From: Candidatus Gastranaerophilales bacterium
GTDB taxonomy: Bacteria; Cyanobacteriota; Vampirovibrionia; Gastranaerophilales; Gastranaerophilaceae
DNA: 64,000 bases
Reading direction: 5' to 3'
Assembly (NCBI GenBank): GCA_944322865.1
Contig: CALUQJ010000002.1
Coordinates: forward strand, 1 to 64,000
The notes beneath the pieces are model-generated. The model was not told the DNA's origin. It ran no database searches and saw only the letters and a program-made list of their open reading frames with translations. Position numbers and translations under genes: made by a program. This document shows positions 1 to 64,000 of this stretch, one piece after another; the stretch's first letter is position 1; each line of letters begins with the position of its first letter.

Positions 1-19
1 TTTTAAGGTAATTTTTGAG

Positions 20-70
20 ATCCCGCAAGGTGACAATTAACGTAGAGTGCACACATTCTCGTTGCGGGAT
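20..70. repeat. Intergenic inverted repeat
   Basis: The arms ATCCCGCAA (20-28) and TTGCGGGAT (62-70) are perfect reverse complements around a loop of 33 bases. The element lies just downstream of tmk, which reads toward it, and has no T-run. It may be a dispersed palindromic intergenic repeat or part of a transcript end. Copy number cannot be judged from this window. Confidence 0.5.
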
Positions 71-100
71 GACGGCTTGTCGATAACTATTCATAATTAA

Positions 101-721
101 CTATTTATTACAATGCTCTTCAACTATTTTCACAACTTCTTTATGAATTTCGTCAATGGATTTTGTGGCATCAAGTACACAAATACGTTCCGGTTCTTGT
201 TTGGCAAGTTCCAAATATCCTTCTCTTACCCGATTGAAAAACTCCACGCCAGCACTTTCCATACGATCTTTTTCCTTACCTACGCGTTTCATTGATGTTT
301 CTACATCAATATCAAAAACAAGTGTTAAATCAGGTCGTTTACCGTTTGTTGCAAGCATGTTTAATCTATCAATCTGTTCAACATCAAGCCCTCTACCGTA
401 CCCTTGGTATGCTACAGAACTATCTATATGTCTGTCGCAAAGCACGATTTTACCGGCTTTAACTGCCGGATTTACTATCATGTCAATATGCTGCGCTCTA
501 TCTGCTAAAAATAAAAACGACTCGCATCTATCAGAAACTTCCCCCTCATAGTTCAACAAAATCTCCCGGATTTTCTCCCCTAACCCTTTGGCGCCGGGTT
601 CGCGTGTAATAATCACCTCTTTATTTTTTTCTTTTAAGTATTGAGCCAGCAACTCTAGCTGGGTTGTCTTTCCACAGCCGTCAGCGCCCTCAAATGTTAT
701 AAAATAACCTCTTTTAACCAA
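101..721 (-). CDS. tmk: Thymidylate kinase
   Basis: dTMP kinase phosphorylates dTMP to dTDP with ATP in the cytoplasm, the last specific step towards dTTP. The 206-residue length is normal. The N-terminal P-loop is FEGADGCGKTT (about residues 9-19), the catalytic DR pair is in CDRHIDSS (about 95-102), and a lid region follows near residue 150. The start is TTG at 721, chosen because GGAG lies 7 bases upstream and no in-frame ATG is better placed. It lies downstream of rplA on the same strand but is separated from it by an intrinsic terminator, so it probably has its own promoter. Confidence 0.96.
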   Translation of the reverse strand: MVKRGYFITFEGADGCGKTTQLELLAQYLKEKNKEVIITREPGAKGLGEKIREILLNYEGEVSDRCESFLFLADRAQHIDMIVNPAVKAGKIVLCDRHIDSSVAYQGYGRGLDVEQIDRLNMLATNGKRPDLTLVFDIDVETSMKRVGKEKDRMESAGVEFFNRVREGYLELAKQEPERICVLDATKSIDEIHKEVVKIVEEHCNK

Positions 722-750
722 AGTGAAACTCCATTTTCTCCAAAAATTTA

Positions 751-784
751 TTAAAAAAGAGGCGCGGGCTTAACCTCACGCCTC
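751..784 (-). terminator. Intrinsic terminator after rplA
   Basis: On the minus strand GAGGCG pairs with CGCCTC around a partly paired centre (759-784). A run of six T follows immediately at 751-758. It closes the rpmG-to-rplA operon. Confidence 0.75.
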
Positions 785-798
785 AAATTTATATCTGC

Positions 799-1524
799 TT
801 ATGAAACAAGTTCTTTAACTTCTGCTGCAAAAGTTTTAGGGTCTAATTTTAAACCAGGTCCCATTGTTGTTGCTAGGTAAACTGATTTAACAAAAGTACC
901 TTTTGCAGAAGCTGGTTTTGCTCTCAAAACTGCATCAGCTAAAGTTGCATAGTTTTTGATAAGATCTTCTTCTGAAAATTCAACCTTACCTATAGGACAG
1001 TGAATCATGCCTTGTTTGTCTGCACGGAATTCAACTTTACCTGCTTTTGCATCTTTAACAGCTTTTGCAATATCCATTGTAACAGTACCTGTTTTAGGGT
1101 TTGGCATCAAGCCTTTAGGTCCTAACACACGACCTAATTTACCAAGCATCCCCATACAATCAGGAGTTGCGATTAAGGTATCAAATTCAAACCAGCCGTC
1201 AGAAATCTTTTCAATAATTTCTTCAGCACCAGCAAAATCTGCACCCGCTTCTTTTGCTTCGGTTGCCTTAGGTCCTTTTGCGATTACACAAACTCTTACT
1301 GTTTTACCAAGACCTGCCGGTAATACGACTGTAGAACGGATTTGTTGATCTGCCTGTCTTACATCAATACCTAATCTCATGTGGCATTCAACTGTTTCAT
1401 TGAATTTAGAAACTTCTTTTGAAATTTCTTTTAATTTTTTAATTGTATCAACAGCTGTAGCCGGCTGGGTAAAACCTTCCAGCATTTGCTGCATTTTTTG
1501 TTGTTTTTTAGTTAATTTAGCCAT
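799..1524 (-). CDS. rplA: 50S ribosomal protein L1
   Basis: L1 binds the 23S rRNA stalk next to the E site and, in many bacteria, represses translation of its own operon. The 241 residues match the family. The central region with [21 protein letters not shown] residues (about 124-140) is the L1 signature. The start is ATG at 1524 with AAAGGAT upstream. It follows rplK after 63 bases that fold into an element resembling an L1-binding site. rplJ and rplL, which usually follow, are absent here: a terminator and tmk come next. Confidence 0.98.
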
Positions 1525-1538
1525 TTTTTTATCCTTTC

Positions 1539-1581
1539 ATGGTAGTAACGGAATTTATCTTTTGATAAATTATCCTTCCAT
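1539..1581 (-). promoter_or_regulatory. Putative L1-binding element before rplA
   Basis: On the minus strand the 43 bases fold as ATGG, AA, GGA, a long A/T stem-loop, TCC, GTTACTA, CCAT. The outer pair (ATGG/CCAT) and inner pair (GGA/TCC) flank an asymmetric loop of AA opposite GTTACTA. The upstream element before rplK has the same plan. The 3-prime arm ends directly at the rplA ribosome binding site, so a bound protein would block initiation. L1 autoregulation is established for this operon in other bacteria; assigning this copy is inference. Confidence 0.5.
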
Positions 1582-1587
1582 ACTTAA

Positions 1588-2016
1588 TTATTCTGCCTTT
1601 ACTGTAACACCCATTGCTCTGCAAGAACCTTTAATCATGTTCACAGCAGCTTCCAATGTAGTTGCATTTAAGTCGTTCATTTTAATTTTAGCAATTTCCT
1701 CAAGCTGAGCCTGAGTAATTTCGCCGACTTTGTCTTTGTTAGGAACTGCTGAACCTTTAGGTAAGTTCAGTGCTTTTTTAATCAATACAGGTGCCGGAGG
1801 TGATTTTACGATGAATGAAAAACTTCTGTCTTCGTAAACATCAATAACAACCGGGATAATATATCCTGCTTGAGATTCTGTTTTTGCGTTGAATTGTTTA
1901 CAGAAATCCATGATGTTAACACCGTGTTGACCCAGTGCCGGACCAACCGGAGGTGATGGATTTGCTTTTCCTGCTTCAATTTGAAGCTTGATTTTTCCTA
2001 CTACTTTTTTTGCCAT
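1588..2016 (-). CDS. rplK: 50S ribosomal protein L11
   Basis: L11 forms the GTPase-associated centre with 23S rRNA and is needed for factor-dependent GTP hydrolysis and stringent-response sensing. The 142-residue length is typical. The N-terminal proline-rich segment [18 protein letters not shown] (about residues 19-36) is diagnostic, and KxGEITxxQxxEIAxxKMxDLN-type residues follow near 115-135. The ATG at 2016 has AAAGGAG upstream. It lies 109 bases after nusG, a gap that carries two small GNRA-type hairpins and an L1-binding-like element. Confidence 0.98.
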
Positions 2017-2030
2017 TTTTTTCTCCTTTT

Positions 2031-2058
2031 GTGGTTATAACGGGGGCGTCCCTTCCAC
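2031..2058 (-). promoter_or_regulatory. Putative L1-binding leader element before rplK
   Basis: On the minus strand the 28 bases read GTGG, AA, GGG, a short loop, CCC, GTTATAA, CCAC. GTGG pairs with CCAC and GGG with CCC around an asymmetric internal loop. As I recall, Firmicutes rplK leaders contain a similar CCCGTTATAACCAC-type strand that is bound by L1. It ends just before the rplK ribosome binding site, a position suited to translational feedback. Confidence 0.6.
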
Positions 2059-2079
2059 ATTACTTAGTTAACATACTTT

Positions 2080-2113
2080 GTGCTTGCGCACTATTATTTT
2101 TCTGCTTGCGCAG
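2080..2113 (-). other. Tandem GCAA-tetraloop hairpins
   Basis: On the minus strand two 12-base hairpins, CTGC-GCAA-GCAG (2102-2113) and GTGC-GCAA-GCAC (2080-2091), share the core TGCGCAAGCA and are separated by an A/T spacer. They sit between nusG and rplK. The role is unknown: they could be an RNA processing site, an attenuator or a protein-binding site. Confidence 0.45.
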
Positions 2114-2125
2114 AGTTTTTTTAAA

Positions 2126-2752
2126 TTACAATTTGTTTATCTGCTTGTATTCAAGTTCAACCGGAGTTTCGCGACCGAAGATTGAAACATTTGCGCGAAG
2201 TTTAGATTTATCCGGATAAACTTCAATAATGTCAGCGATGAAGTCAGCAAACGGTCCGGATATAATTCTGACTTTATCACCCGGTTTAACATCGAGTTCA
2301 ATTTTTTGAGTTTGTGATGATGAGCGGTTGATAATCTTTTTAATTTCGCTGTCACGAGCCGGAATTGGACGTTTAGCTGAGCCTACGAATTTTGTAACAC
2401 CTGAGGTGTGTCTTACAACATACCAGCTGTCCTCATCCATTATCATTTCTACAAGAACATAGCCAGGGAAGATTTTTTCTTCTCTTTCCTGCTTTTTGCC
2501 GCCTTTCATCTGGGTAACGGTCTTTTGCGGAACTTCTATTCTGAATATCTTATCGCCCATATTCATGTATTCAACACGTTTTTCAAGGTTTACTTTTACT
2601 TTGTTTTCGTAACCTGAATATGTGTGAACAATATACCAGCGTTTTTGAGCTTTTTTAGCTTTCTTTTCTTCTTCCGCTGCCTGAGCTTGAGCTTCTTCTA
2701 AAGCTTTTTCTTCATTCAGTTGTTCTTCCATTGATTTTTCTTTTTTTGCCAT
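2126..2752 (-). CDS. nusG: Transcription termination/antitermination factor NusG
   Basis: NusG binds RNA polymerase and links it to Rho or to the ribosome. A charged extension of about 45 residues precedes the NGN domain, which begins at RWYIVHTYSGYENKV. The C-terminal KOW domain is at PGDKVRIISGPFADF. The family's usual length is about 180, so the lysine/glutamate-rich N-terminal tail explains the 208 residues. I prefer the ATG at 2752, preceded by AGGTGG. A TTG at 2773 would add seven residues but has a weaker ribosome binding site. It lies 40 bases downstream of secE. Confidence 0.95.
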   Translation of the reverse strand: MAKKEKSMEEQLNEEKALEEAQAQAAEEEKKAKKAQKRWYIVHTYSGYENKVKVNLEKRVEYMNMGDKIFRIEVPQKTVTQMKGGKKQEREEKIFPGYVLVEMIMDEDSWYVVRHTSGVTKFVGSAKRPIPARDSEIKKIINRSSSQTQKIELDVKPGDKVRIISGPFADFIADIIEVYPDKSKLRANVSIFGRETPVELEYKQINKL

Positions 2753-2792
2753 AAGCCACCTATATATTTTCAATTCCGCGAATACGGAGGTA

Positions 2793-2984
2793 TTACTTGA
2801 TTAAACCAAATAAGCCTTTAAATATTAAATCCATTAAATAAACCGAAACAGTAAACACAAAAACAATTGCTATAACAAAAATTGTTTCAGCGATAACCTG
2901 ACGTTTTTCCGGCCAGATAATTTTTCCCCATTCGGCTCTTACACCTTTAAGGTATGTTTGTATTGCATTTATTGTTTCATTCAT
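2793..2984 (-). CDS. secE: Preprotein translocase subunit SecE
   Basis: SecE clamps SecY in the SecYEG inner-membrane channel. This is the short single-span form of 63 residues. An amphipathic N-terminal helix ends in the conserved VRAEWGKIIWPEKRQVIAET region (about 15-34), and one membrane segment follows (about 36-58). The ATG at 2984 has AAAGGAA upstream. The position between tRNA-Trp and nusG is the standard bacterial arrangement and supports the call. Confidence 0.96.
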   Translation of the reverse strand: MNETINAIQTYLKGVRAEWGKIIWPEKRQVIAETIFVIAIVFVFTVSVYLMDLIFKGLFGLIK

Positions 2985-3010
2985 AATATATTTCCTTTGT
3001 TTTGTTAAAT

Positions 3011-3083
3011 CGCGCCCTGAAGGACTCGAACCCTCGACATCCGGTTTTGGAGACCGACGTTCTACCGACTGAACTAAGGACGC
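3011..3083 (-). tRNA. trnW: tRNA-Trp (CCA anticodon)
   Basis: The minus strand folds into a 73-base cloverleaf. The acceptor stem is GCGTCCT with AGGGCGC, the D stem GTTC/GAAC, and the anticodon loop CTCCAAA with anticodon CCA. The T arm carries GGTTCGAGTCC and the discriminator base is G. The CCA tail is not encoded. It lies between rpmG and secE and is probably cut from the operon transcript. Confidence 0.95.
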
Positions 3084-3186
3084 CTGTCGGGGAATTATCC
3101 CCGTATCTTGAATGGTTATTTATAGGTCTGAACTTTGCTGCTTGTCTTTCACAAGTTTACACCGCCAAGTCAGCCCTTAAGTCGCA

Positions 3187-3354
3187 CTACTTAGTTTCTT
3201 TGTGGTTAGTGTGTTTTCTGCAAGTCGGGCAATATTTGCTCAACTCAAGTCTTTCTTTAATATTTTTTTTGTTTTTTACTGTTGTGTAGTTTCTTTCTTT
3301 GCAGTCTTCACATGCTAAAACTACCATTCTGTCATTTTTACCTTTGATTCCCAT
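3187..3354 (-). CDS. rpmG: 50S ribosomal protein L33
   Basis: The reading frame from ATG at 3354 to TAG at 3187 encodes 55 residues. It contains two CxxC zinc-ribbon pairs, CEDC (residues 15-18) and CPTC (42-45), making this the zinc-binding form of L33. The start [13 protein letters not shown] and the C-terminal [10 protein letters not shown] are typical of the family. AAGGAA lies upstream of the start. It is the first gene of the rpmG-tRNA-Trp-secE-nusG-rplK-rplA operon. Confidence 0.95.
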
Positions 3355-3413
3355 CAGTTATTTCCTTTATGTTAAATTGTCTTGTAACGCCGTTTTGAAA
3401 AGCTTTTTAAAAG

Positions 3414-3437
3414 AGAATGTGAGATGAAACACATTCT
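3414..3437 (-). other. Leader inverted repeat upstream of rpmG
   Basis: AGAATGTG (3414-3421) and CACATTCT (3430-3437) form an 8-bp stem with an 8-base loop, about 60 bases before the rpmG start on the minus strand. It may be a structured 5-prime leader of the ribosomal-protein operon or a protein-binding site. No T-run follows, so it is unlikely to be a terminator. Confidence 0.35.
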
Positions 3438-3519
3438 AACTTTTCGGCTTATGATATCATCATATCCCAAACAAAATAAAATGCAAATGTTTTGTAAATT
3501 TTCTATACATATGTTACAT

Positions 3520-3553
3520 AAAAAAAGCCCGGAGTTTTTGCCGGACTTTTTTG
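3520..3553 (-). terminator. Intrinsic terminator, usable on both strands
   Basis: AAGCCCGG pairs with CCGGACTT (one mismatch) around the loop AGTTTTTG, with A-runs and T-runs on both sides. It lies 27 bases past the stop of the coiled-coil gene at 3581-4180 and would end that transcript before the rpmG promoter. Confidence 0.75.
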
Positions 3554-3580
3554 GAACCTCTATTTGTTTTTAGTACAAAC

Positions 3581-4180
3581 TTATTTGATAACAAAATCTC
3601 CAGCGCGAGATCTTCCTCGGTCTGAATATCCAGTATCAAAACCGGCATTCATAGATTCAGAACGTAATTTTTCCATATAAATCTGACCGTTTTTAACTAC
3701 CTGTTGCAGCTGGGTCAAATCCTGTTCTAAATTTGTCAGAACCTGTTCAGCATAAAGTTCTGCTCCTTCGCGGGTTTTCATAGCATCTTCCGTAGCCTGT
3801 AATCTGATATTTTCAGCTTCCTCTGATGCTTTGCGCTTAATTTCTTCGCATTCCTGCTGAACCTGTGTTCTTATTCTTATGCCTTCACGCTCAAGCGCCT
3901 TGATAAAATCTGCTTCGCTCAATTTTCTGTCTGCTTCCATTTGAGCATCGCTTATGATTTTTTCAGCTTTTTGCTGGGCTTCTATCTGTAATTCTTCTCT
4001 GCGTCTTAAAAACGCTCTTGCTTCTTGTACCTCAACAGGTAAAGTCGCATAAATCCTATCTATTAATGCTTCTATTTCTTTGGTTTTGACAACTGTAAAC
4101 TTTCTAGGAATTATCGGAAAACCTTCCTCCAAAGATATTTCTAACATTTTTAATAAATCATATACACCGTTCTGTTGCAT
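3581..4180 (-). CDS. Coiled-coil protein beside coaD, ATP synthase b/DivIVA-like
   Basis: This 199-residue soluble protein has a predicted long helix from about residue 60 to 170. It is rich in Glu, Lys, Gln and Ala (RRREELQIEAQQKAEK, ECEEIKRKASEEAENIRL), a composition seen in ATP synthase subunit b/E and DivIVA-like proteins. The N-terminus, about 55 residues, contains FPIIPRKFTVVKTKEIEALID, resembling the short membrane-associating head of DivIVA-type proteins. It follows coaD by 87 bases on the same strand. Similar coiled-coil ATPase-like proteins sit next to coaD in other bacteria. The function is not known; a scaffold role is only inference. Confidence 0.7.
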   Translation of the reverse strand: MQQNGVYDLLKMLEISLEEGFPIIPRKFTVVKTKEIEALIDRIYATLPVEVQEARAFLRRREELQIEAQQKAEKIISDAQMEADRKLSEADFIKALEREGIRIRTQVQQECEEIKRKASEEAENIRLQATEDAMKTREGAELYAEQVLTNLEQDLTQLQQVVKNGQIYMEKLRSESMNAGFDTGYSDRGRSRAGDFVIK

Positions 4181-4267
4181 TGTTGTTTCATATCCCTTTC
4201 ATATAATTACATTTTACAAAAGCAAAAAAAAATTGTCAAATCATAAAAGCATGAAAACAGGTTTATA

Positions 4268-4747
4268 TTACAATTTATTGCATTTAATTAAATATTGATT
4301 AACAGCTTCCGGTACAAATTTTGAAACATCACCGCCATTAAGAAAAATTTCTTTTATTGTGCTGGATGATATAAAATTGTATTTAGGTTTTGTAATCAAA
4401 AATACTGTCTTAATTTCACTTGCAAGAGCACTGTTTGCCTGTGACAACTGCATTTCGTATTCAAAATCAGATACGGCGCGCAATCCTCTTAACAGTATTT
4501 GCGCTCCGCGTTTTTTAGCGTATTCAATAGTTAAGCCTTCAAAGCAGTCTACTTCTGCGTTAGGCAAATCTTTTATTGTTTCTCTGATAAGTTCAACACG
4601 TTCATCAATGGTCAAAAATCCTTTTTTCTCAGAATTTTTTGCAACTGCAATAATTACTTTGTCAAAAATCTCACAGCCAGTGTGCAAAACATCTAAATGT
4701 CCTTTTGTAATAGGGTCAAAACTCCCCGGATAAATTGCTGTTTTCAT
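4268..4747 (-). CDS. coaD: Phosphopantetheine adenylyltransferase
   Basis: CoaD transfers AMP from ATP to 4-prime-phosphopantetheine, the penultimate step of coenzyme A synthesis. The 159 residues match the family. The nucleotidyltransferase signature PGSFDPITKGHLD (residues 7-19) contains the TxGH motif, and FISSSTIKE (about 125-133) is the second ATP-binding motif. The start is ATG at 4747. Upstream lies an AT-rich gap of 234 bases, which contains a small-RNA candidate on the plus strand. Confidence 0.97.
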   Translation of the reverse strand: MKTAIYPGSFDPITKGHLDVLHTGCEIFDKVIIAVAKNSEKKGFLTIDERVELIRETIKDLPNAEVDCFEGLTIEYAKKRGAQILLRGLRAVSDFEYEMQLSQANSALASEIKTVFLITKPKYNFISSSTIKEIFLNGGDVSKFVPEAVNQYLIKCNKL

Positions 4748-4869
4748 TCTTTACCTCTTGTGCATGGAACATTATAATCCAAATATTTGAACTGAATTAT
4801 TAACTTTTGTAACAAATCTAAGTGAATATAGCATTTTTATATACATAAAATACTTTATATATATACGAG

Positions 4870-4968
4870 GACGATATAAAGAGACTTAAAACTTACTACC
4901 TTCTACTACCTACTACACGAGAATTAAAGAAAAAGATTATCAGCTTCAACAAATGTTGAGGCTTTTTT
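4870..4968 (+). ncRNA. Candidate small RNA ending in an intrinsic terminator
   Basis: A stem GCTTCAAC/GTTGAGGC with loop AAAT (4943-4962) is followed by six T (4963-4968), a clear terminator reading in the plus direction. No plus-strand gene precedes it. AT-rich promoter-like sequence lies around 4840-4875, and the stretch before the terminator contains repeated CTAC units. The alternative is a bidirectional terminator serving the FtsL-like gene on the minus strand, though there the T-run is broken. Confidence 0.3.
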
Positions 4969-4981
4969 ATTATCAAAAATA

Positions 4982-5443
4982 TTAATAACCTATGAGCCAG
5001 TTAAAAGCAGCGGATTTTGCCGGTTGTTTTTCTACACTAACAACAGATTTAACCGCCGGAACTTCCATTACTTTATCTGCTTTTTGCAAAAGATTTTGCT
5101 GAATCATTTTAGTATCAACATTATTAAATGATTTTAGTCTGTCCAAATTATTTTGCAACTCAGCGTTTTCATCATTCAAGGTCGTTATTTGTCTTGACAG
5201 AGTGTTGAGAGTCAACTCGCTGCTCATTGCAAAATAATAGCTTACGAATGCCGCTATAACAAGCAAACCTAACAATCCGCATAATGTTGCATTAACTTTT
5301 CTTATTGCCATAGCTTTAACCAAATCTTCTTGTTGAAAATACCCTTCAATAATTGCCGCTTTCTGCCTGACAGGGTTGCTGTTGTATAATTGCTGATACC
5401 TGTAAGCATATGCTTCTGCTGTTCTTACTCTTGCTGTGTTCAA
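4982..5443 (-). CDS. FtsL-like cell division protein
   Basis: This is a bitopic membrane protein of 153 residues. About 50 cytoplasmic residues come first, then one membrane span (about 55-72), then a periplasmic coiled coil (TLSRQITTLNDENAELQNNLDRLKSF). That layout, together with a position 46 bases after rsmH on the same strand, matches FtsL in the dcw cluster. FtsL joins FtsB and FtsQ in the divisome. Sequence identity to FtsL is always low, so the call rests on topology and context. No ftsI or mur genes follow here: coaD is next. Confidence 0.7.
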   Translation of the reverse strand: MNTARVRTAEAYAYRYQQLYNSNPVRQKAAIIEGYFQQEDLVKAMAIRKVNATLCGLLGLLVIAAFVSYYFAMSSELTLNTLSRQITTLNDENAELQNNLDRLKSFNNVDTKMIQQNLLQKADKVMEVPAVKSVVSVEKQPAKSAAFNWLIGY

Positions 5444-5489
5444 AATCCCTACACCCCAATTTTGTTATTCAAAAGTTACTATTTAATTT

Positions 5490-6425
5490 TTACCGTCTTA
5501 TACACCTTGCTACTCTCAGTTTAGCGCTTCTTGAAGGCGGATTTTCTTTTATCTCCTCATCACTCGCGACTATCGGTTTTTTATTAACTAATTCCAATAT
5601 CGGCGGCGGACAGTGGCAAATCATTTCGTTTTTGCCGCAGTGACACTTTTGCGAGTGATATTTGAATAAGTGCTTCACAAGCCTATCCTCAAGCGAATGA
5701 AAACTTATCACACTTATTATAGCACCAAAGTCTAATAAATCCAATACATTATCCAATGTTTTTTTTACATTTGTTAACTCTTGGTTAACTTCTATTCTTA
5801 TTGCCTGAAATACGCGTGTTGCAGGGTGGATTGAAGATTTTATATGCGGAGTGCAGTTTACTATCAAATCCGCCAATTCGCAAGTTGTTTCAAGCTTTTT
5901 AAGCTTTCTTTTTTCGACAATCGCTTTTGCAATTCTTTTTGAAAATCTTTCTTCTCCGTATTCTGAGAAAATCCTTACTAAATCAGTTTCTGAGTAATTA
6001 TTTACAACATCATAAGCAGAAAAATCAGCATCCTGATTAAACCGCATATCGAGCAGAGCGTCTTTAGAAAAGGAAAAACCGCGTTCAGTTTTGTTAAACT
6101 GATGGTACGAAGCCCCTAAATCAAACAGCACTCCGCCGGTTATTTTTTCTATTCCTAAATTATGTAAAACTTTCTTAATATTAGTATAAGAATCTTTCAC
6201 AATTGTTAAGTTGTTGTAATCTTTTAATCTTTCTGTGGCAGCGTTTATTGCGTCTTGATCTACGTCAAACGCGATAAGCCTTCCATCCGGCTGGATCCTG
6301 CTTAATATAAGTCCGCTATGCCCGCCGCCACCAAGCGTGCAATCAACATAAATTTTACCGTTGCTGCATTCCAGCGCATCAACAGCTTCATTCTTCATCA
6401 CAGTATAATGCTTAAATTCTTCCAT
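5490..6425 (-). CDS. rsmH: 16S rRNA (cytosine-1402-N4)-methyltransferase
   Basis: RsmH (MraW) uses S-adenosylmethionine to methylate N4 of C1402 in 16S rRNA. The 311 residues agree with the family. The N-terminal SAM motif is VDCTLGGGGHSGLIL (about 28-42), with LIAFDVDQDA next and the C-terminal VISFHSLEDRLVK (about 240-252) as a further signature. The start ATG at 6425 is the standard beginning of the family alignment. It pairs with the downstream FtsL-like gene as a remnant of the dcw cluster. Confidence 0.97.
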   Translation of the reverse strand: MEEFKHYTVMKNEAVDALECSNGKIYVDCTLGGGGHSGLILSRIQPDGRLIAFDVDQDAINAATERLKDYNNLTIVKDSYTNIKKVLHNLGIEKITGGVLFDLGASYHQFNKTERGFSFSKDALLDMRFNQDADFSAYDVVNNYSETDLVRIFSEYGEERFSKRIAKAIVEKRKLKKLETTCELADLIVNCTPHIKSSIHPATRVFQAIRIEVNQELTNVKKTLDNVLDLLDFGAIISVISFHSLEDRLVKHLFKYHSQKCHCGKNEMICHCPPPILELVNKKPIVASDEEIKENPPSRSAKLRVARCIRR

Positions 6426-6468
6426 AACAATAATTTAGCATAAAAAGATGTTTCGAAAAAGTTAAATC

Positions 6469-6495
6469 GGTGGGCACGCTATCGCTTTGCCCACC
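6469..6495 (-). repeat. GC-rich hairpin after the pilin locus
   Basis: GGTGGGC (6469-6475) and GCCCACC (6489-6495) form a 7-bp stem with a 13-base loop. It lies 9 bases past the stop of the prepilin-like locus on the minus strand, and the following sequence is T-rich but broken. It may act as a terminator or be a dispersed palindromic repeat. Confidence 0.5.
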
Positions 6496-6504
6496 CTACA
6501 AAAC

Positions 6505-7570
6505 TTAGTTAGAAACACATATAGCGCGGGATTCGCTGTCGTTCTTGACGTACCAGTAACGGTCATCACCGTTCGTTCCGGAAGTGTCAAAGTCCCGCTG
6601 GTATGCACGACTCGCAATGCCCTCCTCACTGGTCCAGTAGCCGTAGCCAAGAGTAAGTGGATGATTATCTTTGTATTCGTCCTTTAATTTGAGGTTGTCT
6701 TTATCTTCTGTTGCTCCTATTGTTACCTCATTGCCGTTGCGAGTTACATATAAATTGCTTGCTAGTTGTGCTAGTTGTGCTCTAGTTGGTAATTCCATGC
6801 CTTTATCTTGGCATGCTTTTATTGCTCCTGCCCAGTAATTGGTTGCACAATATGAATTTGCTGAACCATGTTTATCATAAGTTGTATCACTACATGTATC
6901 TATAGGAGTATTAGCTACGAAATCTGTTGACCAGCACATGTCTCCTATAGGGTTATCGCAGGTTGAAAAGGCAACGCCTGAAGATAGTTGAATATCCTTA
7001 CCAACTCTATTTGGTCCCTTCTTACCGTTAACATCCACCATGTACGCCATGCAGGATACTTGAGAGCCTGTATCCTCAATCGGATCAGCGTAAGGGCATT
7101 CCGGGCTGGTATGCCATAATGACCGTTGTTCCGTCCGCTACTACAAAAGACATAGTATTGGTATTAGTTTGCCATTCTTTTAATCCCATATCTCTAGCCG
7201 TTTTCAACCCGTTAGTTTCTACTTCTATGGGTTCTTTTTCGTTGCCTGCTGTGACAACTTTAGGTGAATAACATTTGTTAATATCTCCGTTGTCGCATGT
7301 TTTAATAACTTTCATGTATTTTTTGAAAGTATCCATAAAATCTTCAGTTGTTTTGTGCCCTGTCATAACCCCGTCTGTGTTCATACGTCTAACTGTTTCA
7401 GTTAATTTCTTTTCCCAGAGGTCTTGCGCCCTAGTCCATGCTGTTTCATTGTGGTTCTGGATAACCCCCGGTAATGTCAAAGCTGCCACAACACCGATGA
7501 TCGCTAGCGTTATCAGCACTTCAGCTAACGTAAACGCATTACAGGATAAATAGTTTTTAAAATTCTTCAT
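6505..7570 (-). pseudogene. Frameshifted prepilin-like protein with lectin-like C-terminus
   Basis: The ATG at 7570, behind AAGGAG, opens a type IV prepilin: short leader, then FTLAEVLITLAIIGVVAALT, the class III cleavage/methylation site with Glu at +5. The frame stops at 7085, but the next frame continues the protein (ECPYADPIEDTGSQ) to 6505. The 1066-base span is 355 codons plus one base, so a single extra C in the CCC run (7103-7105, GGG on the plus strand) explains the break. The rejoined protein of about 354 residues ends in a cysteine-bearing domain with LPTRAQLAQLA, GYWTSEE and a final RAICV, resembling DUF1566/Lcl-type folds. It may be a true pseudogene, a phase-variable gene or a sequencing error. 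Confidence 0.75.
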
Positions 7571-7596
7571 ATCTTTCTCCTTCTTTGGTTCTATAT

Positions 7597-7872
7597 ATGC
7601 AACATGCAAATTCTAAAAAATCTGAAATAATATTCGCCACACTGGCACAACAACTAAAACAGGAAAGAGAAAAACAAAACAAATCCATACGTTTGCTTGC
7701 AGACGAATTTGATATTCAAAAATCTTTAATAAGCAGGCTTGAAAATGGAATTAATGAACCGAAATTAATCTCTATTTGGACATTGTGTGAAGCATTAAAC
7801 CTGAAACAGTCCGAACTGTTAAGACGAGTTGAAGAAAATCTTCCTTGCGATTTTTCATTAATAGAACATTAA
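7597..7872 (+). CDS. XRE-family helix-turn-helix regulator
   Basis: This 91-residue protein consists almost entirely of a Cro/C1-type helix-turn-helix. KSIRLLADEFDIQKSLISRLENG (about residues 29-51) holds the two DNA-contact helices, followed by EPKLISIWTLCEALNL. It starts at ATG 7597; a TTG at 7585 would add four residues. No clear ribosome binding site is present, so it may be translated from a leaderless mRNA. It is divergent from the prepilin-like gene with only 26 bases between the starts, so the two promoters must overlap the opposing genes. This makes it a candidate local regulator of the pilin. Confidence 0.8.
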   Translation: MQHANSKKSEIIFATLAQQLKQEREKQNKSIRLLADEFDIQKSLISRLENGINEPKLISIWTLCEALNLKQSELLRRVEENLPCDFSLIEH

Positions 7873-7891
7873 TTGGATTAAGGGAATGAAA

Positions 7892-8137
7892 TTACTTTAC
7901 CAACCCTTCAAAGCCTTTATTATCTAATATTTCGATAAATTTTTGACAGCTGTAAAGTCCTTCAATTGCATTATTCGCCGAATCGATAACTTTTACAATT
8001 TCGTTAAGCTCTTCCATTCTTGTATTAGAAATTCTATGCAGAATTGTTTCCCAGTCCTCGTCTGTCGGTTGAAATTTTATAGAACTGTCATCAATACATT
8101 GCATGAGTATTAAGAGTATATTTTTTCTGAATTCCAT
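7892..8137 (-). CDS. Small hypothetical protein
   Basis: I do not recognise this 81-residue protein. It looks soluble and mostly helical (MEFRKNILLILMQCIDD, ELNEIVKVIDSANNAIEGLY), with no membrane span, zinc motif or signal peptide. The ATG at 8137 has AGGAAA close upstream, so translation is plausible. It converges with the XRE regulator and is followed by no clear terminator. It could be an antitoxin-like or adaptor protein, but nothing supports a specific role. Confidence 0.5.
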   Translation of the reverse strand: MEFRKNILLILMQCIDDSSIKFQPTDEDWETILHRISNTRMEELNEIVKVIDSANNAIEGLYSCQKFIEILDNKGFEGLVK

Positions 8138-8199
8138 TTTCCTAATATCCTAAAGAAACCAATAGAGTGAAGTCTTTTCCTGTAATAGGTAACGGCAAA

Positions 8200-8230
8200 A
8201 GTCCGAAATTCTTAAATAATTCCGGACTTC
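8200..8230 (-). terminator. Terminator-like hairpin after gltX
   Basis: AAGTCCG (8200-8206) pairs with CGGACTT (8224-8230), and the inner AAATT/AATT bases extend the stem. It begins 27 bases past the gltX stop. Only a short T-run follows on the minus strand, so efficiency is uncertain. Confidence 0.55.
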
Positions 8231-8257
8231 TGTTACAAAATTGTTACATTAGATGTT

Positions 8258-9721
8258 TTACTTCATAGCCATTTTGACGCGTTTCATAACTCTGTCTTTG
8301 CCCAAAATAGCGAGTATAGCTGTCATATCTGCGCCGCAGGTTCTGCCTGTAACGGCAACTCTTATTGCCCACATTGTAACTTTAGGTTTAATCCCGAGTT
8401 CCTTAAACTGCGCACGAAAAGCTTCCAGTTTGGTATGAAGTGTTTCCTCATCAAAAGTCCAATCTTCTGCCTGTTTTACAAATTCTTTTAATACATTCTG
8501 TGAAATTTCTGTATCCAGAACATCGGTTTGAGCTTTCGGGTCTATTTCAACAGTTTCACCGAAGAAATACGGAACAGCATCTGTTATATCTGAAAGTATT
8601 GTCAACGGTTCTCGTGTAACTTCAACCATTCTTGTATATTGAGCGTCTGTCATTTCGCTCAAATCATATTTTGTTAAATATGGTTTAAGTCTTTCTTTCA
8701 AATCTTCAATATCGAGCATTTTGATGTAATGACCGTTCATCCAGTTTAATTTATCATATTCAAATATTGAATTTGATGATGAAACATCGCCGATTCTGAA
8801 ATCTTGAGCAATTTCATCAACAGTTTTAATTTCCTGACCGTCAGAAGGTGACCAGCCGAGAAGTGCAACAAAGTTGATTAACGCTTCTGTGAGATAACCT
8901 TTTTCAACAAATTCAGAAACAGCAGTTGCCCCATGCCGTTTAGATAACTTACTTCTGTCAGGTGCAAGTATCATACCCAGGTGTCCGAAACGCGGGACTT
9001 CAGCCCCGAGTGCTTCATAGATAAGAATTTGTTTGAAGGTGTTGGATATATGATCTTCTCCGCGGATGATGTGAGATATTTTCATCAGCATGTCATCAAT
9101 TACAACAGCAAAGTTGTATGTCGGAGTTCCGTTTGATTTCATAATAACAAAATCTCCCAAAAGAGAGGTATCCATATGTAATTCACCTTTAACAAGGTCA
9201 TCAAATTTCAAAATAGAAGAATCGTGGAAAGCCTTTTGAGCTTTAGAGATATTAAATCTTATAGCAGGTTTTCTGCCTTCAGCGCGCAGTTTAGCTTTTT
9301 GTTCTTCTGTCAAATTTTCGCATTTTTTAGTATATACATAAGGTTTTTTATTTTTAGTAGCTTCTTCTTTTTCTGCCTCTAACTCTTCAGGCGTACAAAA
9401 ACATTCATAAGCGTAACCGCTTTCAAGAAGTTTTTGTGCATATTTCGGGTAAATATCAAATCTTTCAGATTGTGTATACGGACCGTAAGCCCCGCCTACA
9501 TCAGGACCTTCATCCCAATTTAAGCCCAATGCTTTCAGGCTGTCAAATATATTATCAATATATTCCTGACTTGTGCGTTCAGCATCTGTATCCTCTATCC
9601 TCAGAACAAATTTTCCATTATTTTTCTTTGCGAACAGATAGTTAAAAAGAGCTGTTCTTGCTGTACCAATATGTAAATTACCGCTTGGTGACGGTGCTAT
9701 TCTAACTCTGACTTCTGACAT
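8258..9721 (-). CDS. gltX: Glutamyl-tRNA synthetase
   Basis: GltX charges tRNA-Glu, and in many bacteria also tRNA-Gln, with glutamate. The class I motif is PSPSGNLHIGTA (HIGH-like, about residues 9-20) and the KMSKS-like loop is DRSKLSKRHGA (about 246-256). The open frame extends upstream through the tRNA-Gly sequence. The real start is ATG at 9721, because AAGGAT lies upstream and MSEVRVRIAPSPSG is the family's N-terminus. This gives 487 residues, a usual length. It lies 84 bases after a terminator, so it has its own promoter. Confidence 0.97.
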   Translation of the reverse strand: MSEVRVRIAPSPSGNLHIGTARTALFNYLFAKKNNGKFVLRIEDTDAERTSQEYIDNIFDSLKALGLNWDEGPDVGGAYGPYTQSERFDIYPKYAQKLLESGYAYECFCTPEELEAEKEEATKNKKPYVYTKKCENLTEEQKAKLRAEGRKPAIRFNISKAQKAFHDSSILKFDDLVKGELHMDTSLLGDFVIMKSNGTPTYNFAVVIDDMLMKISHIIRGEDHISNTFKQILIYEALGAEVPRFGHLGMILAPDRSKLSKRHGATAVSEFVEKGYLTEALINFVALLGWSPSDGQEIKTVDEIAQDFRIGDVSSSNSIFEYDKLNWMNGHYIKMLDIEDLKERLKPYLTKYDLSEMTDAQYTRMVEVTREPLTILSDITDAVPYFFGETVEIDPKAQTDVLDTEISQNVLKEFVKQAEDWTFDEETLHTKLEAFRAQFKELGIKPKVTMWAIRVAVTGRTCGADMTAILAILGKDRVMKRVKMAMK

Positions 9722-9804
9722 AAATAATCCTTCTTTCTTTTTATGGCAATAGTGCATAAAAAGAATATCACGGGCAAAAACTAAATTCAAGGGGCTGAAA
9801 AGAT

Positions 9805-9834
9805 AAAAAGCCTCACCTACGGTGAGTCTTTTTA
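9805..9834 (-). terminator. Intrinsic terminator after tRNA-Gly
   Basis: CTCACC pairs with GGTGAG around a TAC loop, extended by AAAAAG and CTTTTT on either side. The T-run follows in the minus direction. It begins four bases past the tRNA-Gly 3-prime end, and its symmetry allows use on both strands. Confidence 0.8.
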
Positions 9835-9837
9835 ATG

Positions 9838-9910
9838 AGCGGAAGACGAGGCTCGAACTCGCAACAACCTGCTTGGAAGGCAGGTACTCTACCAATTGAG
9901 CTACTTCCGC
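9838..9910 (-). tRNA. trnG: tRNA-Gly (TCC anticodon)
   Basis: The minus strand forms a 73-base cloverleaf. The acceptor stem is GCGGAAG/CTTCCGC, the D arm AGCTCAATTGGTAGAGT, and the anticodon stem CCTGC/GCAGG with loop CTTCCAA and anticodon TCC. The T arm carries GAGTTCGAGCCTC. CCA is not encoded. It is a single gene with its own terminator. Confidence 0.96.
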
Positions 9911-10054
9911 GTATCTCTAATCTAATACAAAAAAATATTTTTTGCAACCCTGTTTTTTATCTTTCTTTTTCTTTTATCTTTTCGTTACAAAATTTTAGAA
10001 ATTTGATTGTTTTCGCTATTTTCTGATATTATGTTTAAGAAAGGCGGTGTTTAT

Positions 10055-10447
10055 ATGAAAAAAACTTTAGTGTTTCTTGGAATATTTTTACTCGGGGTAC
10101 AAACTTTTGCCGCATCAAATGATGTAAATTACACTGATTACGGCAGAAGGCAGGATTTTAGAAACGCAATTATCTATGCAATCAGATACGGTAACAACGA
10201 ATGGGACAACTCTGATATTTTAACAGAACTTCTGGATGACGGAAGAAGCAATGCTAATGTTCAAAGCTATGTTGCTGAAATTATCAAAAATATAAAAGAT
10301 ACTGATGATTTTAAAGCTGCAATGAAATATTATATTGAAAATAACTGCACGGTTGAAGGCAACGCCATTAAATGCTCTGCCGGTTCCAGCTCCGGCAGCA
10401 CTAACACAAATGACGCAATTGAAGCTATTGAAAAAGAATTAGACTAA
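10055..10447 (+). CDS. Small secreted protein of unknown function
   Basis: The start at ATG 10055 is set by AAGGCGGTG upstream and by the signal peptide MKKTLVFLGIFLLGVQTFA, probably cleaved after FAA. The mature part of about 110 residues is acidic and helical, with two cysteines (NNCTVEGNAIKCSAG) that could form a disulfide. A serine/glycine/threonine linker precedes a short acidic C-terminal helix. I recognise no family. Its 3-prime end overlaps the convergent response-regulator gene by nine bases. Confidence 0.75.
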   Translation: MKKTLVFLGIFLLGVQTFAASNDVNYTDYGRRQDFRNAIIYAIRYGNNEWDNSDILTELLDDGRSNANVQSYVAEIIKNIKDTDDFKAAMKYYIENNCTVEGNAIKCSAGSSSGSTNTNDAIEAIEKELD

Positions 10448-11107
10448 ACCTTCTTTCAATGCTTTTACCGCAGCCTGCGTTCTGTCATCTACAACAAGTT
10501 TTTGGATAATGTTGCAGACATGCGCTTTTGCGGTGTGTTCTGATATGGTTAATTCCTGTGCTATTTCGTTGTTTGATTTTCCGTCAACAACAAGTTTTAA
10601 TACTTCATATTCACGCTGGGTAAGATTGGCATGCTGCTCTTTAAACATTGCACGCGACATCTGACGCGGGGGAATTACACCGCAATTCTTTTCTCTTAAT
10701 ATCGGAACAACCTGCGGATCCAGCCACATGGCACCATCTTTTACTGTCTTAATTATCATTTTTAAATATTCTGTATTAATGTCCTTCATTACATATGCAC
10801 AAGCGCCGGCATGTAGTGCATCCATTACCTCACACTCGCTTAAATGTGATGTTAAAATAATTATCTTTGCCTTACTGTTATGCTCAATGATTCTTTTTGC
10901 CGCCTCTATACCGGAAATATCAGGCAGACCTATATCCATCAAAATCACATCAGGATGAATAATTTTATACTTTTCTATTGCCTCTTTTCCGCTTTGGGCT
11001 TCTGACACAACTTTTATTTCGTTCTGCCCCTCCAATAAAGATTTCAGCCCGACACGCATTAACTTTTGGTCTTCTACTAATAATACTTTTATAGGTTCTG
11101 TATTCAT
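10439..11107 (-). CDS. NarL/LuxR-family response regulator
   Basis: This is a two-domain transcription regulator of 222 residues. The receiver domain begins IKVLLVEDQKLMRVGL, and the phospho-acceptor Asp lies in DVILMDIGLPD (near residue 54). The C-terminal LuxR-type helix-turn-helix is LTQREYEVLKLVVDGKSNNEIAQ and ISEHTAKAHV. The ATG at 11107 is preferred because GGAG lies nine bases upstream. The in-frame ATG at 11122 would place that GGAG inside the gene. No partner kinase is adjacent; an orphan histidine kinase lies at 49.3-50.6 kb, but pairing is only a guess. Confidence 0.92.
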   Translation of the reverse strand: MNTEPIKVLLVEDQKLMRVGLKSLLEGQNEIKVVSEAQSGKEAIEKYKIIHPDVILMDIGLPDISGIEAAKRIIEHNSKAKIIILTSHLSECEVMDALHAGACAYVMKDINTEYLKMIIKTVKDGAMWLDPQVVPILREKNCGVIPPRQMSRAMFKEQHANLTQREYEVLKLVVDGKSNNEIAQELTISEHTAKAHVCNIIQKLVVDDRTQAAVKALKEGLV

Positions 11108-11516
11108 AATCGTTATCTCCATATATTTTTCTATTATATTTATAAAATCTTTTGTCAGTCATTTAATCGGTTTGTCTTGATTTTTGTCAGACAATATTAC
11201 AAACTTAATATTTCGAAATATAATTTGTATTAAAATTTAATACAAATTTACGTAATGACGCCTTCTGAGTTGTACTTTTGTTAAATTTATAAAGAAAATC
11301 CGAAAAAATACTTGCAAAAATCTTACCAGCTTGTTAATATTTATTGTATATCGTATTTATAAATTGATTTATACTGCTCCTTTCGCAGTTTCATGGCGGT
11401 TATATTTAATTCCTCATATAGCCGTCTTTTTCTTAATAAAAAATTAATGAAATAATTGTGGAAAAAATTCACGGTTTGTTTTAAAATATAAATTGATAAA
11501 ATGAAGGTGAACAGAT
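11108..11516. other. AT-rich divergent intergenic region with palindromes
   Basis: These 409 bases separate the response regulator (minus) from nadB (plus). They hold a perfect 27-base palindrome (arms AATTTGTATTAAA at 11222-11234 and its complement at 11236-11248). A smaller palindrome ATATTTCGAAATAT lies just before it. I see no gene with a credible ribosome binding site. The palindromes are good operator candidates for either promoter. Confidence 0.5.
11222..11248. promoter_or_regulatory. Perfect 27-base palindrome, operator candidate
   Basis: The two 13-base arms AATTTGTATTAAA and TTTAATACAAATT are exact complements around one central A. It lies about 270 bases before nadB and 115 bases before the response-regulator start. 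A dimeric regulator such as an NAD-responsive repressor or the response regulator itself could bind. This is inferred from symmetry alone. Confidence 0.4.
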
Positions 11517-13136
11517 ATGAAATACTCAAAATATTCCACGGTAATAGTTGGCAGCGGTATTGCAGGATTGTATGCTGCACTAAAAATCGAACAGCAGGTT
11601 AATCTGCCTGACGGAATACTGCTGGTTACAAAATCGCAACTCGGCGAAAGCAATTCACGCTATGCTCAGGGTGGAATGGTAGGAGTGCTTAAAGAAAACA
11701 AGAATGATTCTACCGCTTCTCATATCAGTGACACAATTAAAGCCGGCGCCGGATTGAGTGAGTTTAATACAGTTAAATTCATCTCTGAAAATTCCGATGC
11801 GGTTATCAAAGATCTTATGAAATTCGGTGTTGAGTTTGACCGTGATGAAAATGGCGAACTAACATTCACACTTGAGGCAGCGCACAGTGTAAATCGCGTA
11901 CTGCATGCCGGTGGTGATGCAACCGGCAGAATGGTGGAAGAAGCACTATGTAAAAAGGTTAGCGAAAATCCGAATATTGATATTTATGAAAACACACTAG
12001 CCATAGAATTGCTCGTTAATTCAGAAAAAGAATGCCGCGGATTGGTTGTATTCAATGAATTAACCGGGGAATATGAAACAATATATGCATCAGTTGTAAT
12101 ACTTGCAACAGGCGGTATCGGACAATTATATAAATATACAACAAATCCGATTGGGGCAACCGGTGACGGTATTGCTCTTGCTTACAATGCTGGAGCGGTT
12201 TTGCAGGATATGGAATTTGTACAGTTTCACCCGACGGCTCTTGCTATTGACGGAGAAGAAAACAGATTTTTGATAAGCGAAGCAGTCAGAGGCGAAGGCG
12301 CTAAGCTTGTTGATGCTGACGGGGTTGAATTTATGGCAAAATACCACGAAAAAAAAGAACTTGCCCCGCGTGATATTGTAACAAGAGCAAATTATAATGA
12401 AATGCTCGAAAAACATCTTAACAATGTTTACCTTAATGCAACCTGCATTGCCAAAGAAAAACTCGCGAAACGTTTTCCAAACATCTCTAAAAAATGTGCC
12501 CGAAACGGCATTGATATATCAAAAGATTTTATACCTGTTGCGCCGGCAGCACATTATTTTATGGGCGGAATAAAAACCAACATAACAGGCGAAACTTCTA
12601 TAAAAGGTTTGTATGCAATAGGCGAAACCTCTTCTACGGGGCTGCACGGAGCAAATAGGCTTGCAAGCAATTCGTTGCTTGAATGCGTTGTGTGTGCTTA
12701 TGAAGTCGCTGATATTTTACAAAAACAAGAATTAAAAACACCTAAACAAATCGATACAGGGATTAAAGCAGCTATTGATAAATACAACAATGAAGAAGAT
12801 GTGCTTGATGAGATTGATGTTACGCCTTTAAAACATGAGTTGCAGAATATTATGTGGGATTATGTCGGTATTTTACGCAGCGGCAAATCATTAACGACTG
12901 CTATTGAAAAATTAAACCACTTAAAATCCAAATTTCAGCGTACAAACAAATGCCTTAACAAGGCAGAATATGAATTTAAGAATATGCTGACAGTCGCTCA
13001 ACTTATTGCAATATCAGCATATAACCGTAAAGAATCCCGCGGAGCGCATTACAGATTGGATTTTTTGAATACAAATGATGAATGTATTCACAGTTGTTTG
13101 ACAAAAAAAGAAGGAGAATTGAGCTTTGTTAACTAA
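11517..13136 (+). CDS. nadB: L-aspartate oxidase
   Basis: NadB oxidises L-aspartate to iminoaspartate with FAD, the first step of de novo NAD synthesis. Anaerobes use fumarate as acceptor. The FAD-binding motif VGSGIAGLYAAL is at residues 11-22, SRYAQGGMVGV at 47-57, and the active-site region TGLHGANRLASNSLLECVV near 378-396. The length of 539 residues is normal. AAGGTG precedes the ATG. The gene overlaps nadC by 11 bases. nadA is not in the window. Confidence 0.97.
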   Translation: MKYSKYSTVIVGSGIAGLYAALKIEQQVNLPDGILLVTKSQLGESNSRYAQGGMVGVLKENKNDSTASHISDTIKAGAGLSEFNTVKFISENSDAVIKDLMKFGVEFDRDENGELTFTLEAAHSVNRVLHAGGDATGRMVEEALCKKVSENPNIDIYENTLAIELLVNSEKECRGLVVFNELTGEYETIYASVVILATGGIGQLYKYTTNPIGATGDGIALAYNAGAVLQDMEFVQFHPTALAIDGEENRFLISEAVRGEGAKLVDADGVEFMAKYHEKKELAPRDIVTRANYNEMLEKHLNNVYLNATCIAKEKLAKRFPNISKKCARNGIDISKDFIPVAPAAHYFMGGIKTNITGETSIKGLYAIGETSSTGLHGANRLASNSLLECVVCAYEVADILQKQELKTPKQIDTGIKAAIDKYNNEEDVLDEIDVTPLKHELQNIMWDYVGILRSGKSLTTAIEKLNHLKSKFQRTNKCLNKAEYEFKNMLTVAQLIAISAYNRKESRGAHYRLDFLNTNDECIHSCLTKKEGELSFVN

Positions 13137-13956
13137 ATTTTATATTGAAGATCACATAAAATCAGCGCTTATGGAGGACATCGGTTTTGGTGATATTACA
13201 ACCGAAAACCTTGCAAGCGAAACCGATTTTTTGGAAGGTTCACTGAATACCAGAGTGGACGGTATTTTATGCGGATGTGAAGTCTTTAAAACTGTTTTTG
13301 AGATTTTATCAAAAGACATAAAAATAAAATTCTATTTTAAAGACGGCGATAAAATAAAAAAAGGTGATAAAATTGCCGATTTATCCGGTCCGGCAAAATA
13401 TCTGCTAATGGGTGAACGCGTTTCGTTAAACTATATTCAGCGCATGAGCGGTATTGCAACCGAAACAGCAAAATATCAGGCTGCAATAGGTGAATTGAAA
13501 GCCAAAATTGTTGATACAAGAAAAACCACCCCGAATTTTAGAGCATTCGAAAAATATGCCGTAAAAACCGGCGGCGGAGCACTTCACAGATTTAACCTCT
13601 CAGATTGCGCCATGATAAAAGATAATCATATAAGACTTGCCGGCACGATTACAAACGCCGTTGAAAAGCTGAGAAAAAATCTTTCTCATGCACATAAAAT
13701 AGAGGTTGAATGTGATACGCTTGATCAGGTAAAAGAAGCTGTTGAATGTAAAGCGGATATTATAATGCTTGATAATATGACAATCTTTGATATGAAAGCG
13801 GCATGTGATTTTATAGCAGGTCGTGCAATTGTCGAAGCAAGCGGAAATGTTAATCTGGATACAGTCAGAACAATTGCCGAAACAGGCGTTGATATAATAT
13901 CTTCAAGTGCAATTGTTGCCAAAGCGCCGACTCTTGATCTGGCTCTTGATATGTAA
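13126..13956 (+). CDS. nadC: Quinolinate phosphoribosyltransferase
   Basis: NadC decarboxylates quinolinate and joins it to PRPP to make nicotinate mononucleotide. The 276 residues are typical. Signature segments are DIGFGDITTENL (about 13-24), the phosphate-binding VDTRKTTPNFRAFEKYAVKT (about 129-148) and the C-terminal EASGNVNLDT with DIISSSA. The start is TTG at 13126, with AAGGAG nine bases upstream inside nadB, so the two genes are translationally coupled. Confidence 0.97.
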   Translation: MLTKFYIEDHIKSALMEDIGFGDITTENLASETDFLEGSLNTRVDGILCGCEVFKTVFEILSKDIKIKFYFKDGDKIKKGDKIADLSGPAKYLLMGERVSLNYIQRMSGIATETAKYQAAIGELKAKIVDTRKTTPNFRAFEKYAVKTGGGALHRFNLSDCAMIKDNHIRLAGTITNAVEKLRKNLSHAHKIEVECDTLDQVKEAVECKADIIMLDNMTIFDMKAACDFIAGRAIVEASGNVNLDTVRTIAETGVDIISSSAIVAKAPTLDLALDM

Positions 13957-13979
13957 TCATTAAGAGAAAATTTATTCCC

Positions 13980-14030
13980 TTGAATTAATTATTTGTTTGT
14001 TATAAATTGGAAGTGTGTAAATATTTTACA
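13980..14030 (+). promoter_or_regulatory. Promoter and small palindrome before fba
   Basis: TTGAAT (13980-13985) and an extended minus-10 TGTTATAAA (TATAAA at 14001-14006) are spaced by 15 bases. Just past the expected start site, TGTAAA-TAT-TTTACA (14016-14030) forms a 15-base palindrome that could be an operator. The gene's AAGGAG follows, directly before the ATG at 14051. Confidence 0.5.
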
Positions 14031-14050
14031 AATTAAGAAGGAGAACTCAA

Positions 14051-15010
14051 ATGAGTGAAAGAAAATTAGTTGGAACAGGCGAAATGTTCAAAAAAGCACT
14101 TGCAGGCGGTTATGCTATTGGTGCTTACAACGTAAACAACATGGAAATTTTACAAGGTATTGCAGAAGCTGCTGAAGAAACTCAATCACCTATTATTCTT
14201 CAGGTTTCAGCAGGTGCAAGAAAATACGCTAACCAAACTTACTTAATCAAATTGGTTGAAGCTGCATTGGCAACAACAACAGTACCTATTGCATTACACT
14301 TAGACCACGGTGCTGATTTTGAAATTTGTAAAGCATGTATTGACGGCGGATTTTCATCAGTTATGATCGACGGATCAAGATTCCCGTTGGAAGAAAATAT
14401 CAAATTAACAAAACAGGTAGTTGATTATGCTCATCCGCGCGGAGTTTCAGTAGAAGCTGAATTGGGTAAATTAGCAGGTGTTGAAGATGATGTTAAAGTA
14501 CATGCTAAAGATTCTACATACACTGATCCGGAAGAAGCAGCAAGATTTGTTAAAGAAACAGGCTGTGATTCATTAGCAGTTGCTATCGGTACTTCACACG
14601 GTGCTTACAAATTCAAAGGCGAAGCTAAATTAGACTTTGAAAGATTGGCAGAAATCAAAAAAGCAGTAAATGCAGCTGTTGGTTACGATTATCCGCTTGT
14701 TCTTCACGGTTCATCATCAGTACCGAAAGAATTTGTAGAAAAATGTAATAAATTCGGCGGTAACCTGCCTGATGCACAAGGTGTTCCGGAAGATATGCTT
14801 AATTACGCATCAAAACACGGCGTTGCAAAGATTAATATCGATACAGATTTAAGACTTGCAATGACATCAACTATCAGAGAATTTTTCATCGAACATCCTG
14901 AAAAATTCGACCCGCGTGAATACATGGGACCTGGCAGAACAGCTGTTAAAGAAATGGTTAAACATAAAATGGTTGACGTTCTTGGTACAGCAGGACATGC
15001 TCAAGACTAA
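14051..15010 (+). CDS. fba: Fructose-bisphosphate aldolase, class II
   Basis: This zinc-dependent aldolase interconverts fructose 1,6-bisphosphate with glyceraldehyde 3-phosphate and dihydroxyacetone phosphate. It is 319 residues long. The metal and substrate motifs are LHLDHGADFE (about 81-90), VEAELGKLAGVED (near 134-146), GTSHGAYKFKG (about 179-189) and LVLHGSSSVPKEF (about 217-229). The codons are more AT-biased and uniform than in its neighbours, as expected for a highly expressed gene. It is monocistronic, with its own promoter and strong terminator. Confidence 0.97.
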   Translation: MSERKLVGTGEMFKKALAGGYAIGAYNVNNMEILQGIAEAAEETQSPIILQVSAGARKYANQTYLIKLVEAALATTTVPIALHLDHGADFEICKACIDGGFSSVMIDGSRFPLEENIKLTKQVVDYAHPRGVSVEAELGKLAGVEDDVKVHAKDSTYTDPEEAARFVKETGCDSLAVAIGTSHGAYKFKGEAKLDFERLAEIKKAVNAAVGYDYPLVLHGSSSVPKEFVEKCNKFGGNLPDAQGVPEDMLNYASKHGVAKINIDTDLRLAMTSTIREFFIEHPEKFDPREYMGPGRTAVKEMVKHKMVDVLGTAGHAQD

Positions 15011-15031
15011 TCTTAAATATAAAAAACACGG

Positions 15032-15070
15032 ACACCGGTCGGACAACATAATACCCGACCGGTGTTTTTA
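15032..15070 (+). terminator. Strong intrinsic terminator after fba
   Basis: An 11-bp perfect stem ACACCGGTCGG/CCGACCGGTGT (15032-15042 and 15055-15065) is followed by a T-run. It ends the fba transcript 21 bases past the stop codon. Confidence 0.9.
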
Positions 15071-15185
15071 AATCAAAGTCTTAAAAAAATTTAGGACGAT
15101 AGTTTTTCTAAATATTTATTAATTTTTTTGACACACACGCCAAAATTTACTATAATAAAAGAATAATACAATTTTGAGGTGATAA

Positions 15186-15776
15186 ATGAGAGAACTTTTA
15201 GAAAAAGACAGACGCATAACAGTTGTACCACACGATTTTCGTAACGCTAACAAAGGCACTATTACAGAAGTTAGTCCTGAAGGTTTTACTGTTGAACTTG
15301 ATTACGATTCAGTCGGCATGCTCAAACATAACTATTGCGAATTTTATACCCAAACTCAATATGGTATGCTCTTCTTTACTTCTTACCCTAAAGAAATTAA
15401 CGACAAAACTATATTTGTGGCTAGTCCTGCAAAACATAAATTCTTACAAAGACGTCAATACAGACGTATTAAATTTATTAAAGAACTAGATTTATCTACT
15501 CAAAATGCTACCCATAAAATCACGACACTTGATATATCAGCCGGCGGTATGAAATTTAAGACAAAAGAAAATGTTAACATTGAAGATGAATATAAAATTG
15601 TACTTCCGCTGTCTGAAATTCAATCTGTAGAATGCCTGTTCTCCCCTATTCGTATTGAAAAAAATAACGAAGGCTCCTACACTTTGTCAGGAAGATTCAA
15701 TTTCCATAACAACATTGATAAAATGACCTTAATACAATATTGCACAAAAAGAAGTATTGAAATAGATAACAAATAA
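15186..15776 (+). CDS. PilZ-domain c-di-GMP receptor
   Basis: This soluble protein of 196 residues has a C-terminal PilZ domain. The two c-di-GMP-binding motifs are present: RRQYRR (residues 89-94, RxxxR) and DISAGGMKF (116-124, D/NxSxxG). The N-terminal half (NKGTITEVSPEGFTVEL) is a beta-rich YcgR-N-like or flagellar-brake-like domain. Such proteins adjust motility or surface polymer output to c-di-GMP levels. GAGGTG lies upstream of the ATG. The next gene starts one base past its stop, so the two are co-transcribed. Confidence 0.9.
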   Translation: MRELLEKDRRITVVPHDFRNANKGTITEVSPEGFTVELDYDSVGMLKHNYCEFYTQTQYGMLFFTSYPKEINDKTIFVASPAKHKFLQRRQYRRIKFIKELDLSTQNATHKITTLDISAGGMKFKTKENVNIEDEYKIVLPLSEIQSVECLFSPIRIEKNNEGSYTLSGRFNFHNNIDKMTLIQYCTKRSIEIDNK

Positions 15777-15777
15777 A

Positions 15778-16809
15778 ATGAGCCTTATACATTTATTCAG
15801 AAAACAGAACCGAAAAACACTATTTACGACACCTTCACACGGGCAGAAGTTTTTTATTTTCCATAAGTTTATGCAGTTTTATAAACATGATATATCAGAA
15901 ACTGATGCTCATGATCCGGTAAAAGCACTTACAATTGCAGAAAATAAAGCTGCACAAATTTACGGGACAAAATATACTAAATTTCTGACTAATGGTTCAA
16001 CAAGCGGTATTATAGCAGCAATTTTGGCGTGTGTTAATAAAGATGAAAAAGTTCTGCTGTGGAAAAATGCGCATCCCTGTCACTTGAATGCCGTAAAATT
16101 GGCAGGCGGATGCCCTGTGTTTTATGATGTGCCGCAAATTGAAGATTGGGGTATTCCAAAGGCTGTTACGGCTGAAATGCTGGAAAGATATTTTCAAAAC
16201 AACAAGATAAAAGCTGTCATAATAACATCTCCGACGTACGAAGGTATGGTGACAGATATAAAAAAAATCAAAACCTTATGCGAAAAAAACAGTGCAAAGC
16301 TGATTGTTGATGAAGCGCATGGAGCGCTTTACCCGTTTTCTGACAGGCTGCCCGAATCCGCCGTTAAAATAGCTGATTTTTGTATTCAATCATTACACAA
16401 AACAGCCGGCGGCTTAAACCCGACCGCTCTTTTACACAGTAATTCGCTACCCCCTGAAACAGCTTTACAAATGATTAATACAACCTCCCCGTCATATCCG
16501 CTGTTAGCAACTATTGAAGCAAATATTAATTTTCTTAATTCCCAAAGAGGTAAAAACATTCTTAACAAACTGCTGGATAACATTGAAACAATAAAAAATA
16601 CGGCGAATTGTGAGTTCTTCGGAGATGATATAACAAAAATTAATATAAAAAAGACCGGCATGACAGGTTACGAGCTTTCAGAAAAACTTTTTGATAAATT
16701 TAACATAGAAGATGAGAGAACAAATGAAAAATCCACAATGCTATTATGCGGCATTGGTACTGATGAAAAGAAAATTTTAAAACTTAAAAATGCCCTTCAA
16801 AAATTGTAA
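15778..16809 (+). CDS. Orn/Lys/Arg decarboxylase-like PLP enzyme, short form
   Basis: This fold-type I PLP protein of 343 residues resembles the major domain of the basic amino-acid decarboxylases (SpeA/CadA/YaaO type). It begins with FTTPSHGQ, continues with KFLTNGSTSGIIAAI and VDEAHGAL, and carries the Schiff-base lysine in SLHKTAGGLNPTALLH. The family usually has about 460-490 residues. Here the C-terminal domain is shortened to about 70 residues, so substrate and activity are uncertain. It is co-transcribed with the PilZ gene, a pairing I cannot explain. Confidence 0.8.
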   Translation: MSLIHLFRKQNRKTLFTTPSHGQKFFIFHKFMQFYKHDISETDAHDPVKALTIAENKAAQIYGTKYTKFLTNGSTSGIIAAILACVNKDEKVLLWKNAHPCHLNAVKLAGGCPVFYDVPQIEDWGIPKAVTAEMLERYFQNNKIKAVIITSPTYEGMVTDIKKIKTLCEKNSAKLIVDEAHGALYPFSDRLPESAVKIADFCIQSLHKTAGGLNPTALLHSNSLPPETALQMINTTSPSYPLLATIEANINFLNSQRGKNILNKLLDNIETIKNTANCEFFGDDITKINIKKTGMTGYELSEKLFDKFNIEDERTNEKSTMLLCGIGTDEKKILKLKNALQKL

Positions 16810-16837
16810 ACATTTCTTAATATAATACCGTAAATAT

Positions 16838-16865
16838 TAAAGATTAGGCTCAGGAAAGCCGATAC
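16838..16865 (+). promoter_or_regulatory. Sigma-28-like promoter candidate
   Basis: TAAAGATT (16838-16845), 12 bases, then GCCGATAC (16858-16865) closely match the flagellar sigma-28/SigD consensus TAAAGTTT-N11-GCCGATAA, with one extra spacer base. The expected start site leaves a leader of about 37 bases before the ATG at 16909. A sigma-70-like TATAAT at 16821 has no matching minus-35 element. Confidence 0.55.
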
Positions 16866-16908
16866 CAATAGTAAGGAAAACTAAGTAATTTGAAAGGCGA
16901 TATTTACT

Positions 16909-18915
16909 ATGGGTATGGCAGCATCACAAGCTAGACTTTTATCTATCACGACACGTATGTCGGATAATGAGCTGCGCTCCCAGCTTATCAACAACCAGAA
17001 AATGCGCCTTGCAACAGAAAGTTCTCAGGTTAGTGAAAACTATATTAACGCTTTGAATGAAGCTCAATATATGTTCACTAACTATGATGCTGATAATAAG
17101 GCTACCTATCAACAATTAACATTTAATTCAATGACTGCATTCAATGAATACAACAACCAGTATGGTGTTTCTAATGCAGCAGGTCAGATTTTGGTTTCAG
17201 AAACAGATGGCAAAAGATTTGAAGATGCTGACGGAGATTTGGCAACCTTCCTGAAAGCATATGGTCTTGAATACAAAACAACTTATTTTGATGAATTAAC
17301 AAATCTTTATGGTACAGGACCGGTAAAACTTGATACCGTTAACAATATTGACGGTACAACCACTACTAACTATTCAAGATATAACGCAGAAGAAATACAA
17401 AAAATCTACGAAGGCGATCAGGATGATGGCGGTATTCATGCAGGTTATGAAAATTCATTGATGAGTACATCTTACAACGATTACCTGAAACTGGAAGATA
17501 AATATGTCGATGCCAGAGAAAATTATTACATGATAATTGAAGATGTAATGAGAGAATATGCAGATGGGATAACTGGAGAATATAACGGTCATTCAATCTC
17601 TTATAAAGATTTGCTGACTTATACACAAGGTTCTGCTGATGGCAATTCAATCAAAAACCTTTATGCATTTGAAGCATTAATTAACAAAATGGAAGATCAA
17701 GGTAAATTCAATCTTGATGCAAACTATGAATATATCGATGCAAATGGCGTTTCAACTTATATGAGTTTCCCTGCATATATGCAGAAATTAATTGATGAGT
17801 GCAAATACACGAATAACGATACAACAAAACGTTCTACAGTACCAGTATCTTATAACGGTAATGTTGCAACAATTGAATTAGATGATGACTATGTTATTGA
17901 GATTACAAAAAATACAACAGCTAATACCTACACAACAAAAGTGTTGTCATATGACGATACCGGTGCTCTTGTTGAAGCTCCGCAATCAGAAGATGGTGAT
18001 CCAAACTGGAAATGGATAACTCAACCTACAGCAAATCAGACTTCAGGAACTATAGGGTTTTATGAAGAAGGCTATGATTATGGAGATAACTTCCAGTATA
18101 CTTTCACCTGGGGTAGTGATACTGCTTCTGTAACTGAAACTTTAAAGAATAATTATAACCAGTTTGTATATTTTGAAAACTTAGCGTCATTGGTAGATTA
18201 CTTTAATGATGCAATGATAAATGCTTTTAATCCTGAAGAATTTAATTCTGCCGCACAAAACAGTGGTAATTATCAACAGTATTACAATGATTATGTAAAT
18301 GCAGCAGGAGATTTATACGAATTTATATTTGGTCAAGGTAATCGAGGACAATTTGATGATTATGCAAATCTTGACGATTATAAATGGTGTTTAGATAAAG
18401 GTGGAACATCACAAAACTATCAATCTGTTGCTGACGTTAAAGCAATAGATGAAGTCTTTGCAATATATGGCGAACCGAAATACGCATATGTCAAGGAAGG
18501 CGATGGCGATGCCAATGCTGATGCTGAAGCAGAATGGTATACAAATTTATTCAACCGTATGCAAGATGGCGGTTATAAAGTAATTGAAAACGGTCTTGCT
18601 TCAAGCGCAGAATGGATGAGATATGCTCTTGAAAGCGGTCTTATCAAAATGGAACAGGTTGATAAAAATAATAAATGGAGTTCTATTACATTTACAAGTT
18701 GCAGTGATATCACAGAACAAACAAATGATGTTGCTGTGACTATTGCAGAAGCTGAATACAACAAAGCAATGAATAAAATAGAAAACAAAGATAAAGTGTA
18801 TGATATGGAATTAAAAAATATTGATACTGAGCACACCGCATTGCAGACAGAATACGATTCCATAAAATCAGCACTTGACAAAAACGTTGAAAGAAACTTC
18901 AAATTATATTCATAA
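16909..18915 (+). CDS. Large filament-like protein of unknown family
   Basis: The 668 residues have no signal peptide or membrane span. The N-terminus MGMAASQARLLSITTRMSDNELRSQ and the following 45 residues are helical and heptad-like. The C-terminal 60 residues (NKIENKDKVYDMELKNIDTEHTALQ) are also coiled-coil-like. The middle is acidic, rich in Asn, Tyr and Asp, and low in Cys. Helical ends around a variable centre recall flagellin, hook and other axial proteins, which are exported without a cleaved signal. I recall similar N-termini in Melainabacteria but no assigned function. The ribosome binding site is GAAAGGCG. The sigma-28-like promoter upstream fits an axial-protein reading; both points remain inference. 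Confidence 0.75.
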   Translation: MGMAASQARLLSITTRMSDNELRSQLINNQKMRLATESSQVSENYINALNEAQYMFTNYDADNKATYQQLTFNSMTAFNEYNNQYGVSNAAGQILVSETDGKRFEDADGDLATFLKAYGLEYKTTYFDELTNLYGTGPVKLDTVNNIDGTTTTNYSRYNAEEIQKIYEGDQDDGGIHAGYENSLMSTSYNDYLKLEDKYVDARENYYMIIEDVMREYADGITGEYNGHSISYKDLLTYTQGSADGNSIKNLYAFEALINKMEDQGKFNLDANYEYIDANGVSTYMSFPAYMQKLIDECKYTNNDTTKRSTVPVSYNGNVATIELDDDYVIEITKNTTANTYTTKVLSYDDTGALVEAPQSEDGDPNWKWITQPTANQTSGTIGFYEEGYDYGDNFQYTFTWGSDTASVTETLKNNYNQFVYFENLASLVDYFNDAMINAFNPEEFNSAAQNSGNYQQYYNDYVNAAGDLYEFIFGQGNRGQFDDYANLDDYKWCLDKGGTSQNYQSVADVKAIDEVFAIYGEPKYAYVKEGDGDANADAEAEWYTNLFNRMQDGGYKVIENGLASSAEWMRYALESGLIKMEQVDKNNKWSSITFTSCSDITEQTNDVAVTIAEAEYNKAMNKIENKDKVYDMELKNIDTEHTALQTEYDSIKSALDKNVERNFKLYS

Positions 18916-18949
18916 ATTTTACTTAATTTTCCGATTAAAAATTTTCCCG

Positions 18950-18976
18950 GCAGACCACAAGGTCTGCTTATTTTTT
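18950..18976 (+). terminator. Intrinsic terminator after the 668-residue gene
   Basis: GCAGACC (18950-18956) and GGTCTGC (18961-18967) form a 7-bp stem with loop ACAA, followed by TTATTTTTT. It ends exactly at the stop codon of the convergent kinase-like gene. Confidence 0.85.
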
Positions 18977-19805
18977 AGTAATCAATATTTCTAAGTGCAT
19001 TGAATATATTATCAGTAATTTGTTGAATGTATTCCTGACTTACAAGTCCGTTAATTACCGCATCTGCGATCTGATAAGTCGGGCGAATATATTGTTGTGC
19101 AGTTCTGTTTACATCCTGAAATTGAAGATCCGCAGCAGCCCCTGTTTTACCGCGAAGCGCTGCACGTTTGTACCAGCGGTCTTTTAAAACTTCTAATGGC
19201 GTAAACACATAGACTTTAACGTCCATAATATCACGCACACCTTCATTAAGCACATATAACCCTTCTGTTAACACGACTTTAGCAGGCTTTTTAAGTTCTC
19301 CGTCGGCTTTAGATTCGCAGGTGACAAAGTCATATCGAGGAGATGTAACTTCTCGCCCTTGTTTAAGCTCCATGAGATGTCGTTTCATTAAATCTAAATC
19401 AATTGCATCAGGGGTATCAAAACTAAAACCTGTTTTAAATAAAGCTTCATAACTTCCGGCTTCTTTTAGTTCTTTGGAGGTATCTTTATAATAATCATCG
19501 CATCTGATAACAGTATAAATCCCTTCATTTTTCTTTTTTACACAAGCCTTTGTTGTATTGTCTACAAAAACCGTTTTACCGGATGCACTTTCGCCTGTTA
19601 TACCTATCAAAAATGTTTTCTTTTTTTCCTGAACAACCATTCTTGCTATATTCATAATCAGATTGTCTGATATCTTCAAAAACAGAGGCTGCGGCTGTCT
19701 GCTATCCTCGTCCAATATTTGTTTTAGAGAGTCTACTATTGAAGAAATAACTTCCATATCCCTTCTGCTTGAGTAATATTCATAACCTGTTAACAGATCC
19801 ATCAT
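18975..19805 (-). CDS. Uridine kinase / phosphoribulokinase-like P-loop kinase
   Basis: This 276-residue protein has a helical extension of about 60 residues followed by a P-loop GITGESASGKT (about 68-78). RCDDYYKDTS and SFDTPDAIDLDLM then match the uridine-kinase/PRK superfamily pattern, and VVLTEGLYVL is the Walker-B-type strand. The substrate is probably a nucleoside or a small sugar-like compound but cannot be fixed. The N-terminal extension is unusual for Udk. The ATG at 19805 is supported by AAGGAACG; an ATG three bases on is also possible. Confidence 0.8.
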   Translation of the reverse strand: MMDLLTGYEYYSSRRDMEVISSIVDSLKQILDEDSRQPQPLFLKISDNLIMNIARMVVQEKKKTFLIGITGESASGKTVFVDNTTKACVKKKNEGIYTVIRCDDYYKDTSKELKEAGSYEALFKTGFSFDTPDAIDLDLMKRHLMELKQGREVTSPRYDFVTCESKADGELKKPAKVVLTEGLYVLNEGVRDIMDVKVYVFTPLEVLKDRWYKRAALRGKTGAAADLQFQDVNRTAQQYIRPTYQIADAVINGLVSQEYIQQITDNIFNALRNIDY

Positions 19806-19900
19806 CTTTTCGTTCCTTAATAGAGTTATTTTAATATATTACAGTAAAATTTTTCAAATTTCTAACAATAATAACAAATGTAACAATATTATATTATATT

Positions 19901-19928
19901 TAAAGTTTTGTTCCTATATGTCCGTATC
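19901..19928 (+). promoter_or_regulatory. Second sigma-28-like promoter candidate
   Basis: TAAAGTTT (19901-19908) is an exact match to the sigma-28 minus-35 element. After 12 bases comes TCCGTATC (19921-19928), a weaker minus-10. The 12-base spacing equals that at 16838-16865. An overlapping sigma-70 reading, TTGTTC-N18-TATAGT, is equally possible. Confidence 0.35.
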
Positions 19929-19955
19929 TAATATAGTAGAGAAAAGGAGTATGTT

Positions 19956-20129
19956 ATGTATCATGATGAAATTTTCGAAAACTCATTGCGTGAAGTGAAG
20001 GAAGAAAGCTATCGTGCGCTTAAACAAGAAATTAGTTCAATGGAAAAGCTAATTGAGAGATTTTTGAACAATGTTTTTGAATGCACAAGCGCAAAAGCAG
20101 AACGTGACTTTAATATGTCAGCGTTTTAA
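19956..20129 (+). CDS. Small helical protein, 57 residues
   Basis: The ATG at 19956 follows AAGGAG by six bases, a strong initiation site, and the frame ends in TAA at 20127. The product MYHDEIFENSLREVKEES onward is charged, soluble and predicted helical, with one Cys near residue 43. No family is recognised. A perfect terminator lies directly downstream, so this is a complete monocistronic gene. The upstream promoter may be sigma-28-like, which would tie it to the regulon of the 668-residue protein. Confidence 0.7.
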   Translation: MYHDEIFENSLREVKEESYRALKQEISSMEKLIERFLNNVFECTSAKAERDFNMSAF

Positions 20130-20148
20130 CAACACTATATCTTCAATC

Positions 20149-20183
20149 AAAAAGTGAATGTGGTAAATCCACATTCACTTTTT
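20149..20183. terminator. Bidirectional intrinsic terminator
   Basis: A perfect 15-bp stem AAAAAGTGAATGTGG/CCACATTCACTTTTT with loop TAAAT ends the 57-residue gene on the plus strand and the hydrogenase operon on the minus strand. Confidence 0.92.
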
Positions 20184-20207
20184 GCAAAATAGTTTACTGA
20201 ACTCGGA

Positions 20208-21959
20208 TTATATATCCCGATAAGAATTAGCGAATTTGTCAGCGTAAACTGTGTGCAGCAATTCATGAGCTTTATGAGAATTTGGATGCTCTAAATATTC
20301 CTGATAAAGCTTTTGAATAGCCGGATTCATGTGAGATTTACGTATTGGCAATTCGGAATCTTCTTTATACAATCCTTCTGCGCGTTCAGCTTTAATTTTA
20401 CTGTCATCACAGCTTCTTGGCTGACCGCCGCCATTGATACATCCGCCAGGACATGCCATAACTTCAAGCATCTGGAACGGTGCCGTTCCGTTTTTAATTT
20501 CTTGAATAGATTTTTCAGCTTCTTTCAATGTTGAAACAACTCTTACAACAAGTTTTGTGCCTTTTAAATCCAGTTCAACATCTCTTGAGCGGTTTTTAGT
20601 ACCACGTAACGGTTTAATATCAACATCTTTTAACGGTTCGCCCGTGGCAAATTCGTATGCAGTTCTAACAGCAGCTTCTGCAACCCCGCCGGATGCGCCG
20701 AATATTGTTCCTGCTCCGGTATATTCTCCAAACGGTGAATCTGCTTCTTCCGGTTCTAATGCATTAAAATCAATACCGGCACTTCTTATCATTCTGCCAA
20801 GTTCCTGCGTTGTCAGTACATAATCTGTATCCGGTCTGCCGTTTTCTGTCAATTCAGGGCGTTTGCACTCATATTTTTTAGCTGTACAAGGCATTATTGC
20901 AACCACAACCAGATTTTCACGTGATACATTAAAGTGTTTTGGTACAAGATTTACAAGTACCGGTGATAACATTGACATTGGTGATTTGCAGCTTGAAAGA
21001 TGCGGCAGCATATCAGGATGATGATCTTCCAGATATTTTACCCATGCCGGACAGCAAGAAGTAAACAGCGGAAGATTTTTGCCTGATTTTAGTCTTTCCA
21101 GAAACTCTGTTGCCTCTTCCATAATAGTTAAATCTGCGCTGAAATTAGTGTCAAAAACCAGATTAAACCCGATTTTCCTAAGAGCTGCATTCATCAATTT
21201 AATTGAGTTTTCACCTGCCGAAAGTCCGAACATTTCACCTATTGCAACGCGGGTTGCCGGCGCCATTTGAACAACAACTGTTTTCTCCGGATTGGTAATT
21301 TCTCTCCAAACAGCTTCGATATCGGATTTGATAGTCAAAGCGCCTGTCGGGCAAACTGCTGCGCACTGACCGCAATTTACGCAGTCTACCTGACCTAAAG
21401 GTCTGCCATTCATCGGTTGAACAACTGTTTTAGACCCGCGGTTAGCAAAGCCAAGTACAGAATGTCCTTGAAATTCAGAACACGCTCTGACACAAGCACC
21501 ACAGAGAATACATTTGTTTGGATCTCTTACGATTGACGGGCTGCTGTCATCTACAGGAAGATATTCTTCCAGTGGTTTTTCCGGATATCTTATTCTTTTT
21601 ATGCCGTATTCTTCAGAGTATTTTTGAAGCTCACAGCTGCCGGATTTTTCACAGGTTAAGCATTCTTTATCGTGGTTTGCCAGCAAAAGTTCCAGTACTG
21701 TTTTTCTTATTCTTCTTGTTTTTTCAGTGTTAAGATGAATTTTCAGACCGTTTTCCGGCGGCATTGTGCAGGATGATTGTATCCCGCGACCTTCAACTTC
21801 CACAACGCACATTCTGCAAGCGCCAAATGAGGTCAGATCAGGACGATAGCAGAATGTTGGTACATTCATGCCTGCCTTTCTGATTACTTCAAGAAGATTT
21901 GGTTCATCTGTAAATTCAACTTCTTTTCCGTCTATAAATAATGTTTTTTTATCTGTCAT
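20208..21959 (-). CDS. hydA: [FeFe]-hydrogenase catalytic subunit
   Basis: This is a group A [FeFe]-hydrogenase of 583 residues, the size of HndD/HydA in trimeric NAD(P)-linked enzymes. In order it has a 2Fe-2S domain (FCYRP, GACRMC), a His-Cys3 cluster (HDKECLTCEKSGSC), two 4Fe-4S clusters (CILCGACVRAC and CVNCGQCAAVCP) and the H-cluster motifs TSCCPAW, MPCTAKKYE and VMACPGGCINGGGQP. All H-cluster cysteines are present. It makes or oxidises H2 in the cytoplasm. HydEFG maturases are needed but are not in this window. It is separated from hydB by 147 bases holding an inverted repeat. Confidence 0.97.
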   Translation of the reverse strand: MTDKKTLFIDGKEVEFTDEPNLLEVIRKAGMNVPTFCYRPDLTSFGACRMCVVEVEGRGIQSSCTMPPENGLKIHLNTEKTRRIRKTVLELLLANHDKECLTCEKSGSCELQKYSEEYGIKRIRYPEKPLEEYLPVDDSSPSIVRDPNKCILCGACVRACSEFQGHSVLGFANRGSKTVVQPMNGRPLGQVDCVNCGQCAAVCPTGALTIKSDIEAVWREITNPEKTVVVQMAPATRVAIGEMFGLSAGENSIKLMNAALRKIGFNLVFDTNFSADLTIMEEATEFLERLKSGKNLPLFTSCCPAWVKYLEDHHPDMLPHLSSCKSPMSMLSPVLVNLVPKHFNVSRENLVVVAIMPCTAKKYECKRPELTENGRPDTDYVLTTQELGRMIRSAGIDFNALEPEEADSPFGEYTGAGTIFGASGGVAEAAVRTAYEFATGEPLKDVDIKPLRGTKNRSRDVELDLKGTKLVVRVVSTLKEAEKSIQEIKNGTAPFQMLEVMACPGGCINGGGQPRSCDDSKIKAERAEGLYKEDSELPIRKSHMNPAIQKLYQEYLEHPNSHKAHELLHTVYADKFANSYRDI

Positions 21960-21984
21960 TTTCGGTTTCCTTTATGTTGTTATA

Positions 21985-22103
21985 AGGGAAATGGGAATAA
22001 GGCAATAAGGGAAAAGTTCTTTTCAAAAATATTATAATAATGACTATTTGAATAATTATTTTTTATAAATCTTATTCCCCTATTTCCTTATTCCCTTATT
22101 CCC
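21985..22103. repeat. Long imperfect inverted repeat between hydB and hydA
   Basis: A left arm (21985-22016) built of GGGAATAAGG-like units is complementary to a right arm (22071-22103) of CCTTATTCCC-like units, with about 27 of 33 positions pairing. The spacer is 54 A/T-rich bases. The transcript could fold into a long hairpin within the operon. It may be a mobile palindromic repeat or may set the hydA-to-hydB ratio. Confidence 0.6.
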
Positions 22104-22106
22104 GTT

Positions 22107-23969
22107 TTATTCCAATACTATCGCTCTGAATGGACAATTTGTCATGCAGGCTTCGCACTTAATACATTTTTCCTGATTAATTTTGTGTGGCTGCTTAACA
22201 ACACCCTCAATCGCACCGACCGGACATGTTCTTGCACATTTCGTACATCCCTTACATAATTCCGGAACAATAACGATTTTCTTCATTGCAGCACAAACAC
22301 CAGCCGGACATTTTTTGTCCTTGATGTGGGCAATATATTCATCTCTAAAATATTTTAGAGTTGAAAGTACAGGATTCGGAGCCGTTTTACCCAAACCGCA
22401 AAGAGAACCCTCTTTTACTGAATGAGCAAGCTCTTCCAGCAAGTCCAAATCACTCATTTCGCCTTTGCCTGCAACAATTTTTTCAAGAATTTTTAGCATA
22501 TTCTTTGTACCTTCACGGCAAGGAACACATTTTCCGCAGCTTTCGTGCTGGGTGAAATTCATGAAAAATCTTGCGACTTCAACAATACAGGTATTTTCAG
22601 CCATAACAACAAGACCGCCGGAACCAACCATTGCTCCTGCCTTAATCAAGTTGTCATAGTCCATAGGAATATCTAAATGTTCTTCAGTCAAACATCCGCC
22701 TGAAGGTCCGCCGATTTGAACAGCTTTGAATTTCTTGCCGCCACGGATACCGCCGCCGATATCAAATACTATTTCTCTTAAAGTTGTACCCATCGGCACT
22801 TCTATAAGCCCTGTGTTGTTAACTTCACCTGTAAGCGCAAAGGTTTTGGTACCTTTAGATGTTTCCGTACCCATTGACGCAAACCAATCAGCCCCTTTTA
22901 ACATAATAACAGGTACATTAGCGAGTGTTTCTACGTTGTTAATCAGTGTCGGACGTCCGAAAAGTCCTTTGTTTGCTGGAAATGGCGGTTTAGGACGCGG
23001 CATACCGCGTTCTCCTTCAATAGATGCTATAAGAGCTGTTTCTTCACCGCAAACAAATGCTCCGGCACCTTCTTTGATATGTAAAGTGAATGAAAAATCA
23101 CTTCCCATTATATTTTTACCTAAGAAGTTTCTTTCTTCGGCATCCGCAATAGCCTTACGTAAACGCTTAATTGCAAGCGGATATTCGGCACGAACATAGA
23201 TGTAACCTTCATCAGCGCCTATTGCAAAAGCAGCAATTGCCATACCTTCAAGAAGTTTATGCGGATCCCCTTCCATAATACTTCTGTCCATAAATGCACC
23301 CGGATCGCCTTCGTCACCGTTACAGACTACATAAGACTTTCCGCCTCTGTTTGCGGCTGTAAATCTCCATTTTCTGCCTGTCGGAAAACCTCCGCCGCCA
23401 CGACCGCGTAAGCCTGATTTTTCTATTTCTGAAATAACCGCATCCGGATCATTGGCTTCTATAACGTTTGCAAGTGCTTCATAACCTCTAACAGCAATTG
23501 CTTCATCTATACATTCAGCGTTGATATGACCACAGTTTGCTAACGCTGTTCGTGTTTGCTTTGCGTAGAAATTAATATCCTCGCTTTTGCGAATGTGTTC
23601 GTGAGTTTTTGGATCCGTGTATAAAAGACGTTCCACAGGTTTGTCATTTCTGATGTGGCTTTCGTAAATCTCTTCAACATCAGAAACTTTTACTCTTACA
23701 TAAGTAACATCTTTATCCGGGATTATAACGAGAACGCCCTGTTCACAAAAACCGTGGCAGCCTGTCGGGACTATTGTCATTTTGTCGTAATCAGTAAGAA
23801 CTGATACATCAGCCCCGAGTTCTTTGAATTTTTCAATAACTTTTAAAGAACCGTTGGCTACACAGCCTGTTCCGGCACATACAAGAACACGCAAGCCCTG
23901 TTTTTTTATGGCTTCCTGCGCTCTTTTTTGTTCTTCTTTTATATCTATATTCAAACTTGTTTTCTCCAT
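22107..23969 (-). CDS. hydB: NADH-binding, NuoF-like hydrogenase subunit
   Basis: This is the flavoprotein subunit of a trimeric [FeFe]-hydrogenase (HydB/HndC type, 620 residues). Domains in order: thioredoxin-like 2Fe-2S (CAGTGC, GCHGFCEQG), NuoF core with NADH/FMN loop GRGGGGFPTGRKW and GDEGDPGAFMDR, the 4Fe-4S site SCGKCVPCREGT, then a two-cluster ferredoxin domain (CKGCTKCARTCP, CIKCEACMTNCP). It passes electrons between NAD(P)H and HydA and, in bifurcating enzymes, couples this to ferredoxin. It starts one base after hydC ends. Confidence 0.95.
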   Translation of the reverse strand: MEKTSLNIDIKEEQKRAQEAIKKQGLRVLVCAGTGCVANGSLKVIEKFKELGADVSVLTDYDKMTIVPTGCHGFCEQGVLVIIPDKDVTYVRVKVSDVEEIYESHIRNDKPVERLLYTDPKTHEHIRKSEDINFYAKQTRTALANCGHINAECIDEAIAVRGYEALANVIEANDPDAVISEIEKSGLRGRGGGGFPTGRKWRFTAANRGGKSYVVCNGDEGDPGAFMDRSIMEGDPHKLLEGMAIAAFAIGADEGYIYVRAEYPLAIKRLRKAIADAEERNFLGKNIMGSDFSFTLHIKEGAGAFVCGEETALIASIEGERGMPRPKPPFPANKGLFGRPTLINNVETLANVPVIMLKGADWFASMGTETSKGTKTFALTGEVNNTGLIEVPMGTTLREIVFDIGGGIRGGKKFKAVQIGGPSGGCLTEEHLDIPMDYDNLIKAGAMVGSGGLVVMAENTCIVEVARFFMNFTQHESCGKCVPCREGTKNMLKILEKIVAGKGEMSDLDLLEELAHSVKEGSLCGLGKTAPNPVLSTLKYFRDEYIAHIKDKKCPAGVCAAMKKIVIVPELCKGCTKCARTCPVGAIEGVVKQPHKINQEKCIKCEACMTNCPFRAIVLE

Positions 23970-23970
23970 A

Positions 23971-24465
23971 TTAACGATCCTCCTTCAAAAGCGTATCCAG
24001 AACAATGCTTATTGCATCAGATGTCATTTGCGGATAAACTTTGTCATTAATAACAACAACCGGGGCAAGCCCGCAGGCTCCAAGACAGCTGACTGTTTCA
24101 AGAGAAAACAATCCGTCTTCGGTCGTCATTGATCCGTCTTTGAGATCAAGTTTGTTCTTAATCGCGTTCAATACAGGCATTGAGCCTCTAACGTGGCAGG
24201 CTGTTCCGTCGCAAACCTTAATTTCAAATTTTCCTTTTGGTTCCAGAGAAAATTGAGCATAAAAAGTTGCCACCCCGAATACTGTTGCCGGTGATAGTCC
24301 TTCTATTTTTGTGCCTATGTAAATCATGGCATCTTCAGGCAGGTATTTATAAACTTCCTGTACCTTTTGCAAAATCGCAATCAAGTTAGACTTTTTGTAC
24401 TCATATAAAGCCAAAATTTCATCCAGCTTTGATGTGTTGATTTTATGATGATTCTCTACACTCAT
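23971..24465 (-). CDS. hydC: NuoE-like 2Fe-2S hydrogenase subunit
   Basis: This thioredoxin-fold ferredoxin of 164 residues is related to NuoE (HydC/HndA). The four cluster ligands are in CDGTACHVRGS and SCLGACGLAP. It is the first gene of the hydrogenase operon (NuoE-like, NuoF-like, HydA). I chose ATG 24465 because GGAG lies upstream with proper spacing; a TTG six bases earlier would abut that GGAG. A TATAAT-like minus-10 lies at 24500-24505 on the minus strand, giving a leader of about 28 bases. Confidence 0.94.
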   Translation of the reverse strand: MSVENHHKINTSKLDEILALYEYKKSNLIAILQKVQEVYKYLPEDAMIYIGTKIEGLSPATVFGVATFYAQFSLEPKGKFEIKVCDGTACHVRGSMPVLNAIKNKLDLKDGSMTTEDGLFSLETVSCLGACGLAPVVVINDKVYPQMTSDAISIVLDTLLKEDR

Positions 24466-24584
24466 CTTCAACTCCTATGTAAATGTATTAACCTTAAAAA
24501 TTATACAATAATACCCAAAACAATTGTACAATCTTTACTTCATTATCACACATACATATAATAAAAGCAAGAGTGTAATTTTAG

Positions 24585-25079
24585 TTAAAAGTTGGTAGCA
24601 TTTTTACCGGTTACATTTTTTGTCATAACTTCAATCGTTCTGTAAAAGTTGCGTAAAAAGTTATCTTCTGTTGTATGTATGCCTGTTCGGACGTACTGAA
24701 GATCTTGTTCGCCTTTTACCGGAATAACTACTATTTGTTCCCGTTGTTTTGGATATAAGACATCTGTTTTTGCCGGTACAATTTGCTCGGTGGATTTGCG
24801 GGTCAACAGATTTGTTAACACAACTTTTAAATTTTCAGCCGGTTCATCTGCCAGAGCCTTGTGCATACCGTCACGCGATTCAAAAACATCAACACGAACA
24901 CCTTTTGCTTTCGCAAATTTCGCGATAATCGGGCGTGCGGTGTACAACTCACTGAATGAATCACCATAAGTATTCACATCATGTATTTGCACAAAAGTTT
25001 CCAGTTCTTTTTCCTGCTTTAAGATTTTATTGACTTCAATTTTTCTTTGAATATTACCGATAATTCTGCCTACGTTCAT
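24585..25079 (-). CDS. Hypothetical soluble protein, 164 residues
   Basis: I do not recognise this protein. It begins with a basic helical segment (MNVGRIIGNIQRKIEVNKILKQEKELE) and continues as a mixed alpha/beta domain with conserved-looking stretches such as FAKAKGVRVDVFESRDG and KTDVLYPKQREQIVVIPVKG. There is no signal peptide, membrane span or metal motif. Upstream is GGAGGTTTAA, a strong ribosome binding site. It lies between nth and the hydrogenase operon on the same strand but is separated from both, so it may be monocistronic. Confidence 0.7.
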   Translation of the reverse strand: MNVGRIIGNIQRKIEVNKILKQEKELETFVQIHDVNTYGDSFSELYTARPIIAKFAKAKGVRVDVFESRDGMHKALADEPAENLKVVLTNLLTRKSTEQIVPAKTDVLYPKQREQIVVIPVKGEQDLQYVRTGIHTTEDNFLRNFYRTIEVMTKNVTGKNATNF

Positions 25080-25165
25080 TTAAACCTCCTATTAATTTTT
25101 TATTGAAAATTTAAAAACACTAAATAATTTTTTTTGCTTTTTGTAGCTATAAAATCTTAATAAAA

Positions 25166-25813
25166 CTAAATAATCTTTGCGCAATAATCTTTTATCGGAC
25201 AAACCTCACACATCGGTTTTTGCGGCTTACAGACATTCTGACCGTGGGTAACAATAAGCGTATTTATGTCAATCCAATGTTTTACAGGTAACTTTTCACG
25301 CAGTGCAAATTCTGTTTCCTCTGGATTTTTGGTTTTCACATACCCCATTCTGTTAAAAATTCTGTGCACATGGACATCTACACAAATAGCAGGTTTATTA
25401 AACCCTCTGGCTACTGTCAGGTTTGCTGTTTTTCTGCCAACGCCGTTGAATTTAACAAGTTCCTCTATTGTATCCGGAACTTTGCCGTTATACTTTTCCA
25501 CAATCTCTTTTGATAGTTCAATAATCTGTTTTGCTTTATTTGCATAAAACCCGACAGGATAAATCGCTTTTTCTAATTCTTTTTCATCACATTTTGCAAA
25601 ATCCTGCGGCGTTCTGCCTAGTTTCAACATCCTTAACGTTGCAGGATAAGTCGTCTTATCATTGGTCCTCAGGCTCAAAATACACGCAATCAAAACAAGA
25701 TAGGGATCATTAAAAGAATCCATAAGCCCTACAAAGTCGCTTTTTTGCTGTTTAGCGGCTTTTAACAATTTCACTACCTTATCAATATTTTTATCGTCAA
25801 ATTTCTTATTCAC
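25166..25813 (-). CDS. nth: Endonuclease III
   Basis: Nth is a DNA glycosylase/AP lyase that removes oxidised pyrimidines. The 215 residues carry the helix-hairpin-helix VKFNGVGRKTANLTV with the catalytic Lys (GVGRKTA). The catalytic Asp is in CVDVHVHRIFNRMG, and the C-terminal 4Fe-4S cluster is CKPQKPMCEVCPIKDYC. All key residues are present. Its start overlaps the end of lpxK by eight bases, making it the last gene of a mlaD-lpxK-nth operon. Confidence 0.96.
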   Translation of the reverse strand: MNKKFDDKNIDKVVKLLKAAKQQKSDFVGLMDSFNDPYLVLIACILSLRTNDKTTYPATLRMLKLGRTPQDFAKCDEKELEKAIYPVGFYANKAKQIIELSKEIVEKYNGKVPDTIEELVKFNGVGRKTANLTVARGFNKPAICVDVHVHRIFNRMGYVKTKNPEETEFALREKLPVKHWIDINTLIVTHGQNVCKPQKPMCEVCPIKDYCAKII

Positions 25814-26837
25814 CCAGTAATTCCTTCACATCTATGACAGTTTTCAATTTCAATGCATAAATATTATCATAATCAAAAGCCTGTAGTTTTACCGCGTCTT
25901 TTTCTGTCACGACAATATTGCCGCTGATATTTTTGATGTCATCTTCAACATATTGATGATGATCGTCTAATGCAATTTTAGTTTTAAGATTATAATTTTT
26001 CAAAAATGCAAAAAACTGTTCTGGCTGACCTATTGCGCACATTGCGGTAATTTCAGCGTCTTGCGGCAATTTTTCGCTCATCTTGATATTATATATAAAA
26101 TCAGGTTCTGTTTTGCAGACAAAAGTTTGTAAATTCAATTTTTTCCCCATAATTTTAGCGAGTTTCTCTGCGCGTTTATGGTCAGTATTTTTACTCACCA
26201 CAACAAATTTGTCTATTCGTTTAAACGCCTCAGTGCCTTCTCTGAGAGGTCCTGCCGGAAGAAGGTTTTCATTACCAAAACCTTTTTCACTATCCATAAG
26301 AACTATATCTAAATCGCGGTATAATTTTCTGTGTTGAAATCCGTCATCAAGGATTATATGGGTTGCGCCGAAATTTTTTACTGCATACTCAGCCCCTTTA
26401 AATCTGTTTTTTGTGGTTATAACAATAGCTTTTGTATTTTTTGCAAGCCAGTAGGGCTCATCTCCTGCCTGCTGTGCATCATAAAAAATATTTTCCCCGT
26501 CAGAAATCACATTTATATTCTTATTAGAAAGTCCACCGCCATATCCGCGTGAAACTATTGCCGGGGTTTTTCCGTTTTCTATCAGATATTTTGCAATTTC
26601 TGCCACAACAGGAGTTTTGCCGACTCCGCCTGTCGTGATGTTGCCAACTGATATCACGCAAGCATTGACCTTTTTCGGTTTTAAAATATGCCGGTCATAG
26701 AGCAGATTTTTAAATCCACTGCCGAAACCGTAAAATATCGAACAAAATTTCAACAGGCTGAACAAAATACCTTTCGTATTTTTATTATAGTGAATTTCAG
26801 TAATTTTAGTTTTTAATTCCATAATTTCCACATTCAT
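25806..26837 (-). CDS. lpxK: Tetraacyldisaccharide 4'-kinase
   Basis: LpxK phosphorylates the lipid A precursor at the 4-prime position at the inner-membrane surface, evidence for a lipopolysaccharide outer membrane. The length of 343 residues is normal. The P-loop VGNITTGGVGKTPVV is at about 62-76, preceded by the basic N-terminal membrane-associating helix. AIVSRGYGG and HIILDDGFQHRKLYRDLDIVL follow as family motifs. The ATG at 26837 shares one base with the mlaD stop codon. A second in-frame ATG at 26822 is possible. Confidence 0.95.
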   Translation of the reverse strand: MNVEIMELKTKITEIHYNKNTKGILFSLLKFCSIFYGFGSGFKNLLYDRHILKPKKVNACVISVGNITTGGVGKTPVVAEIAKYLIENGKTPAIVSRGYGGGLSNKNINVISDGENIFYDAQQAGDEPYWLAKNTKAIVITTKNRFKGAEYAVKNFGATHIILDDGFQHRKLYRDLDIVLMDSEKGFGNENLLPAGPLREGTEAFKRIDKFVVVSKNTDHKRAEKLAKIMGKKLNLQTFVCKTEPDFIYNIKMSEKLPQDAEITAMCAIGQPEQFFAFLKNYNLKTKIALDDHHQYVEDDIKNISGNIVVTEKDAVKLQAFDYDNIYALKLKTVIDVKELLGE

Positions 26838-28198
26838 CAGAACATCAGTCTGAACAACAGGAAGCGTTTATTCAATTTTTCTGAGAATTTTCTCAGATTA
26901 GATGTTGTTTCTGATGTATCATCAATTATTTTTTCAAGTTCGGATTTATTTTCAGGTGTAAGTTTGTTAACAGCAGCAAGTGTTCTGGATATATCACACA
27001 TTGCATTGTTAACATTATTTATTGCTCTTGTTAAATCTTTTTTCAATTGTTCGTCTTTAGTCAGAGAATTAACATAAGCGCTTATTTCATTAATGTTATG
27101 GGTAATTGCTCGTATATCTTCAGCCATTTTTTCAGCCTGTGCATCATCACCGATAATCTTATTTAAGTTATTTGCGAGCTGATCTACAGATTCGGCAGTT
27201 GAATATATTGTTGTTTTGAACTTAGGATCGCCGATTATATTATTAACGTTTTCTGATATAGTATGGAAATCTTGAGTAGCCTGATCCATCATAGCCATCA
27301 TAGTTTCGAGATCGCTTTTTGAGGATTCGATGAGTTCGTTAATTTTTGTCATTGTATCGCTTGTTTGGGCTGTCAGACTGTTTATATTAGTAACAGACAT
27401 TTTCAATTCTGCTATAACTTCATCAGACAGAAGGTCGTTAATTTTCTGGTTTGTTTCAGTAAGCGATTCAGCTGCTTTGTACTGCCAATCCATAAAGTCA
27501 GCAATTCTCATCGGTTCAATAATAGTGTAAGGAGAATTTTGTTTCGGATAAGGCAGAATAACATCATCAAGAGTTGCTATTTTTAATTTGTAAGTGCCAC
27601 TTTCTTTTATGGCGCGACCTTTCAAAAATTCAGGAAGAATTAATCCGGGCAGATCTATTATATAATTTATTTTGTAGGCATAATTTGTGTTGATTGTTTC
27701 TCTTATATTATAAGGAACAACATCGTGGGCAACGACTTCAATGTTTGTGATTTTTCCGACATTATAATATTTATCCCCGAGTTTCATCTGTACCGCATCA
27801 TCTTTATATAAAATATTAGTATTCGTCATCGGTATATAAATAGTCCGGTTTTTAGGCGGTGTTATTTCAAGGAATAATTCACCGATAAGTCCTGATTGTT
27901 GAATTGAAAATATAGAGGCTTTCGGGATAGAGATATGAGGTTCTGTTATAACGAATTTTACATTGACATGGCTGTTTACGCCATCGAGAACAGGTTGTAT
28001 TTCCTCTACCTGCCCCACGCGGATCCCCATCATCTGAACGCCGGCACCTGGACGCATGCCGTTAACATCCTTAAATTGGACTTCTATACGTTTTGCGGAA
28101 GAAAATGCGCGACCTTTTACCTTAAACACTATTCCTACAAGTAAAATTATTGCTACTAATGTTAAAAGACCGACTTTAAATGATGATGAAAATTTCAT
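26837..28198 (-). CDS. MlaD/MCE-domain lipid transport protein
   Basis: This is an inner-membrane-anchored periplasmic protein of 453 residues. The N-terminal span (about 8-25) is followed by an MCE domain with VQFKDVNGMRPGAGVQMMGIRVGQV (about 38-62). The long C-terminal region (about 230-440) is predicted coiled coil with many polar heptads. MCE proteins carry phospholipids between membranes with an ABC permease. The matching MlaE-type permease lies 14 kb away at 42.6 kb. It heads the operon with lpxK and nth, which links lipid transport to lipid A synthesis. Confidence 0.9.
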   Translation of the reverse strand: MKFSSSFKVGLLTLVAIILLVGIVFKVKGRAFSSAKRIEVQFKDVNGMRPGAGVQMMGIRVGQVEEIQPVLDGVNSHVNVKFVITEPHISIPKASIFSIQQSGLIGELFLEITPPKNRTIYIPMTNTNILYKDDAVQMKLGDKYYNVGKITNIEVVAHDVVPYNIRETINTNYAYKINYIIDLPGLILPEFLKGRAIKESGTYKLKIATLDDVILPYPKQNSPYTIIEPMRIADFMDWQYKAAESLTETNQKINDLLSDEVIAELKMSVTNINSLTAQTSDTMTKINELIESSKSDLETMMAMMDQATQDFHTISENVNNIIGDPKFKTTIYSTAESVDQLANNLNKIIGDDAQAEKMAEDIRAITHNINEISAYVNSLTKDEQLKKDLTRAINNVNNAMCDISRTLAAVNKLTPENKSELEKIIDDTSETTSNLRKFSEKLNKRFLLFRLMF

Positions 28199-28347
28199 TA
28201 ATTACCCTTCCTTTAAGCAAAACAGTAATCTTCATGAATTTATCATACCAGAAAAAAGAAAAACTTGCAAAGTATCCGAAATTAATTAACTCTGACACTA
28301 CAAAAAAGTTTTTTAAAGCTTTAAACTGCTTGTTGTTACCTTAATTA

Positions 28348-28376
28348 TTGACGTTTTGAAAAAAATGCACTATTAT
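28348..28376 (+). promoter_or_regulatory. Sigma-70 promoter of the alcohol dehydrogenase gene
   Basis: TTGACG (28348-28353), a 17-base spacer and TATTAT (28371-28376) form a near-consensus promoter. An overlapping TATAAT lies at 28374-28379. GAGGAG stands just before the ATG at 28406. Confidence 0.65.
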
Positions 28377-28405
28377 AATTTTGTAAGAAAAAGAGGAGCA
28401 ATATT

Positions 28406-29563
28406 ATGCAAAATTTTGAATTTTACGGTCCGACACGAGTTGTGTTCGGCAAAGACACAATAAAGGAGTTATCAAGACTTATTCCGCGTGACAAAAAAAT
28501 ACTGATGACTTACGGCGGAGGGTCTATCAAGAAAAACGGAGTTTATGATCAGGTTAAAAAAGCGCTTGAAGGTTATGATTTGTTAGAATTTGGAGGAATT
28601 GAGCCAAATCCTAAATATGAAACCTTGAGCAAAGCTGTTGAAATTGTCAAACGTGAAGGCGTCAACTTCCTGCTCGCGGTTGGAGGCGGCTCCGTATTAG
28701 ACGGAACTAAGTTTATCGCACTTGCATCTAAATACGATGGTGATGATGCCTATGATGCAATAATGATAAGAGGTGAAATGCCAGATACAGCAGTAGAATT
28801 AGCAGACGTTATAACCCTTCCTGCCACAGGATCTGAAATGAACAACGGCGGTGTTATTTCAAGAATTTCAACAAGTGAAAAACTCGCGTTTCATCATCCG
28901 TGTGTATTCCCGAAATTCTCAATTATTGACCCGTCTGTAACCTTTACATTACCGGAAAAACAGACCATTAACGGTATAGTTGACACCTTTGTACACACAA
29001 TGGAGTTTAATTGTACTTATGATGTAAATTCACCGCTGCAAGACATCTGGGCAATGGGGATTCTGAGAACATTAATTGCTGAAGCGCCAAAAGTATTGGC
29101 TAATCCTCAAGACTATGAGGCACGCGCAAACCTTTTCTGGTGCGCAACCTGCGGTTTGAATTACTGGATTTCCTGCGGTGTACCGCAAGACTGGTCAACG
29201 CATATGATAGGTCATGAACTGACTGCATTCTATGGTATAGATCACGGTCAAAGTCTTGCAATAGTTGAACCACGACTTTTAAGAAACCAAAAAGTTGCTA
29301 AATGCCAGAAACTTGCTAAAATCGCACGTGAAGTTTTCAAAATCAACGAACCTGTTGATTTGAAAGCAGCTGATATGGCTATAGATAAAATTGAAGAATT
29401 TTATAATTCAATTGGAATGAAAACAAAATTATCAGACTACGGCATTGATGCAAATGAAGCTGCTGAAAAAATCAGAGCACGTTTTAAAGAACGCAATGTG
29501 GCATTGGGTGAAAAAGGCGCAATTACCGCCGATGTAGCATACGAAATTGTTAAAGCTTGTTAA
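28406..29563 (+). CDS. Iron-containing alcohol dehydrogenase (butanol dehydrogenase-like)
   Basis: This group III dehydrogenase of 385 residues is similar to NADPH-dependent BdhA/YqhD. The Rossmann part has GGGSIKKNG and GGGSVLDGTKFIAL. The metal-binding part has DTFVHTMEFN (Asp and His ligands) and GHELTAFYGIDHGQSLAI (His ligands). It probably reduces aldehydes to alcohols and regenerates NAD(P)+ during fermentation, a role that fits the hydrogenase operon nearby. The exact substrate cannot be fixed. It is monocistronic with its own promoter and terminator. Confidence 0.93.
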   Translation: MQNFEFYGPTRVVFGKDTIKELSRLIPRDKKILMTYGGGSIKKNGVYDQVKKALEGYDLLEFGGIEPNPKYETLSKAVEIVKREGVNFLLAVGGGSVLDGTKFIALASKYDGDDAYDAIMIRGEMPDTAVELADVITLPATGSEMNNGGVISRISTSEKLAFHHPCVFPKFSIIDPSVTFTLPEKQTINGIVDTFVHTMEFNCTYDVNSPLQDIWAMGILRTLIAEAPKVLANPQDYEARANLFWCATCGLNYWISCGVPQDWSTHMIGHELTAFYGIDHGQSLAIVEPRLLRNQKVAKCQKLAKIAREVFKINEPVDLKAADMAIDKIEEFYNSIGMKTKLSDYGIDANEAAEKIRARFKERNVALGEKGAITADVAYEIVKAC

Positions 29564-29576
29564 ACAATTATATTAG

Positions 29577-29611
29577 TAATGGCGCGGCTTTTAAGCCGCG
29601 CCATTATTTTT
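29577..29611. terminator. Palindromic terminator after the alcohol dehydrogenase
   Basis: TAATGGCGCGGCTT/AAGCCGCGCCATTA forms a near-perfect 30-base palindrome followed by TTTTTAT. It is closely spaced to the end of the convergent HAD gene and can serve both. Confidence 0.88.
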
Positions 29612-30305
29612 ATACCTTCAAAATTTCGTTTTGAGCAAAAATATTTCTGTCAAATTCATCAAAAGTAGTTATAATCCGGCTAACGCAAGGAATATCTTTA
29701 TACACATCTTTTCCATCCATAGAAGCAATTGCGATAATTTTTCCAATGCCGGCATTTTTTGCCGCCTCAATTCCTGAAAGTGCATCTTCAACAACAACAC
29801 ATTCTTCCGGTTTCAGGTTCAGTTTAGCCGCTGCAATTTCATAAATATCAGGAGCGGGTTTTCCGCGCATAGTACCGTCTGAATAAACTATTTTATTAAC
29901 ATCAAACCACTGTGCAAGATTAAAACCTTCTATGTAAAAATCAACATTATCCTTTTCTGACATAGTTGCGATTGTTCGCGGAATATTATTTTCTTTAAGC
30001 CAGTCAAGAAATTCAATGGCTCCGGGAGCAAGTTTAAAATTATCAAGGTCTTTACGGCACATATCGCGATAAAGCGCCTCTTTTTCTTTCCCATACTTTT
30101 CTACCTGTTCTTTTGTCGGGCGTTTTTGTATTGCATAAGCAATAATATCCTCATTCGTTCTGCCGAACATATATTTTCGCATCTCATCATCCGTGAATGC
30201 TGTCCCTCTCAAGCGGCGTGAAAATTCCCGCCAGGCTTCAAGGTGTTTTTTTGAATCAAAAAACAGGGTTCCGTTAAAATCAAATATTATTCCTTTGTAT
30301 TTCAT
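29610..30305 (-). CDS. HAD-superfamily phosphatase, beta-phosphoglucomutase-like
   Basis: This HAD subfamily IA hydrolase of 231 residues has motif I FDFNGTLF, where Asn stands in the position of the usual second Asp. Motif II is IATMSEKD, and motif III/IV is PEECVVVEDALSGIEAAKNAG. The helical cap (about 20-85) resembles beta-phosphoglucomutase and sugar phosphatases. The Asn change could reduce or alter catalysis, although variants of this kind exist. Its stop lies next to a shared terminator. It starts ten bases past the TPR gene and is probably co-transcribed with it. Confidence 0.88.
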   Translation of the reverse strand: MKYKGIIFDFNGTLFFDSKKHLEAWREFSRRLRGTAFTDDEMRKYMFGRTNEDIIAYAIQKRPTKEQVEKYGKEKEALYRDMCRKDLDNFKLAPGAIEFLDWLKENNIPRTIATMSEKDNVDFYIEGFNLAQWFDVNKIVYSDGTMRGKPAPDIYEIAAAKLNLKPEECVVVEDALSGIEAAKNAGIGKIIAIASMDGKDVYKDIPCVSRIITTFDEFDRNIFAQNEILKV

Positions 30306-30315
30306 AACGCCTCTT

Positions 30316-30942
30316 TTATTGCATGTGACTGTCTATAATTTTATTGTAATATTCAAGATAAAGTTTTGCGCGCTTCTCATCATTAAGTTTTTTATAAACA
30401 TAAGCGAGATTGTAATGAAAATCCGCTTCTGTATTTTTTAATTCAATAGCGCTGATAAATGCATTTTTTGCCTTCCTGAGTTCTCCGGCTTTGATATAGG
30501 CGCAGCCCATATTGTAGTATGCGTAAGGATATTCCGGATTGATTTTCAACACTTTTTTATACTGCTCTATAGCCAAATAAGGTTTTTCTTCATTCAGGTA
30601 AACATTACCGAGATTGTAATATGCTTTAAAATCATTTTCATCAGCCGCAATAGCTTGATTGTACATAAAAACAGCATCGGCGTCTTTCCCCTGATCTTGT
30701 AAGATATTTCCCATTAAAAGCCAGTTTTGTGAAGTCCTTTCATTAGCCGGTATACTCACAAACAATTGAAAAGCTTTATCTATATCATTTTCAGCATAAA
30801 AAATATTTGCCTGCTGACCGGTTTGTGTATTTTGTTTTTTAGGCGCCTCTTTTTTAGGCTGAAGAAGATTGGTCACATCCAGCGCAAATGATGTTTGAAC
30901 GGTAAATATTAAAGCAGATAAAAATAATATAAGTCTTTTCAT
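30316..30942 (-). CDS. Exported tetratricopeptide-repeat protein
   Basis: The 208 residues start with the signal peptide MKRLILFLSALIFTVQTSFA. After a linker rich in Lys and Gln, at least four TPR units follow (AFQLFVSIPANERTSQNWLL, ADAVFMYNQAIAADENDFKA, AIEQYKKVLKINPEYPYA, AKNAFISAIELKNTEADF). TPR domains bind proteins, so it is probably a periplasmic scaffold. No lipobox cysteine is seen. It leads a two-gene unit with the HAD phosphatase. Confidence 0.85.
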   Translation of the reverse strand: MKRLILFLSALIFTVQTSFALDVTNLLQPKKEAPKKQNTQTGQQANIFYAENDIDKAFQLFVSIPANERTSQNWLLMGNILQDQGKDADAVFMYNQAIAADENDFKAYYNLGNVYLNEEKPYLAIEQYKKVLKINPEYPYAYYNMGCAYIKAGELRKAKNAFISAIELKNTEADFHYNLAYVYKKLNDEKRAKLYLEYYNKIIDSHMQ

Positions 30943-31019
30943 ATATTACAGTATAGAATAAACCTGAAAAATTTTCCAGTTCTTCGGATAAAAATTTGAC
31001 GAAAAAAATAAATACTGCA

Positions 31020-31085
31020 TACTGTTATTGATGTCTCTTTTACTGATTTAACACCCGTCCTTCTCCTTGGGACGGGTTTCCTTTT
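31020..31085 (+). ncRNA. Candidate small RNA with terminator hairpin
   Basis: A stem ACCCGTCC/GGACGGGT (31053-31060 and 31070-31077) with loop TTCTCCTTG is followed by TTCCTTTT on the plus strand. No plus-strand gene precedes it. Upstream, TTGACG near 30996 and a poor minus-10 18 bases on could start a transcript of about 60 bases. The loop is complementary to ribosome binding sites. It may instead be a terminator for the small minus-strand gene at 31129. Confidence 0.35.
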
Positions 31086-31128
31086 ATGATAGGAAAGACG
31101 GATTTGGCTGAACTAATACTTTAAAAAA

Positions 31129-31242
31129 CTATTGTTTTTTATGATCTTCTTTTCCGATTTGATTGAATTTGTAGTTGTAATATAAACTCATTATAACAAG
31201 AATAGTTCCGGCAACAATTGTAAAAATATCATTTTGAGTCAT
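31129..31242 (-). CDS. Small single-span membrane protein, 37 residues
   Basis: From ATG 31242, behind AAGGAGATTAACAA, to TAG at 31129. The product has a short polar N-terminus, one membrane span (IFTIVAGTILVIMSLYY) and a basic tail ending in KKQ. The strong ribosome binding site argues that it is translated. The family is unknown. The start overlaps the end of an upstream frame by 14 bases, which would permit translational coupling if that frame is real. Confidence 0.55.
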   Translation of the reverse strand: MTQNDIFTIVAGTILVIMSLYYNYKFNQIGKEDHKKQ

Positions 31243-31441
31243 TTGTTAATCTCCTTATATTATTTTCGATTTGCTTATTAATGCATATAACATTATGTAA
31301 AAATAATGCATCAAAATGCAGTCCAATAACAAAAAGCACAACAGATTTAATTACAGGAAATTCAATAAATAATAAACTAAAAATACCGCTTGTTAGTACA
31401 ATCATGACTGTGATTATACGGTTATGGCAGAAAAGAGTCAA
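31229..31441 (-). CDS. Possible hydrophobic protein, 70 residues
   Basis: A frame from TTG at 31441 could encode two membrane spans (VMIVLTSGIFSLLFI and VIKSVVLFVIGLHFDALFL). There is no visible ribosome binding site at the TTG or at the internal ATG near 31405. The only support is the overlap with the well-initiated 37-residue gene and the terminator upstream. It may be spurious. Confidence 0.25.
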   Translation of the reverse strand: MTLFCHNRIITVMIVLTSGIFSLLFIEFPVIKSVVLFVIGLHFDALFLHNVICINKQIENNIRRLTNDSK

Positions 31442-31460
31442 TCAATTAAGAGATGTAACT

Positions 31461-31494
31461 AAAAGAAAAAGTTGCCATTATGAATAGTGGCAAC
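31461..31494 (-). terminator. Minus-strand intrinsic terminator
   Basis: GTTGCCA (31471-31477) and TGGCAAC (31488-31494) form a stem with a 10-base loop. Reading on the minus strand it is followed by TTTTTCTTTT (31461-31470). The transcript it ends is unclear, because only tiny frames lie upstream on that strand. Confidence 0.6.
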
Positions 31495-31797
31495 ATTAAA
31501 TAAACACGAGGATATTAAGAGAGAGAGTATAAAAAATAAACCTTTGTTCTTCAATCTTTATTCTCACCTTGTGATGAATATATGATTTATATTAACTGTC
31601 CAATTAAAATCCTTTTTCTAAATCTTAAATTTCCCTTACATTTTAATAAAGTATTTTTACAGTCAATAATTGCCTTTACTCTATTGAATTGTAAACAATC
31701 TGTTACAATCGCAAATAGTTGTAGAAGTTTACATATCTTGACATTTTTGCCTTGCTTAATATGGGTGTTATAATGCTGATATATTGGGAGAAGTAGG
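31495..31797. other. Intergenic region before pilT
   Basis: These roughly 300 bases are AT-rich and contain the pilT promoter near the right end, the minus-strand terminator at the left, and a 31-residue minus-strand frame (31459-31554) that I do not accept as a gene. No RNA gene is recognised. Confidence 0.4.
31747..31774 (+). promoter_or_regulatory. Sigma-70 promoter of pilT-recO
   Basis: TTGCCT (31747-31752), a 16-base spacer and an extended minus-10 TGTTATAAT (TATAAT at 31769-31774). The ribosome binding site GGGAG and the ATG at 31798 follow within 25 bases. Confidence 0.65.
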
Positions 31798-32895
31798 ATG
31801 AAAGATTTTGATATAATCGAATTTTTAAAACAAATAGTGTCGATAGGCGCCTCTGACGCGCATCTTTATGTTGAAGAATATCCGAGCATGCGCAAAGACG
31901 GCGAAATTTTCAAATTCACAGAAATGCCTCAACTGACTGATGAAGATTTAACAAGATGTTTGGAATTATTACTGCCTAAACACTTAAAAAACTGTTATGA
32001 ACAATATCTTGATCTTGATTTTGCTTTTGAAATCCCGGGAGTTTCAAGGTTCAGGGTTAACACAAGCAGACAGTTAAATCATCGAGCACTGGCTATTCGT
32101 GTTATTCCTTATATCATTAAAAACATTAAAGAATTAAATCTGCCGGCAGCAATGAACCAGTTTTCAATGCTTAATAACGGTTTGGTTTTGATTACCGGTC
32201 CAACAGGAAGCGGTAAATCAACAACCATAGCGTCTTTGATTGATTATATCAACAACCACTATTCAAAACACATCATTACAATTGAAGATCCGGTTGAATT
32301 TATCTTTACAAACAACATGAGTATTGTTTCCCAAAGACAGGTGCTTCTTGACACACCATCATTTCCTGATGGTGTAAAGTATGCACTTCGTCAGGATCCT
32401 GACGTTATATTTATCGGGGAAATTCGTGATCAGGAAACGATTATCAGTGCTTTAAAAGCCGCAGAAACCGGACACCTTGTTTATGCCACAATTCATACGA
32501 ACGATGCTGTTCAGACTGTAAACAGAATCGTCAACATGTTTGATCCGGGTGACAGACAGTTTGTAAGAGAACAGCTTGCGCAAATTTTGCGCGGAACTGT
32601 TTCTCAAAAACTTGTGCCGACACTGGATGGTACAGGCAGACGACCGGCATGTGAATTGCTTGTTTGTACCTCTACGGTTAAAGATTTTATTATTAAGGAT
32701 GAATTGGAAGAGATTTATGACCTTGTTAAAAAAGGGTCTTTCAACAAAATGATTACGATGAATACTTCATTGTATCAGTTGTGTAAAGCAGGGTATATTA
32801 CACCTGAAACGGCGCTTGAATTTTCTGACAACAAAAACGAATTGCAGCAGGCTCTGCGCGGTGTTTATCACGGAACCTTCGCTTCTCAAGGATAA
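31798..32895 (+). CDS. pilT: Type IV pilus retraction ATPase, PilT-like
   Basis: This hexameric secretion-family ATPase of 365 residues powers pilus retraction at the inner membrane. The N-terminal PAS-like domain begins with the conserved IGASDAHLYV segment. Walker A is GPTGSGKSTTIAS (about 134-146), the Asp box IITIEDPVEF, Walker B DPDVIFIGEIRD and the His box GHLVYATIHTND. The length and lack of a PilB-type N-terminal extension favour PilT over PilB. It forms an operon with recO (6 bases apart). With the prepilin and PilZ genes it points to type IV pili. Confidence 0.92.
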   Translation: MKDFDIIEFLKQIVSIGASDAHLYVEEYPSMRKDGEIFKFTEMPQLTDEDLTRCLELLLPKHLKNCYEQYLDLDFAFEIPGVSRFRVNTSRQLNHRALAIRVIPYIIKNIKELNLPAAMNQFSMLNNGLVLITGPTGSGKSTTIASLIDYINNHYSKHIITIEDPVEFIFTNNMSIVSQRQVLLDTPSFPDGVKYALRQDPDVIFIGEIRDQETIISALKAAETGHLVYATIHTNDAVQTVNRIVNMFDPGDRQFVREQLAQILRGTVSQKLVPTLDGTGRRPACELLVCTSTVKDFIIKDELEEIYDLVKKGSFNKMITMNTSLYQLCKAGYITPETALEFSDNKNELQQALRGVYHGTFASQG

Positions 32896-32901
32896 CGAAA
32901 A

Positions 32902-33660
32902 ATGAACAATTTTGTAACAGATGCAATTAATCTGAAATCTTATAATCTTAGCGAATCCGACAAGATTATTGTTATGTATTCTAAAGATAAAGGACTTATC
33001 CGTGGCGTTGCAAAAGGCGTCAAAAAACCGAAAAGCAAACTTGGTGCGAGAATGGATTTGCTTGTTGCAAATAAGCTTATGCTTTATAAAGGTCGGAATA
33101 TGGACACAATTTGTCAGGCGGAAGCTTTGAATACTTTTCAAAAAATCCGGCAGAATATGGATAAAATTTTTTATTCTATGTATATTTCCGAAGTTGTGAA
33201 CAATTTTGGAGTTGAGGAAGATCCGTGTTCCAAAGAGGTTTATGAGCTTTTATATAAAGCATTGGAAAAAATAGCTAATGCAGAAAATAAGATAGAAATT
33301 CTTATTTCTGTACTCAAATTTCAACTCAAGATGATGCAGATATCCGGTTTTGGTGTAGAGTTGGAATGCTGTCTTTGCTGCGGAGAGCCCATAAAAGATG
33401 AAAAAATGTTTTTTTCTGATAAAATGGGCGGTGTTCTGTGCGCACACTGCAACGAAAATTTCGGGTATAAAACAGTTATGCACAACAAAATACGAGATTT
33501 TTTGAATGCACTTTTGCAATTTGATTTTGATTATGTTTCTGAATACGAAAAACTTGCAACAGAAAAAGTTTGCACAGTCTGCTTTGAACTGCTGAAAAAA
33601 TACATAGAACTGCATTCATCCAAAAAATTCCATTCAACAGATATTTTACAGGAAGTTTAG
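32902..33660 (+). CDS. recO: DNA repair protein RecO
   Basis: RecO anneals single-stranded DNA and, with RecR, loads RecA in the RecFOR pathway. The N-terminal OB fold spans residues 1-80 (KSYNLSESDKIIVMYSKDKGL, AKGVKKPKSKLGARMDLLVAN). The helical part carries a four-cysteine zinc site (ECCLCCGE and CAHC near 155-185). The length of 252 residues is typical. It is co-transcribed with pilT and overlaps the convergent glycosyltransferase-like gene by four bases. Confidence 0.93.
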   Translation: MNNFVTDAINLKSYNLSESDKIIVMYSKDKGLIRGVAKGVKKPKSKLGARMDLLVANKLMLYKGRNMDTICQAEALNTFQKIRQNMDKIFYSMYISEVVNNFGVEEDPCSKEVYELLYKALEKIANAENKIEILISVLKFQLKMMQISGFGVELECCLCCGEPIKDEKMFFSDKMGGVLCAHCNENFGYKTVMHNKIRDFLNALLQFDFDYVSEYEKLATEKVCTVCFELLKKYIELHSSKKFHSTDILQEV

Positions 33661-34802
33661 AATTTTGCCAGTATTTCATCAATGAGTCTATCATCATCAT
33701 AATCGAAATATTTGTATTCATAAGTGATATCTTTGTTTCTGAACGGGTAATTTTTTATGTAATCTTTTGCAAAACCTGCATTTCTTTCTTCAATCGATAC
33801 ATGTTCCCAAGAATAGTAATATGTGTATATAACATGGACAGGAATATCATAATAGGATAGAAATTCTGTAAATCCGCTTCTTAAACTAACAGATCCTTTT
33901 GATATTTTTGCAAGCTGCATAATTTCAGGATATGTAAGGAATGTACTATCTATACCATCTATTTTAGAGTTATTCTTCAAAGCGTTAAGGTAAATATCAT
34001 ATCCTTTTTCCTTAAATCCGTTTGCAAGTTTTTCCCAAAAATCGTTATGTATCGGCTGCATTGATTCTGCTTCCGGGGCAAAAATAACAAATTTTTCAGT
34101 ATTTAATTTCATATTTTTAAGTTTTTGATTAAAACTCATTTTATCCTGCTCAGAAAAAATAATCTCTTTTTTTATGAGATCCGCTCTTGTTAAGTTAAGA
34201 TTTGAAATAGATGCGTCAATACGATGAGCCCCAAGTAATTCAGGGTCAATTGCAAATGTATAATAAAAATTCTGGTTGTTATAATTAAATTGTCGGTCAA
34301 ATGCGGCAGGCTGAAATCCTTCTAACATGTCTACTTCAATATTCGACCAAAATAAATTCCAAATCTTTTTATGAACGCTATTTGTACACAAAAATTTAAC
34401 ATTTTTATATTTGTTTAAGATTGCTGCGACATAAAACGCACAAAGAGTATAAAGTTCGCCGCTATGTCCATTAATAATAAAAAAGTTTTCATATTCCTTA
34501 GGTAATTGTTTTTTGTATTTTTTTATAAATCCAGGTGTAAAATTATGCGAATAAATTTTAAAATTACCTATAAAATAATCACTTATCATATTTGTTCTTA
34601 CGCGTCTTAATGTAAGTAGATTTAAAAAAGTATAAGTTTTAATCTGTTTATCAGGTAATGTCTGTTTTACACTTCTAAAAAGTATGCCGCAAAGAGTTTT
34701 TGTCGTAGTTGTTCTTTCTTTCTTTTTATGAAATACGCGTGCTGACAATATACGTAATTCTTTTTCGTCGCGGGTAAACTTGTTATACTCTATTAGCTTC
34801 AT
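33657..34802 (-). CDS. Glycosyltransferase-like protein of the surface-sugar cassette
   Basis: This soluble protein of 381 residues has two likely Rossmann halves. The first includes FFIINGHSGELYTLCAFYVA and VKFLCTNSVHKKIW; the second has KFVIFAPEAESMQPI and a C-terminal segment SKGSVSLRSGFTEFLSYYDIPVHVIY. The latter resembles the donor-binding end of GT-B heptosyltransferase-like (GT9) enzymes. Sequence support is weak; the call rests on fold pattern and on the two preceding genes for sugar activation. The ATG at 34802 has AAGGGATG upstream. The N-terminal 60 basic residues are unusual. Confidence 0.55.
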   Translation of the reverse strand: MKLIEYNKFTRDEKELRILSARVFHKKKERTTTTKTLCGILFRSVKQTLPDKQIKTYTFLNLLTLRRVRTNMISDYFIGNFKIYSHNFTPGFIKKYKKQLPKEYENFFIINGHSGELYTLCAFYVAAILNKYKNVKFLCTNSVHKKIWNLFWSNIEVDMLEGFQPAAFDRQFNYNNQNFYYTFAIDPELLGAHRIDASISNLNLTRADLIKKEIIFSEQDKMSFNQKLKNMKLNTEKFVIFAPEAESMQPIHNDFWEKLANGFKEKGYDIYLNALKNNSKIDGIDSTFLTYPEIMQLAKISKGSVSLRSGFTEFLSYYDIPVHVIYTYYYSWEHVSIEERNAGFAKDYIKNYPFRNKDITYEYKYFDYDDDRLIDEILAKF

Positions 34803-34817
34803 ATAATCATCCCTTTG

Positions 34818-35186
34818 TTATAAATTTTTATCAACTACATATTTTATATCTAAAGCTTCATCACGCTCTTTGTTTACTGCATAAGCGGTCGAGAGTCCTG
34901 ACGGCTTTTTATCATTAACGAGTATTCTTTCTCCGACAGGCATATCAGACAGAATATAGTCGTATCTTATATTGTTGTTCTTCAGAAATAACTTTAACTC
35001 CTCAAGTTCATGTTCTTTTCTTGCTGTTAAAAGAATAACTTTGTCTTCAAGCGCCAAATTATCAAAAAAAACTTTTACGCCTTCCAGCAAGGTATCATGT
35101 CCGTCAATTTTATGTCCGTTGTGCTTAACAATCGTGCCGTCTACATCAAATATCCATGTTTTAGCTAAAGGTGACAATTTTAACAT
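34818..35186 (-). CDS. HAD-family phosphatase, short
   Basis: A minimal HAD phosphatase of 122 residues with motif I WIFDVDGTIVKHNG, motif II VILLTARKEHE and the late DYILSDMPVGERILVNDKKPSG segment. No cap domain is present, as in KDO-8-P or capsule-type phosphatases. It starts directly at the end of the nucleotidyltransferase-kinase gene, so the two act together. It probably removes a phosphate from a sugar or polyol precursor between the kinase and nucleotidyltransferase steps. The substrate is unknown. Confidence 0.85.
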   Translation of the reverse strand: MLKLSPLAKTWIFDVDGTIVKHNGHKIDGHDTLLEGVKVFFDNLALEDKVILLTARKEHELEELKLFLKNNNIRYDYILSDMPVGERILVNDKKPSGLSTAYAVNKERDEALDIKYVVDKNL

Positions 35187-36689
35187 TTAAAGAACTTCTC
35201 CCAGCCTTATAATACCATTGTAAAATGCCCCGCATATAGAATCATAATCTTCCCAGGCATAAGTTGTTAGTGACAGCCAGATTATAGCATGAAGAAGTTT
35301 TATTTTGTATTTACTTACCTGCGGCAGGCACTCAAAAAAGAAATCTTCCATATCTGCCCAGTTGTTGGGCTTAATAGCTATTTCCACATCTTTTTCTTTT
35401 ATATTAAGAGTAAAGTTTTTACGATTGAATTGGTCATAGTCGCCTTTTAGTGAATAGTATAATTTAGCCCAATCATAATCAACATCACCATAAAATTTCG
35501 TTTTACCAAAATAGCCACGCGGATCTATCAGTATTGCCTTCATATTAAATGTATCAAACATCATATTTGAAAAAGTGCAGTCACCGTGAATAAGATAAAA
35601 TTTATCAGGATAAATATTTTTTACCGCATCAATAAATTCCTCTTGGTTAAAGAAAATATTTTTATAATACAAGCCGTTAATTTTAATAAATTCTTTATCC
35701 GCGAATGGAATAAGATTTTGGACTTTTGATAATCTGTCAAATGTTTTTGTTATGTAATTTTCTTCAACATCAGAAATAACAGCCGGTTTTGCGGGTTCAA
35801 GAGCATGCAAATCTTTTAAGGCTTCAATTAGTTTTCGTAATATTTCTCGTTTTTGAGATTTTGTCAGACAATCATATTCAAAAATATTTTTTCCGGCAAC
35901 GCGTTTCATTGTAAGTGGTTCATATTCATAAATTTCTGGTATGTTATCATATCCAGCCTGTTTTACATGTTTATACCAGTTTATTTCATCAACAGCTATT
36001 TTTCTGCCCTGTTCACTAATTCCGCGTTTAATTATGATATCACCACTAAATTCTAATGAATTAAACGGTCGGCATTTTGGAGCATCATCATTGTTATCTG
36101 CATAAGAAAGCAGAGTGCCGATTTCTTTTGAGCCGGTCAAACTGAGCGTCTTGAAATGAATATTTTGTTTTTGAAGCCAGCCGACCAATGCTCCTTCATC
36201 AGCAATATTTTTAAGATAAGATTTGTTTTTGAAAATAAATAATCCGGCGACTCCGTTTTCTTTAGAAGGTTCCTTTATGAATTTACCGTCAATAAAAGAC
36301 CAACGGCACTCGAAATCTTTTGATATCCCTACATAGTTAGCATTGAAATCAGGAATTGTGAAATTATCTGCCAATATTAAATCACACCACATAATCATAA
36401 ATGGTTCATCGTCCCTGTATTTGGCGATTGTTTCTTTGATACCTGAAATAGTTCCTTTTTTCTCTGCCTTTACTATTTTGTAGTTATATTCAGACGCGAA
36501 TATTTTTAGATATTTTTCTAATACTTCTGTTTTGTAATCTGCAATGATTGTAAATTCTGCATCTTTAAATTTTTGAAATGCATAAAATAAAATTGGCAGA
36601 TTATTCACAGGTACCAGACATTTAGGTTTATTTCTAGTTAATCCTTCCAGCCGGGTCCCCTTGCCGCCAGCCTGAATAATAATCTTCAT
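35187..36689 (-). CDS. Fused nucleotidyltransferase and sugar/choline kinase-like protein
   Basis: A two-domain protein of 500 residues. Residues 1-215 form a sugar-nucleotidyltransferase domain that opens IIQAGGKGTRLEGLTRNKPK, the activating signature, with MIMWCDLILADN as the metal site. Residues 230-500 form a kinase of the choline/aminoglycoside phosphotransferase fold. Its catalytic loop is LIHGDCTFSNMMFD and its metal site ILIDPRGYFGKTKFYGDVDYDWAKL. It would phosphorylate and then nucleotide-activate a small alcohol or sugar for a surface glycan. It heads the cassette with the HAD and glycosyltransferase-like genes. Confidence 0.85.
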   Translation of the reverse strand: MKIIIQAGGKGTRLEGLTRNKPKCLVPVNNLPILFYAFQKFKDAEFTIIADYKTEVLEKYLKIFASEYNYKIVKAEKKGTISGIKETIAKYRDDEPFMIMWCDLILADNFTIPDFNANYVGISKDFECRWSFIDGKFIKEPSKENGVAGLFIFKNKSYLKNIADEGALVGWLQKQNIHFKTLSLTGSKEIGTLLSYADNNDDAPKCRPFNSLEFSGDIIIKRGISEQGRKIAVDEINWYKHVKQAGYDNIPEIYEYEPLTMKRVAGKNIFEYDCLTKSQKREILRKLIEALKDLHALEPAKPAVISDVEENYITKTFDRLSKVQNLIPFADKEFIKINGLYYKNIFFNQEEFIDAVKNIYPDKFYLIHGDCTFSNMMFDTFNMKAILIDPRGYFGKTKFYGDVDYDWAKLYYSLKGDYDQFNRKNFTLNIKEKDVEIAIKPNNWADMEDFFFECLPQVSKYKIKLLHAIIWLSLTTYAWEDYDSICGAFYNGIIRLGEVL

Positions 36690-36766
36690 TTTTTACTCCG
36701 ATGTTATTTTTAGCATGCTAATTATAATTTAAAAATAAAAAGCTGAAAACATGTATTAATAAAGCG

Positions 36767-36824
36767 TTACAAACATATTTTGTAAGATTAATCTTTCTGT
36801 ATTGTTAATATTACATGTAACAAT
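36767..36824. promoter_or_regulatory. Two inverted repeats before the XRE gene, operator candidates
   Basis: TTACAAA-CATAT-TTTGTAA (36767-36785) and ATTGTTA-N10-TAACAAT (36801-36824) are perfect inverted repeats directly upstream of the regulator's ATG at 36831. Autoregulation by the encoded helix-turn-helix protein is the simplest reading. Confidence 0.5.
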
Positions 36825-36830
36825 AACTGC

Positions 36831-37040
36831 ATGAGCCTACGTAAATTACGAAACAAGATTGGAAGAAAAATAAAAGCTTTACGTACTGAAAACAGAATTT
36901 CTCAAGAAAAACTTGCAGAATTTGTAGATATTTCCAGAGAACATATTTCCTGTTTGGAACGCGGCAAGCACTCTGCTAACATAGAAACTTTGTATAAAAT
37001 TGCTGAATATTTTAATGTTGATATTAAAGATTTTTTTTGA
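36831..37040 (+). CDS. XRE-family helix-turn-helix regulator, short
   Basis: 69 residues that are almost entirely a Cro/C1-type domain: IKALRTENRISQEKLAEFVD, ISREHISCLERGKHSANIETL and YKIAEYFNVDIKDFF. There is no effector domain. No ribosome binding site precedes the ATG, so the mRNA may be leaderless. Two inverted repeats just upstream are probable operators. It stands between the sugar cassette (divergent) and folC, and could regulate either. Confidence 0.85.
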   Translation: MSLRKLRNKIGRKIKALRTENRISQEKLAEFVDISREHISCLERGKHSANIETLYKIAEYFNVDIKDFF

Positions 37041-37083
37041 TTTTGAATTTGTCATTGATTTTAAAATTTATTTGCAATAATTT

Positions 37084-38274
37084 ATGAATATGAACAACTA
37101 TCTTGATGCTAAAAAGTTATTGACTTCGCAAGGAAAATTTTATATAAATCTCGGATTGGAGAGAATTTCCGCTATTTTAGATCTGCTTGGCAATCCGCAG
37201 GATAAATTAAAATGTATACACGTTGCAGGAACCAACGGCAAAGGCTCTGTTTGTGCAATTATTGAAAATATCTTGAGAACTTACGGGATTAAAACCGGGC
37301 TTTATACAAGCCCGCATATCTTTGAATATACTGAAAGAATTAAGGTCGCCGGAAAAGATATTCCGGAAGAAAAATTTGCGCAACTTGTTTTTGAAATATG
37401 CAAAATCGCCGATAAAAACAATATTCATCTGACAGAATTTGAAATATTAACGGCAATGGCTTTTAAATATTTTGCAGAACAAAACTGTGACGTTGTAGTG
37501 CTTGAAACAGGTTTGGGCGGCAGATTTGACGCAACAAATGTTATTAAAAGTAATTTATGTTCAATAATCACGCATATTGATCTTGATCATACTGAACGCC
37601 TCGGAAATACAAAAGATAAAATTGCGTTTGAAAAAGCCGGTATAATTAAACAAAATTGCCCGATTTTTACCTCAGAAGGGTATGAAGCTATACGCGATGC
37701 TGCCGATGAAAAAAATGCACTTATGGTCATGGTTGCACCATTTGAAGATACAACAGAACTCACGCTTAAAGGACTTTGTCAGCAGGAAAATCTCTCTCTT
37801 GCGCTGGCTGCGGTAAGACACTTGTTTCCGCAAATCCCGCAGTTAGTAATAAATAAAGCTTTAAGAACGGTGAAACATCCTTGTCGTTTTCAGGTTTTCG
37901 AGGATAAAAAACTCATTATAGACGCATCACACAATCCTAACGGGGCTTTGGCTCTTCGTGACAGCCTTGAGATGTATTATCCAAATACAAAACGCCGATT
38001 TATATTCGGATGTTTGAGAAATAAAGATTACAAAAAAATGATGCAAATGCTTTTTACGCAAGGGGATGAAATATATTTTTACCATTTTAACAACCCAAAT
38101 TCCTGCACGATAGATGAATTGAAAGCAGCGTGCGAGTTGCCGGCAAAAGAATTTATTTCCTTAGAGGATTTATATAAAAATAATCCGCAGAATGATGTCT
38201 GGACAATCATTTGCGGATCATTTTATATGTTAAATGAAGTTATTCCTGATGATTTTCGCTCATTTCTGACATAA
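37084..38274 (+). CDS. folC: Dihydrofolate/folylpolyglutamate synthase
   Basis: FolC adds glutamate to dihydropteroate or tetrahydrofolate using ATP. 396 residues with the Mur-ligase P-loop HVAGTNGKGSVCAIIENIL (about 42-60), YTSPHIFEYTERIKV, LETGLGGRFDATNV (about 140-153), and DASHNPNGALALRDSL in the C-terminal domain. The start ATG is at 37084; a second ATG two codons later is possible. The end overlaps the convergent GT2 gene by 35 bases. Confidence 0.95.
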   Translation: MNMNNYLDAKKLLTSQGKFYINLGLERISAILDLLGNPQDKLKCIHVAGTNGKGSVCAIIENILRTYGIKTGLYTSPHIFEYTERIKVAGKDIPEEKFAQLVFEICKIADKNNIHLTEFEILTAMAFKYFAEQNCDVVVLETGLGGRFDATNVIKSNLCSIITHIDLDHTERLGNTKDKIAFEKAGIIKQNCPIFTSEGYEAIRDAADEKNALMVMVAPFEDTTELTLKGLCQQENLSLALAAVRHLFPQIPQLVINKALRTVKHPCRFQVFEDKKLIIDASHNPNGALALRDSLEMYYPNTKRRFIFGCLRNKDYKKMMQMLFTQGDEIYFYHFNNPNSCTIDELKAACELPAKEFISLEDLYKNNPQNDVWTIICGSFYMLNEVIPDDFRSFLT

Positions 38275-39802
38275 AATTTTCAACTTTACCCGGTTTAAAT
38301 TCAGAACAAGAATTCCAGATTAAAGTTTCTTTTGTTTCATTTAGAGCAGGACTTGGAAAATCACAGCAACAGGTGCCTTTAAGCATGTTTTTAGAGCCGT
38401 CAGGCAATGATTTAAAGTATTCACAGCAGCTGCAAATTTTTATAAAAAAATTGTATTCATACAATTTCAGTTTTAGTTCCTGAAGAGCGTCAATCATTCT
38501 CAGATGACTGCGGGTAACGTATTTTTTCTTTTTGTACATAAATTTGATTTTGGCAAGCCCGCTTTCTGAAATAAATTCAAGTCTGCAAGGTATATGGGTT
38601 TGGTTTTTACCAGCCAGAACCATGACATCCACTGCAAGTTTTTCAGTCCCCGCCGGAAGTTCTTCACGTTTTGCTATCTTGTTTCTGACCGCACGGATTG
38701 GCGGAAAATGTTTGATAATATGGCAGATTGAATATATTGGATAAAGACATAATCTTATTGTTTCAATAAAATTCAGCTTTGAATTAATAAGGCTTATTCC
38801 AAAACCAACAAGTAAAAGAATGAAGGTGAAAAGTACTATTCTGAAATCAACCATAAAATAGTAGTTATAAGAATGTTTAAGCACAAGAGCATAAATTAAT
38901 GCCAACAGCCAAAAATTCGGATAAAGCAGCGAGAAGGTGTGTTCTGCAAAAGCAAAGTTGTTAGGTCTAATCTGTCGGAAGCAGTCTTTAAACAGATTAA
39001 TTCTTGCTGAAAGACGCGGCATTTTAAACTCGTAATTAAGCGTATCAACATAGGTTTGAATATTAGGATTGTATGTGCAAGGAAAACCGATTTTAGAAAG
39101 CAAAAGACTGTATTTGAGTTCAGTGTTTATATCTTTAAAGTTAACCTCACCAATTCTGTCAACAATGTCTTTTTTAATAATAAAAACACCGGAATCCGCA
39201 CGTGCAGCAAGCCCAAATAGCGAACGTGCCTGTCGAAGAAAATTCATGTGGTATTTTTGATATGCAGCTTTGATTTTATCAACCGGTCCTAAATTATCTG
39301 TAAGCATCAGTGTTTCGCCGCTTATAACACTGTGCCTGGTAAGAGCAGCATTTACAACTGAAAGGAAATCAGACGGAATACTTCTGTCTGCATCTATAAA
39401 TACATAGGAATCTATGCTCTGATCATTTGTAAGCCGCTCAACAAGCATTGAAACTGCCTGATCTTTACCGACAGTCCCTACATTTTCGATATTGATAACT
39501 TTTATAAACGGCTCACGCTGAAATAATTCCTCAGATCCGTCACAACAATTATCAAGAAGTACAAACACCTTAAAATTATCAATCGGGTAATCCTGTAACT
39601 TTAACTGATTAATTAATTGAGCAAGAGTTGCTTTATTGTTATGTGCATAAATAACAACCGCCAAATTGTCTTTTTCATCGTAATGTGAAAAACGTCTTTC
39701 TCGTTTAAACGGCTTATCGTTAAGGTTTCTGAGTGCAAGCACAAGAAAAAACAGTGTGTATAAAGCCGCATAAATGTATAAAATATCTAAAATAATTTCC
39801 AT
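38240..39802 (-). CDS. Membrane glycosyltransferase, family 2, with Cys-rich tail
   Basis: 520 residues. After an N-terminal span (about 1-20) comes a GT2 domain: AVVIYAHNNKATLAQLINQL, FKVFVLLDNCCDGSEELF, and SYVFIDADRSIPSDFLS with the DxD-like pair. Two or three membrane spans follow (about 290-370). The C-terminus carries an unusual cluster of nine cysteines (CSCCEYF, GTCCCDF, WNSCSEF) that could hold metal. The ATG at 39802 is chosen for AAAGGG upstream; a TTG at 39817 would add five residues. It probably builds a cell-surface polysaccharide. Confidence 0.8.
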   Translation of the reverse strand: MEIILDILYIYAALYTLFFLVLALRNLNDKPFKRERRFSHYDEKDNLAVVIYAHNNKATLAQLINQLKLQDYPIDNFKVFVLLDNCCDGSEELFQREPFIKVINIENVGTVGKDQAVSMLVERLTNDQSIDSYVFIDADRSIPSDFLSVVNAALTRHSVISGETLMLTDNLGPVDKIKAAYQKYHMNFLRQARSLFGLAARADSGVFIIKKDIVDRIGEVNFKDINTELKYSLLLSKIGFPCTYNPNIQTYVDTLNYEFKMPRLSARINLFKDCFRQIRPNNFAFAEHTFSLLYPNFWLLALIYALVLKHSYNYYFMVDFRIVLFTFILLLVGFGISLINSKLNFIETIRLCLYPIYSICHIIKHFPPIRAVRNKIAKREELPAGTEKLAVDVMVLAGKNQTHIPCRLEFISESGLAKIKFMYKKKKYVTRSHLRMIDALQELKLKLYEYNFFIKICSCCEYFKSLPDGSKNMLKGTCCCDFPSPALNETKETLIWNSCSEFKPGKVENFMSEMSENHQE

Positions 39803-39899
39803 ACTTATCCCTTTCAATTACTCATTTTAGATAAAATCAAAAAAAATATCCATTACATGTAAATAATTGTGTAGATGTGTTTACAGAACAGATATATAA

Positions 39900-39931
39900 G
39901 AGGGCGGCGCAAGTTAACTTGCGCCGCCCTC
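39900..39931. terminator. Perfect 32-base palindrome after ycf23
   Basis: GAGGGCGGCGCAAGTT and its exact complement meet without a loop (39900-39931). It lies 20 bases past the ycf23 stop. There is no T-run on the minus strand, so it may be a dispersed hairpin or a Rho-independent terminator of low efficiency. Confidence 0.65.
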
Positions 39932-39951
39932 AAAACTTCTTTATCAATAAA

Positions 39952-40710
39952 TTAAACGAGTTCTAAAACATGCTGAGTGTTTTTAGAAGCAATTTCAACC
40001 AATTGTTTAGCTGTAGCCATCATTGATAATTCAGAATCCATTTTGTTGATACAAGAGCCGCATCCGATAGCGCTTGCACCTGCTGCGAATGCAAATGAAG
40101 CAGTTGTAGGGTTGATGCCTGTTGCTGTCATTATCGGAAGATCAATGTTTCTTGCTAATTCAACGGTGTTAGAAAGTGTCAATTCTGCTCTTTCCATTAA
40201 GCCTCTAACTCCTGCTGCCGGGGTTTCTTTAGAGAAGTGACCTTCTGTCTGGATTAAATCAATACCCATTGTTTCCAATTTTCTTGCTAATTCAATCTGA
40301 TCAGCAACAGAAATTTCACCAGGGATTGTAACTGAGAAGAATACTCTTGTGTCACCTAACAATTCAAGAGTTCTGTTTACAAGTGAAAGAACATCTTCTG
40401 CTGTGAATGAAGTACCTTTTTTGTAAAGAACATCAAAGTTGCCGAGTTCAATTGCATCAGCGCCTAATTCTACTGCTCTAACCAGTTCTTCAGGAACAAT
40501 TGATGATACAAATAAAGGCATATCTGTCATTTCTCTTATTTCAGAAACGATTTTTTCATCAGCACAAATATCAATTGCGCTTGCCTGTGCTGTTTCTGCG
40601 GCTCTAACTACTTTTTTAATATTTTCGATATCAAAATTGTCGATACCAGCAATAATTTTTACTGCTCTTTTTTCAATTAAGTGTTGTTTAAATGTTTCAA
40701 TTCTTGTCAT
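39952..40710 (-). CDS. ycf23: Ycf23/DUF561 family protein
   Basis: A TIM-barrel-like protein of 252 residues. Features include VKIIAGIDNFD near the N-terminus, ASAIDICADEKIV, MPLFVSSIVPEELVRAVELGADAIELGNFD, and the C-terminal phosphate-loop-like TATGINPTTASFAFAAGASAIGCGSC. This family is known mainly from cyanobacteria, red-algal plastids and relatives; its reaction is not established. It is therefore a strong lineage marker. It is monocistronic with AAGGAG upstream of the ATG. Confidence 0.88.
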   Translation of the reverse strand: MTRIETFKQHLIEKRAVKIIAGIDNFDIENIKKVVRAAETAQASAIDICADEKIVSEIREMTDMPLFVSSIVPEELVRAVELGADAIELGNFDVLYKKGTSFTAEDVLSLVNRTLELLGDTRVFFSVTIPGEISVADQIELARKLETMGIDLIQTEGHFSKETPAAGVRGLMERAELTLSNTVELARNIDLPIMTATGINPTTASFAFAAGASAIGCGSCINKMDSELSMMATAKQLVEIASKNTQHVLELV

Positions 40711-40871
40711 ATATATTCTCCTTTTCTGAAAAAAATAAACTACTTCAACTTTTTCCTGAATTATACATTAAAATTTTAATAATTTCAACAACTAAACTGC
40801 TATTTTTTAAAAAGGGGGTAATATTTTGTATAAAAAAACGCTAATAATGTTGATAAATAAGGAGATTAGAC

Positions 40872-41579
40872 GTGAAGGATATAATTAATTTTTTTGTAAT
40901 ATTTGTATTTTTAAGTTTTTCATCAGCGCTTGCATATAATTTTGCGCCGGATGAAAAGGTGAATATAAATGTTTACGAAAAAATAAATCCATCAATTGTT
41001 GCGATAGATGCTGAAATTGCGGACGGATTTTCAGCAGGCACGGGATGTATTGTACGCTCTGACGGAATAATTTTGACCGGCTCCCATGTTATAGAAGGCA
41101 GCGACAGTATTGAGGTAAAAACATCGGACGGCAAATTATATATGGCAAAAGTCATAGCACTTATGGGTAAAGGCAAGGATCTTGCGCTGCTAAAAATTGA
41201 TACAGATAAAAAACTTCCTGTAATACCTTTCGGTGATTCTGATGAGGTAAAAGTCGGACAAAAAGTTCTTGCAATCGGTAATCCGTTCGGTTTTGCCGGC
41301 ACTCTGACGCAGGGCATAATCTCCCGTATAGATAAAACTAAAGGACGTATCCAAACAGATGCCTCCATAAATCCCGGATGTTCAGGAGGACCTCTTTTGA
41401 ATACATCAGGAGAAGTTATCGGAATAAGCCAGTCAATTTATAACCCTGACAACAATATTTCAAATATCGGTATAGGATTTGCAATTCCGGTTAACGAAGC
41501 TAAAAAATTTCTTGCAGGCGCAAATTTACAAGAATTACCGACAGGTAATAAAAAAATACTTTTTAGAAGGCACAGATAG
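40872..41579 (+). CDS. Trypsin-like (HtrA/Deg-type) serine protease without PDZ
   Basis: 235 residues starting at GTG 40872, behind AAGGAG, with a signal peptide (FFVIFVFLSFSSALA). The catalytic triad is His in LTGSHVIEG, Asp in GKDLALLKID and Ser in INPGCSGGPLLN. Two features depart from DegP: TGSH instead of TNxH, and GCSGG instead of GNSGG. No PDZ domain follows, so the protein stops after the protease domain with a basic tail RRHR. It is likely a periplasmic quality-control protease. Confidence 0.85.
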   Translation: MKDIINFFVIFVFLSFSSALAYNFAPDEKVNINVYEKINPSIVAIDAEIADGFSAGTGCIVRSDGIILTGSHVIEGSDSIEVKTSDGKLYMAKVIALMGKGKDLALLKIDTDKKLPVIPFGDSDEVKVGQKVLAIGNPFGFAGTLTQGIISRIDKTKGRIQTDASINPGCSGGPLLNTSGEVIGISQSIYNPDNNISNIGIGFAIPVNEAKKFLAGANLQELPTGNKKILFRRHR

Positions 41580-41665
41580 CCCTCTGCTTTATAATTCTTA
41601 AAATACAAACTCTGTTCAATAGTGTTTATGCTAATATCTATATATAAGTTTAGATAGGAGGTCTT

Positions 41666-42577
41666 ATGACAGAGTTTTATTTTATGAACGGGGACTATGT
41701 AGAAGCTTCTAAAGCTATGATACCTGCACGTACCCATGCTTTTCTTTACGGAACTGCTGTTTTTGAAGGTATAAGAGCATATTGGAATGCTGAAGAAAAA
41801 CAACTTTACATATTCCGCGCTCCTGAACATTATGAACGCTTAATCAGAAGCGGAAAAATCATGTATATGGAAAGCCCGTATACTGTTGAAGAATACTGTG
41901 AAATCACGCGTAATTTGTTAAAGAAAAACGGATATAAAGAAAACTGCTACATGCGCCCGAATCTTTATAAATCAGCGCAAAAAGTAGGTCCGGGACTTTA
42001 TGACAATCCTGATGCATTTATGATTATCCCAAACAAAATGGGTGATTATATTGACACATCAAAAGGGTTAAAAGTATGCGTTTCAAACTGGAGAAGAAAC
42101 AGTGATAACGCAATCCCTCCGCGCGCAAAAGTTGCCGGCGGTTATGCAAATGCAGCTTTAATCAAAACTGATGCACATAATGCAGGCTTTGACGATGCAA
42201 TTGTCCTTGATGAAGCAGGAAAAGTTACCGAGGGTTCAGCAATGAATTTATTCATTGTTCAAAACGGTAAACTTATCACAACTAAAACAACTGATGACAT
42301 CCTTGTTGGTGTTACAAGAAATACAATTCTTGAACTGGCAAAAGATTTGGGCATTCCGGTTGAAGAACGTGCAATTGACAGAACTGAATTATATATCTCT
42401 GATGAAGCGTTCTATTGCGGAACAGGCGCTCAGGTCAGTCCGATTGTTTCAATTGATAACAGACAACTCGGTGACGGCAAAGTAGGTCCTGTTGCAACTG
42501 AATTACAGAAATTGTATTTTGATGTTGTTTGCGGACGTGTCCCGAAATACAAAAAATGGTGCATGCCGGTTTATTAA
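41666..42577 (+). CDS. ilvE: Branched-chain amino acid aminotransferase
   Basis: IlvE transfers the amino group between branched-chain amino acids and 2-oxoglutarate. This fold-type IV PLP enzyme has 303 residues. Motifs are THAFLYGTAVFEGIRAY (about 24-40), YMRPNLYKSAQKVG, the PLP lysine in RAKVAGGYANAALIKTDA (about 152-169), and VTEGSAMNLFIVQNG. AGGAGG precedes the ATG. The mlaE gene begins four bases after its stop, so they share a transcript. Confidence 0.95.
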   Translation: MTEFYFMNGDYVEASKAMIPARTHAFLYGTAVFEGIRAYWNAEEKQLYIFRAPEHYERLIRSGKIMYMESPYTVEEYCEITRNLLKKNGYKENCYMRPNLYKSAQKVGPGLYDNPDAFMIIPNKMGDYIDTSKGLKVCVSNWRRNSDNAIPPRAKVAGGYANAALIKTDAHNAGFDDAIVLDEAGKVTEGSAMNLFIVQNGKLITTKTTDDILVGVTRNTILELAKDLGIPVEERAIDRTELYISDEAFYCGTGAQVSPIVSIDNRQLGDGKVGPVATELQKLYFDVVCGRVPKYKKWCMPVY

Positions 42578-42580
42578 TAT

Positions 42581-43318
42581 ATGATTGATTTTTTAGGACT
42601 TTGTGTTCAAAACTTAATAAAATGTATTAAATACATATTTGCAAGACAGGTGAGATTTTCAGCAATTGTATCTCAAGCCGCGGCTATAAGTTATGATTCG
42701 CTGTCAATCTCACTTATCATTGCTTTTATTGCTGCGGCGGTCATTGCAATACAGGTATCAAAACAGTTTTTAATGTCAGGCGCTGATACTTATATTGGCG
42801 GCACTATTGCAATTGTAATGATAAGAGAAATAGCCCCCGGGTTTGTTGCGCTTGCAATAGGTGCACGTGCCGGCACTGCTATTTCCGCGGAAATCGCTAA
42901 TATGCAGGTTACATCTCAAGTGGATGCGATTAAGACTTTAAAAGTTGATCCTGTAGGATATTATTTCACCCCAAGAATATTGGGGTCTGTGGTAACTGTT
43001 CCAATGGTTGTGCTTATTGCGGAAGTTGTCGGAGTACTGGGCGGAATGCTTGTTTCTAATGCCACAATTGATCTTCATCCGGCACGCTACATGAACTCGG
43101 TCTGGCTCTGGCTGAGTACACGGGATATTTATATAAGCCTTTTGAAAGGTGCTATATTCGGCGGTTTAATTGCTCTTGTCTGTGCAACACAGGGGTATCA
43201 AACAAAGGGTGGCGCAAAAGAAGTCGGTAATTCCACAACTCAGGCGGCAATTCTGTCCACTGTTTATCTTTTAATGGCTGATTTTATAATTAATTTAATT
43301 TTTTATATTGCAAAATAG
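42581..43318 (+). CDS. mlaE: MlaE-family lipid ABC transporter permease
   Basis: This integral membrane protein of 245 residues has about five hydrophobic spans. The central IREIAPGFVALAIGARAGTAISAEIANMQVT segment (about 86-116) and DAIKTLKVDPVGYYFTPR are signatures of the MlaE/YrbE permease. With an MlaF-type ATPase and an MCE protein it moves phospholipids. The MCE-domain protein lies 14 kb away, and no mlaF is in the window. It is translated with ilvE, an unusual partner. Confidence 0.93.
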   Translation: MIDFLGLCVQNLIKCIKYIFARQVRFSAIVSQAAAISYDSLSISLIIAFIAAAVIAIQVSKQFLMSGADTYIGGTIAIVMIREIAPGFVALAIGARAGTAISAEIANMQVTSQVDAIKTLKVDPVGYYFTPRILGSVVTVPMVVLIAEVVGVLGGMLVSNATIDLHPARYMNSVWLWLSTRDIYISLLKGAIFGGLIALVCATQGYQTKGGAKEVGNSTTQAAILSTVYLLMADFIINLIFYIAK

Positions 43319-43354
43319 CAAAAATTTTTTTGGGCATGTTTTAATCATTTTGTT

Positions 43355-43846
43355 ATGATAAAACCAATTACAGATTACATGCGAAAAAACACTGCCTATT
43401 GTGTGCAAGGTACAGTACAAAAAGTATTAGGCAATGCATTCCAGATAAAAGAAAGACTCTTTTTCAACAAAAATCACGAAAAAATAGCGAATTTAGTCAG
43501 TCTGGAAATCCAAAACAAAAAGGTTACTAAAACCATTTTGCAGACTGCTAACGGGCTATACAAAATAACCGAACATCATATGGATCTTGTAAAACTTCAA
43601 AAAAACAAAAAGAAAACACTGAAATTTCCGTACATGATGACTTCCTCTGTTATCTATGATCTTGCAGAACCGGTACGCCGTACAATGTTTATGATAAAAC
43701 AAGGTGTGCAATTTTTAACTACAGACAAAGACGGGTTATTACTATATAAAAAATTACCGAATTTCCAAGTTAAAAAATTACAAATCCATACTGGTGCAAC
43801 CTTTGATGACTGCATTTTTGATATAAGCAAAGCTTTAAGAGATTAA
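43355..43846 (+). CDS. Hypothetical protein, 163 residues
   Basis: I do not recognise this protein. It is soluble, basic (many Lys) and probably mixed alpha/beta: MIKPITDYMRKNTAYCVQG, NLVSLEIQNKKVTKTILQT, YKITEHHMDLVKLQKNKK and FPYMMTSSVIYDLAEPVRR. The ATG lies directly after a TTTTGTTATG stretch with no ribosome binding site. Its 3-prime end overlaps the convergent gene by four bases. Confidence 0.65.
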   Translation: MIKPITDYMRKNTAYCVQGTVQKVLGNAFQIKERLFFNKNHEKIANLVSLEIQNKKVTKTILQTANGLYKITEHHMDLVKLQKNKKKTLKFPYMMTSSVIYDLAEPVRRTMFMIKQGVQFLTTDKDGLLLYKKLPNFQVKKLQIHTGATFDDCIFDISKALRD

Positions 43847-44184
43847 GCGATAATAAATGCAGCTTCGGCTTTACCAAGATCAATCTTGTCAAAGGGTTCA
43901 TCTGCATTTTCTGATTGGTAAAAATCATCTTGTGTAAGGTTAATGGCATCTGATAAGAATTTTTCAATATCGACAAGATTAACAGATTTAAACAAATAGA
44001 ATTTGTTGACGTTTTTCATATATAAACCCAAAGTGTTTGTTTGCTGCAAAGCCTTCATAAACTCTTGTTTAACCGACTGTTTGTTAAAGCCGTCAAATGT
44101 GTAATCCTTCATATCAGATGTCATTTTAGCTTTTTCTAAAAGCACATAGGGCTCAATCCATTTTGTTATTATAAAACTTGTCAT
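43843..44184 (-). CDS. Hypothetical protein, 113 residues
   Basis: The family is unknown. The soluble protein begins MTSFIITKWIEPYVLLEKAK and ends in an acidic region with DEPFDKIDLGKAEAAFIIA. GGGAGCGGAG precedes the ATG at 44184, so it is probably translated. It diverges from the outer-membrane-like gene at 44286, with about 100 bases between the starts. It lacks a signal peptide, membrane span or metal site. Confidence 0.65.
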   Translation of the reverse strand: MTSFIITKWIEPYVLLEKAKMTSDMKDYTFDGFNKQSVKQEFMKALQQTNTLGLYMKNVNKFYLFKSVNLVDIEKFLSDAINLTQDDFYQSENADEPFDKIDLGKAEAAFIIA

Positions 44185-44285
44185 ACTCCGCTCCCATTAA
44201 AATCTTAAAGTTATTATTGCATAAAAATATCTTTTTACAAAATTTCTTGCTACTCTTAATAACTTTTTTAGTATACAATAATAAT

Positions 44286-45128
44286 ATGAAAAAGGTATTG
44301 TTAATAATTGCATTACTTATGGTGGTTATAACTCCTGCTTTAGCGGCAGACAATCTGCCGGGCGTAAAAAAACAGCAGGTAGAGGAAGATTTTATTCTGC
44401 CAAATATTTTCATATTTCCGGATACTTCTGACACAATAGAGGAGGTTACATCTCCAGAAACAGATACTCCGGCTGAGATTGTTCCGGAAACTCAAATCAA
44501 TACCCGTTACGATGACAGTTCTGTTGTTCGCTATGAGCTTTCGCAAGAATGGGAGGATGTCGTTGAATTGACGGATGTGCAAAATAAAACTTTTAATCTG
44601 AACACCCAATACAATGCTGTTTTGCCTCTAAGTAACAGTCTAACAGACAAACTTATGAAAAAATCTGTTATGCCTGCGACTTACAGACGTGAAGAATTTA
44701 ATATCATGCCTGTTAATACAAATCAAACTGAAACTTTTGGTAATTTTAAATTCGGAACATTGTATAAATCCGGTATTGATACCTCACAACTTGAATACAA
44801 TGCAGGGTTGTTTACCCGTTATGAACGAAGCAGATTTGCTATATCTACGGCTTACCAGAAAAATCAGATGACAACTTACGGATTAACAACCGATAATTTT
44901 TATCTTGCACCGGAATTTAAACTTAACGATGCAATATCCGTATCGAATGTATTCAAGGCTGATACAACTCGCAACAGACGTTCCAGTGAACTTGTACTAA
45001 GGATTAAACCGTTTGCAAACCGCGGCAATGACAGGGTTAATCTGGAATTTGGCGCAGGACAGACTTATGATGAAAATAACGCACTCTTTAAAACACAGTT
45101 CAGGTTTAACACTAATATTAAATTGTAA
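44286..45128 (+). CDS. Exported outer-membrane-like protein
   Basis: ATG 44286 opens the signal peptide MKKVLLIIALLMVVITPALA, giving 280 residues; an earlier in-frame ATG at 44178 would hide the signal. The middle is acidic and disordered. The C-terminal 130 residues alternate polar and hydrophobic residues (FKFGTLYKSGI, RFAISTAYQKNQM, VNLEFGAGQ), ending FRFNTNIKL, a pattern of transmembrane beta strands. It may be a small barrel or an outer-membrane-associated domain. No family is recognised and the ribosome binding site is weak. Confidence 0.65.
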   Translation: MKKVLLIIALLMVVITPALAADNLPGVKKQQVEEDFILPNIFIFPDTSDTIEEVTSPETDTPAEIVPETQINTRYDDSSVVRYELSQEWEDVVELTDVQNKTFNLNTQYNAVLPLSNSLTDKLMKKSVMPATYRREEFNIMPVNTNQTETFGNFKFGTLYKSGIDTSQLEYNAGLFTRYERSRFAISTAYQKNQMTTYGLTTDNFYLAPEFKLNDAISVSNVFKADTTRNRRSSELVLRIKPFANRGNDRVNLEFGAGQTYDENNALFKTQFRFNTNIKL

Positions 45129-45194
45129 ATTTACGTTTTACAAATTGTTTCAAGCGTTTATTTCTATTATAATTTAATTAACGAGGTTGGAAAA

Positions 45195-45629
45195 GTGACA
45201 GCAGCACGCAGACAACAGAATATTCAACAAACCGATGCAGCAGAAGAATTAAAGCAGAAACTAGATAAAAAAACAGGTTTCTACTATTCCTTTTTGACAC
45301 TTGTACTGCTGTTCTGTCTTATTCAGGTAGGTTTTGGCGTAATTTTGAATGTATCAAAGACAATCTCTTACCGCGCCAAAATTATGACCATGCAAAAGAT
45401 TAAAAACGCTGCCACAAGCCGCAATGACGACTTGAAACAGGAAATAAAAATGTTCTCTTCAATGGCTAGCCTTGAAGGTATTGCCCGCAATAATTTAAAA
45501 ATGGCAAGTGAAGATGAAGTTTTGATTCTCATCAACAACCCGCCGGCTGAAAAAACACCCAAAAAGAAAAAAAATGTCTTAATTAGTTTTTTGAAAAATA
45601 AGTTAACAGGATACAAAAATGCAAAATAA
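45195..45629 (+). CDS. Septum formation initiator, FtsB/DivIC-like
   Basis: 144 residues starting at GTG 45195, with GAGGTTGGAAAA upstream. A cytoplasmic N-terminus (about 28 residues) leads to one membrane span (about 29-50), a periplasmic coiled coil (about 55-90), and the family signature LEGIARNNLKMASEDEVLILI (about 94-114). FtsB-type proteins bridge FtsL and FtsQ in the divisome. It overlaps the TPR gene downstream by 11 bases, so the two are translationally coupled. An FtsL-like protein is 40 kb away in this window. Confidence 0.85.
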   Translation: MTAARRQQNIQQTDAAEELKQKLDKKTGFYYSFLTLVLLFCLIQVGFGVILNVSKTISYRAKIMTMQKIKNAATSRNDDLKQEIKMFSSMASLEGIARNNLKMASEDEVLILINNPPAEKTPKKKKNVLISFLKNKLTGYKNAK

Positions 45630-47208
45630 AGAAGTTCTGGAATATATAAAACATGCCTTTGAATTAAAAGAGCAGCAATGCTACAAACAGGCAATAGAAA
45701 TGCTCTACAAAGCTCTTGAAGAAGAAAGCGACAATATTGAAGTTCTTTTTCAAATAGGTGAATTATACTTTTTGATGGGAAACAGCCAGCGCGCTATCCA
45801 ATATTTTGAAAAAGTTTTGACACAAAATCCGCAACATACTGACAGTTTGGCTTTACTGAAAAAAGTTTACCTCTCACTCAACATGCCGGATGAAGCTTTA
45901 AGATACGCCAAAATACTTTTTGATGAAAATAAAAATGCTAAAAATCTCGCAGAATTAATAAAACTGGACTGTAAGGCTAATAATATTGACAAAATAGACG
46001 AATACAGACAATCCGAGTTTTTCAACGATGATAGAGTTCAGTATGAGCTTGCAAAAGTCTATTATGGAGCCGGTGATGTGCAAAAAGCAAAAGAAATACT
46101 CAGCAAGATAACAGATAATGACGATGCACTGGTGCTGCTTGGTAAGATAAATTTTGATGAAAGTAATTTTGAAAAAGCAAAAGAAATATTTTCGCAGCTC
46201 CCGCAGAATTATGAGAATGCCGAAGTTCTGAATTACCGCGGATTATTTTATCTTGAGGATATGAATTTTATAGAAGCAATAAAATCATTTTCGCTGGCAA
46301 GAAGCCTTGACAAACAAAATGCACGCTACGCTTACAATCTCGGGAATGCCTATTTTTATAATGGCTGGATGAAGGAAGCTGTTAAATCTTATCTTGATGC
46401 CGTTTGTCTTGCGCCGGATATAATGGATTACAGATATTCGCTTGCATATCTGTATTACTCTACTGGCGCTTATGATAAAACTCAGAGAGAATTGGATTAT
46501 ATTCTGGAACAGGAACCTGAACATTATCAGAGTGTTGTGCTTAACGCTGTTTTAAAATACCTCAAAAAAGATTTTCTGAATGCAAAAAATGACCTTGAAA
46601 ATGCTCTGAAAATCAAAGAGGATGATTTTGCAATTACTTCTCTTATAAAAGTTTATTGCGAATTACAAATGTTCTCAAAAGCCGAACAAATTCTGAAGCC
46701 ATTACTTGAAAAATATCCTGATAAAGCACAATATAAATGTGATTTATCCGAAATTTTGTGTTCAGAAAAAAAATATAAAGAAGCGCTGGATGTACTAAAA
46801 CCTGTTTTGGAAACGGATGAAAACTATCTACCGGCATACGGATTAGCTGCCTGCGCAGCTTATGCATTAAAAGATTTGGAACAGGCAAAATATTTTGCCC
46901 AGCAGGCTATTTCTATTGACATGAATTACGCTGCCGGATATTATTATCTGGCTCGTGTTCGTAAAGACGAAAAAGATTATGATGAAGCTGTTGAATGTAT
47001 GAAACGCGCTATAATGTATGATCTTAACAATCCTGAATATTATGCACAAATGGCAGAAATCTATAAGGAAAAAAATGATATCAAAACTGCACTTGAATAT
47101 GCAAATGAAGCCTCATCCCTTGATAATTCGACAAAATATAAGGTTTTATATTCTGATCTTGCAGCATTAAACAGAAAACGAAAACCCGATGAAAAAGTTG
47201 TCCTCTAA
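45619..47208 (+). CDS. Cytoplasmic TPR protein coupled to the FtsB-like gene
   Basis: 529 residues made of about 13 consecutive tetratricopeptide repeats. Examples are IEVLFQIGELYFLMGNSQRA, PDEALRYAKILFDENKNAKN, AVKSYLDAVCLAPDIMDYR and AVECMKRAIMYDLNNPEY. There is no signal peptide, and the first residues are MQNKEVLEYI. It is probably a protein-binding scaffold. Overlap with the FtsB-like gene suggests a role in division or envelope assembly, but nothing more specific can be said. Confidence 0.85.
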   Translation: MQNKEVLEYIKHAFELKEQQCYKQAIEMLYKALEEESDNIEVLFQIGELYFLMGNSQRAIQYFEKVLTQNPQHTDSLALLKKVYLSLNMPDEALRYAKILFDENKNAKNLAELIKLDCKANNIDKIDEYRQSEFFNDDRVQYELAKVYYGAGDVQKAKEILSKITDNDDALVLLGKINFDESNFEKAKEIFSQLPQNYENAEVLNYRGLFYLEDMNFIEAIKSFSLARSLDKQNARYAYNLGNAYFYNGWMKEAVKSYLDAVCLAPDIMDYRYSLAYLYYSTGAYDKTQRELDYILEQEPEHYQSVVLNAVLKYLKKDFLNAKNDLENALKIKEDDFAITSLIKVYCELQMFSKAEQILKPLLEKYPDKAQYKCDLSEILCSEKKYKEALDVLKPVLETDENYLPAYGLAACAAYALKDLEQAKYFAQQAISIDMNYAAGYYYLARVRKDEKDYDEAVECMKRAIMYDLNNPEYYAQMAEIYKEKNDIKTALEYANEASSLDNSTKYKVLYSDLAALNRKRKPDEKVVL

Positions 47209-47270
47209 AAAAATAATATTATAATGTTAAGTATGTAGTAGTTTTAAAAAAGAGGAGGCGGACAGGAAGT

Positions 47271-47945
47271 ATGAAAATGAAAAAATTTATAGGTGTACTT
47301 ACATTATCCGTATTATTAACGTTACCGGCATGGGCAAAAGAAGAGGAGATCTTTATTCCTGGGAATTATCCGGAGAAATATAATGCTGAAAAAATTAAAG
47401 AAATAAAGCCAATGTACAAGAACATCAGCAAAGAACAGGTTATTCATGTTGCACTGGATATGCTGCAAGGTACAAACGGTGACTTTTCAAGAAAAGCAAT
47501 TATGGGAAATAACCTTTCCGGCAAACCTGTAAAAGTAGAGTTTAAAGAGCTTGGAGCAATAAAACCTGAATACGCGGAATTTGATGCTCTGGGGTGGAAA
47601 AAAGGCAAGAATCTTTTTATCTACATAAACCCAAAGCACAAGGATGCCCCGCCTGCTGCAATAGCAGCGCTACTGGCGCACGAAGCTTTGCATCAGGATG
47701 AATACAATTCACTGGCAGAAGAAACTTATGCCTGGACAATGGAGGCTGCTGTCTGGTGTGAATTATCAAAAATTTATCCTGACAGCGGGGATGAAAACCT
47801 ACATCCGCTTGTAAACCGTGAAAATACCCTGAAAAAGCTTTTTGAACGCGGTGGATACACAAACCAGTATATTAAAAAAACAGTTTATTCAAATGAAGGG
47901 TATAAAAATCTCCCTTCAACCTCACCAGGTTTTGAAGAGTTGTAG
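47271..47945 (+). CDS. Exported protein with HExxH zincin motif
   Basis: 224 residues. MKMKKFIGVLTLSVLLTLPAWA is a signal peptide. The mature protein has AALLAHEALHQDEYNSLAEETYAW, which contains HEALH, the zinc-metallopeptidase motif, with a nearby Glu that could be the third ligand. The preceding KNLFIYINPKHKDAPPAAIAA is a strand before the active-site helix. The C-terminus is polar (SNEGYKNLPSTSPGFEEL). The family is unknown to me; a cell-envelope peptidase is likely. Its own terminator follows. Confidence 0.75.
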   Translation: MKMKKFIGVLTLSVLLTLPAWAKEEEIFIPGNYPEKYNAEKIKEIKPMYKNISKEQVIHVALDMLQGTNGDFSRKAIMGNNLSGKPVKVEFKELGAIKPEYAEFDALGWKKGKNLFIYINPKHKDAPPAAIAALLAHEALHQDEYNSLAEETYAWTMEAAVWCELSKIYPDSGDENLHPLVNRENTLKKLFERGGYTNQYIKKTVYSNEGYKNLPSTSPGFEEL

Positions 47946-47949
47946 GATA

Positions 47950-47991
47950 AAAAAAGGATTAATCCCCAAATTTCGGCATTAATCCTTTTTT
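47950..47991. terminator. Intrinsic terminator, 14-bp stem
   Basis: AAAAAAGGATTAAT pairs perfectly with ATTAATCCTTTTTT around a 14-base loop. It ends the zincin gene five bases past the stop and precedes ctpA. Confidence 0.9.
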
Positions 47992-48068
47992 ATGGAAAAA
48001 TCTACTAATTCCAATTTGTTACTCAAAAGTATATTGATTAAAAAAAATCCTTGTTGTTAAATAAAAGT

Positions 48069-49295
48069 ATGAAAAAAAAGCAGGTTGTTATATTTTTAAT
48101 TTTGGTTAGTATTTTGTTTGCATTAAACAATTTTTTAATGCACAAAAATACTGCCCCGGTTGTAGATACGCCGGAACTTATTAATCACAACCATGTTTCA
48201 TCCCAAAGATTATTTGATAATGTATGGGAAGAAATCCGCGACAATTATTATGATCCGGATTTAAACGATCAGAACTGGGAACGCTGGAAAAGCCGCTATC
48301 ACGGGAAAATTAAAACAGATGAAGATGCTAAAGTTGCAATAGATACCATGCTTGCAAGTTTAGATGATCCGTATTCACGTTTTCTGACCCGCGCCGAATA
48401 TTCAGATCAGAATACCTCAATAAATTCAAAAATCACAGGTATTGGGGTTAATATAGCAACTATTGCCGGAAAAATTCATATTATAAACGTTATTGAAGGA
48501 ACACCGGCTCAAAGTGCCAATCTTTTGCCAAACGATATTATAGTTGCAATTGACGGAAAAGATGTCAGCGGCATGCCGCTTTCTGATGTGGCAAATCTTG
48601 TCAGAGGACCGGAAAACAGCATTGTTGAACTTACAATTCTGCGTAATAACGACAAATTAGTTAAAAAAGTCGTCAGAAAAGAAATTAAAATAAAAACAGT
48701 CCGCAGTTCTGTTGATAAAAACATCGGCTATATAAAAATCAATACCTTTATCGGCTCCACAACTCCAAATGAATTTTTGGATGCGCTGGAAAAAACAAAA
48801 GATACAGAAGGGCTCATAATTGATTTGCGCGGAAACACCGGCGGTTTACTCCCTAATGCAATATTTATCGCAAATTTATTTATTCCGGAGGGAAAAATTG
48901 TCAGTATAGTCGGTAGAGGCGGTTATAAATATGATATTCTGGCTCAAAATACAGAATTTGGGGTTAAAAAGCCGCTGGTTGTCTTGATAGATGGTGCTTC
49001 TGCCAGTGCAAGCGAAATCCTTTCCGGCGCACTTAAGGACTATCATAAAGCTAAACTTATCGGTACTAGAACTTACGGAAAAGGTATGGTGCAGAAAATT
49101 ATTCCTATGCAGAATGAAACAGGACTTAACCTCACTATAGCTAAGTATCTGACCCCGAAAGGTACAGATATTAACAAAAAAGGGATTGAACCTGATATAA
49201 AAGTTACATTTAGTATAAATGATTTAAAGAACCGTAATGATGCACAGTTGAACGCAGCAAAGAATTATTTATCTAAAATGATATCTAAAAAATAA
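48069..49295 (+). CDS. ctpA: Carboxyl-terminal processing peptidase, S41 family
   Basis: 408 residues. The start at ATG 48069 exposes a signal-anchor (KQVVIFLILVSILFALN). A PDZ domain (about 95-180, including GIGVNIATIAGKIHIINVIEG) precedes the S41 domain. The catalytic Ser is in DGASASASEILSGALKDY and the Lys in GTRTYGKGMVQ. It cleaves C-termini of envelope proteins. The ribosome binding site is weak. The TTG-started frame six codons upstream is less likely. Confidence 0.93.
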   Translation: MKKKQVVIFLILVSILFALNNFLMHKNTAPVVDTPELINHNHVSSQRLFDNVWEEIRDNYYDPDLNDQNWERWKSRYHGKIKTDEDAKVAIDTMLASLDDPYSRFLTRAEYSDQNTSINSKITGIGVNIATIAGKIHIINVIEGTPAQSANLLPNDIIVAIDGKDVSGMPLSDVANLVRGPENSIVELTILRNNDKLVKKVVRKEIKIKTVRSSVDKNIGYIKINTFIGSTTPNEFLDALEKTKDTEGLIIDLRGNTGGLLPNAIFIANLFIPEGKIVSIVGRGGYKYDILAQNTEFGVKKPLVVLIDGASASASEILSGALKDYHKAKLIGTRTYGKGMVQKIIPMQNETGLNLTIAKYLTPKGTDINKKGIEPDIKVTFSINDLKNRNDAQLNAAKNYLSKMISKK

Positions 49296-49323
49296 CTTCA
49301 CGCTGGCAGGTCAGGCATAAAAA

Positions 49324-50595
49324 CTATATAGGCAGTTTTACGCAAAATTCAGTTCTGACATTTTCTTCACTATCAACGATTATTTCGCCGCCATGTGACT
49401 GAATAATCTGTTGCGAGAGATACAGTCCGAGTCCCGTACCTATTTTACGGAATTTTTTAGCCGCTGAATAGTATTTGTTGAAAATAAGTTTAATTTCATC
49501 CTGTGGTATGCCCTGACCGTAATCTATTACCGAAATAGTTATAAACCCCGGCAATTCACCGGTTTTTATATCTATATTTTCAGATGTGTTACTGTGAGAA
49601 ATAGCATTAGATATAAGATTTTTTATAACCCTTTCCAATTGCAGCGGATCAGCGTATACCTTTATGTCGCGTTTAGGGGTAAAATTAATTTTTAACCCAG
49701 CATTAACGGCAATAGGCTGCATTTCATCAATTACATCAGTCAAAAATCCGTTCAATAAGATATTTTCTTTAAAAAGTTTTATCCCCTGTTCCTTCATTTT
49801 GTAGGTTTCAAGAAGGATCTGAACCAGATCAACAAGCTCTTTATTGGACTTTTTCATATTCAAAAGCGCGAATTTTTGTTTGTCGTTAATAGCCCCGAAT
49901 TTCTCATCTAAAAAGAAATTAAGCATATTTGTTTCTGCAACAATCGGAACTTTTAAATCATGTGTAAGTGTTGCAACGAAATCTTCTTTTAACTTTTCCA
50001 GTTCTCTTTCGTTGGTAACATCCGTAATCAATAAAACATAACGTTTTTTGTTATCATCAAGCGATAATTTAACTGAACTTATAGAAAAATTATTAGCAGG
50101 AGAATGTTTGATAAAAACATCATAATTCTTAAGTTTTTCAATGCCTATATTTTCAGCAATTTGAATGTAGTCAAATATGTTTTTTCCGATAAGATCGCTT
50201 CCTTTTATTCCGAACCAGGTTGATATTTTCGGGGTAGCTCGCAGAATAACTCCTTTTTCGTTTACAATTAAAATCCCGTCAGACAGCGAATTGATAACAC
50301 TTTCTAAAAGTTTATTCTGCCGCATAAGTTCTGTTTGATACTCAATAATCATTTTTTCGCGGTCATTCAGTGTGTCGACCATTCTGTTAATACTGTTAGT
50401 AACATTTTGATAAGTCGGGTGGCTAATCTCTTCAATTTTTGTTGACAAATTCCCGTAACGGACAGAGTTCACGGTGTTTGTTACAATTCCAAGATAGTCA
50501 TTAATTTTTGACCAGCGGCGGTTTGTCTGACGCGTAATTATAAAAAGAAGTATTAATGCCGCAAGTATTGCAAGATTTAAAAGATACCATGCCAT
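49324..50595 (-). CDS. Membrane-anchored PAS histidine kinase
   Basis: 423 residues: one N-terminal membrane span (about 4-20), a HAMP-like coiled region (about 25-85), a PAS domain (about 95-200, SLSDGILIVNEKGVILRA). The HisKA phospho-acceptor is FVATLTHDLKVPI (His near 214). The ATPase domain has N-box VIKNLISNAISHS, DYGQGIPQD and GTGLGLYLSQQII. All catalytic motifs are intact. No response regulator is adjacent. The only other two-component gene in the window is the NarL-type regulator at 10.4-11.1 kb. It converges with ctpA. Confidence 0.93.
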   Translation of the reverse strand: MAWYLLNLAILAALILLFIITRQTNRRWSKINDYLGIVTNTVNSVRYGNLSTKIEEISHPTYQNVTNSINRMVDTLNDREKMIIEYQTELMRQNKLLESVINSLSDGILIVNEKGVILRATPKISTWFGIKGSDLIGKNIFDYIQIAENIGIEKLKNYDVFIKHSPANNFSISSVKLSLDDNKKRYVLLITDVTNERELEKLKEDFVATLTHDLKVPIVAETNMLNFFLDEKFGAINDKQKFALLNMKKSNKELVDLVQILLETYKMKEQGIKLFKENILLNGFLTDVIDEMQPIAVNAGLKINFTPKRDIKVYADPLQLERVIKNLISNAISHSNTSENIDIKTGELPGFITISVIDYGQGIPQDEIKLIFNKYYSAAKKFRKIGTGLGLYLSQQIIQSHGGEIIVDSEENVRTEFCVKLPI

Positions 50596-50676
50596 AATTA
50601 AACAATCTTAACCTTTTATATTTTAAATTCCATTTATGTTATACTTAGATTATAGCAAATATTGTGAGATTTGTAT

Positions 50677-52167
50677 ATGGGTATACCGGATTGGTTAACT
50701 AATATAATTAACAAAATACGAAAATTGAGTCATTCTATAGACAATTACAACAAAGACACAGTAATTCAATCACTGCCTTCTGTTGCATTGGTAAATCGTG
50801 CCAAAAAATATTATGAGGACGGAAAATATCTTGAATCAAAACTGATTCTGGATAAAGCCATGGAATTGCCGCAAAAGGATGCGCGTGCACTTATGTATCT
50901 GGGCATGGTTTCTGAAAAGCTCGGCAATTCAGAAGAAGCAGTTGAATATTTTCAGGATTCAGCTGATCTTAACCCTAATGACAAAACAATCTGGCAAAAG
51001 CTTGGATTTGCACTTATTGCAGTTAATAAATTTGTGGAAGCTGAAAAGTCGTTTGAAAATTCCGACAGGGTTGCGCATGGAAATACCGATACAAATACCG
51101 GCTGGGGCATGGCATTGATGAAACAACAGCGCTATGAAGAGGCACGAGAAAAATTTATTATTGCAACAAAAATCAACCGCTACAATTTTACGGCAATTTT
51201 TCTTGCCGCAGTCATGGATATGAGGCTTAATGAGTTGGATAAAGCTGAAACCAGACTTTCTTTTCTGGCAAATATAAGTCCTAACGAATCTAATACTTAT
51301 GAATACGCACATTTAAAATTCATAAAAAAAGATTATGAAAATGCGCTTTTTTATGCTCAAAAATCACTTGAATATAATTCAAGTATGCTGCCTTCATATT
51401 TATTGATTGCCGATGTCTATGCACTAAAGTGGGATGTAGAAAACACATTAAATACCTATACAACAGCAGAATCCAAAGACTTGATATCTGCCCCTTTATA
51501 TCTTGAATGGGGGCTTGCGCTTGAAAAGTTTGACCGATTTGCTGAGGCTTGTGAAAAATTAGAAAAAGCTCATGAATTAAAGCCTGATGATAAAGACATA
51601 ATTGCAAATCTTGCATTAAGTTATTATATGACAGATCAAAAAGAAGGTGCTTTTTCTCTTCTGCCACAAGCAGAAAATATATTTGCGGCAAAACTTGTTA
51701 AAGCAATAGAAAAATATGAAACCAATGATATCGAAGGTGCACTATCAGAATTGCGCGTGCTTTCAGAAGAAAATCTTGCCTGTGCACTGCCTGATTACTA
51801 TCTTGCAAAATGTTATGAAAAACAGAACAACGACACAAAAGTCAGAGATTCTTATGGTTCAGCTATAGATAAAAATCCTATTTTGTTTAGAGCGTATAAG
51901 GATTTTGCAAAATATTGCTTTGCACTTGGAGATTATGCTGAAGCTCAAAGAAAATTACGCAAGGCGCTAAAATTTGATAAAAATAATTTAGAAATATTAA
52001 ATTTATTATTTTACTGTTGTTACAAACTTGTAAAAGATAATATTTGTGAATATAATATAAAAGAAGCGCTGGGTTTTGCTCAGACAGCAGAAACTCTCGG
52101 ACGCTTCGATTACCCCGACGAAAAATCGGAATTATCGGAACTTTTAAAAAATAAACAGGAAAAGTAA
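50677..52167 (+). CDS. TPR protein upstream of aspartokinase
   Basis: 496 residues starting MGIPDWLTNIINKIRKLSH, an amphipathic helix that may attach to a membrane. About ten TPR units follow (RALMYLGMVSEKLGNSEEA, DKTIWQKLGFALIAVNKFVEA, FRAYKDFAKYCFALGDYAEA). A TTG at 50671 is a possible alternative start; I prefer ATG 50677. lysC starts seven bases after it. Binding partners are unknown. Confidence 0.82.
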   Translation: MGIPDWLTNIINKIRKLSHSIDNYNKDTVIQSLPSVALVNRAKKYYEDGKYLESKLILDKAMELPQKDARALMYLGMVSEKLGNSEEAVEYFQDSADLNPNDKTIWQKLGFALIAVNKFVEAEKSFENSDRVAHGNTDTNTGWGMALMKQQRYEEAREKFIIATKINRYNFTAIFLAAVMDMRLNELDKAETRLSFLANISPNESNTYEYAHLKFIKKDYENALFYAQKSLEYNSSMLPSYLLIADVYALKWDVENTLNTYTTAESKDLISAPLYLEWGLALEKFDRFAEACEKLEKAHELKPDDKDIIANLALSYYMTDQKEGAFSLLPQAENIFAAKLVKAIEKYETNDIEGALSELRVLSEENLACALPDYYLAKCYEKQNNDTKVRDSYGSAIDKNPILFRAYKDFAKYCFALGDYAEAQRKLRKALKFDKNNLEILNLLFYCCYKLVKDNICEYNIKEALGFAQTAETLGRFDYPDEKSELSELLKNKQEK

Positions 52168-52173
52168 GTAAAA

Positions 52174-53439
52174 TTGAGAAAGATAATAGTACAAAAGTTC
52201 GGCGGAACTTCCGTAGCTGACACAGAAAAAATTAAGAACGTAGCAAGAACAGTCATTCGCGAAAAAGAAAACGGTAATGATGTAGTAGTTGTAGTATCCG
52301 CAATGGGACATACAACGGACTATCTTGTAAAAATGGCACATGACTTAACACCAACTCCTTCCGGCAGAGAAATGGATATGCTGCTTTCAACAGGAGAAGG
52401 AGTATCTATTGCTCTGCTTGCAATAGCAATACAGGCGGCTGGATATGAGGCGGTAAGTTTTAATGCAATGCAAGTCGGTATAATGACAGAAAATGTTCAT
52501 TCAAAAGCAAGAATTATAGATATTAAGACCGAAAAATTACGTAAAAATTTGAATGAAGGTAAAATTATTGTTGTTGCAGGATTTCAAGGTGTCACAGAGG
52601 ACGGCGAGATTACAACTCTCGGTCGCGGCGGCTCTGATACTTCTGCCGTTGCACTAGCTGCTGCATTGAACGCTGAGCGCTGTGATATTTATACTGATGT
52701 AGAAGGTGTTTATACAACAGATCCGCGTGTTGTCCCGAATGCGTCAAGATTAAACGAAATATCTTACGAAGAAATGCTTGAACTTGCACATGCCGGAGCA
52801 AATGTATTACATCCCCGCAGTGTAGAAACTGCCAAACAGTTCAATGTGCCTCTGCGTGTCAGAAGCAGTTTTAAACTTGATAATTTAGGTACTTTAATAG
52901 TAGGAGTTGACAAAATGGAAATTTACAAACCGGTAGCCGGAGTTGCTGCTGATTCATCACAGGCAAGAATAGTTGTTTGCGATGTACCTGATAAACCTGG
53001 AACAGCTGCCACAATTTTCGGACGCCTTGCAAAAGAAAATATTTCAGTAGATATGATTATCCAATCCTATGCAAGAAAGGTTTCTAATACAAACGATATT
53101 GCATTCACTATTGACAGTTCTGATTTAGCTAAAACAATCTCAACTCTTAACGCTCTAAAAGCTGAATTGAATTGCGGTGAAATTAAAGTTGATGATAATA
53201 TTGCAAAAGTTTCTATAGTAGGTGCCGGCATGATTGACAGACCGGGTATTGCATCTACAATGTTTGAAACTCTCGCTGAACAGGGCATAAATATCAGAAT
53301 GATTTCAACAAGTGAAATCAAAATAAGCTGTCTTGTTGATAAAGATAAAGCACAACAAGCTGTTAAAGCTCTACATAAGGTTTTTGAACTTGAGTGTAAT
53401 GAAGTTGCGGATGTTAAAGGCACTCTGCCTGATGTCTAA
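52174..53439 (+). CDS. lysC: Aspartate kinase
   Basis: LysC phosphorylates aspartate, the entry to lysine, threonine and methionine synthesis and to meso-diaminopimelate for the cell wall. 421 residues with KFGGTSVADTEKI (about 6-18), STGEGVSIALLA, and two C-terminal ACT domains (from about 270, DVPDKPGTAATIFGRLA and DRPGIASTMFETLAEQGIN) that sense end-product inhibitors. The start is TTG at 52174. The dapL gene at 62.3 kb is the later step of the same pathway. Confidence 0.96.
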   Translation: MRKIIVQKFGGTSVADTEKIKNVARTVIREKENGNDVVVVVSAMGHTTDYLVKMAHDLTPTPSGREMDMLLSTGEGVSIALLAIAIQAAGYEAVSFNAMQVGIMTENVHSKARIIDIKTEKLRKNLNEGKIIVVAGFQGVTEDGEITTLGRGGSDTSAVALAAALNAERCDIYTDVEGVYTTDPRVVPNASRLNEISYEEMLELAHAGANVLHPRSVETAKQFNVPLRVRSSFKLDNLGTLIVGVDKMEIYKPVAGVAADSSQARIVVCDVPDKPGTAATIFGRLAKENISVDMIIQSYARKVSNTNDIAFTIDSSDLAKTISTLNALKAELNCGEIKVDDNIAKVSIVGAGMIDRPGIASTMFETLAEQGINIRMISTSEIKISCLVDKDKAQQAVKALHKVFELECNEVADVKGTLPDV

Positions 53440-53530
53440 AATATAATCCGTAAAGCAATAACTTTTTATCATAACATATTACATTTTTTCGTACTTACTT
53501 GCAAAATAATTATCAGTGTTTTAAGATAAA

Positions 53531-53547
53531 AGTGTAAGATTTACACT
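53531..53547. promoter_or_regulatory. Palindrome before typA
   Basis: AGTGTAA-GAT-TTACACT is a perfect 7-3-7 inverted repeat about 20 bases before the typA ATG. Related GTGTAAA/TTTACA symmetry precedes fba. It may be an operator or a leader hairpin. Confidence 0.35.
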
Positions 53548-53567
53548 AAACATTTCAGGACGAATAT

Positions 53568-55367
53568 ATGACTAAGACAAACGAAAATATACGTAATATA
53601 GCAATAATTGCGCACGTTGACCACGGTAAAACAACTCTGGTTGACTGCCTTTTGAAACAAGCCGGTGCGTTTCGCGAAAATCAACATGTTCAGGAACGAG
53701 TATTAGACAGTAATGATTTGGAACGTGAACGCGGCATTACAATTCTTTCAAAGAACATCTCAATCAATTATAAAAATACAAAGATTAATGTAGTAGACAC
53801 CCCTGGTCACGCAGATTTTGGCGGTGAAGTAGAACGTGTTCTGGGTATGGTTGATGGAGCATTGTTAATTGTTGATGCTGCCGAGGGTCCTATGCCGCAG
53901 ACAAGATTTGTACTGTCAAAGGCACTTGAATTAGGACTTAAAATCATTGTTGTTATTAATAAGATTGATAAACCGGCAGCCGAACCGTTAACTGCTCTGG
54001 ATAAAGTATTTGATCTGTTTACAGAATTAACTGATAGAGAAGATTTAATAGATTTTCCGTTCATTTTTTCAAGCAGCCTGAATGGTTTTGCGATTAAGGA
54101 TCTTGATGATGAAAGAAAAGATATGATACCGCTTCTGGATTGTATTTTGGAAAACATCAAACCGCCTAAAGGCGATGCATCTGCACCATTTCAATTCCGC
54201 GCAACAACTCTTGATTACAACGACTATGTCGGAAGAATTGTTATCGGACGTATTGAAAACGGTTCTGTAAAATCGCAGGAACAGGTTTGCGTAATCCATG
54301 CTGACGGCTCGCAGGAAAAAGGTAAAATTACAAAGTTATTCGGTTTTCACGATTTAGGAAGAGTGGAAATTCAAGAGGCTTTCGCTGGTGATATTGTCGG
54401 AATAGCAGGGTTTGCAGACATTCAAATCGGTGAAAGTATTTGTTCTTTGGACAATCCTCAGCCGCTTCCTTTGATAAAAGTTGATGAACCGACTTTACAG
54501 ATGAATTTTTCAGTAAATGACAGTCCTTTTGCCGGCACTGAAGGGAAATTTGTTACCTCCCGCCAGCTTCGCAAAAGACTTTATGACGAACTTGAAAAAA
54601 ATGTTAGTTTGCGTGTTGAAGATACTGACAGTACCGACGTTTTCAGAGTTTCCGGACGCGGCGAACTTCATTTGAGCATACTTATTGAAACTATGCGCCG
54701 TGAAGGTTATGAATTTCAGGTATCTAAACCGGAAGTTATCTATAAAGAAATTAACGGCGAGCATTGCGAACCGTATGAAAACTTAATTGTTGATGTTCCG
54801 GAAGGATACGCCGGATCTTGTATTGACAGGCTTTCTGGCAGAAAAGCCGAAATGAAAGAAATGCAAAATGCTAAAGGCAGAACACATATGACTTTCCATA
54901 TTCCGGCAAGAGGTCTGATAGGTTTCAGAAGTGAATTTATCCGTATGACCCGCGGGGAAGGAATTATGTATCACACATTCCTGCATTACAGACCTTATGC
55001 GGGTGATATTCCGCGTCAGCGAAACGGCTCTATCATTGCACACGAACAAGGTGAAGCAATTCCGTATGCTCTCGCTCAGTACGAGGATCGCGGTGTGTTC
55101 TTTGTAACACCTAAAACAAAAGTTTACCGCGGAATGATTATCGGTGAATGCAACAAGCCTCAGGATATTGTTGTAAATATCTGCAAAACTAAAAAATTAA
55201 CCAATATGCGCAGTGCAACAGCTGATGTAATGGTTACTCTGCAAGCCCCGAAAATTCTCTCGCTTGAAGAGAGTCTTGAATATATCGGAGATGATGAGCT
55301 TGTCGAAATTACACCTGAAAATATAAGAATACGAAAAGCGGATCTAACAAGAAAAATATACAACTAA
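53568..55367 (+). CDS. typA: Ribosome-associated GTPase BipA/TypA
   Basis: 599 residues, the usual length. GTP motifs are IAHVDHGKTTLVD (G1), GITILSKN, DTPGHADFGGEVER (G3) and VINKIDKP (G4). EF-G-like domains follow, and the C-terminal domain includes RSEFIRMTRGEGIMYHTF. BipA helps 50S assembly and stress growth at low temperature. It is monocistronic, with a palindrome before the start and a terminator after. Confidence 0.97.
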   Translation: MTKTNENIRNIAIIAHVDHGKTTLVDCLLKQAGAFRENQHVQERVLDSNDLERERGITILSKNISINYKNTKINVVDTPGHADFGGEVERVLGMVDGALLIVDAAEGPMPQTRFVLSKALELGLKIIVVINKIDKPAAEPLTALDKVFDLFTELTDREDLIDFPFIFSSSLNGFAIKDLDDERKDMIPLLDCILENIKPPKGDASAPFQFRATTLDYNDYVGRIVIGRIENGSVKSQEQVCVIHADGSQEKGKITKLFGFHDLGRVEIQEAFAGDIVGIAGFADIQIGESICSLDNPQPLPLIKVDEPTLQMNFSVNDSPFAGTEGKFVTSRQLRKRLYDELEKNVSLRVEDTDSTDVFRVSGRGELHLSILIETMRREGYEFQVSKPEVIYKEINGEHCEPYENLIVDVPEGYAGSCIDRLSGRKAEMKEMQNAKGRTHMTFHIPARGLIGFRSEFIRMTRGEGIMYHTFLHYRPYAGDIPRQRNGSIIAHEQGEAIPYALAQYEDRGVFFVTPKTKVYRGMIIGECNKPQDIVVNICKTKKLTNMRSATADVMVTLQAPKILSLEESLEYIGDDELVEITPENIRIRKADLTRKIYN

Positions 55368-55384
55368 GTCAGAGGAACAAAAGA

Positions 55385-55409
55385 GGGCGGAGCTTTTTAA
55401 GCTCCGCCC
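55385..55409 (+). terminator. Intrinsic terminator after typA
   Basis: GGGCGGAGCTT/AAGCTCCGCCC forms an 11-bp stem with loop TTT, followed by ATTTCTT. It is similar in style to the palindromes at 29577, 39900 and 58825. Confidence 0.8.
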
Positions 55410-55429
55410 ATTTCTTAAAACAAAAATTA

Positions 55430-56473
55430 TTACACTGTTTTATAACTGTATTCAGGATGTTGAGAAAGCGCTGTTTCTATTTGTTCAAAAGTCAACAAAC
55501 CTTGAGTTGCGCCGAATTTAGATACCGCTCCGGCTGAATTGACAGAGGCATACATCAGAGATTTACCGATATCACTGCCTGTTCTGCCTAATGCGGCGCA
55601 GAAAGTTGAAGCAAAAGCATCTCCAGCCCCGAGAGTTGAAACTACAGGACCGTCAAATACAGGACATAAATAGAATTTTTCACCGTCATATGCGTAAGCG
55701 CCGTGTTTACCGTCCGTGATAACTATAATCTGGTAATCTCTTACTTTTAATTTTTTCAACATTTCTTTTACATCAGGGTGTATAGGTTCGTCAGAATATT
55801 TAACCTCCCTTGTATCAGGTCTTTCCTGAATCTGGGTTGCAAGTGATGCCTCTTCTTTATTCATTACAACTATATTTGCATTTTCTAGGATTTGTTTTAA
55901 ATAGCCAAAGCCCTTTTTAATACTTGAAGAGCCGGCATTGAAACAGACAAATACATTATTTTCATGCGCAAAGGTTGCAATGTCATCTAAAACTTTTGTA
56001 CTGTCACCGTTTAAAGGCGCTATATAAAGCAGTTTTGAATTTTTGATTGCATCAAAATTTATATCACTCTTTTTAAGCAATGCATTTGCCCCTCTGTGTG
56101 CCAGAACTGTTCTGTCGCCTTGAAAACTTACAAGAATAATTGAAAATCCGGTACTTAAACTTTCATCTTGAATTATATTACTTAAATCAACATTTTTATC
56201 TTTAAATGATTCTAAGACACCGTCAGAATAAATATCATCTCCGATCTTAAAAATCGCGCTTGTTTTTAATCCCAAATTTGCAAAGTTAACAGCAGTATTT
56301 ACGCCGCCGCCGCCGACCTGGGATGTAAAGTCAGATATTTCGACTTTTGCTCCATACGGATAACTCATAAATTCTGATTTTTTATTCTTTGTATAAACAG
56401 AAACTATGTTTGCATCATCGCTCTCGACAAAAACATCCATAGTTGCACTTCCAATAGTTATTACATCACACAT
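55430..56473 (-). CDS. PfkB-family carbohydrate or nucleoside kinase
   Basis: 347 residues of the ribokinase fold. The N-terminal motif is SQVGGGGVNTAVNFANLG (about 51-68) and the C-terminal ATP/anion-hole motif STLGAGDAFASTFCAALG (about 280-297) contains the catalytic Asp. The sugar specificity cannot be fixed; ribokinase-, fructokinase- or adenosine-kinase-like activities are possible. GAGGAG precedes the ATG at 56473. It converges with typA. Confidence 0.9.
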   Translation of the reverse strand: MCDVITIGSATMDVFVESDDANIVSVYTKNKKSEFMSYPYGAKVEISDFTSQVGGGGVNTAVNFANLGLKTSAIFKIGDDIYSDGVLESFKDKNVDLSNIIQDESLSTGFSIILVSFQGDRTVLAHRGANALLKKSDINFDAIKNSKLLYIAPLNGDSTKVLDDIATFAHENNVFVCFNAGSSSIKKGFGYLKQILENANIVVMNKEEASLATQIQERPDTREVKYSDEPIHPDVKEMLKKLKVRDYQIIVITDGKHGAYAYDGEKFYLCPVFDGPVVSTLGAGDAFASTFCAALGRTGSDIGKSLMYASVNSAGAVSKFGATQGLLTFEQIETALSQHPEYSYKTV

Positions 56474-56594
56474 GTTAAGTTCTCCTCTTTGATTTTATTT
56501 TATCATAAAAAATGTAAATTAATATTAAAATACCAGCAAAAATATTGTTTCACAGGCTTTTATATTCTGCAAGCACTTAATATAGGATTTAAAG

Positions 56595-58805
56595 ATGAAA
56601 ATACAACCCCTTTTATTTAATACCCCAAAAAATAGTAACAATAATGTTAAACAAAATACACCAAATTCAAATAACTCAGTATCCGGCACCTATAATCCGT
56701 TGTATTACAAAGATTATCATTTAAGTTTTACGGCAAGACTTTTCAGAACACCTGCTAATTTTTATGCGCAACCTTTTAATCAGGCAGGCATGCCGCAAAC
56801 AATGAAAGACTATCTGAATGATGATTATGAGGATCGTCAAAATATTCCGCCGGCACAGATGATGAAAATCGTTTTTGAACCGATTAAAATTGCGGATAAT
56901 CTGGAAGATGTAAAAACAATGTTTCCGGATGAACCTCTATTTAAAAATTTAACAACAACCCCTAACAGAAAAGCACGTTCCGGCGTTATAGCAGAAATTG
57001 AGCTTATGCAGGATGAAAATACAAAATTATTCAAAGAAACAGACGACACTCTCGGATTGTATTTGCTCAAAAAAATATACCTTGAAGGTAAATCCCTGAA
57101 AGAAATAAACAAAGACTTTCAAAACGATGTAACGCCTGATTTTAAAGCCCTGAGCCCAATTGATTATTCTACAATGTCAGCTTATGGAATCAAAATGCCT
57201 AATATCTCTTTCTGGAAATCATTCCTCGCAACGCGTGAAGATTTTCCGTATGAATACAAACCGAGAAAAGCTTACGAAAGAGCAATTTCGGCACAAAAAC
57301 CGGAACAAGATCTATCTCTTGCAGATATAAAAAATCTTTCACCTGATGCAAAAACTGCTCCAGTCAAAAGGAAAGGTAAATTTGATGATGTCAAAGATTG
57401 GGAAATAGATAAGCTTGCGGATGCTATGATATCCGGTAAAGGTGATGAAGATGAAACACGCAAAATTTTAAAGAAAAAGAATATTAAACACACTGAAAGC
57501 TCAAATTTTGTGATGAAGTACATGTGGGCAATAATGCCGATAGTGCTTGAAAAAACAAATGCCTCAGCAGAGATGAAGAGCTTTTGGGCTGATTATGATG
57601 CCACAAACAAATCACAAAAAACGATTATGAGTGATTACTGGAAACAAACCCCGCAAATGCAAGCCCTTCAATCACTTATGATGAAGGATACAATCAAATT
57701 GTTTATGGAAGCATACGGTGTTGACGGAAATAACGAAGAATTTCAGCAATTACTTCAATATCCCGCAGAAATAGCAGAAAAACGCAAACAGTTCAATAAA
57801 GAACACGAACTTAAACAAAAAGAATATGAAGAAATGTTTGCAACTCTTGATGCTGAAGAAAAAGTACCGGAGCAGCCCATTGCAGAAACAACACCTGTTC
57901 AGGAAGATGTACCTGTTGAAAATAAATTAATTGATGAAATTATCATTAATCCGTTAACTGGAGATATGATAATACCTGATATTGTTACTCAACAATTTGA
58001 TGAATTATTAGCTTCAATATTAGATTTATTCCCTGCTCAAACTGCAAGCAAATACAGATCTTTTTTAAACAAACACGAACTTGCAACAAATGAATATAAA
58101 CTTGTAAGCATCTGGTCAGATGTCGAAGATTTAAGGAAAATTGTACCGGAAATGATGTCTTTTGATGACACTAAAAAGGTTAATACTATTATAAATAGGG
58201 ATTTTACAAAAGCGTATCCGGCACTATTTAATGATACAAGACAGGCGTTTGTTGATACTTTTGCATCAATGGACATAAGTAAAGCGGAAATGGTCTATTG
58301 GGAGGACTCAATGGGCGGTTTAATAAAATGTGCAAATCTTATTCCTGAGGATATGAAATCTAGTGTCCGCAAAAAAATTAATGAACGATTTAATTTCTAC
58401 AGACAGCCGATTACCAATGCAGAAAGTTACAGAATTACAAATGAAATGTTATCATTACTTGCAAATCTCAAACCCGATGACATAGAAACCAAAAGCGATT
58501 ATCTTCGTACTGTATTTTCATTGATGAAGGATTGCATGGAAACTCCTGCATTACGCAAAGACTTTAAAGATTATATTCTGAGAAATGATTTAATCAAAAA
58601 ACACGGCGGCAATATGCGAGTGCTGCTTGATAAAAACATCTCTGATAAAATCAAAAAGGAAAAAGTTCTTAATTTAATTACAACAGATGTACGTTTTGCC
58701 ACCTGGGCATCAGAGACATTGCTCGCCGTAGCTCAAAATGACCCTGTGACATATTATAAGCTGAAAAGTATTAATGAACACGTTAAAGAAAAATATTCAG
58801 AATAA
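56595..58805 (+). CDS. Large lineage-specific protein, unknown function
   Basis: 736 residues without signal peptide or membrane span. The N-terminus is low complexity and Asn-rich (MKIQPLLFNTPKNSNNN), then LSFTARLFRTPANFYAQPF starts a folded region. The segment FPDEPLFKNLTTTP to SFWKSFLATREDFPYEYKPR (about 118-225) looks well conserved and is the best anchor for a search. A charged helical central region (about 240-460) and a helical C-terminus follow. I recall related proteins in gut Melainabacteria but none with a function. Export or a nucleic-acid role are both possible. Confidence 0.7.
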   Translation: MKIQPLLFNTPKNSNNNVKQNTPNSNNSVSGTYNPLYYKDYHLSFTARLFRTPANFYAQPFNQAGMPQTMKDYLNDDYEDRQNIPPAQMMKIVFEPIKIADNLEDVKTMFPDEPLFKNLTTTPNRKARSGVIAEIELMQDENTKLFKETDDTLGLYLLKKIYLEGKSLKEINKDFQNDVTPDFKALSPIDYSTMSAYGIKMPNISFWKSFLATREDFPYEYKPRKAYERAISAQKPEQDLSLADIKNLSPDAKTAPVKRKGKFDDVKDWEIDKLADAMISGKGDEDETRKILKKKNIKHTESSNFVMKYMWAIMPIVLEKTNASAEMKSFWADYDATNKSQKTIMSDYWKQTPQMQALQSLMMKDTIKLFMEAYGVDGNNEEFQQLLQYPAEIAEKRKQFNKEHELKQKEYEEMFATLDAEEKVPEQPIAETTPVQEDVPVENKLIDEIIINPLTGDMIIPDIVTQQFDELLASILDLFPAQTASKYRSFLNKHELATNEYKLVSIWSDVEDLRKIVPEMMSFDDTKKVNTIINRDFTKAYPALFNDTRQAFVDTFASMDISKAEMVYWEDSMGGLIKCANLIPEDMKSSVRKKINERFNFYRQPITNAESYRITNEMLSLLANLKPDDIETKSDYLRTVFSLMKDCMETPALRKDFKDYILRNDLIKKHGGNMRVLLDKNISDKIKKEKVLNLITTDVRFATWASETLLAVAQNDPVTYYKLKSINEHVKEKYSE

Positions 58806-58824
58806 GATGTTAATTATATATAAT

Positions 58825-58850
58825 AAGGGGCGACCTAAAGGTCGCCCCTT
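58825..58850. terminator. Perfect palindrome shared by the 736-residue gene and pnp
   Basis: AAGGGGCGACCT and its complement flank a 2-base loop. It lies between the convergent ends of the 736-residue gene and pnp and could serve both. The T-run is short on each strand. Confidence 0.7.
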
Positions 58851-58868
58851 CAAAATTCTATCCAAAAT

Positions 58869-61013
58869 TTAACTCAAATTGGCTTTTTCTTCTTCTGTAA
58901 CCCCTTTGATTGTGAGGTTAACTCTGCCTTTATCGTCAATTTTGATAACTTTTACGATAACTTCATCCCCGATATGGAGGTGCGGTTCTATTGCATCAAT
59001 ACGTTCTTTGCAAACCTGAGAGATGTGAACCATACCGTCTTTACCCGGAGCAAGTTCTACAAAAGCCCCAATCGGAATGATTCTGACAACTTTACCTTTT
59101 AATACCATACCTTCTTCAGCATGGAAAGTTAAGTCTTTAATCATTCTTCTTGCAATTTCAGCGCCTTCCTGATCATTAGATGTAATCGTTACAACACCGC
59201 TGTCCTGAATATCAATTTCAGCGCCTGATGCATCAATGATAGCACGGATTTGTTTACCGCCAGGTCCGATAACTGTTCCGATATCTTCAACCGGAATTGT
59301 CATTGTTGTGATGCTAGGTGCAAACGGTGAAAGATGATCAGCAGGTTTTGTAATTACTTTTCTCATTTCGCCGAGGATATGCAGTCGACCTTCTTTTGCT
59401 TGAGCAAGAGCACGACGCAGGGTATCATTTGCAATACCTTTAGCTTTCATATCCATTTGCAGTGCTGTAATACCGTCGTCATTACCTGTAACTTTAAAGT
59501 CCATGTCACCGAGGAAGTCCTCAATCCCCTGAATATCGGTTAAAACAACAGGTTCTTTACCTTCTTCTGTAATCATACCCATTGCAACGCCGCCGATCAT
59601 ACATTTTACAGGAACACCTGCATTCATTAATGCCATAGAAGAGCCGCAAGTTGAAGCCATTGATGTAGAACCGTTGGATTCAAGAACATCAGATGTCACA
59701 CGGATTGTATAGCCAAATTCTTCTTGTGAAGGAAGTGCCGGAACATTTGCGCGTTCTGCAAGGTTACCGTGACCTACTTCACGTCTGCCCGGTCCTCTTA
59801 ATGGTTTTACTTCACCAACAGAAAATCCAGGGAAGATGTATTTGTGCATATAAGTTTTTTCAGTTTCAGGATCAACCCCGTCGAGTTCCTGCTTCATGCC
59901 TGGTCCTGCAAGAGTTGCAACTGAAAGCACCTGGGTTTGCCCTCTGGTAAATACAGCAGATCCGTGTGCACGCGGAATAACTCCGACTTCACACCAGATA
60001 GGACGCACATCGTGCGGTTTTCTGCCGTCCGCACGAACGCCTTCATCAAGAATCATTGTACGCATAATCTTCTTTTCTGCATTTTTAAATTCTTCAGCGA
60101 CAAAATCAATGCCTGTTTCTTCAATGATTTTTTTGATGTAATCATCTTCAGGTAATGCATCAATTTTTTCTTTAACAAGCGCTTTAGCTTCTTCAAGTTT
60201 GTTTTGTCTGTATTCTCTGTCAAAATTATGGTATGCATCAAAAATCATATCGTGAGCTGTTTCATCAATAATCTTTTTAATTTCAGATGTATCATAAGGG
60301 TTGACAAATTCTTGTTTTTCAACGCCGCACAGTTTTGCAAATTCAATCTGAGCCTCGCATTGTTTTCTGATTTCAACCTGAGCAAATTCAACAGCATTCA
60401 TAATATCGTCTTCTGTAACGAATTTACATCCTGCTTCAACCATAATAACGCTGTCGTGAGTACCTGCAACAACAATATCTAAATCAGATTTGTCAGCCTG
60501 CTGGTGGGTAGGGTTAGCTATCATATTGCCGTTTTCATCACGTGAAACACGAACAGCGCCGATAGGTCCCTCAAACGGAGCCCCTGAAAGCATTAATGCA
60601 CAAGATGCACCTAACATAGCAAGTGTATCAGGTTGGTTTTGCTGGTCATAGCTGAATAATTGTGCAACGATTTGAATATCGTTTCTATATCCTTTAGGAA
60701 ATAATGGTCTTATAGGACGGTCAATAAGGCGTGAGATAAGAATAGCTTTATCACTTGCCTTTCCTTCTGAACGATTGTAACCGCCAGGAATACGTCCGAT
60801 TGCAGACATTCTTTCTTCGTAATCAATTAGTAACGGGAAGAAGTCAATTCCGACACGTGGTTCTTTTGATACAACACAGTGAACAAAAAGCATTGTATCA
60901 CCGCATCTTACAGTGACAGAACCATTAGTGGATTGGGCATACTTTCCGGTTTCGACAGTAACGGTTTTACCGCCGATTTCAATTTGGAATTGTTTAGTTT
61001 CCGGTATTGTCAT
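58869..61013 (-). CDS. pnp: Polyribonucleotide nucleotidyltransferase
   Basis: PNPase degrades RNA 3-prime to 5-prime using phosphate. 714 residues: two RNase PH domains (first with RPIRPLFPKGY; second with GSAVFTRGQTQVLS, GPGRREVGHGNLAERA and DIQGIEDFLGDMDFKV), a KH domain (VIGPGGKQIRAI) and a C-terminal S1 domain (GMVLKGKVVRIIPIGAFVEL). The start ATG 61013 follows AGGAAAGGAC; the frame extends 21 codons upstream without support. Two hairpins in the leader fit autoregulation. Confidence 0.97.
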   Translation of the reverse strand: MTIPETKQFQIEIGGKTVTVETGKYAQSTNGSVTVRCGDTMLFVHCVVSKEPRVGIDFFPLLIDYEERMSAIGRIPGGYNRSEGKASDKAILISRLIDRPIRPLFPKGYRNDIQIVAQLFSYDQQNQPDTLAMLGASCALMLSGAPFEGPIGAVRVSRDENGNMIANPTHQQADKSDLDIVVAGTHDSVIMVEAGCKFVTEDDIMNAVEFAQVEIRKQCEAQIEFAKLCGVEKQEFVNPYDTSEIKKIIDETAHDMIFDAYHNFDREYRQNKLEEAKALVKEKIDALPEDDYIKKIIEETGIDFVAEEFKNAEKKIMRTMILDEGVRADGRKPHDVRPIWCEVGVIPRAHGSAVFTRGQTQVLSVATLAGPGMKQELDGVDPETEKTYMHKYIFPGFSVGEVKPLRGPGRREVGHGNLAERANVPALPSQEEFGYTIRVTSDVLESNGSTSMASTCGSSMALMNAGVPVKCMIGGVAMGMITEEGKEPVVLTDIQGIEDFLGDMDFKVTGNDDGITALQMDMKAKGIANDTLRRALAQAKEGRLHILGEMRKVITKPADHLSPFAPSITTMTIPVEDIGTVIGPGGKQIRAIIDASGAEIDIQDSGVVTITSNDQEGAEIARRMIKDLTFHAEEGMVLKGKVVRIIPIGAFVELAPGKDGMVHISQVCKERIDAIEPHLHIGDEVIVKVIKIDDKGRVNLTIKGVTEEEKANLS

Positions 61014-61026
61014 AATTGTCCTTTCC

Positions 61027-61063
61027 TGCGGACAGTCTGTCCGCATTTTGTGCATTGCGCACA
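61027..61063 (-). promoter_or_regulatory. Leader hairpins before pnp
   Basis: On the minus strand, GTGC-type stem TGTGC/GCACA (61049-61063) and a stronger 8-bp stem TGCGGACA/TGTCCGCA with a 3-base loop (61027-61045) lie in the leader. The second abuts the ribosome binding site. In enterobacteria a pnp leader hairpin is cut by RNase III and mediates PNPase autoregulation; the same role here is inference. Confidence 0.55.
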
Positions 61064-61142
61064 CTTTGTTATACACTTCTTTTGTTCATACTGATTATAA
61101 CACAAACATAGAAAGAGTATTGAACTGATTATGATATATGAA

Positions 61143-62210
61143 CTAAAATAAACCTTGTTGTTCAGGCGGCAAATTTTTGTAATGAAGATGCCTGTAAGCA
61201 GCCGGAGAAACTTTGCGTCCCCGCGGTGTGCGCTGTAATAGTCCAGCCTGCAACAGATAAGGCTCACACACATCTTCTATTGTTCTAACATCTTCACCTA
61301 TTGCGGCTGCAATTGTTTCTATACCGACAGGTCCCCCGTCGTATTTTTCTATAATAAGTTTCAATAGTGCTCTATCGGTACTGTCAAGCCCGAAGTTGTC
61401 AATTTTTAGAATATCGAGTGATTTATTGGCAACATCTTCTGTAATTTTTCCGTCGTGTTTCACAAGAGCATAATCAGAAACCCTTTTAACAAGCCGGTTA
61501 GCAATACGCGGAGTACCTCTTGAGCGCTTTGCAATTGCGTGTGCACCTTCTTCTGTTATGTCAATATTCAAAATCCCTGCGGTACGTGTAATAACTTGCG
61601 CCAATTCATCTTCTGTATAAAATTCAAGTCTATGGATTATTCCAAATCTGTCGCGCAAAGGTCCTGAGAGTTCTCCGGCTTTAGTTGTTGCGCCGATTAG
61701 GGTAAATTTAGGTAATGGAACACGAAGCGTTTTAACAGTCTGGCTTTTTCCGGTTGTCATATCAAGAAAAAAATCTTCCATTGCTGGATATAGAATTTCT
61801 TCCGCGACTTTGTTCAACCGGTGAATTTCGTCAATAAAAAGTATTTCTCCGCCTTTAAGCGACATCAGAATTCCTATAATATCGCGCGGACGCTCAAGCG
61901 CCGGAGCCGAAGTTATTTTTATATCTACACCCATTTGCTCTGCTATAACTCCGGCAAGTGTAGTTTTTCCAAGCCCCGGAGGTCCGTAAAAAAGCAGATG
62001 ATCAAGCGGAAGTTCACGCTTCTTTGCAGCTGCTATTGATATTTTCAAAGTTTCTTTAAGCGCTGACTGGCCAATATAGCTGTCAAAATTTTTCGGTCGA
62101 ATGCAGTTTTCAAAGTTTTTATCATATTCTATACTTTCTGGTTTTATAACAGGATTTTTGCCTTTTTTTTCAGGGTGTATAAAATCGTTATCGTCAGCAA
62201 TTATGCTCAT
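61143..62210 (-). CDS. ruvB: Holliday junction branch-migration helicase RuvB
   Basis: This AAA+ motor of 355 residues drives RuvA-guided branch migration of Holliday junctions. [18 protein letters not shown] opens the domain. Walker A is [15 protein letters not shown] (about 76-90), Walker [11 protein letters not shown], sensor 1 LIGATTKAG. The Arg finger is in [10 protein letters not shown], and the winged-helix end contains [13 protein letters not shown]. ruvA is not in the window. Confidence 0.97.
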
Positions 62211-62313
62211 TTTGTCTAACCTTTTAAAATATCTGTTTTACATCTTTATTTTTGCATATTTTTATGATAACATAAAATTAACCTGAAGGAAACATTTGGA
62301 AGGGAGAGTAGAG

Positions 62314-63483
62314 ATGAAAGTTTCAGAACGTTTAGAAAAAATTCCTCCGTATCTTTTTGCGGAAATAGACAGAAAAATTGCTGAAGCAAGAGCTAAAGGG
62401 ATTGATATAATAAGTTTGGGTATCGGAGATCCTGATCAACCGACATTAGCACCCGTTGTAGAAGAAATGCACAGAGCTATAGATAACCCTAAAAACCATG
62501 ATTACCCGCCTTATAACGGTACTGAAAAATTCAGACAAGCGGCTTGCGAGTGGATGAAAAAACGTTTTGGAGTTGATCTTGATCCTGATAAGGAAATGCT
62601 TGCTAATATAGGTTCAAAAGAAGCTATTGCGCATATTTTCTTTGCATTTGTAGATAAAGGCGACTACACACTTGTACCAGATCCGGGCTACCCTGTGTAT
62701 CACAATGCTACAATATTCGCTGGCGGAATTCCTTATGCAATGCCGCTTCTGGAAGAAAACGGTTATCTGCCGGATTTTGATAAAATTCCTGAAGATATAG
62801 CAAAAAAATCCAAATTAATGTTCCTGAATTATCCTAACAATCCGACAGGGGCTGTGGCTGATCTTGAATTTTTCCAAAAAGCAGTTGATTTTTGTAAAAA
62901 ATACGATATTTTGCTCTGCTCTGACATGGCATACTCTGAAATGACTTATGACGGTTATGTTGCCCCTTCTGTACTACAGGTAGAAGGCGGAAAAGATGTT
63001 GCCATTGAATTTTATTCACATTCAAAATCTTATAACATGACCGGCTGGAGAGTTGGCTTTGTATGTGGTAATGCAGATGCTGTAAAAGCACTCGGTACTA
63101 TTAAAAACAACATAGACAGCGGTACTTTTAAAGCAATACAAGATGCTGCCGCTGCTGCATTCAAAATCGATAAATCAATTATCGATAGTTTAAATAAAAT
63201 GTATCAGGAACGCCGTGATGCAGCAGAAGAAGGTTTCAGGGAACTCGGCTGGAAAATCAAACCGGCAAAAGCTACCTTCTATCTATGGCTTCCTGTTCCA
63301 AAAGGTATGACAAGTGAAGAATTTGTAACTCTTATGCTAGAAAAGGCACATGTTGTTGTACCGGCAGGCAATGGTTACGGTAAATGCGGAGAAGGTTATT
63401 TCCGTGTTGCCCTGACTAAAGATGTCCCGACAATAAAAGAATGTATCCGTAGAATGAAAGAGGCAGGCATTCGTTACGAATAG
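62314..63483 (+). CDS. dapL: LL-diaminopimelate aminotransferase
   Basis: A fold-type I PLP aminotransferase of 389 residues that begins MKVSERLEKIPPYLFAEIDRK. Motifs: SLGIGDPDQPT, DYPPYNGTEKFRQAACEWM, FLNYPNNPTGAVA, SDMAYSEMTYDG, and the PLP lysine in FYSHSKSYNMTGWRVGF. DapL makes LL-diaminopimelate directly from tetrahydrodipicolinate, the pathway used by cyanobacteria, plants and Chlamydia, and so fits the proposed lineage. The real start is ATG 62314 behind AAGGGAGAG, not the TTG at 62296. Confidence 0.94.
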   Translation: MKVSERLEKIPPYLFAEIDRKIAEARAKGIDIISLGIGDPDQPTLAPVVEEMHRAIDNPKNHDYPPYNGTEKFRQAACEWMKKRFGVDLDPDKEMLANIGSKEAIAHIFFAFVDKGDYTLVPDPGYPVYHNATIFAGGIPYAMPLLEENGYLPDFDKIPEDIAKKSKLMFLNYPNNPTGAVADLEFFQKAVDFCKKYDILLCSDMAYSEMTYDGYVAPSVLQVEGGKDVAIEFYSHSKSYNMTGWRVGFVCGNADAVKALGTIKNNIDSGTFKAIQDAAAAAFKIDKSIIDSLNKMYQERRDAAEEGFRELGWKIKPAKATFYLWLPVPKGMTSEEFVTLMLEKAHVVVPAGNGYGKCGEGYFRVALTKDVPTIKECIRRMKEAGIRYE

Positions 63484-63486
63484 TCC

Positions 63487-63514
63487 TTGTCAGTTTTAGA
63501 AAGTGTGATATAAT
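63487..63514 (+). promoter_or_regulatory. Near-consensus sigma-70 promoter, probably leaderless
   Basis: TTGTCA (63487-63492), a 16-base spacer and a perfect TATAAT (63509-63514). The ATG at 63521 lies where transcription should begin, and no ribosome binding site precedes it. Confidence 0.7.
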
Positions 63515-63520
63515 CTAATT

Positions 63521-64000
63521 ATGGAATGTCCAAAATGTGGTTTAGAAATTGATGATAAAGCTTTAGTTTGCCCGAATTGTAAAAAGGTGCTAAAACTCGT
63601 ATGCCCTGTTTGTAAGGCTATCAACGAAGGCAGTACCTGCAAAAAATGCGGGTATGTTATTGTGACTAAATGCAATAAATGCGGAAAAGTCAATCAAACC
63701 GCCAAAAAGAAATGCTCTAATTGCGGTTTTTCTCTGGAAAAAAGTGTTATCTTAAATGAATCTAATACCGATAACTTTGTTATTCTGACAATTGATTTTC
63801 CTAATATGGCTGATATGAAAACCCTTTTAGGATCTGCCAAACTCGTCAATAAATTCAAAATTAATCTTGACAAAATTATTTATGACTATGCTAAATCCGT
63901 CGGGCTGCGCCGACAGTTAATCGGAAACACTTATGTAATAAGATTTGACAAAGATTACACGATAGGCTCCTCTGCTAATAATGCTATGACTGCGGCGGTT
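63521..64000 (+). CDS. Zinc-ribbon protein, 5-prime part
   Basis: The ATG at 63521 opens a frame of 160 codons that leaves the window without a stop. The first 75 residues hold five to six CxxC zinc-ribbon half-sites (CPKC, CPNC, CPVC, CKKC, CNKC, CSNC). The next region (VILTIDFPNMADMKTLLGS, LVNKFKINLDKIIYDYAKSVG, TYVIRFDKDY) resembles the opening of a class III nucleotidyl-cyclase-like domain, as in multi-domain zinc-ribbon cyclase proteins, but the diagnostic residues lie outside the window. The mRNA is probably leaderless. Confidence 0.75.
   Translation, partial: MECPKCGLEIDDKALVCPNCKKVLKLVCPVCKAINEGSTCKKCGYVIVTKCNKCGKVNQTAKKKCSNCGFSLEKSVILNESNTDNFVILTIDFPNMADMKTLLGSAKLVNKFKINLDKIIYDYAKSVGLRRQLIGNTYVIRFDKDYTIGSSANNAMTAAV

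What the first reader, a model, noticed from the sequence alone, without database searches (positions are those of the whole stretch)
16838..18915. Sigma-28-like promoter drives a filament-like protein of unknown family
TAAAGATT-N12-GCCGATAC precedes a 668-residue protein whose helical ends flank a variable acidic centre and which has no signal peptide, as in flagellar axial proteins. No flagellar gene is near. Either this organism has a flagellar-type export system that uses this protein, or the sigma factor and protein serve a different secreted filament. This may be the most novel system in the window.
Basis: partly seen in the sequence, partly recalled or inferred. Interest (0 to 1): 0.66.

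Follow-up and report, generated by a model that had tools for sequence, protein, structure and literature searches.

The report
Sigma-28-driven proteins of flagellum-like secretion system
This gut bacterium, a non-photosynthetic cousin of cyanobacteria, has no flagellin but keeps a separate, flagellum-derived export machine, and the flagellar-type sigma factor controls a family of about ten filament-like proteins that are probably what this machine exports; earlier work had read such gene sets as the remains of a lost flagellum.

Summary
TAAAGATT-N12-GCCGATAC lies at 16838-16865, just before a 668-aa ORF, and is the window's only match (0.02 expected). The promoter is family-wide: 77 of 95 relatives have the box at one exact spacing, against 1.2 expected. 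The genome encodes FliA and about ten paralogues, with conserved helical ends and a variable centre. No library describes the family.

Elsewhere the genome encodes FlhA, FlhB (C-terminal part), FliO/P/Q/R, FliE/F/H, a FliM/N-like protein, FliK, and FlgB/C/F/G- and FlgE-like proteins, but no flagellin. This is not a decayed flagellum. Flagellated relatives carry both a flagellar set and a second set ("System B"). The window genome's FlhA is 82-83% identical to the second copies and 37% to the flagellar ones. About 75 flagellin-less genomes keep System B and the family.

Best reading: System B is a separate flagellum-derived type III export apparatus of Gastranaerophilales, and this protein is a sigma-28-timed late substrate, probably an extracellular axial or filament subunit. 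Family, promoter and gene set are shown; export and polymerisation are inferred. Fold resemblance to flagellins and needle-tip proteins is weak. I found no description of System B in the paper library.

The parts
16838..16845 (+). sigma-28 -35 element TAAAGATT
   Evidence: sequence; same element and spacing upstream of 77 of 95 relatives; logo
16846..16857 (+). 12-nt spacer between the two 8-mers (TAAA-N16-GCCG)
   Evidence: spacing specificity
16858..16865 (+). sigma-28 -10 element GCCGATAC
16892..16897 (+). probable ribosome-binding site GAAAGG
   Evidence: sequence, position only
16909..18915 (+). 668-aa protein of the MG[ML][AS]ASQAR family; no signal peptide visible, no Pfam/NCBIfam match
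16912..17058 (+). N-terminal helix (residues 2-50), most conserved part of the family (GxxASQARLLSIT)
17059..18726 (+). acidic, variable central region (residues 51-606), predicted mixed alpha/beta; residues 51-125 and 526-606 moderately conserved
18727..18909 (+). C-terminal 61-residue helix (residues 607-667), conserved
18949..18968 (+). intrinsic-terminator-like hairpin GGCAGACC-ACAA-GGTCTGCT followed by a T-run
   Evidence: 2 found, 1.3 expected in shuffles: weak

Best explanation
The gene is one of about ten paralogues forming the late, sigma-28-controlled regulon of a separate, flagellum-derived type III export system ('System B') of Gastranaerophilales. Model: (1) The FlhA/FlhB/FliPQR gate, FliE/FliF base, FliH (and FliI), FliM/N-like and FliG-like parts, a short rod (FlgB, FlgC, FlgF/G-like), a FlgE-like protein and FliK form a membrane-anchored channel (gene content shown, assembly inferred). 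(2) FliA then transcribes late genes from TAAAG-N15-GCCG promoters, as in the flagellar hierarchy; the structural operons examined lack that box (shown as motif distribution). (3) The late proteins have no visible signal peptide and are exported through System B (inferred). (4) Their conserved N- and C-terminal helices pack together as an axial or needle-like core, as in flagellin D0/D1 or tip proteins, and the variable acidic centre faces the gut environment (inferred from the predicted fold). A conserved 270-300-aa partner with a hydrophobic glycine-rich middle, encoded beside a sigma-28-independent family member, may be another exported component (inferred).
For: Promoter. FliA. Export and basal parts. 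No flagellin in the own genome. Separate system: own FlhA is 82-83% identical to the second copies in flagellated G173/G181 against 37% to their flagellar copies, and the A/B split has 100/100 support; the FliP tree gives the same split and places an f2 and an f4 copy in B. Retention: full-length B-type FlhA in nearly all flagellin-less f1 genomes; all 116 family-positive genomes of 194 have an FlhA match, against 24 of 78 family-negative ones. Predicted fold with long terminal helices. The top PDB fold hits are flagellins for the 668-aa model and IpaD/SipD for a 300-aa member, i.e. type III exported distal proteins, but weak. Neighbourhood: in L118 two family members, the partner, a 110-aa mini member and FliE-FliF-FliG-FliH lie within 14 kb; in L111 a member directly precedes FliE; in L124 a member directly follows the FlgE-like gene.
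Against: No experiment shows export, expression or polymerisation. Foldseek hits have E above 0.001, probability about 0.2 and TM-score about 0.1-0.2. Sigma-28 also transcribes non-exported genes in flagellates (general knowledge). Most paralogues are scattered, and the number of linkages to System B genes among 80 loci is about what chance would give (my estimate 3-5). Families f5 and f7 carry System-B-related FlhA/FliP without this protein family. The f4, f9 and f10 genomes examined carry only 109-aa mini members, without a clear sigma-28 box, and System B was seen there only in one f4 genome. The co-occurrence is confounded by phylogeny. FlhB in the own genome is seen only as a C-terminal part at a contig edge, and System B FliI only in relatives.
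Confidence: 0.68

Rival explanations
1. Non-polymerising secreted proteins: the family are soluble surface, adhesin-like or effector-type substrates of System B, and the helical ends are export and chaperone signals rather than filament contacts.
For: Many paralogues of very different lengths (300-840 aa) with a hypervariable centre; the 300-aa model resembles IpaD/SipD tip proteins, which cap rather than form filaments; a hydrophobic partner lies beside one member.
Against: Conservation is concentrated in both terminal helices together, as in axial proteins; the 668-aa model's best hits are flagellins. No host-interaction domain recognised.
Confidence: 0.27
2. System B is a second true flagellum and this family are its extremely diverged flagellins, so the organism swims.
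For: Rod, FlgE-like and FliK parts and sigma-28 late genes exist; flagellins top the fold list.
Against: No Flagellin_N match at all; the FliG-like protein has no match to any FliG model. MotA/MotB, FlgK and FliD were not tested.
Confidence: 0.12
3. Sigma-28-regulated cytosolic or envelope proteins unrelated to export (like chemotaxis genes in other flagellates).
For: Sigma-28 regulons elsewhere include non-exported proteins (general knowledge); no secretion signal can be read from sequence alone.
Against: Family conserved at both terminal helices with a hypervariable middle, multi-copy, and so far seen only in genomes with a flagellar-type FlhA.
Confidence: 0.1
4. Relic: the flagellum decayed in these genomes, sigma-28 and the basal-body genes are left-overs, and the family has no export function (the published reading of 'partial flagellar gene sets').
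For: Di Rienzi et al. 2013 (PMC3787301) interpret MEL.A1 so; Soo et al. [quoted passage not shown]
Against: The retained FlhA and FliP are the paralogous B set, not the flagellar A set, and flagellated relatives have both. B-type FlhA is full length and highly conserved in nearly all of about 75 flagellin-less genomes. The promoters are conserved to the base in spacing.
Confidence: 0.06

Closest known systems
Bacterial flagellin / hook-associated axial proteins (Flagellin_N PF00669)
   Same: Sigma-28 promoter, no visible signal peptide, long conserved N- and C-terminal helices around a variable centre; top Foldseek hits of the 668-aa model are flagellins.
   Different: No sequence match to flagellin; fold similarity not significant (best E 1.7e-3, TM about 0.1); the family is present beside true flagellins in flagellated relatives.
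Injectisome needle-tip proteins (IpaD/SipD/BipD)
   Same: A 300-aa family member gives these as 8 of the 9 best PDB hits; they are exported by type III systems and have a helical hairpin with a central domain.
   Different: E about 0.05, probability 0.2; no sequence match; injectisome-specific genes were not searched for.
Flagellar type III export apparatus and basal body (FlhA, FlhB, FliOPQR, FliEFH, FlgBCFG)
   Same: Homologous parts including FliO, FliE and rod proteins, which point to flagella rather than injectisomes.
   Different: Own FlhA scores below NCBIfam's FlhA cut-off (706 vs 772) and is 37% identical to flagellar FlhA of relatives; FliQ is extended (162 aa); the FliG-like protein matches no FliG model; no flagellin.
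Published 'incomplete flagella' of Gastranaerophilales (MEL.A1; Ca. Gastranaerophilus)
   Same: Same order and same pattern: export and basal parts without filament, cap, hook-filament junction, L and P rings.
   Different: Those papers read it as loss of the flagellum; here it is identified as a second, paralogous system with its own sigma-28 late regulon.

Membership tests
Sigma-28 (FliA) dependent promoter | TAAA(G) / GCCGATAA-type elements at fixed spacing | tested here: met
   Window 16838-16865; 77 of 95 relatives at one spacing vs 1.2 expected; positions not used in the selection also conserved, e.g. A 85% at the third base after GCCG. Spacing is one base longer than the E. coli consensus recalled from general knowledge.
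Sigma-28 (FliA) dependent promoter | A sigma-28 gene in the genome | tested here: met
   C26:714-1376, 245 bits vs cut-off 189.6.
Sigma-28 (FliA) dependent promoter | Transcription in vivo depends on FliA | not testable with these tools
   Needs mapping of transcription starts in an uncultured organism.
Flagellin | Flagellin_N domain | tested here: not met
   No match in own genome nor in the protein.
Flagellin | Long terminal helices forming the D0/D1 core | tested here: inconclusive
   Helices 2-50 and 607-667 predicted; Foldseek best hits are flagellins but not significant.
Flagellin | Polymerises into a filament | not testable with these tools
   Experiment needed.
Flagellar-type T3 export apparatus (System B) | Complete gate FlhA, FlhB, FliP, FliQ, FliR | tested here: met
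   FlhA C74, FliP C45, FliQ and FliR, FlhB C-terminal part at the edge of contig C10, 40% identity over 278 aa.
Flagellar-type T3 export apparatus (System B) | Export ATPase FliI | tested here: inconclusive
   FliI follows FlhA in System B of G173, G181 and G160; not located in the own genome, whose FlhA is followed by a YidD-like ORF near a contig end.
Functional rotary flagellum | FliG with motor domain | tested here: not met
   The protein in FliG position has no FliG match in Pfam or NCBIfam.
Functional rotary flagellum | MotA/MotB stator, FlgK, FliD | not tested
Injectisome (non-flagellar T3SS) | Secretin SctC and needle SctF | not tested
   Not searched genome-wide; the mini members (109 aa) have no needle-protein match in Pfam or PDB sequences.

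The most novel reading that the evidence does not exclude
Gastranaerophilales, and related families of the class, possess a further kind of type III organelle beside the flagellum and the injectisome: a flagellum-derived base without flagellin and probably without a motor, whose external part is a polymorphic, sigma-28-timed filament or surface array built from a protein family unrelated in sequence to flagellin. The family grew from a 109-aa helical-hairpin ancestor by insertion of variable domains.
Probability: 0.42. Interest if true: 0.9.

Novelty: new variant of a known kind. Interest (0 to 1): 0.76.

Why it matters
Partial flagellar gene sets in gut Melainabacteria have been read as flagella in decay. 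If they are instead a second, actively used export system with about ten variable substrates per genome, then a widespread group of uncultured gut bacteria has an undescribed surface or secretion organelle that faces the host or other microbes. It would also add a natural case of a flagellum-like machine working without flagellin, which bears directly on how flagella and injectisomes are related. The promoter makes the list of late genes readable from sequence.

Tried and rejected
Pfam and NCBIfam on the family and minis gave only coiled-coil noise. Profile searches of PDB sequences with the family, minis and partner gave no credible relative; a suspected likeness of the 109-aa minis to needle subunits was therefore not upheld by sequence. 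My first reading of genome-search loci assumed the match was on the + strand and was redone. The first FliP extraction failed and was redone by BLAST. 'Degenerate flagellum' was my working idea until the class-wide FlhA census showed two FlhA types in flagellated relatives. Linkage of family genes to System B genes was considered as proof and rejected as such, because 4-5 such loci among 80 are about what chance gives; only the compact L118, L111 and L124 arrangements are cited as support. Paper searches for a type III system in Melainabacteria, Gastranaerophilales or Vampirovibrio found no description.

Full report
OBSERVATION. The pattern TAAAGNNT-N12-GCCGNNA occurs once in 64 kb, 0.02 expected. 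Genome-wide it occurs 8 times, with 0 for the reversed-pattern control. Five of the eight lie before paralogues of this gene (C2, C6, C14, C24, C60). One lies before an EF-hand-like protein on C34 and one before a pair of small related ORFs on C67, each of which has its own box. The eighth (C4) is not a clear promoter.

FAMILY. The own genome holds ten clear paralogues plus shorter members. Nearly all begin MG[ML][AS]ASQAR and end in ...DKNxExxFKxF[SG]; the middle differs in sequence and length. Nine of the ten have at least 8 of 9 box letters; the 424-aa member does not. Among 95 family genes with upstream sequence, mostly from Ca. Gastranaerophilales MAGs, 77 have at least 8 of 9 letters at exactly this spacing and 47 are perfect, against 1.2 and 0 in shuffles. 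The next spacing (one base shorter) has 15 and all others are near background. Positions not used for the selection are also conserved: T before TAAAG 73%, A at the third base after GCCG 85%. No Pfam or NCBIfam model matches the protein credibly.

MACHINERY IN THE OWN GENOME. Sigma-28: C26, 245 bits vs cut-off 189.6. FlhA: C74, in the order FliE, FliF, FliG-like, FliH, FlhA. FliM/N-like, FliO, FliP, long FliQ, FliR: C45. FlgC, FlgB, FlgG-like and FlgF-like: C35; FliK and a FlgE-like protein: C1, with an ORF in FliJ position. FlhB C-terminal part at the edge of C10, followed by a second FliA-like sigma factor. Flagellin: none. The FliG-like protein matches no FliG model. These operons are scattered, which is why nothing is seen near the window gene.

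IT IS A SECOND SYSTEM, NOT A RELIC. In 194 genomes of the class, flagellin is in 50, the rod/hook domain in 135, FlhA in 140 and this family in 116. All 97 genomes of the window's family f1 have the protein family; 22 of these also have flagellin and 75 do not. In at least 18 of the flagellated f1 genomes the FlhA list shows two full-length copies, one of about 860-880 bits and one of about 714-727 bits; the own copy is 732 bits, and the flagellin-less f1 genomes show only this second kind. FliP gives the same picture in 12 genomes: one copy in the own and other flagellin-less f1 genomes, two in flagellated ones. The FlhA tree separates the two kinds with 100/100 support; own FlhA is 82-83% identical to the second copies of flagellated G173/G181 and 37% to their flagellar copies. 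The FliP tree agrees and places a second copy from f2 (G190) and f4 (G002) in the same group, with f5/f7 copies as sisters. Gene order also separates them: FliP-FliQ-FliR-FlhB-FlhA for the flagellar set, FliE-FliF-FliG-like-FliH-FlhA-FliI and FliM/N-FliO-FliP-FliQ-FliR for System B. The published interpretation of such sets as flagella in decay therefore does not fit these genes.

LINK BETWEEN FAMILY AND SYSTEM B. (a) Regulation: sigma-28 is retained in a genome that has System B but no flagellin, and its boxes lie before late-type genes, not before the structural operons examined. (b) Co-occurrence: all 116 family-positive genomes have an FlhA match, 24 of 78 family-negative ones do (Fisher p 2e-29, but the genomes are related). 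The family is absent from the families without FlhA, and also from f5 and f7, which have a sister system. (c) Neighbourhood: in L118 two family members, a conserved 270-aa partner, a 100-aa protein, a 110-aa mini member and FliE-FliF-FliG-FliH lie within 14 kb; in L111 a member precedes FliE; in L124 a member follows the FlgE-like gene. The number of such loci overall is not above chance. The partner (270-302 aa, hydrophobic glycine-rich middle, coiled C-terminus) sits beside a family member in six loci, including f1, f2, f4 and f10 genomes.

ANATOMY AND ORIGIN. AF2 models of the 668-aa protein (pLDDT 85.8) and of a 300-aa relative (84.3) share a 49-residue N-terminal and a 61-residue C-terminal helix around a mixed alpha/beta centre. 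Foldseek against the PDB puts flagellar filament chains first for the long model (10 of the top 13, counting two chains of a cap-filament complex) and IpaD/SipD tip proteins at ranks 2-9 for the short one, but none reaches E 0.001 and TM-scores are low. These are leads, not proof. In the f4, f9 and f10 genomes examined the family consists of 109-aa proteins, two helices joined by a turn such as DPESP, without a clear sigma-28 box. The long sigma-28-driven members of f1/f2 look like such hairpins with a domain inserted at the turn.

INTERPRETATION. Shown: promoter, sigma factor, family, separate export gene set, conservation. Inferred: that the set assembles, exports these proteins, and that they form an external axial structure. 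I put export by System B at about 0.75 and polymerisation at about 0.45. Main open points: MotA/B, FlgK, FliD, FliI and secretin were not searched genome-wide in the own genome, and f9/f10 were not checked for System B.

NOVELTY. Searches of the paper library found no description of a second type III system in this class or of this protein family (open-access papers only). I file it as a new variant of a known kind: a flagellum-derived type III system with an unknown family of late proteins.

Noticed in passing
L031:5944-7419 (-), G000:C5: A stand-alone FlhA cytoplasmic-domain protein (491 aa, FHIPEP positions 312-655) with a weak DUF4177-like N-terminus and no membrane part; most genomes of the family show a second FlhA match.
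   Followed up: partly
L045:1-1452 (-), G000:C34: Sigma-28 box 75 nt before a protein of at least 484 aa with an EF-hand-like start; likely another late-regulon member. A 129-aa helical ORF (L045:2606-2995) nearby resembles the mini members.
   Followed up: partly
L047:1555-1932 and 2008-2397 (+), G000:C67: Two small, mutually similar ORFs (125 and 129 aa), each with its own sigma-28 box; could be anti-sigma (FlgM-like) or chaperone candidates, no family match.
   Followed up: partly
L038:3-1579, G000:C10: FlhB C-terminal part followed by a second, shorter FliA-like sigma factor (219 aa); the same pair occurs in relative L078.
   Followed up: no
L023:5418-7267 (C32) and L030:6695-7884 (C11): Two family members are interrupted by a frameshift (near the C-terminus and after residue 46); assembly error, phase variation or pseudogenes not resolved.
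   Followed up: no
L191 (G006), L193 (G015): Families f7 and f5 carry FlhA/FliP copies sister to System B but lack this protein family; f7 also lacks flagellin.
   Followed up: partly
L027:7589-13917 (-), G000:C14: Phage-like genes (terminase-like and others, judged by eye) lie directly upstream of a family member.
   Followed up: no
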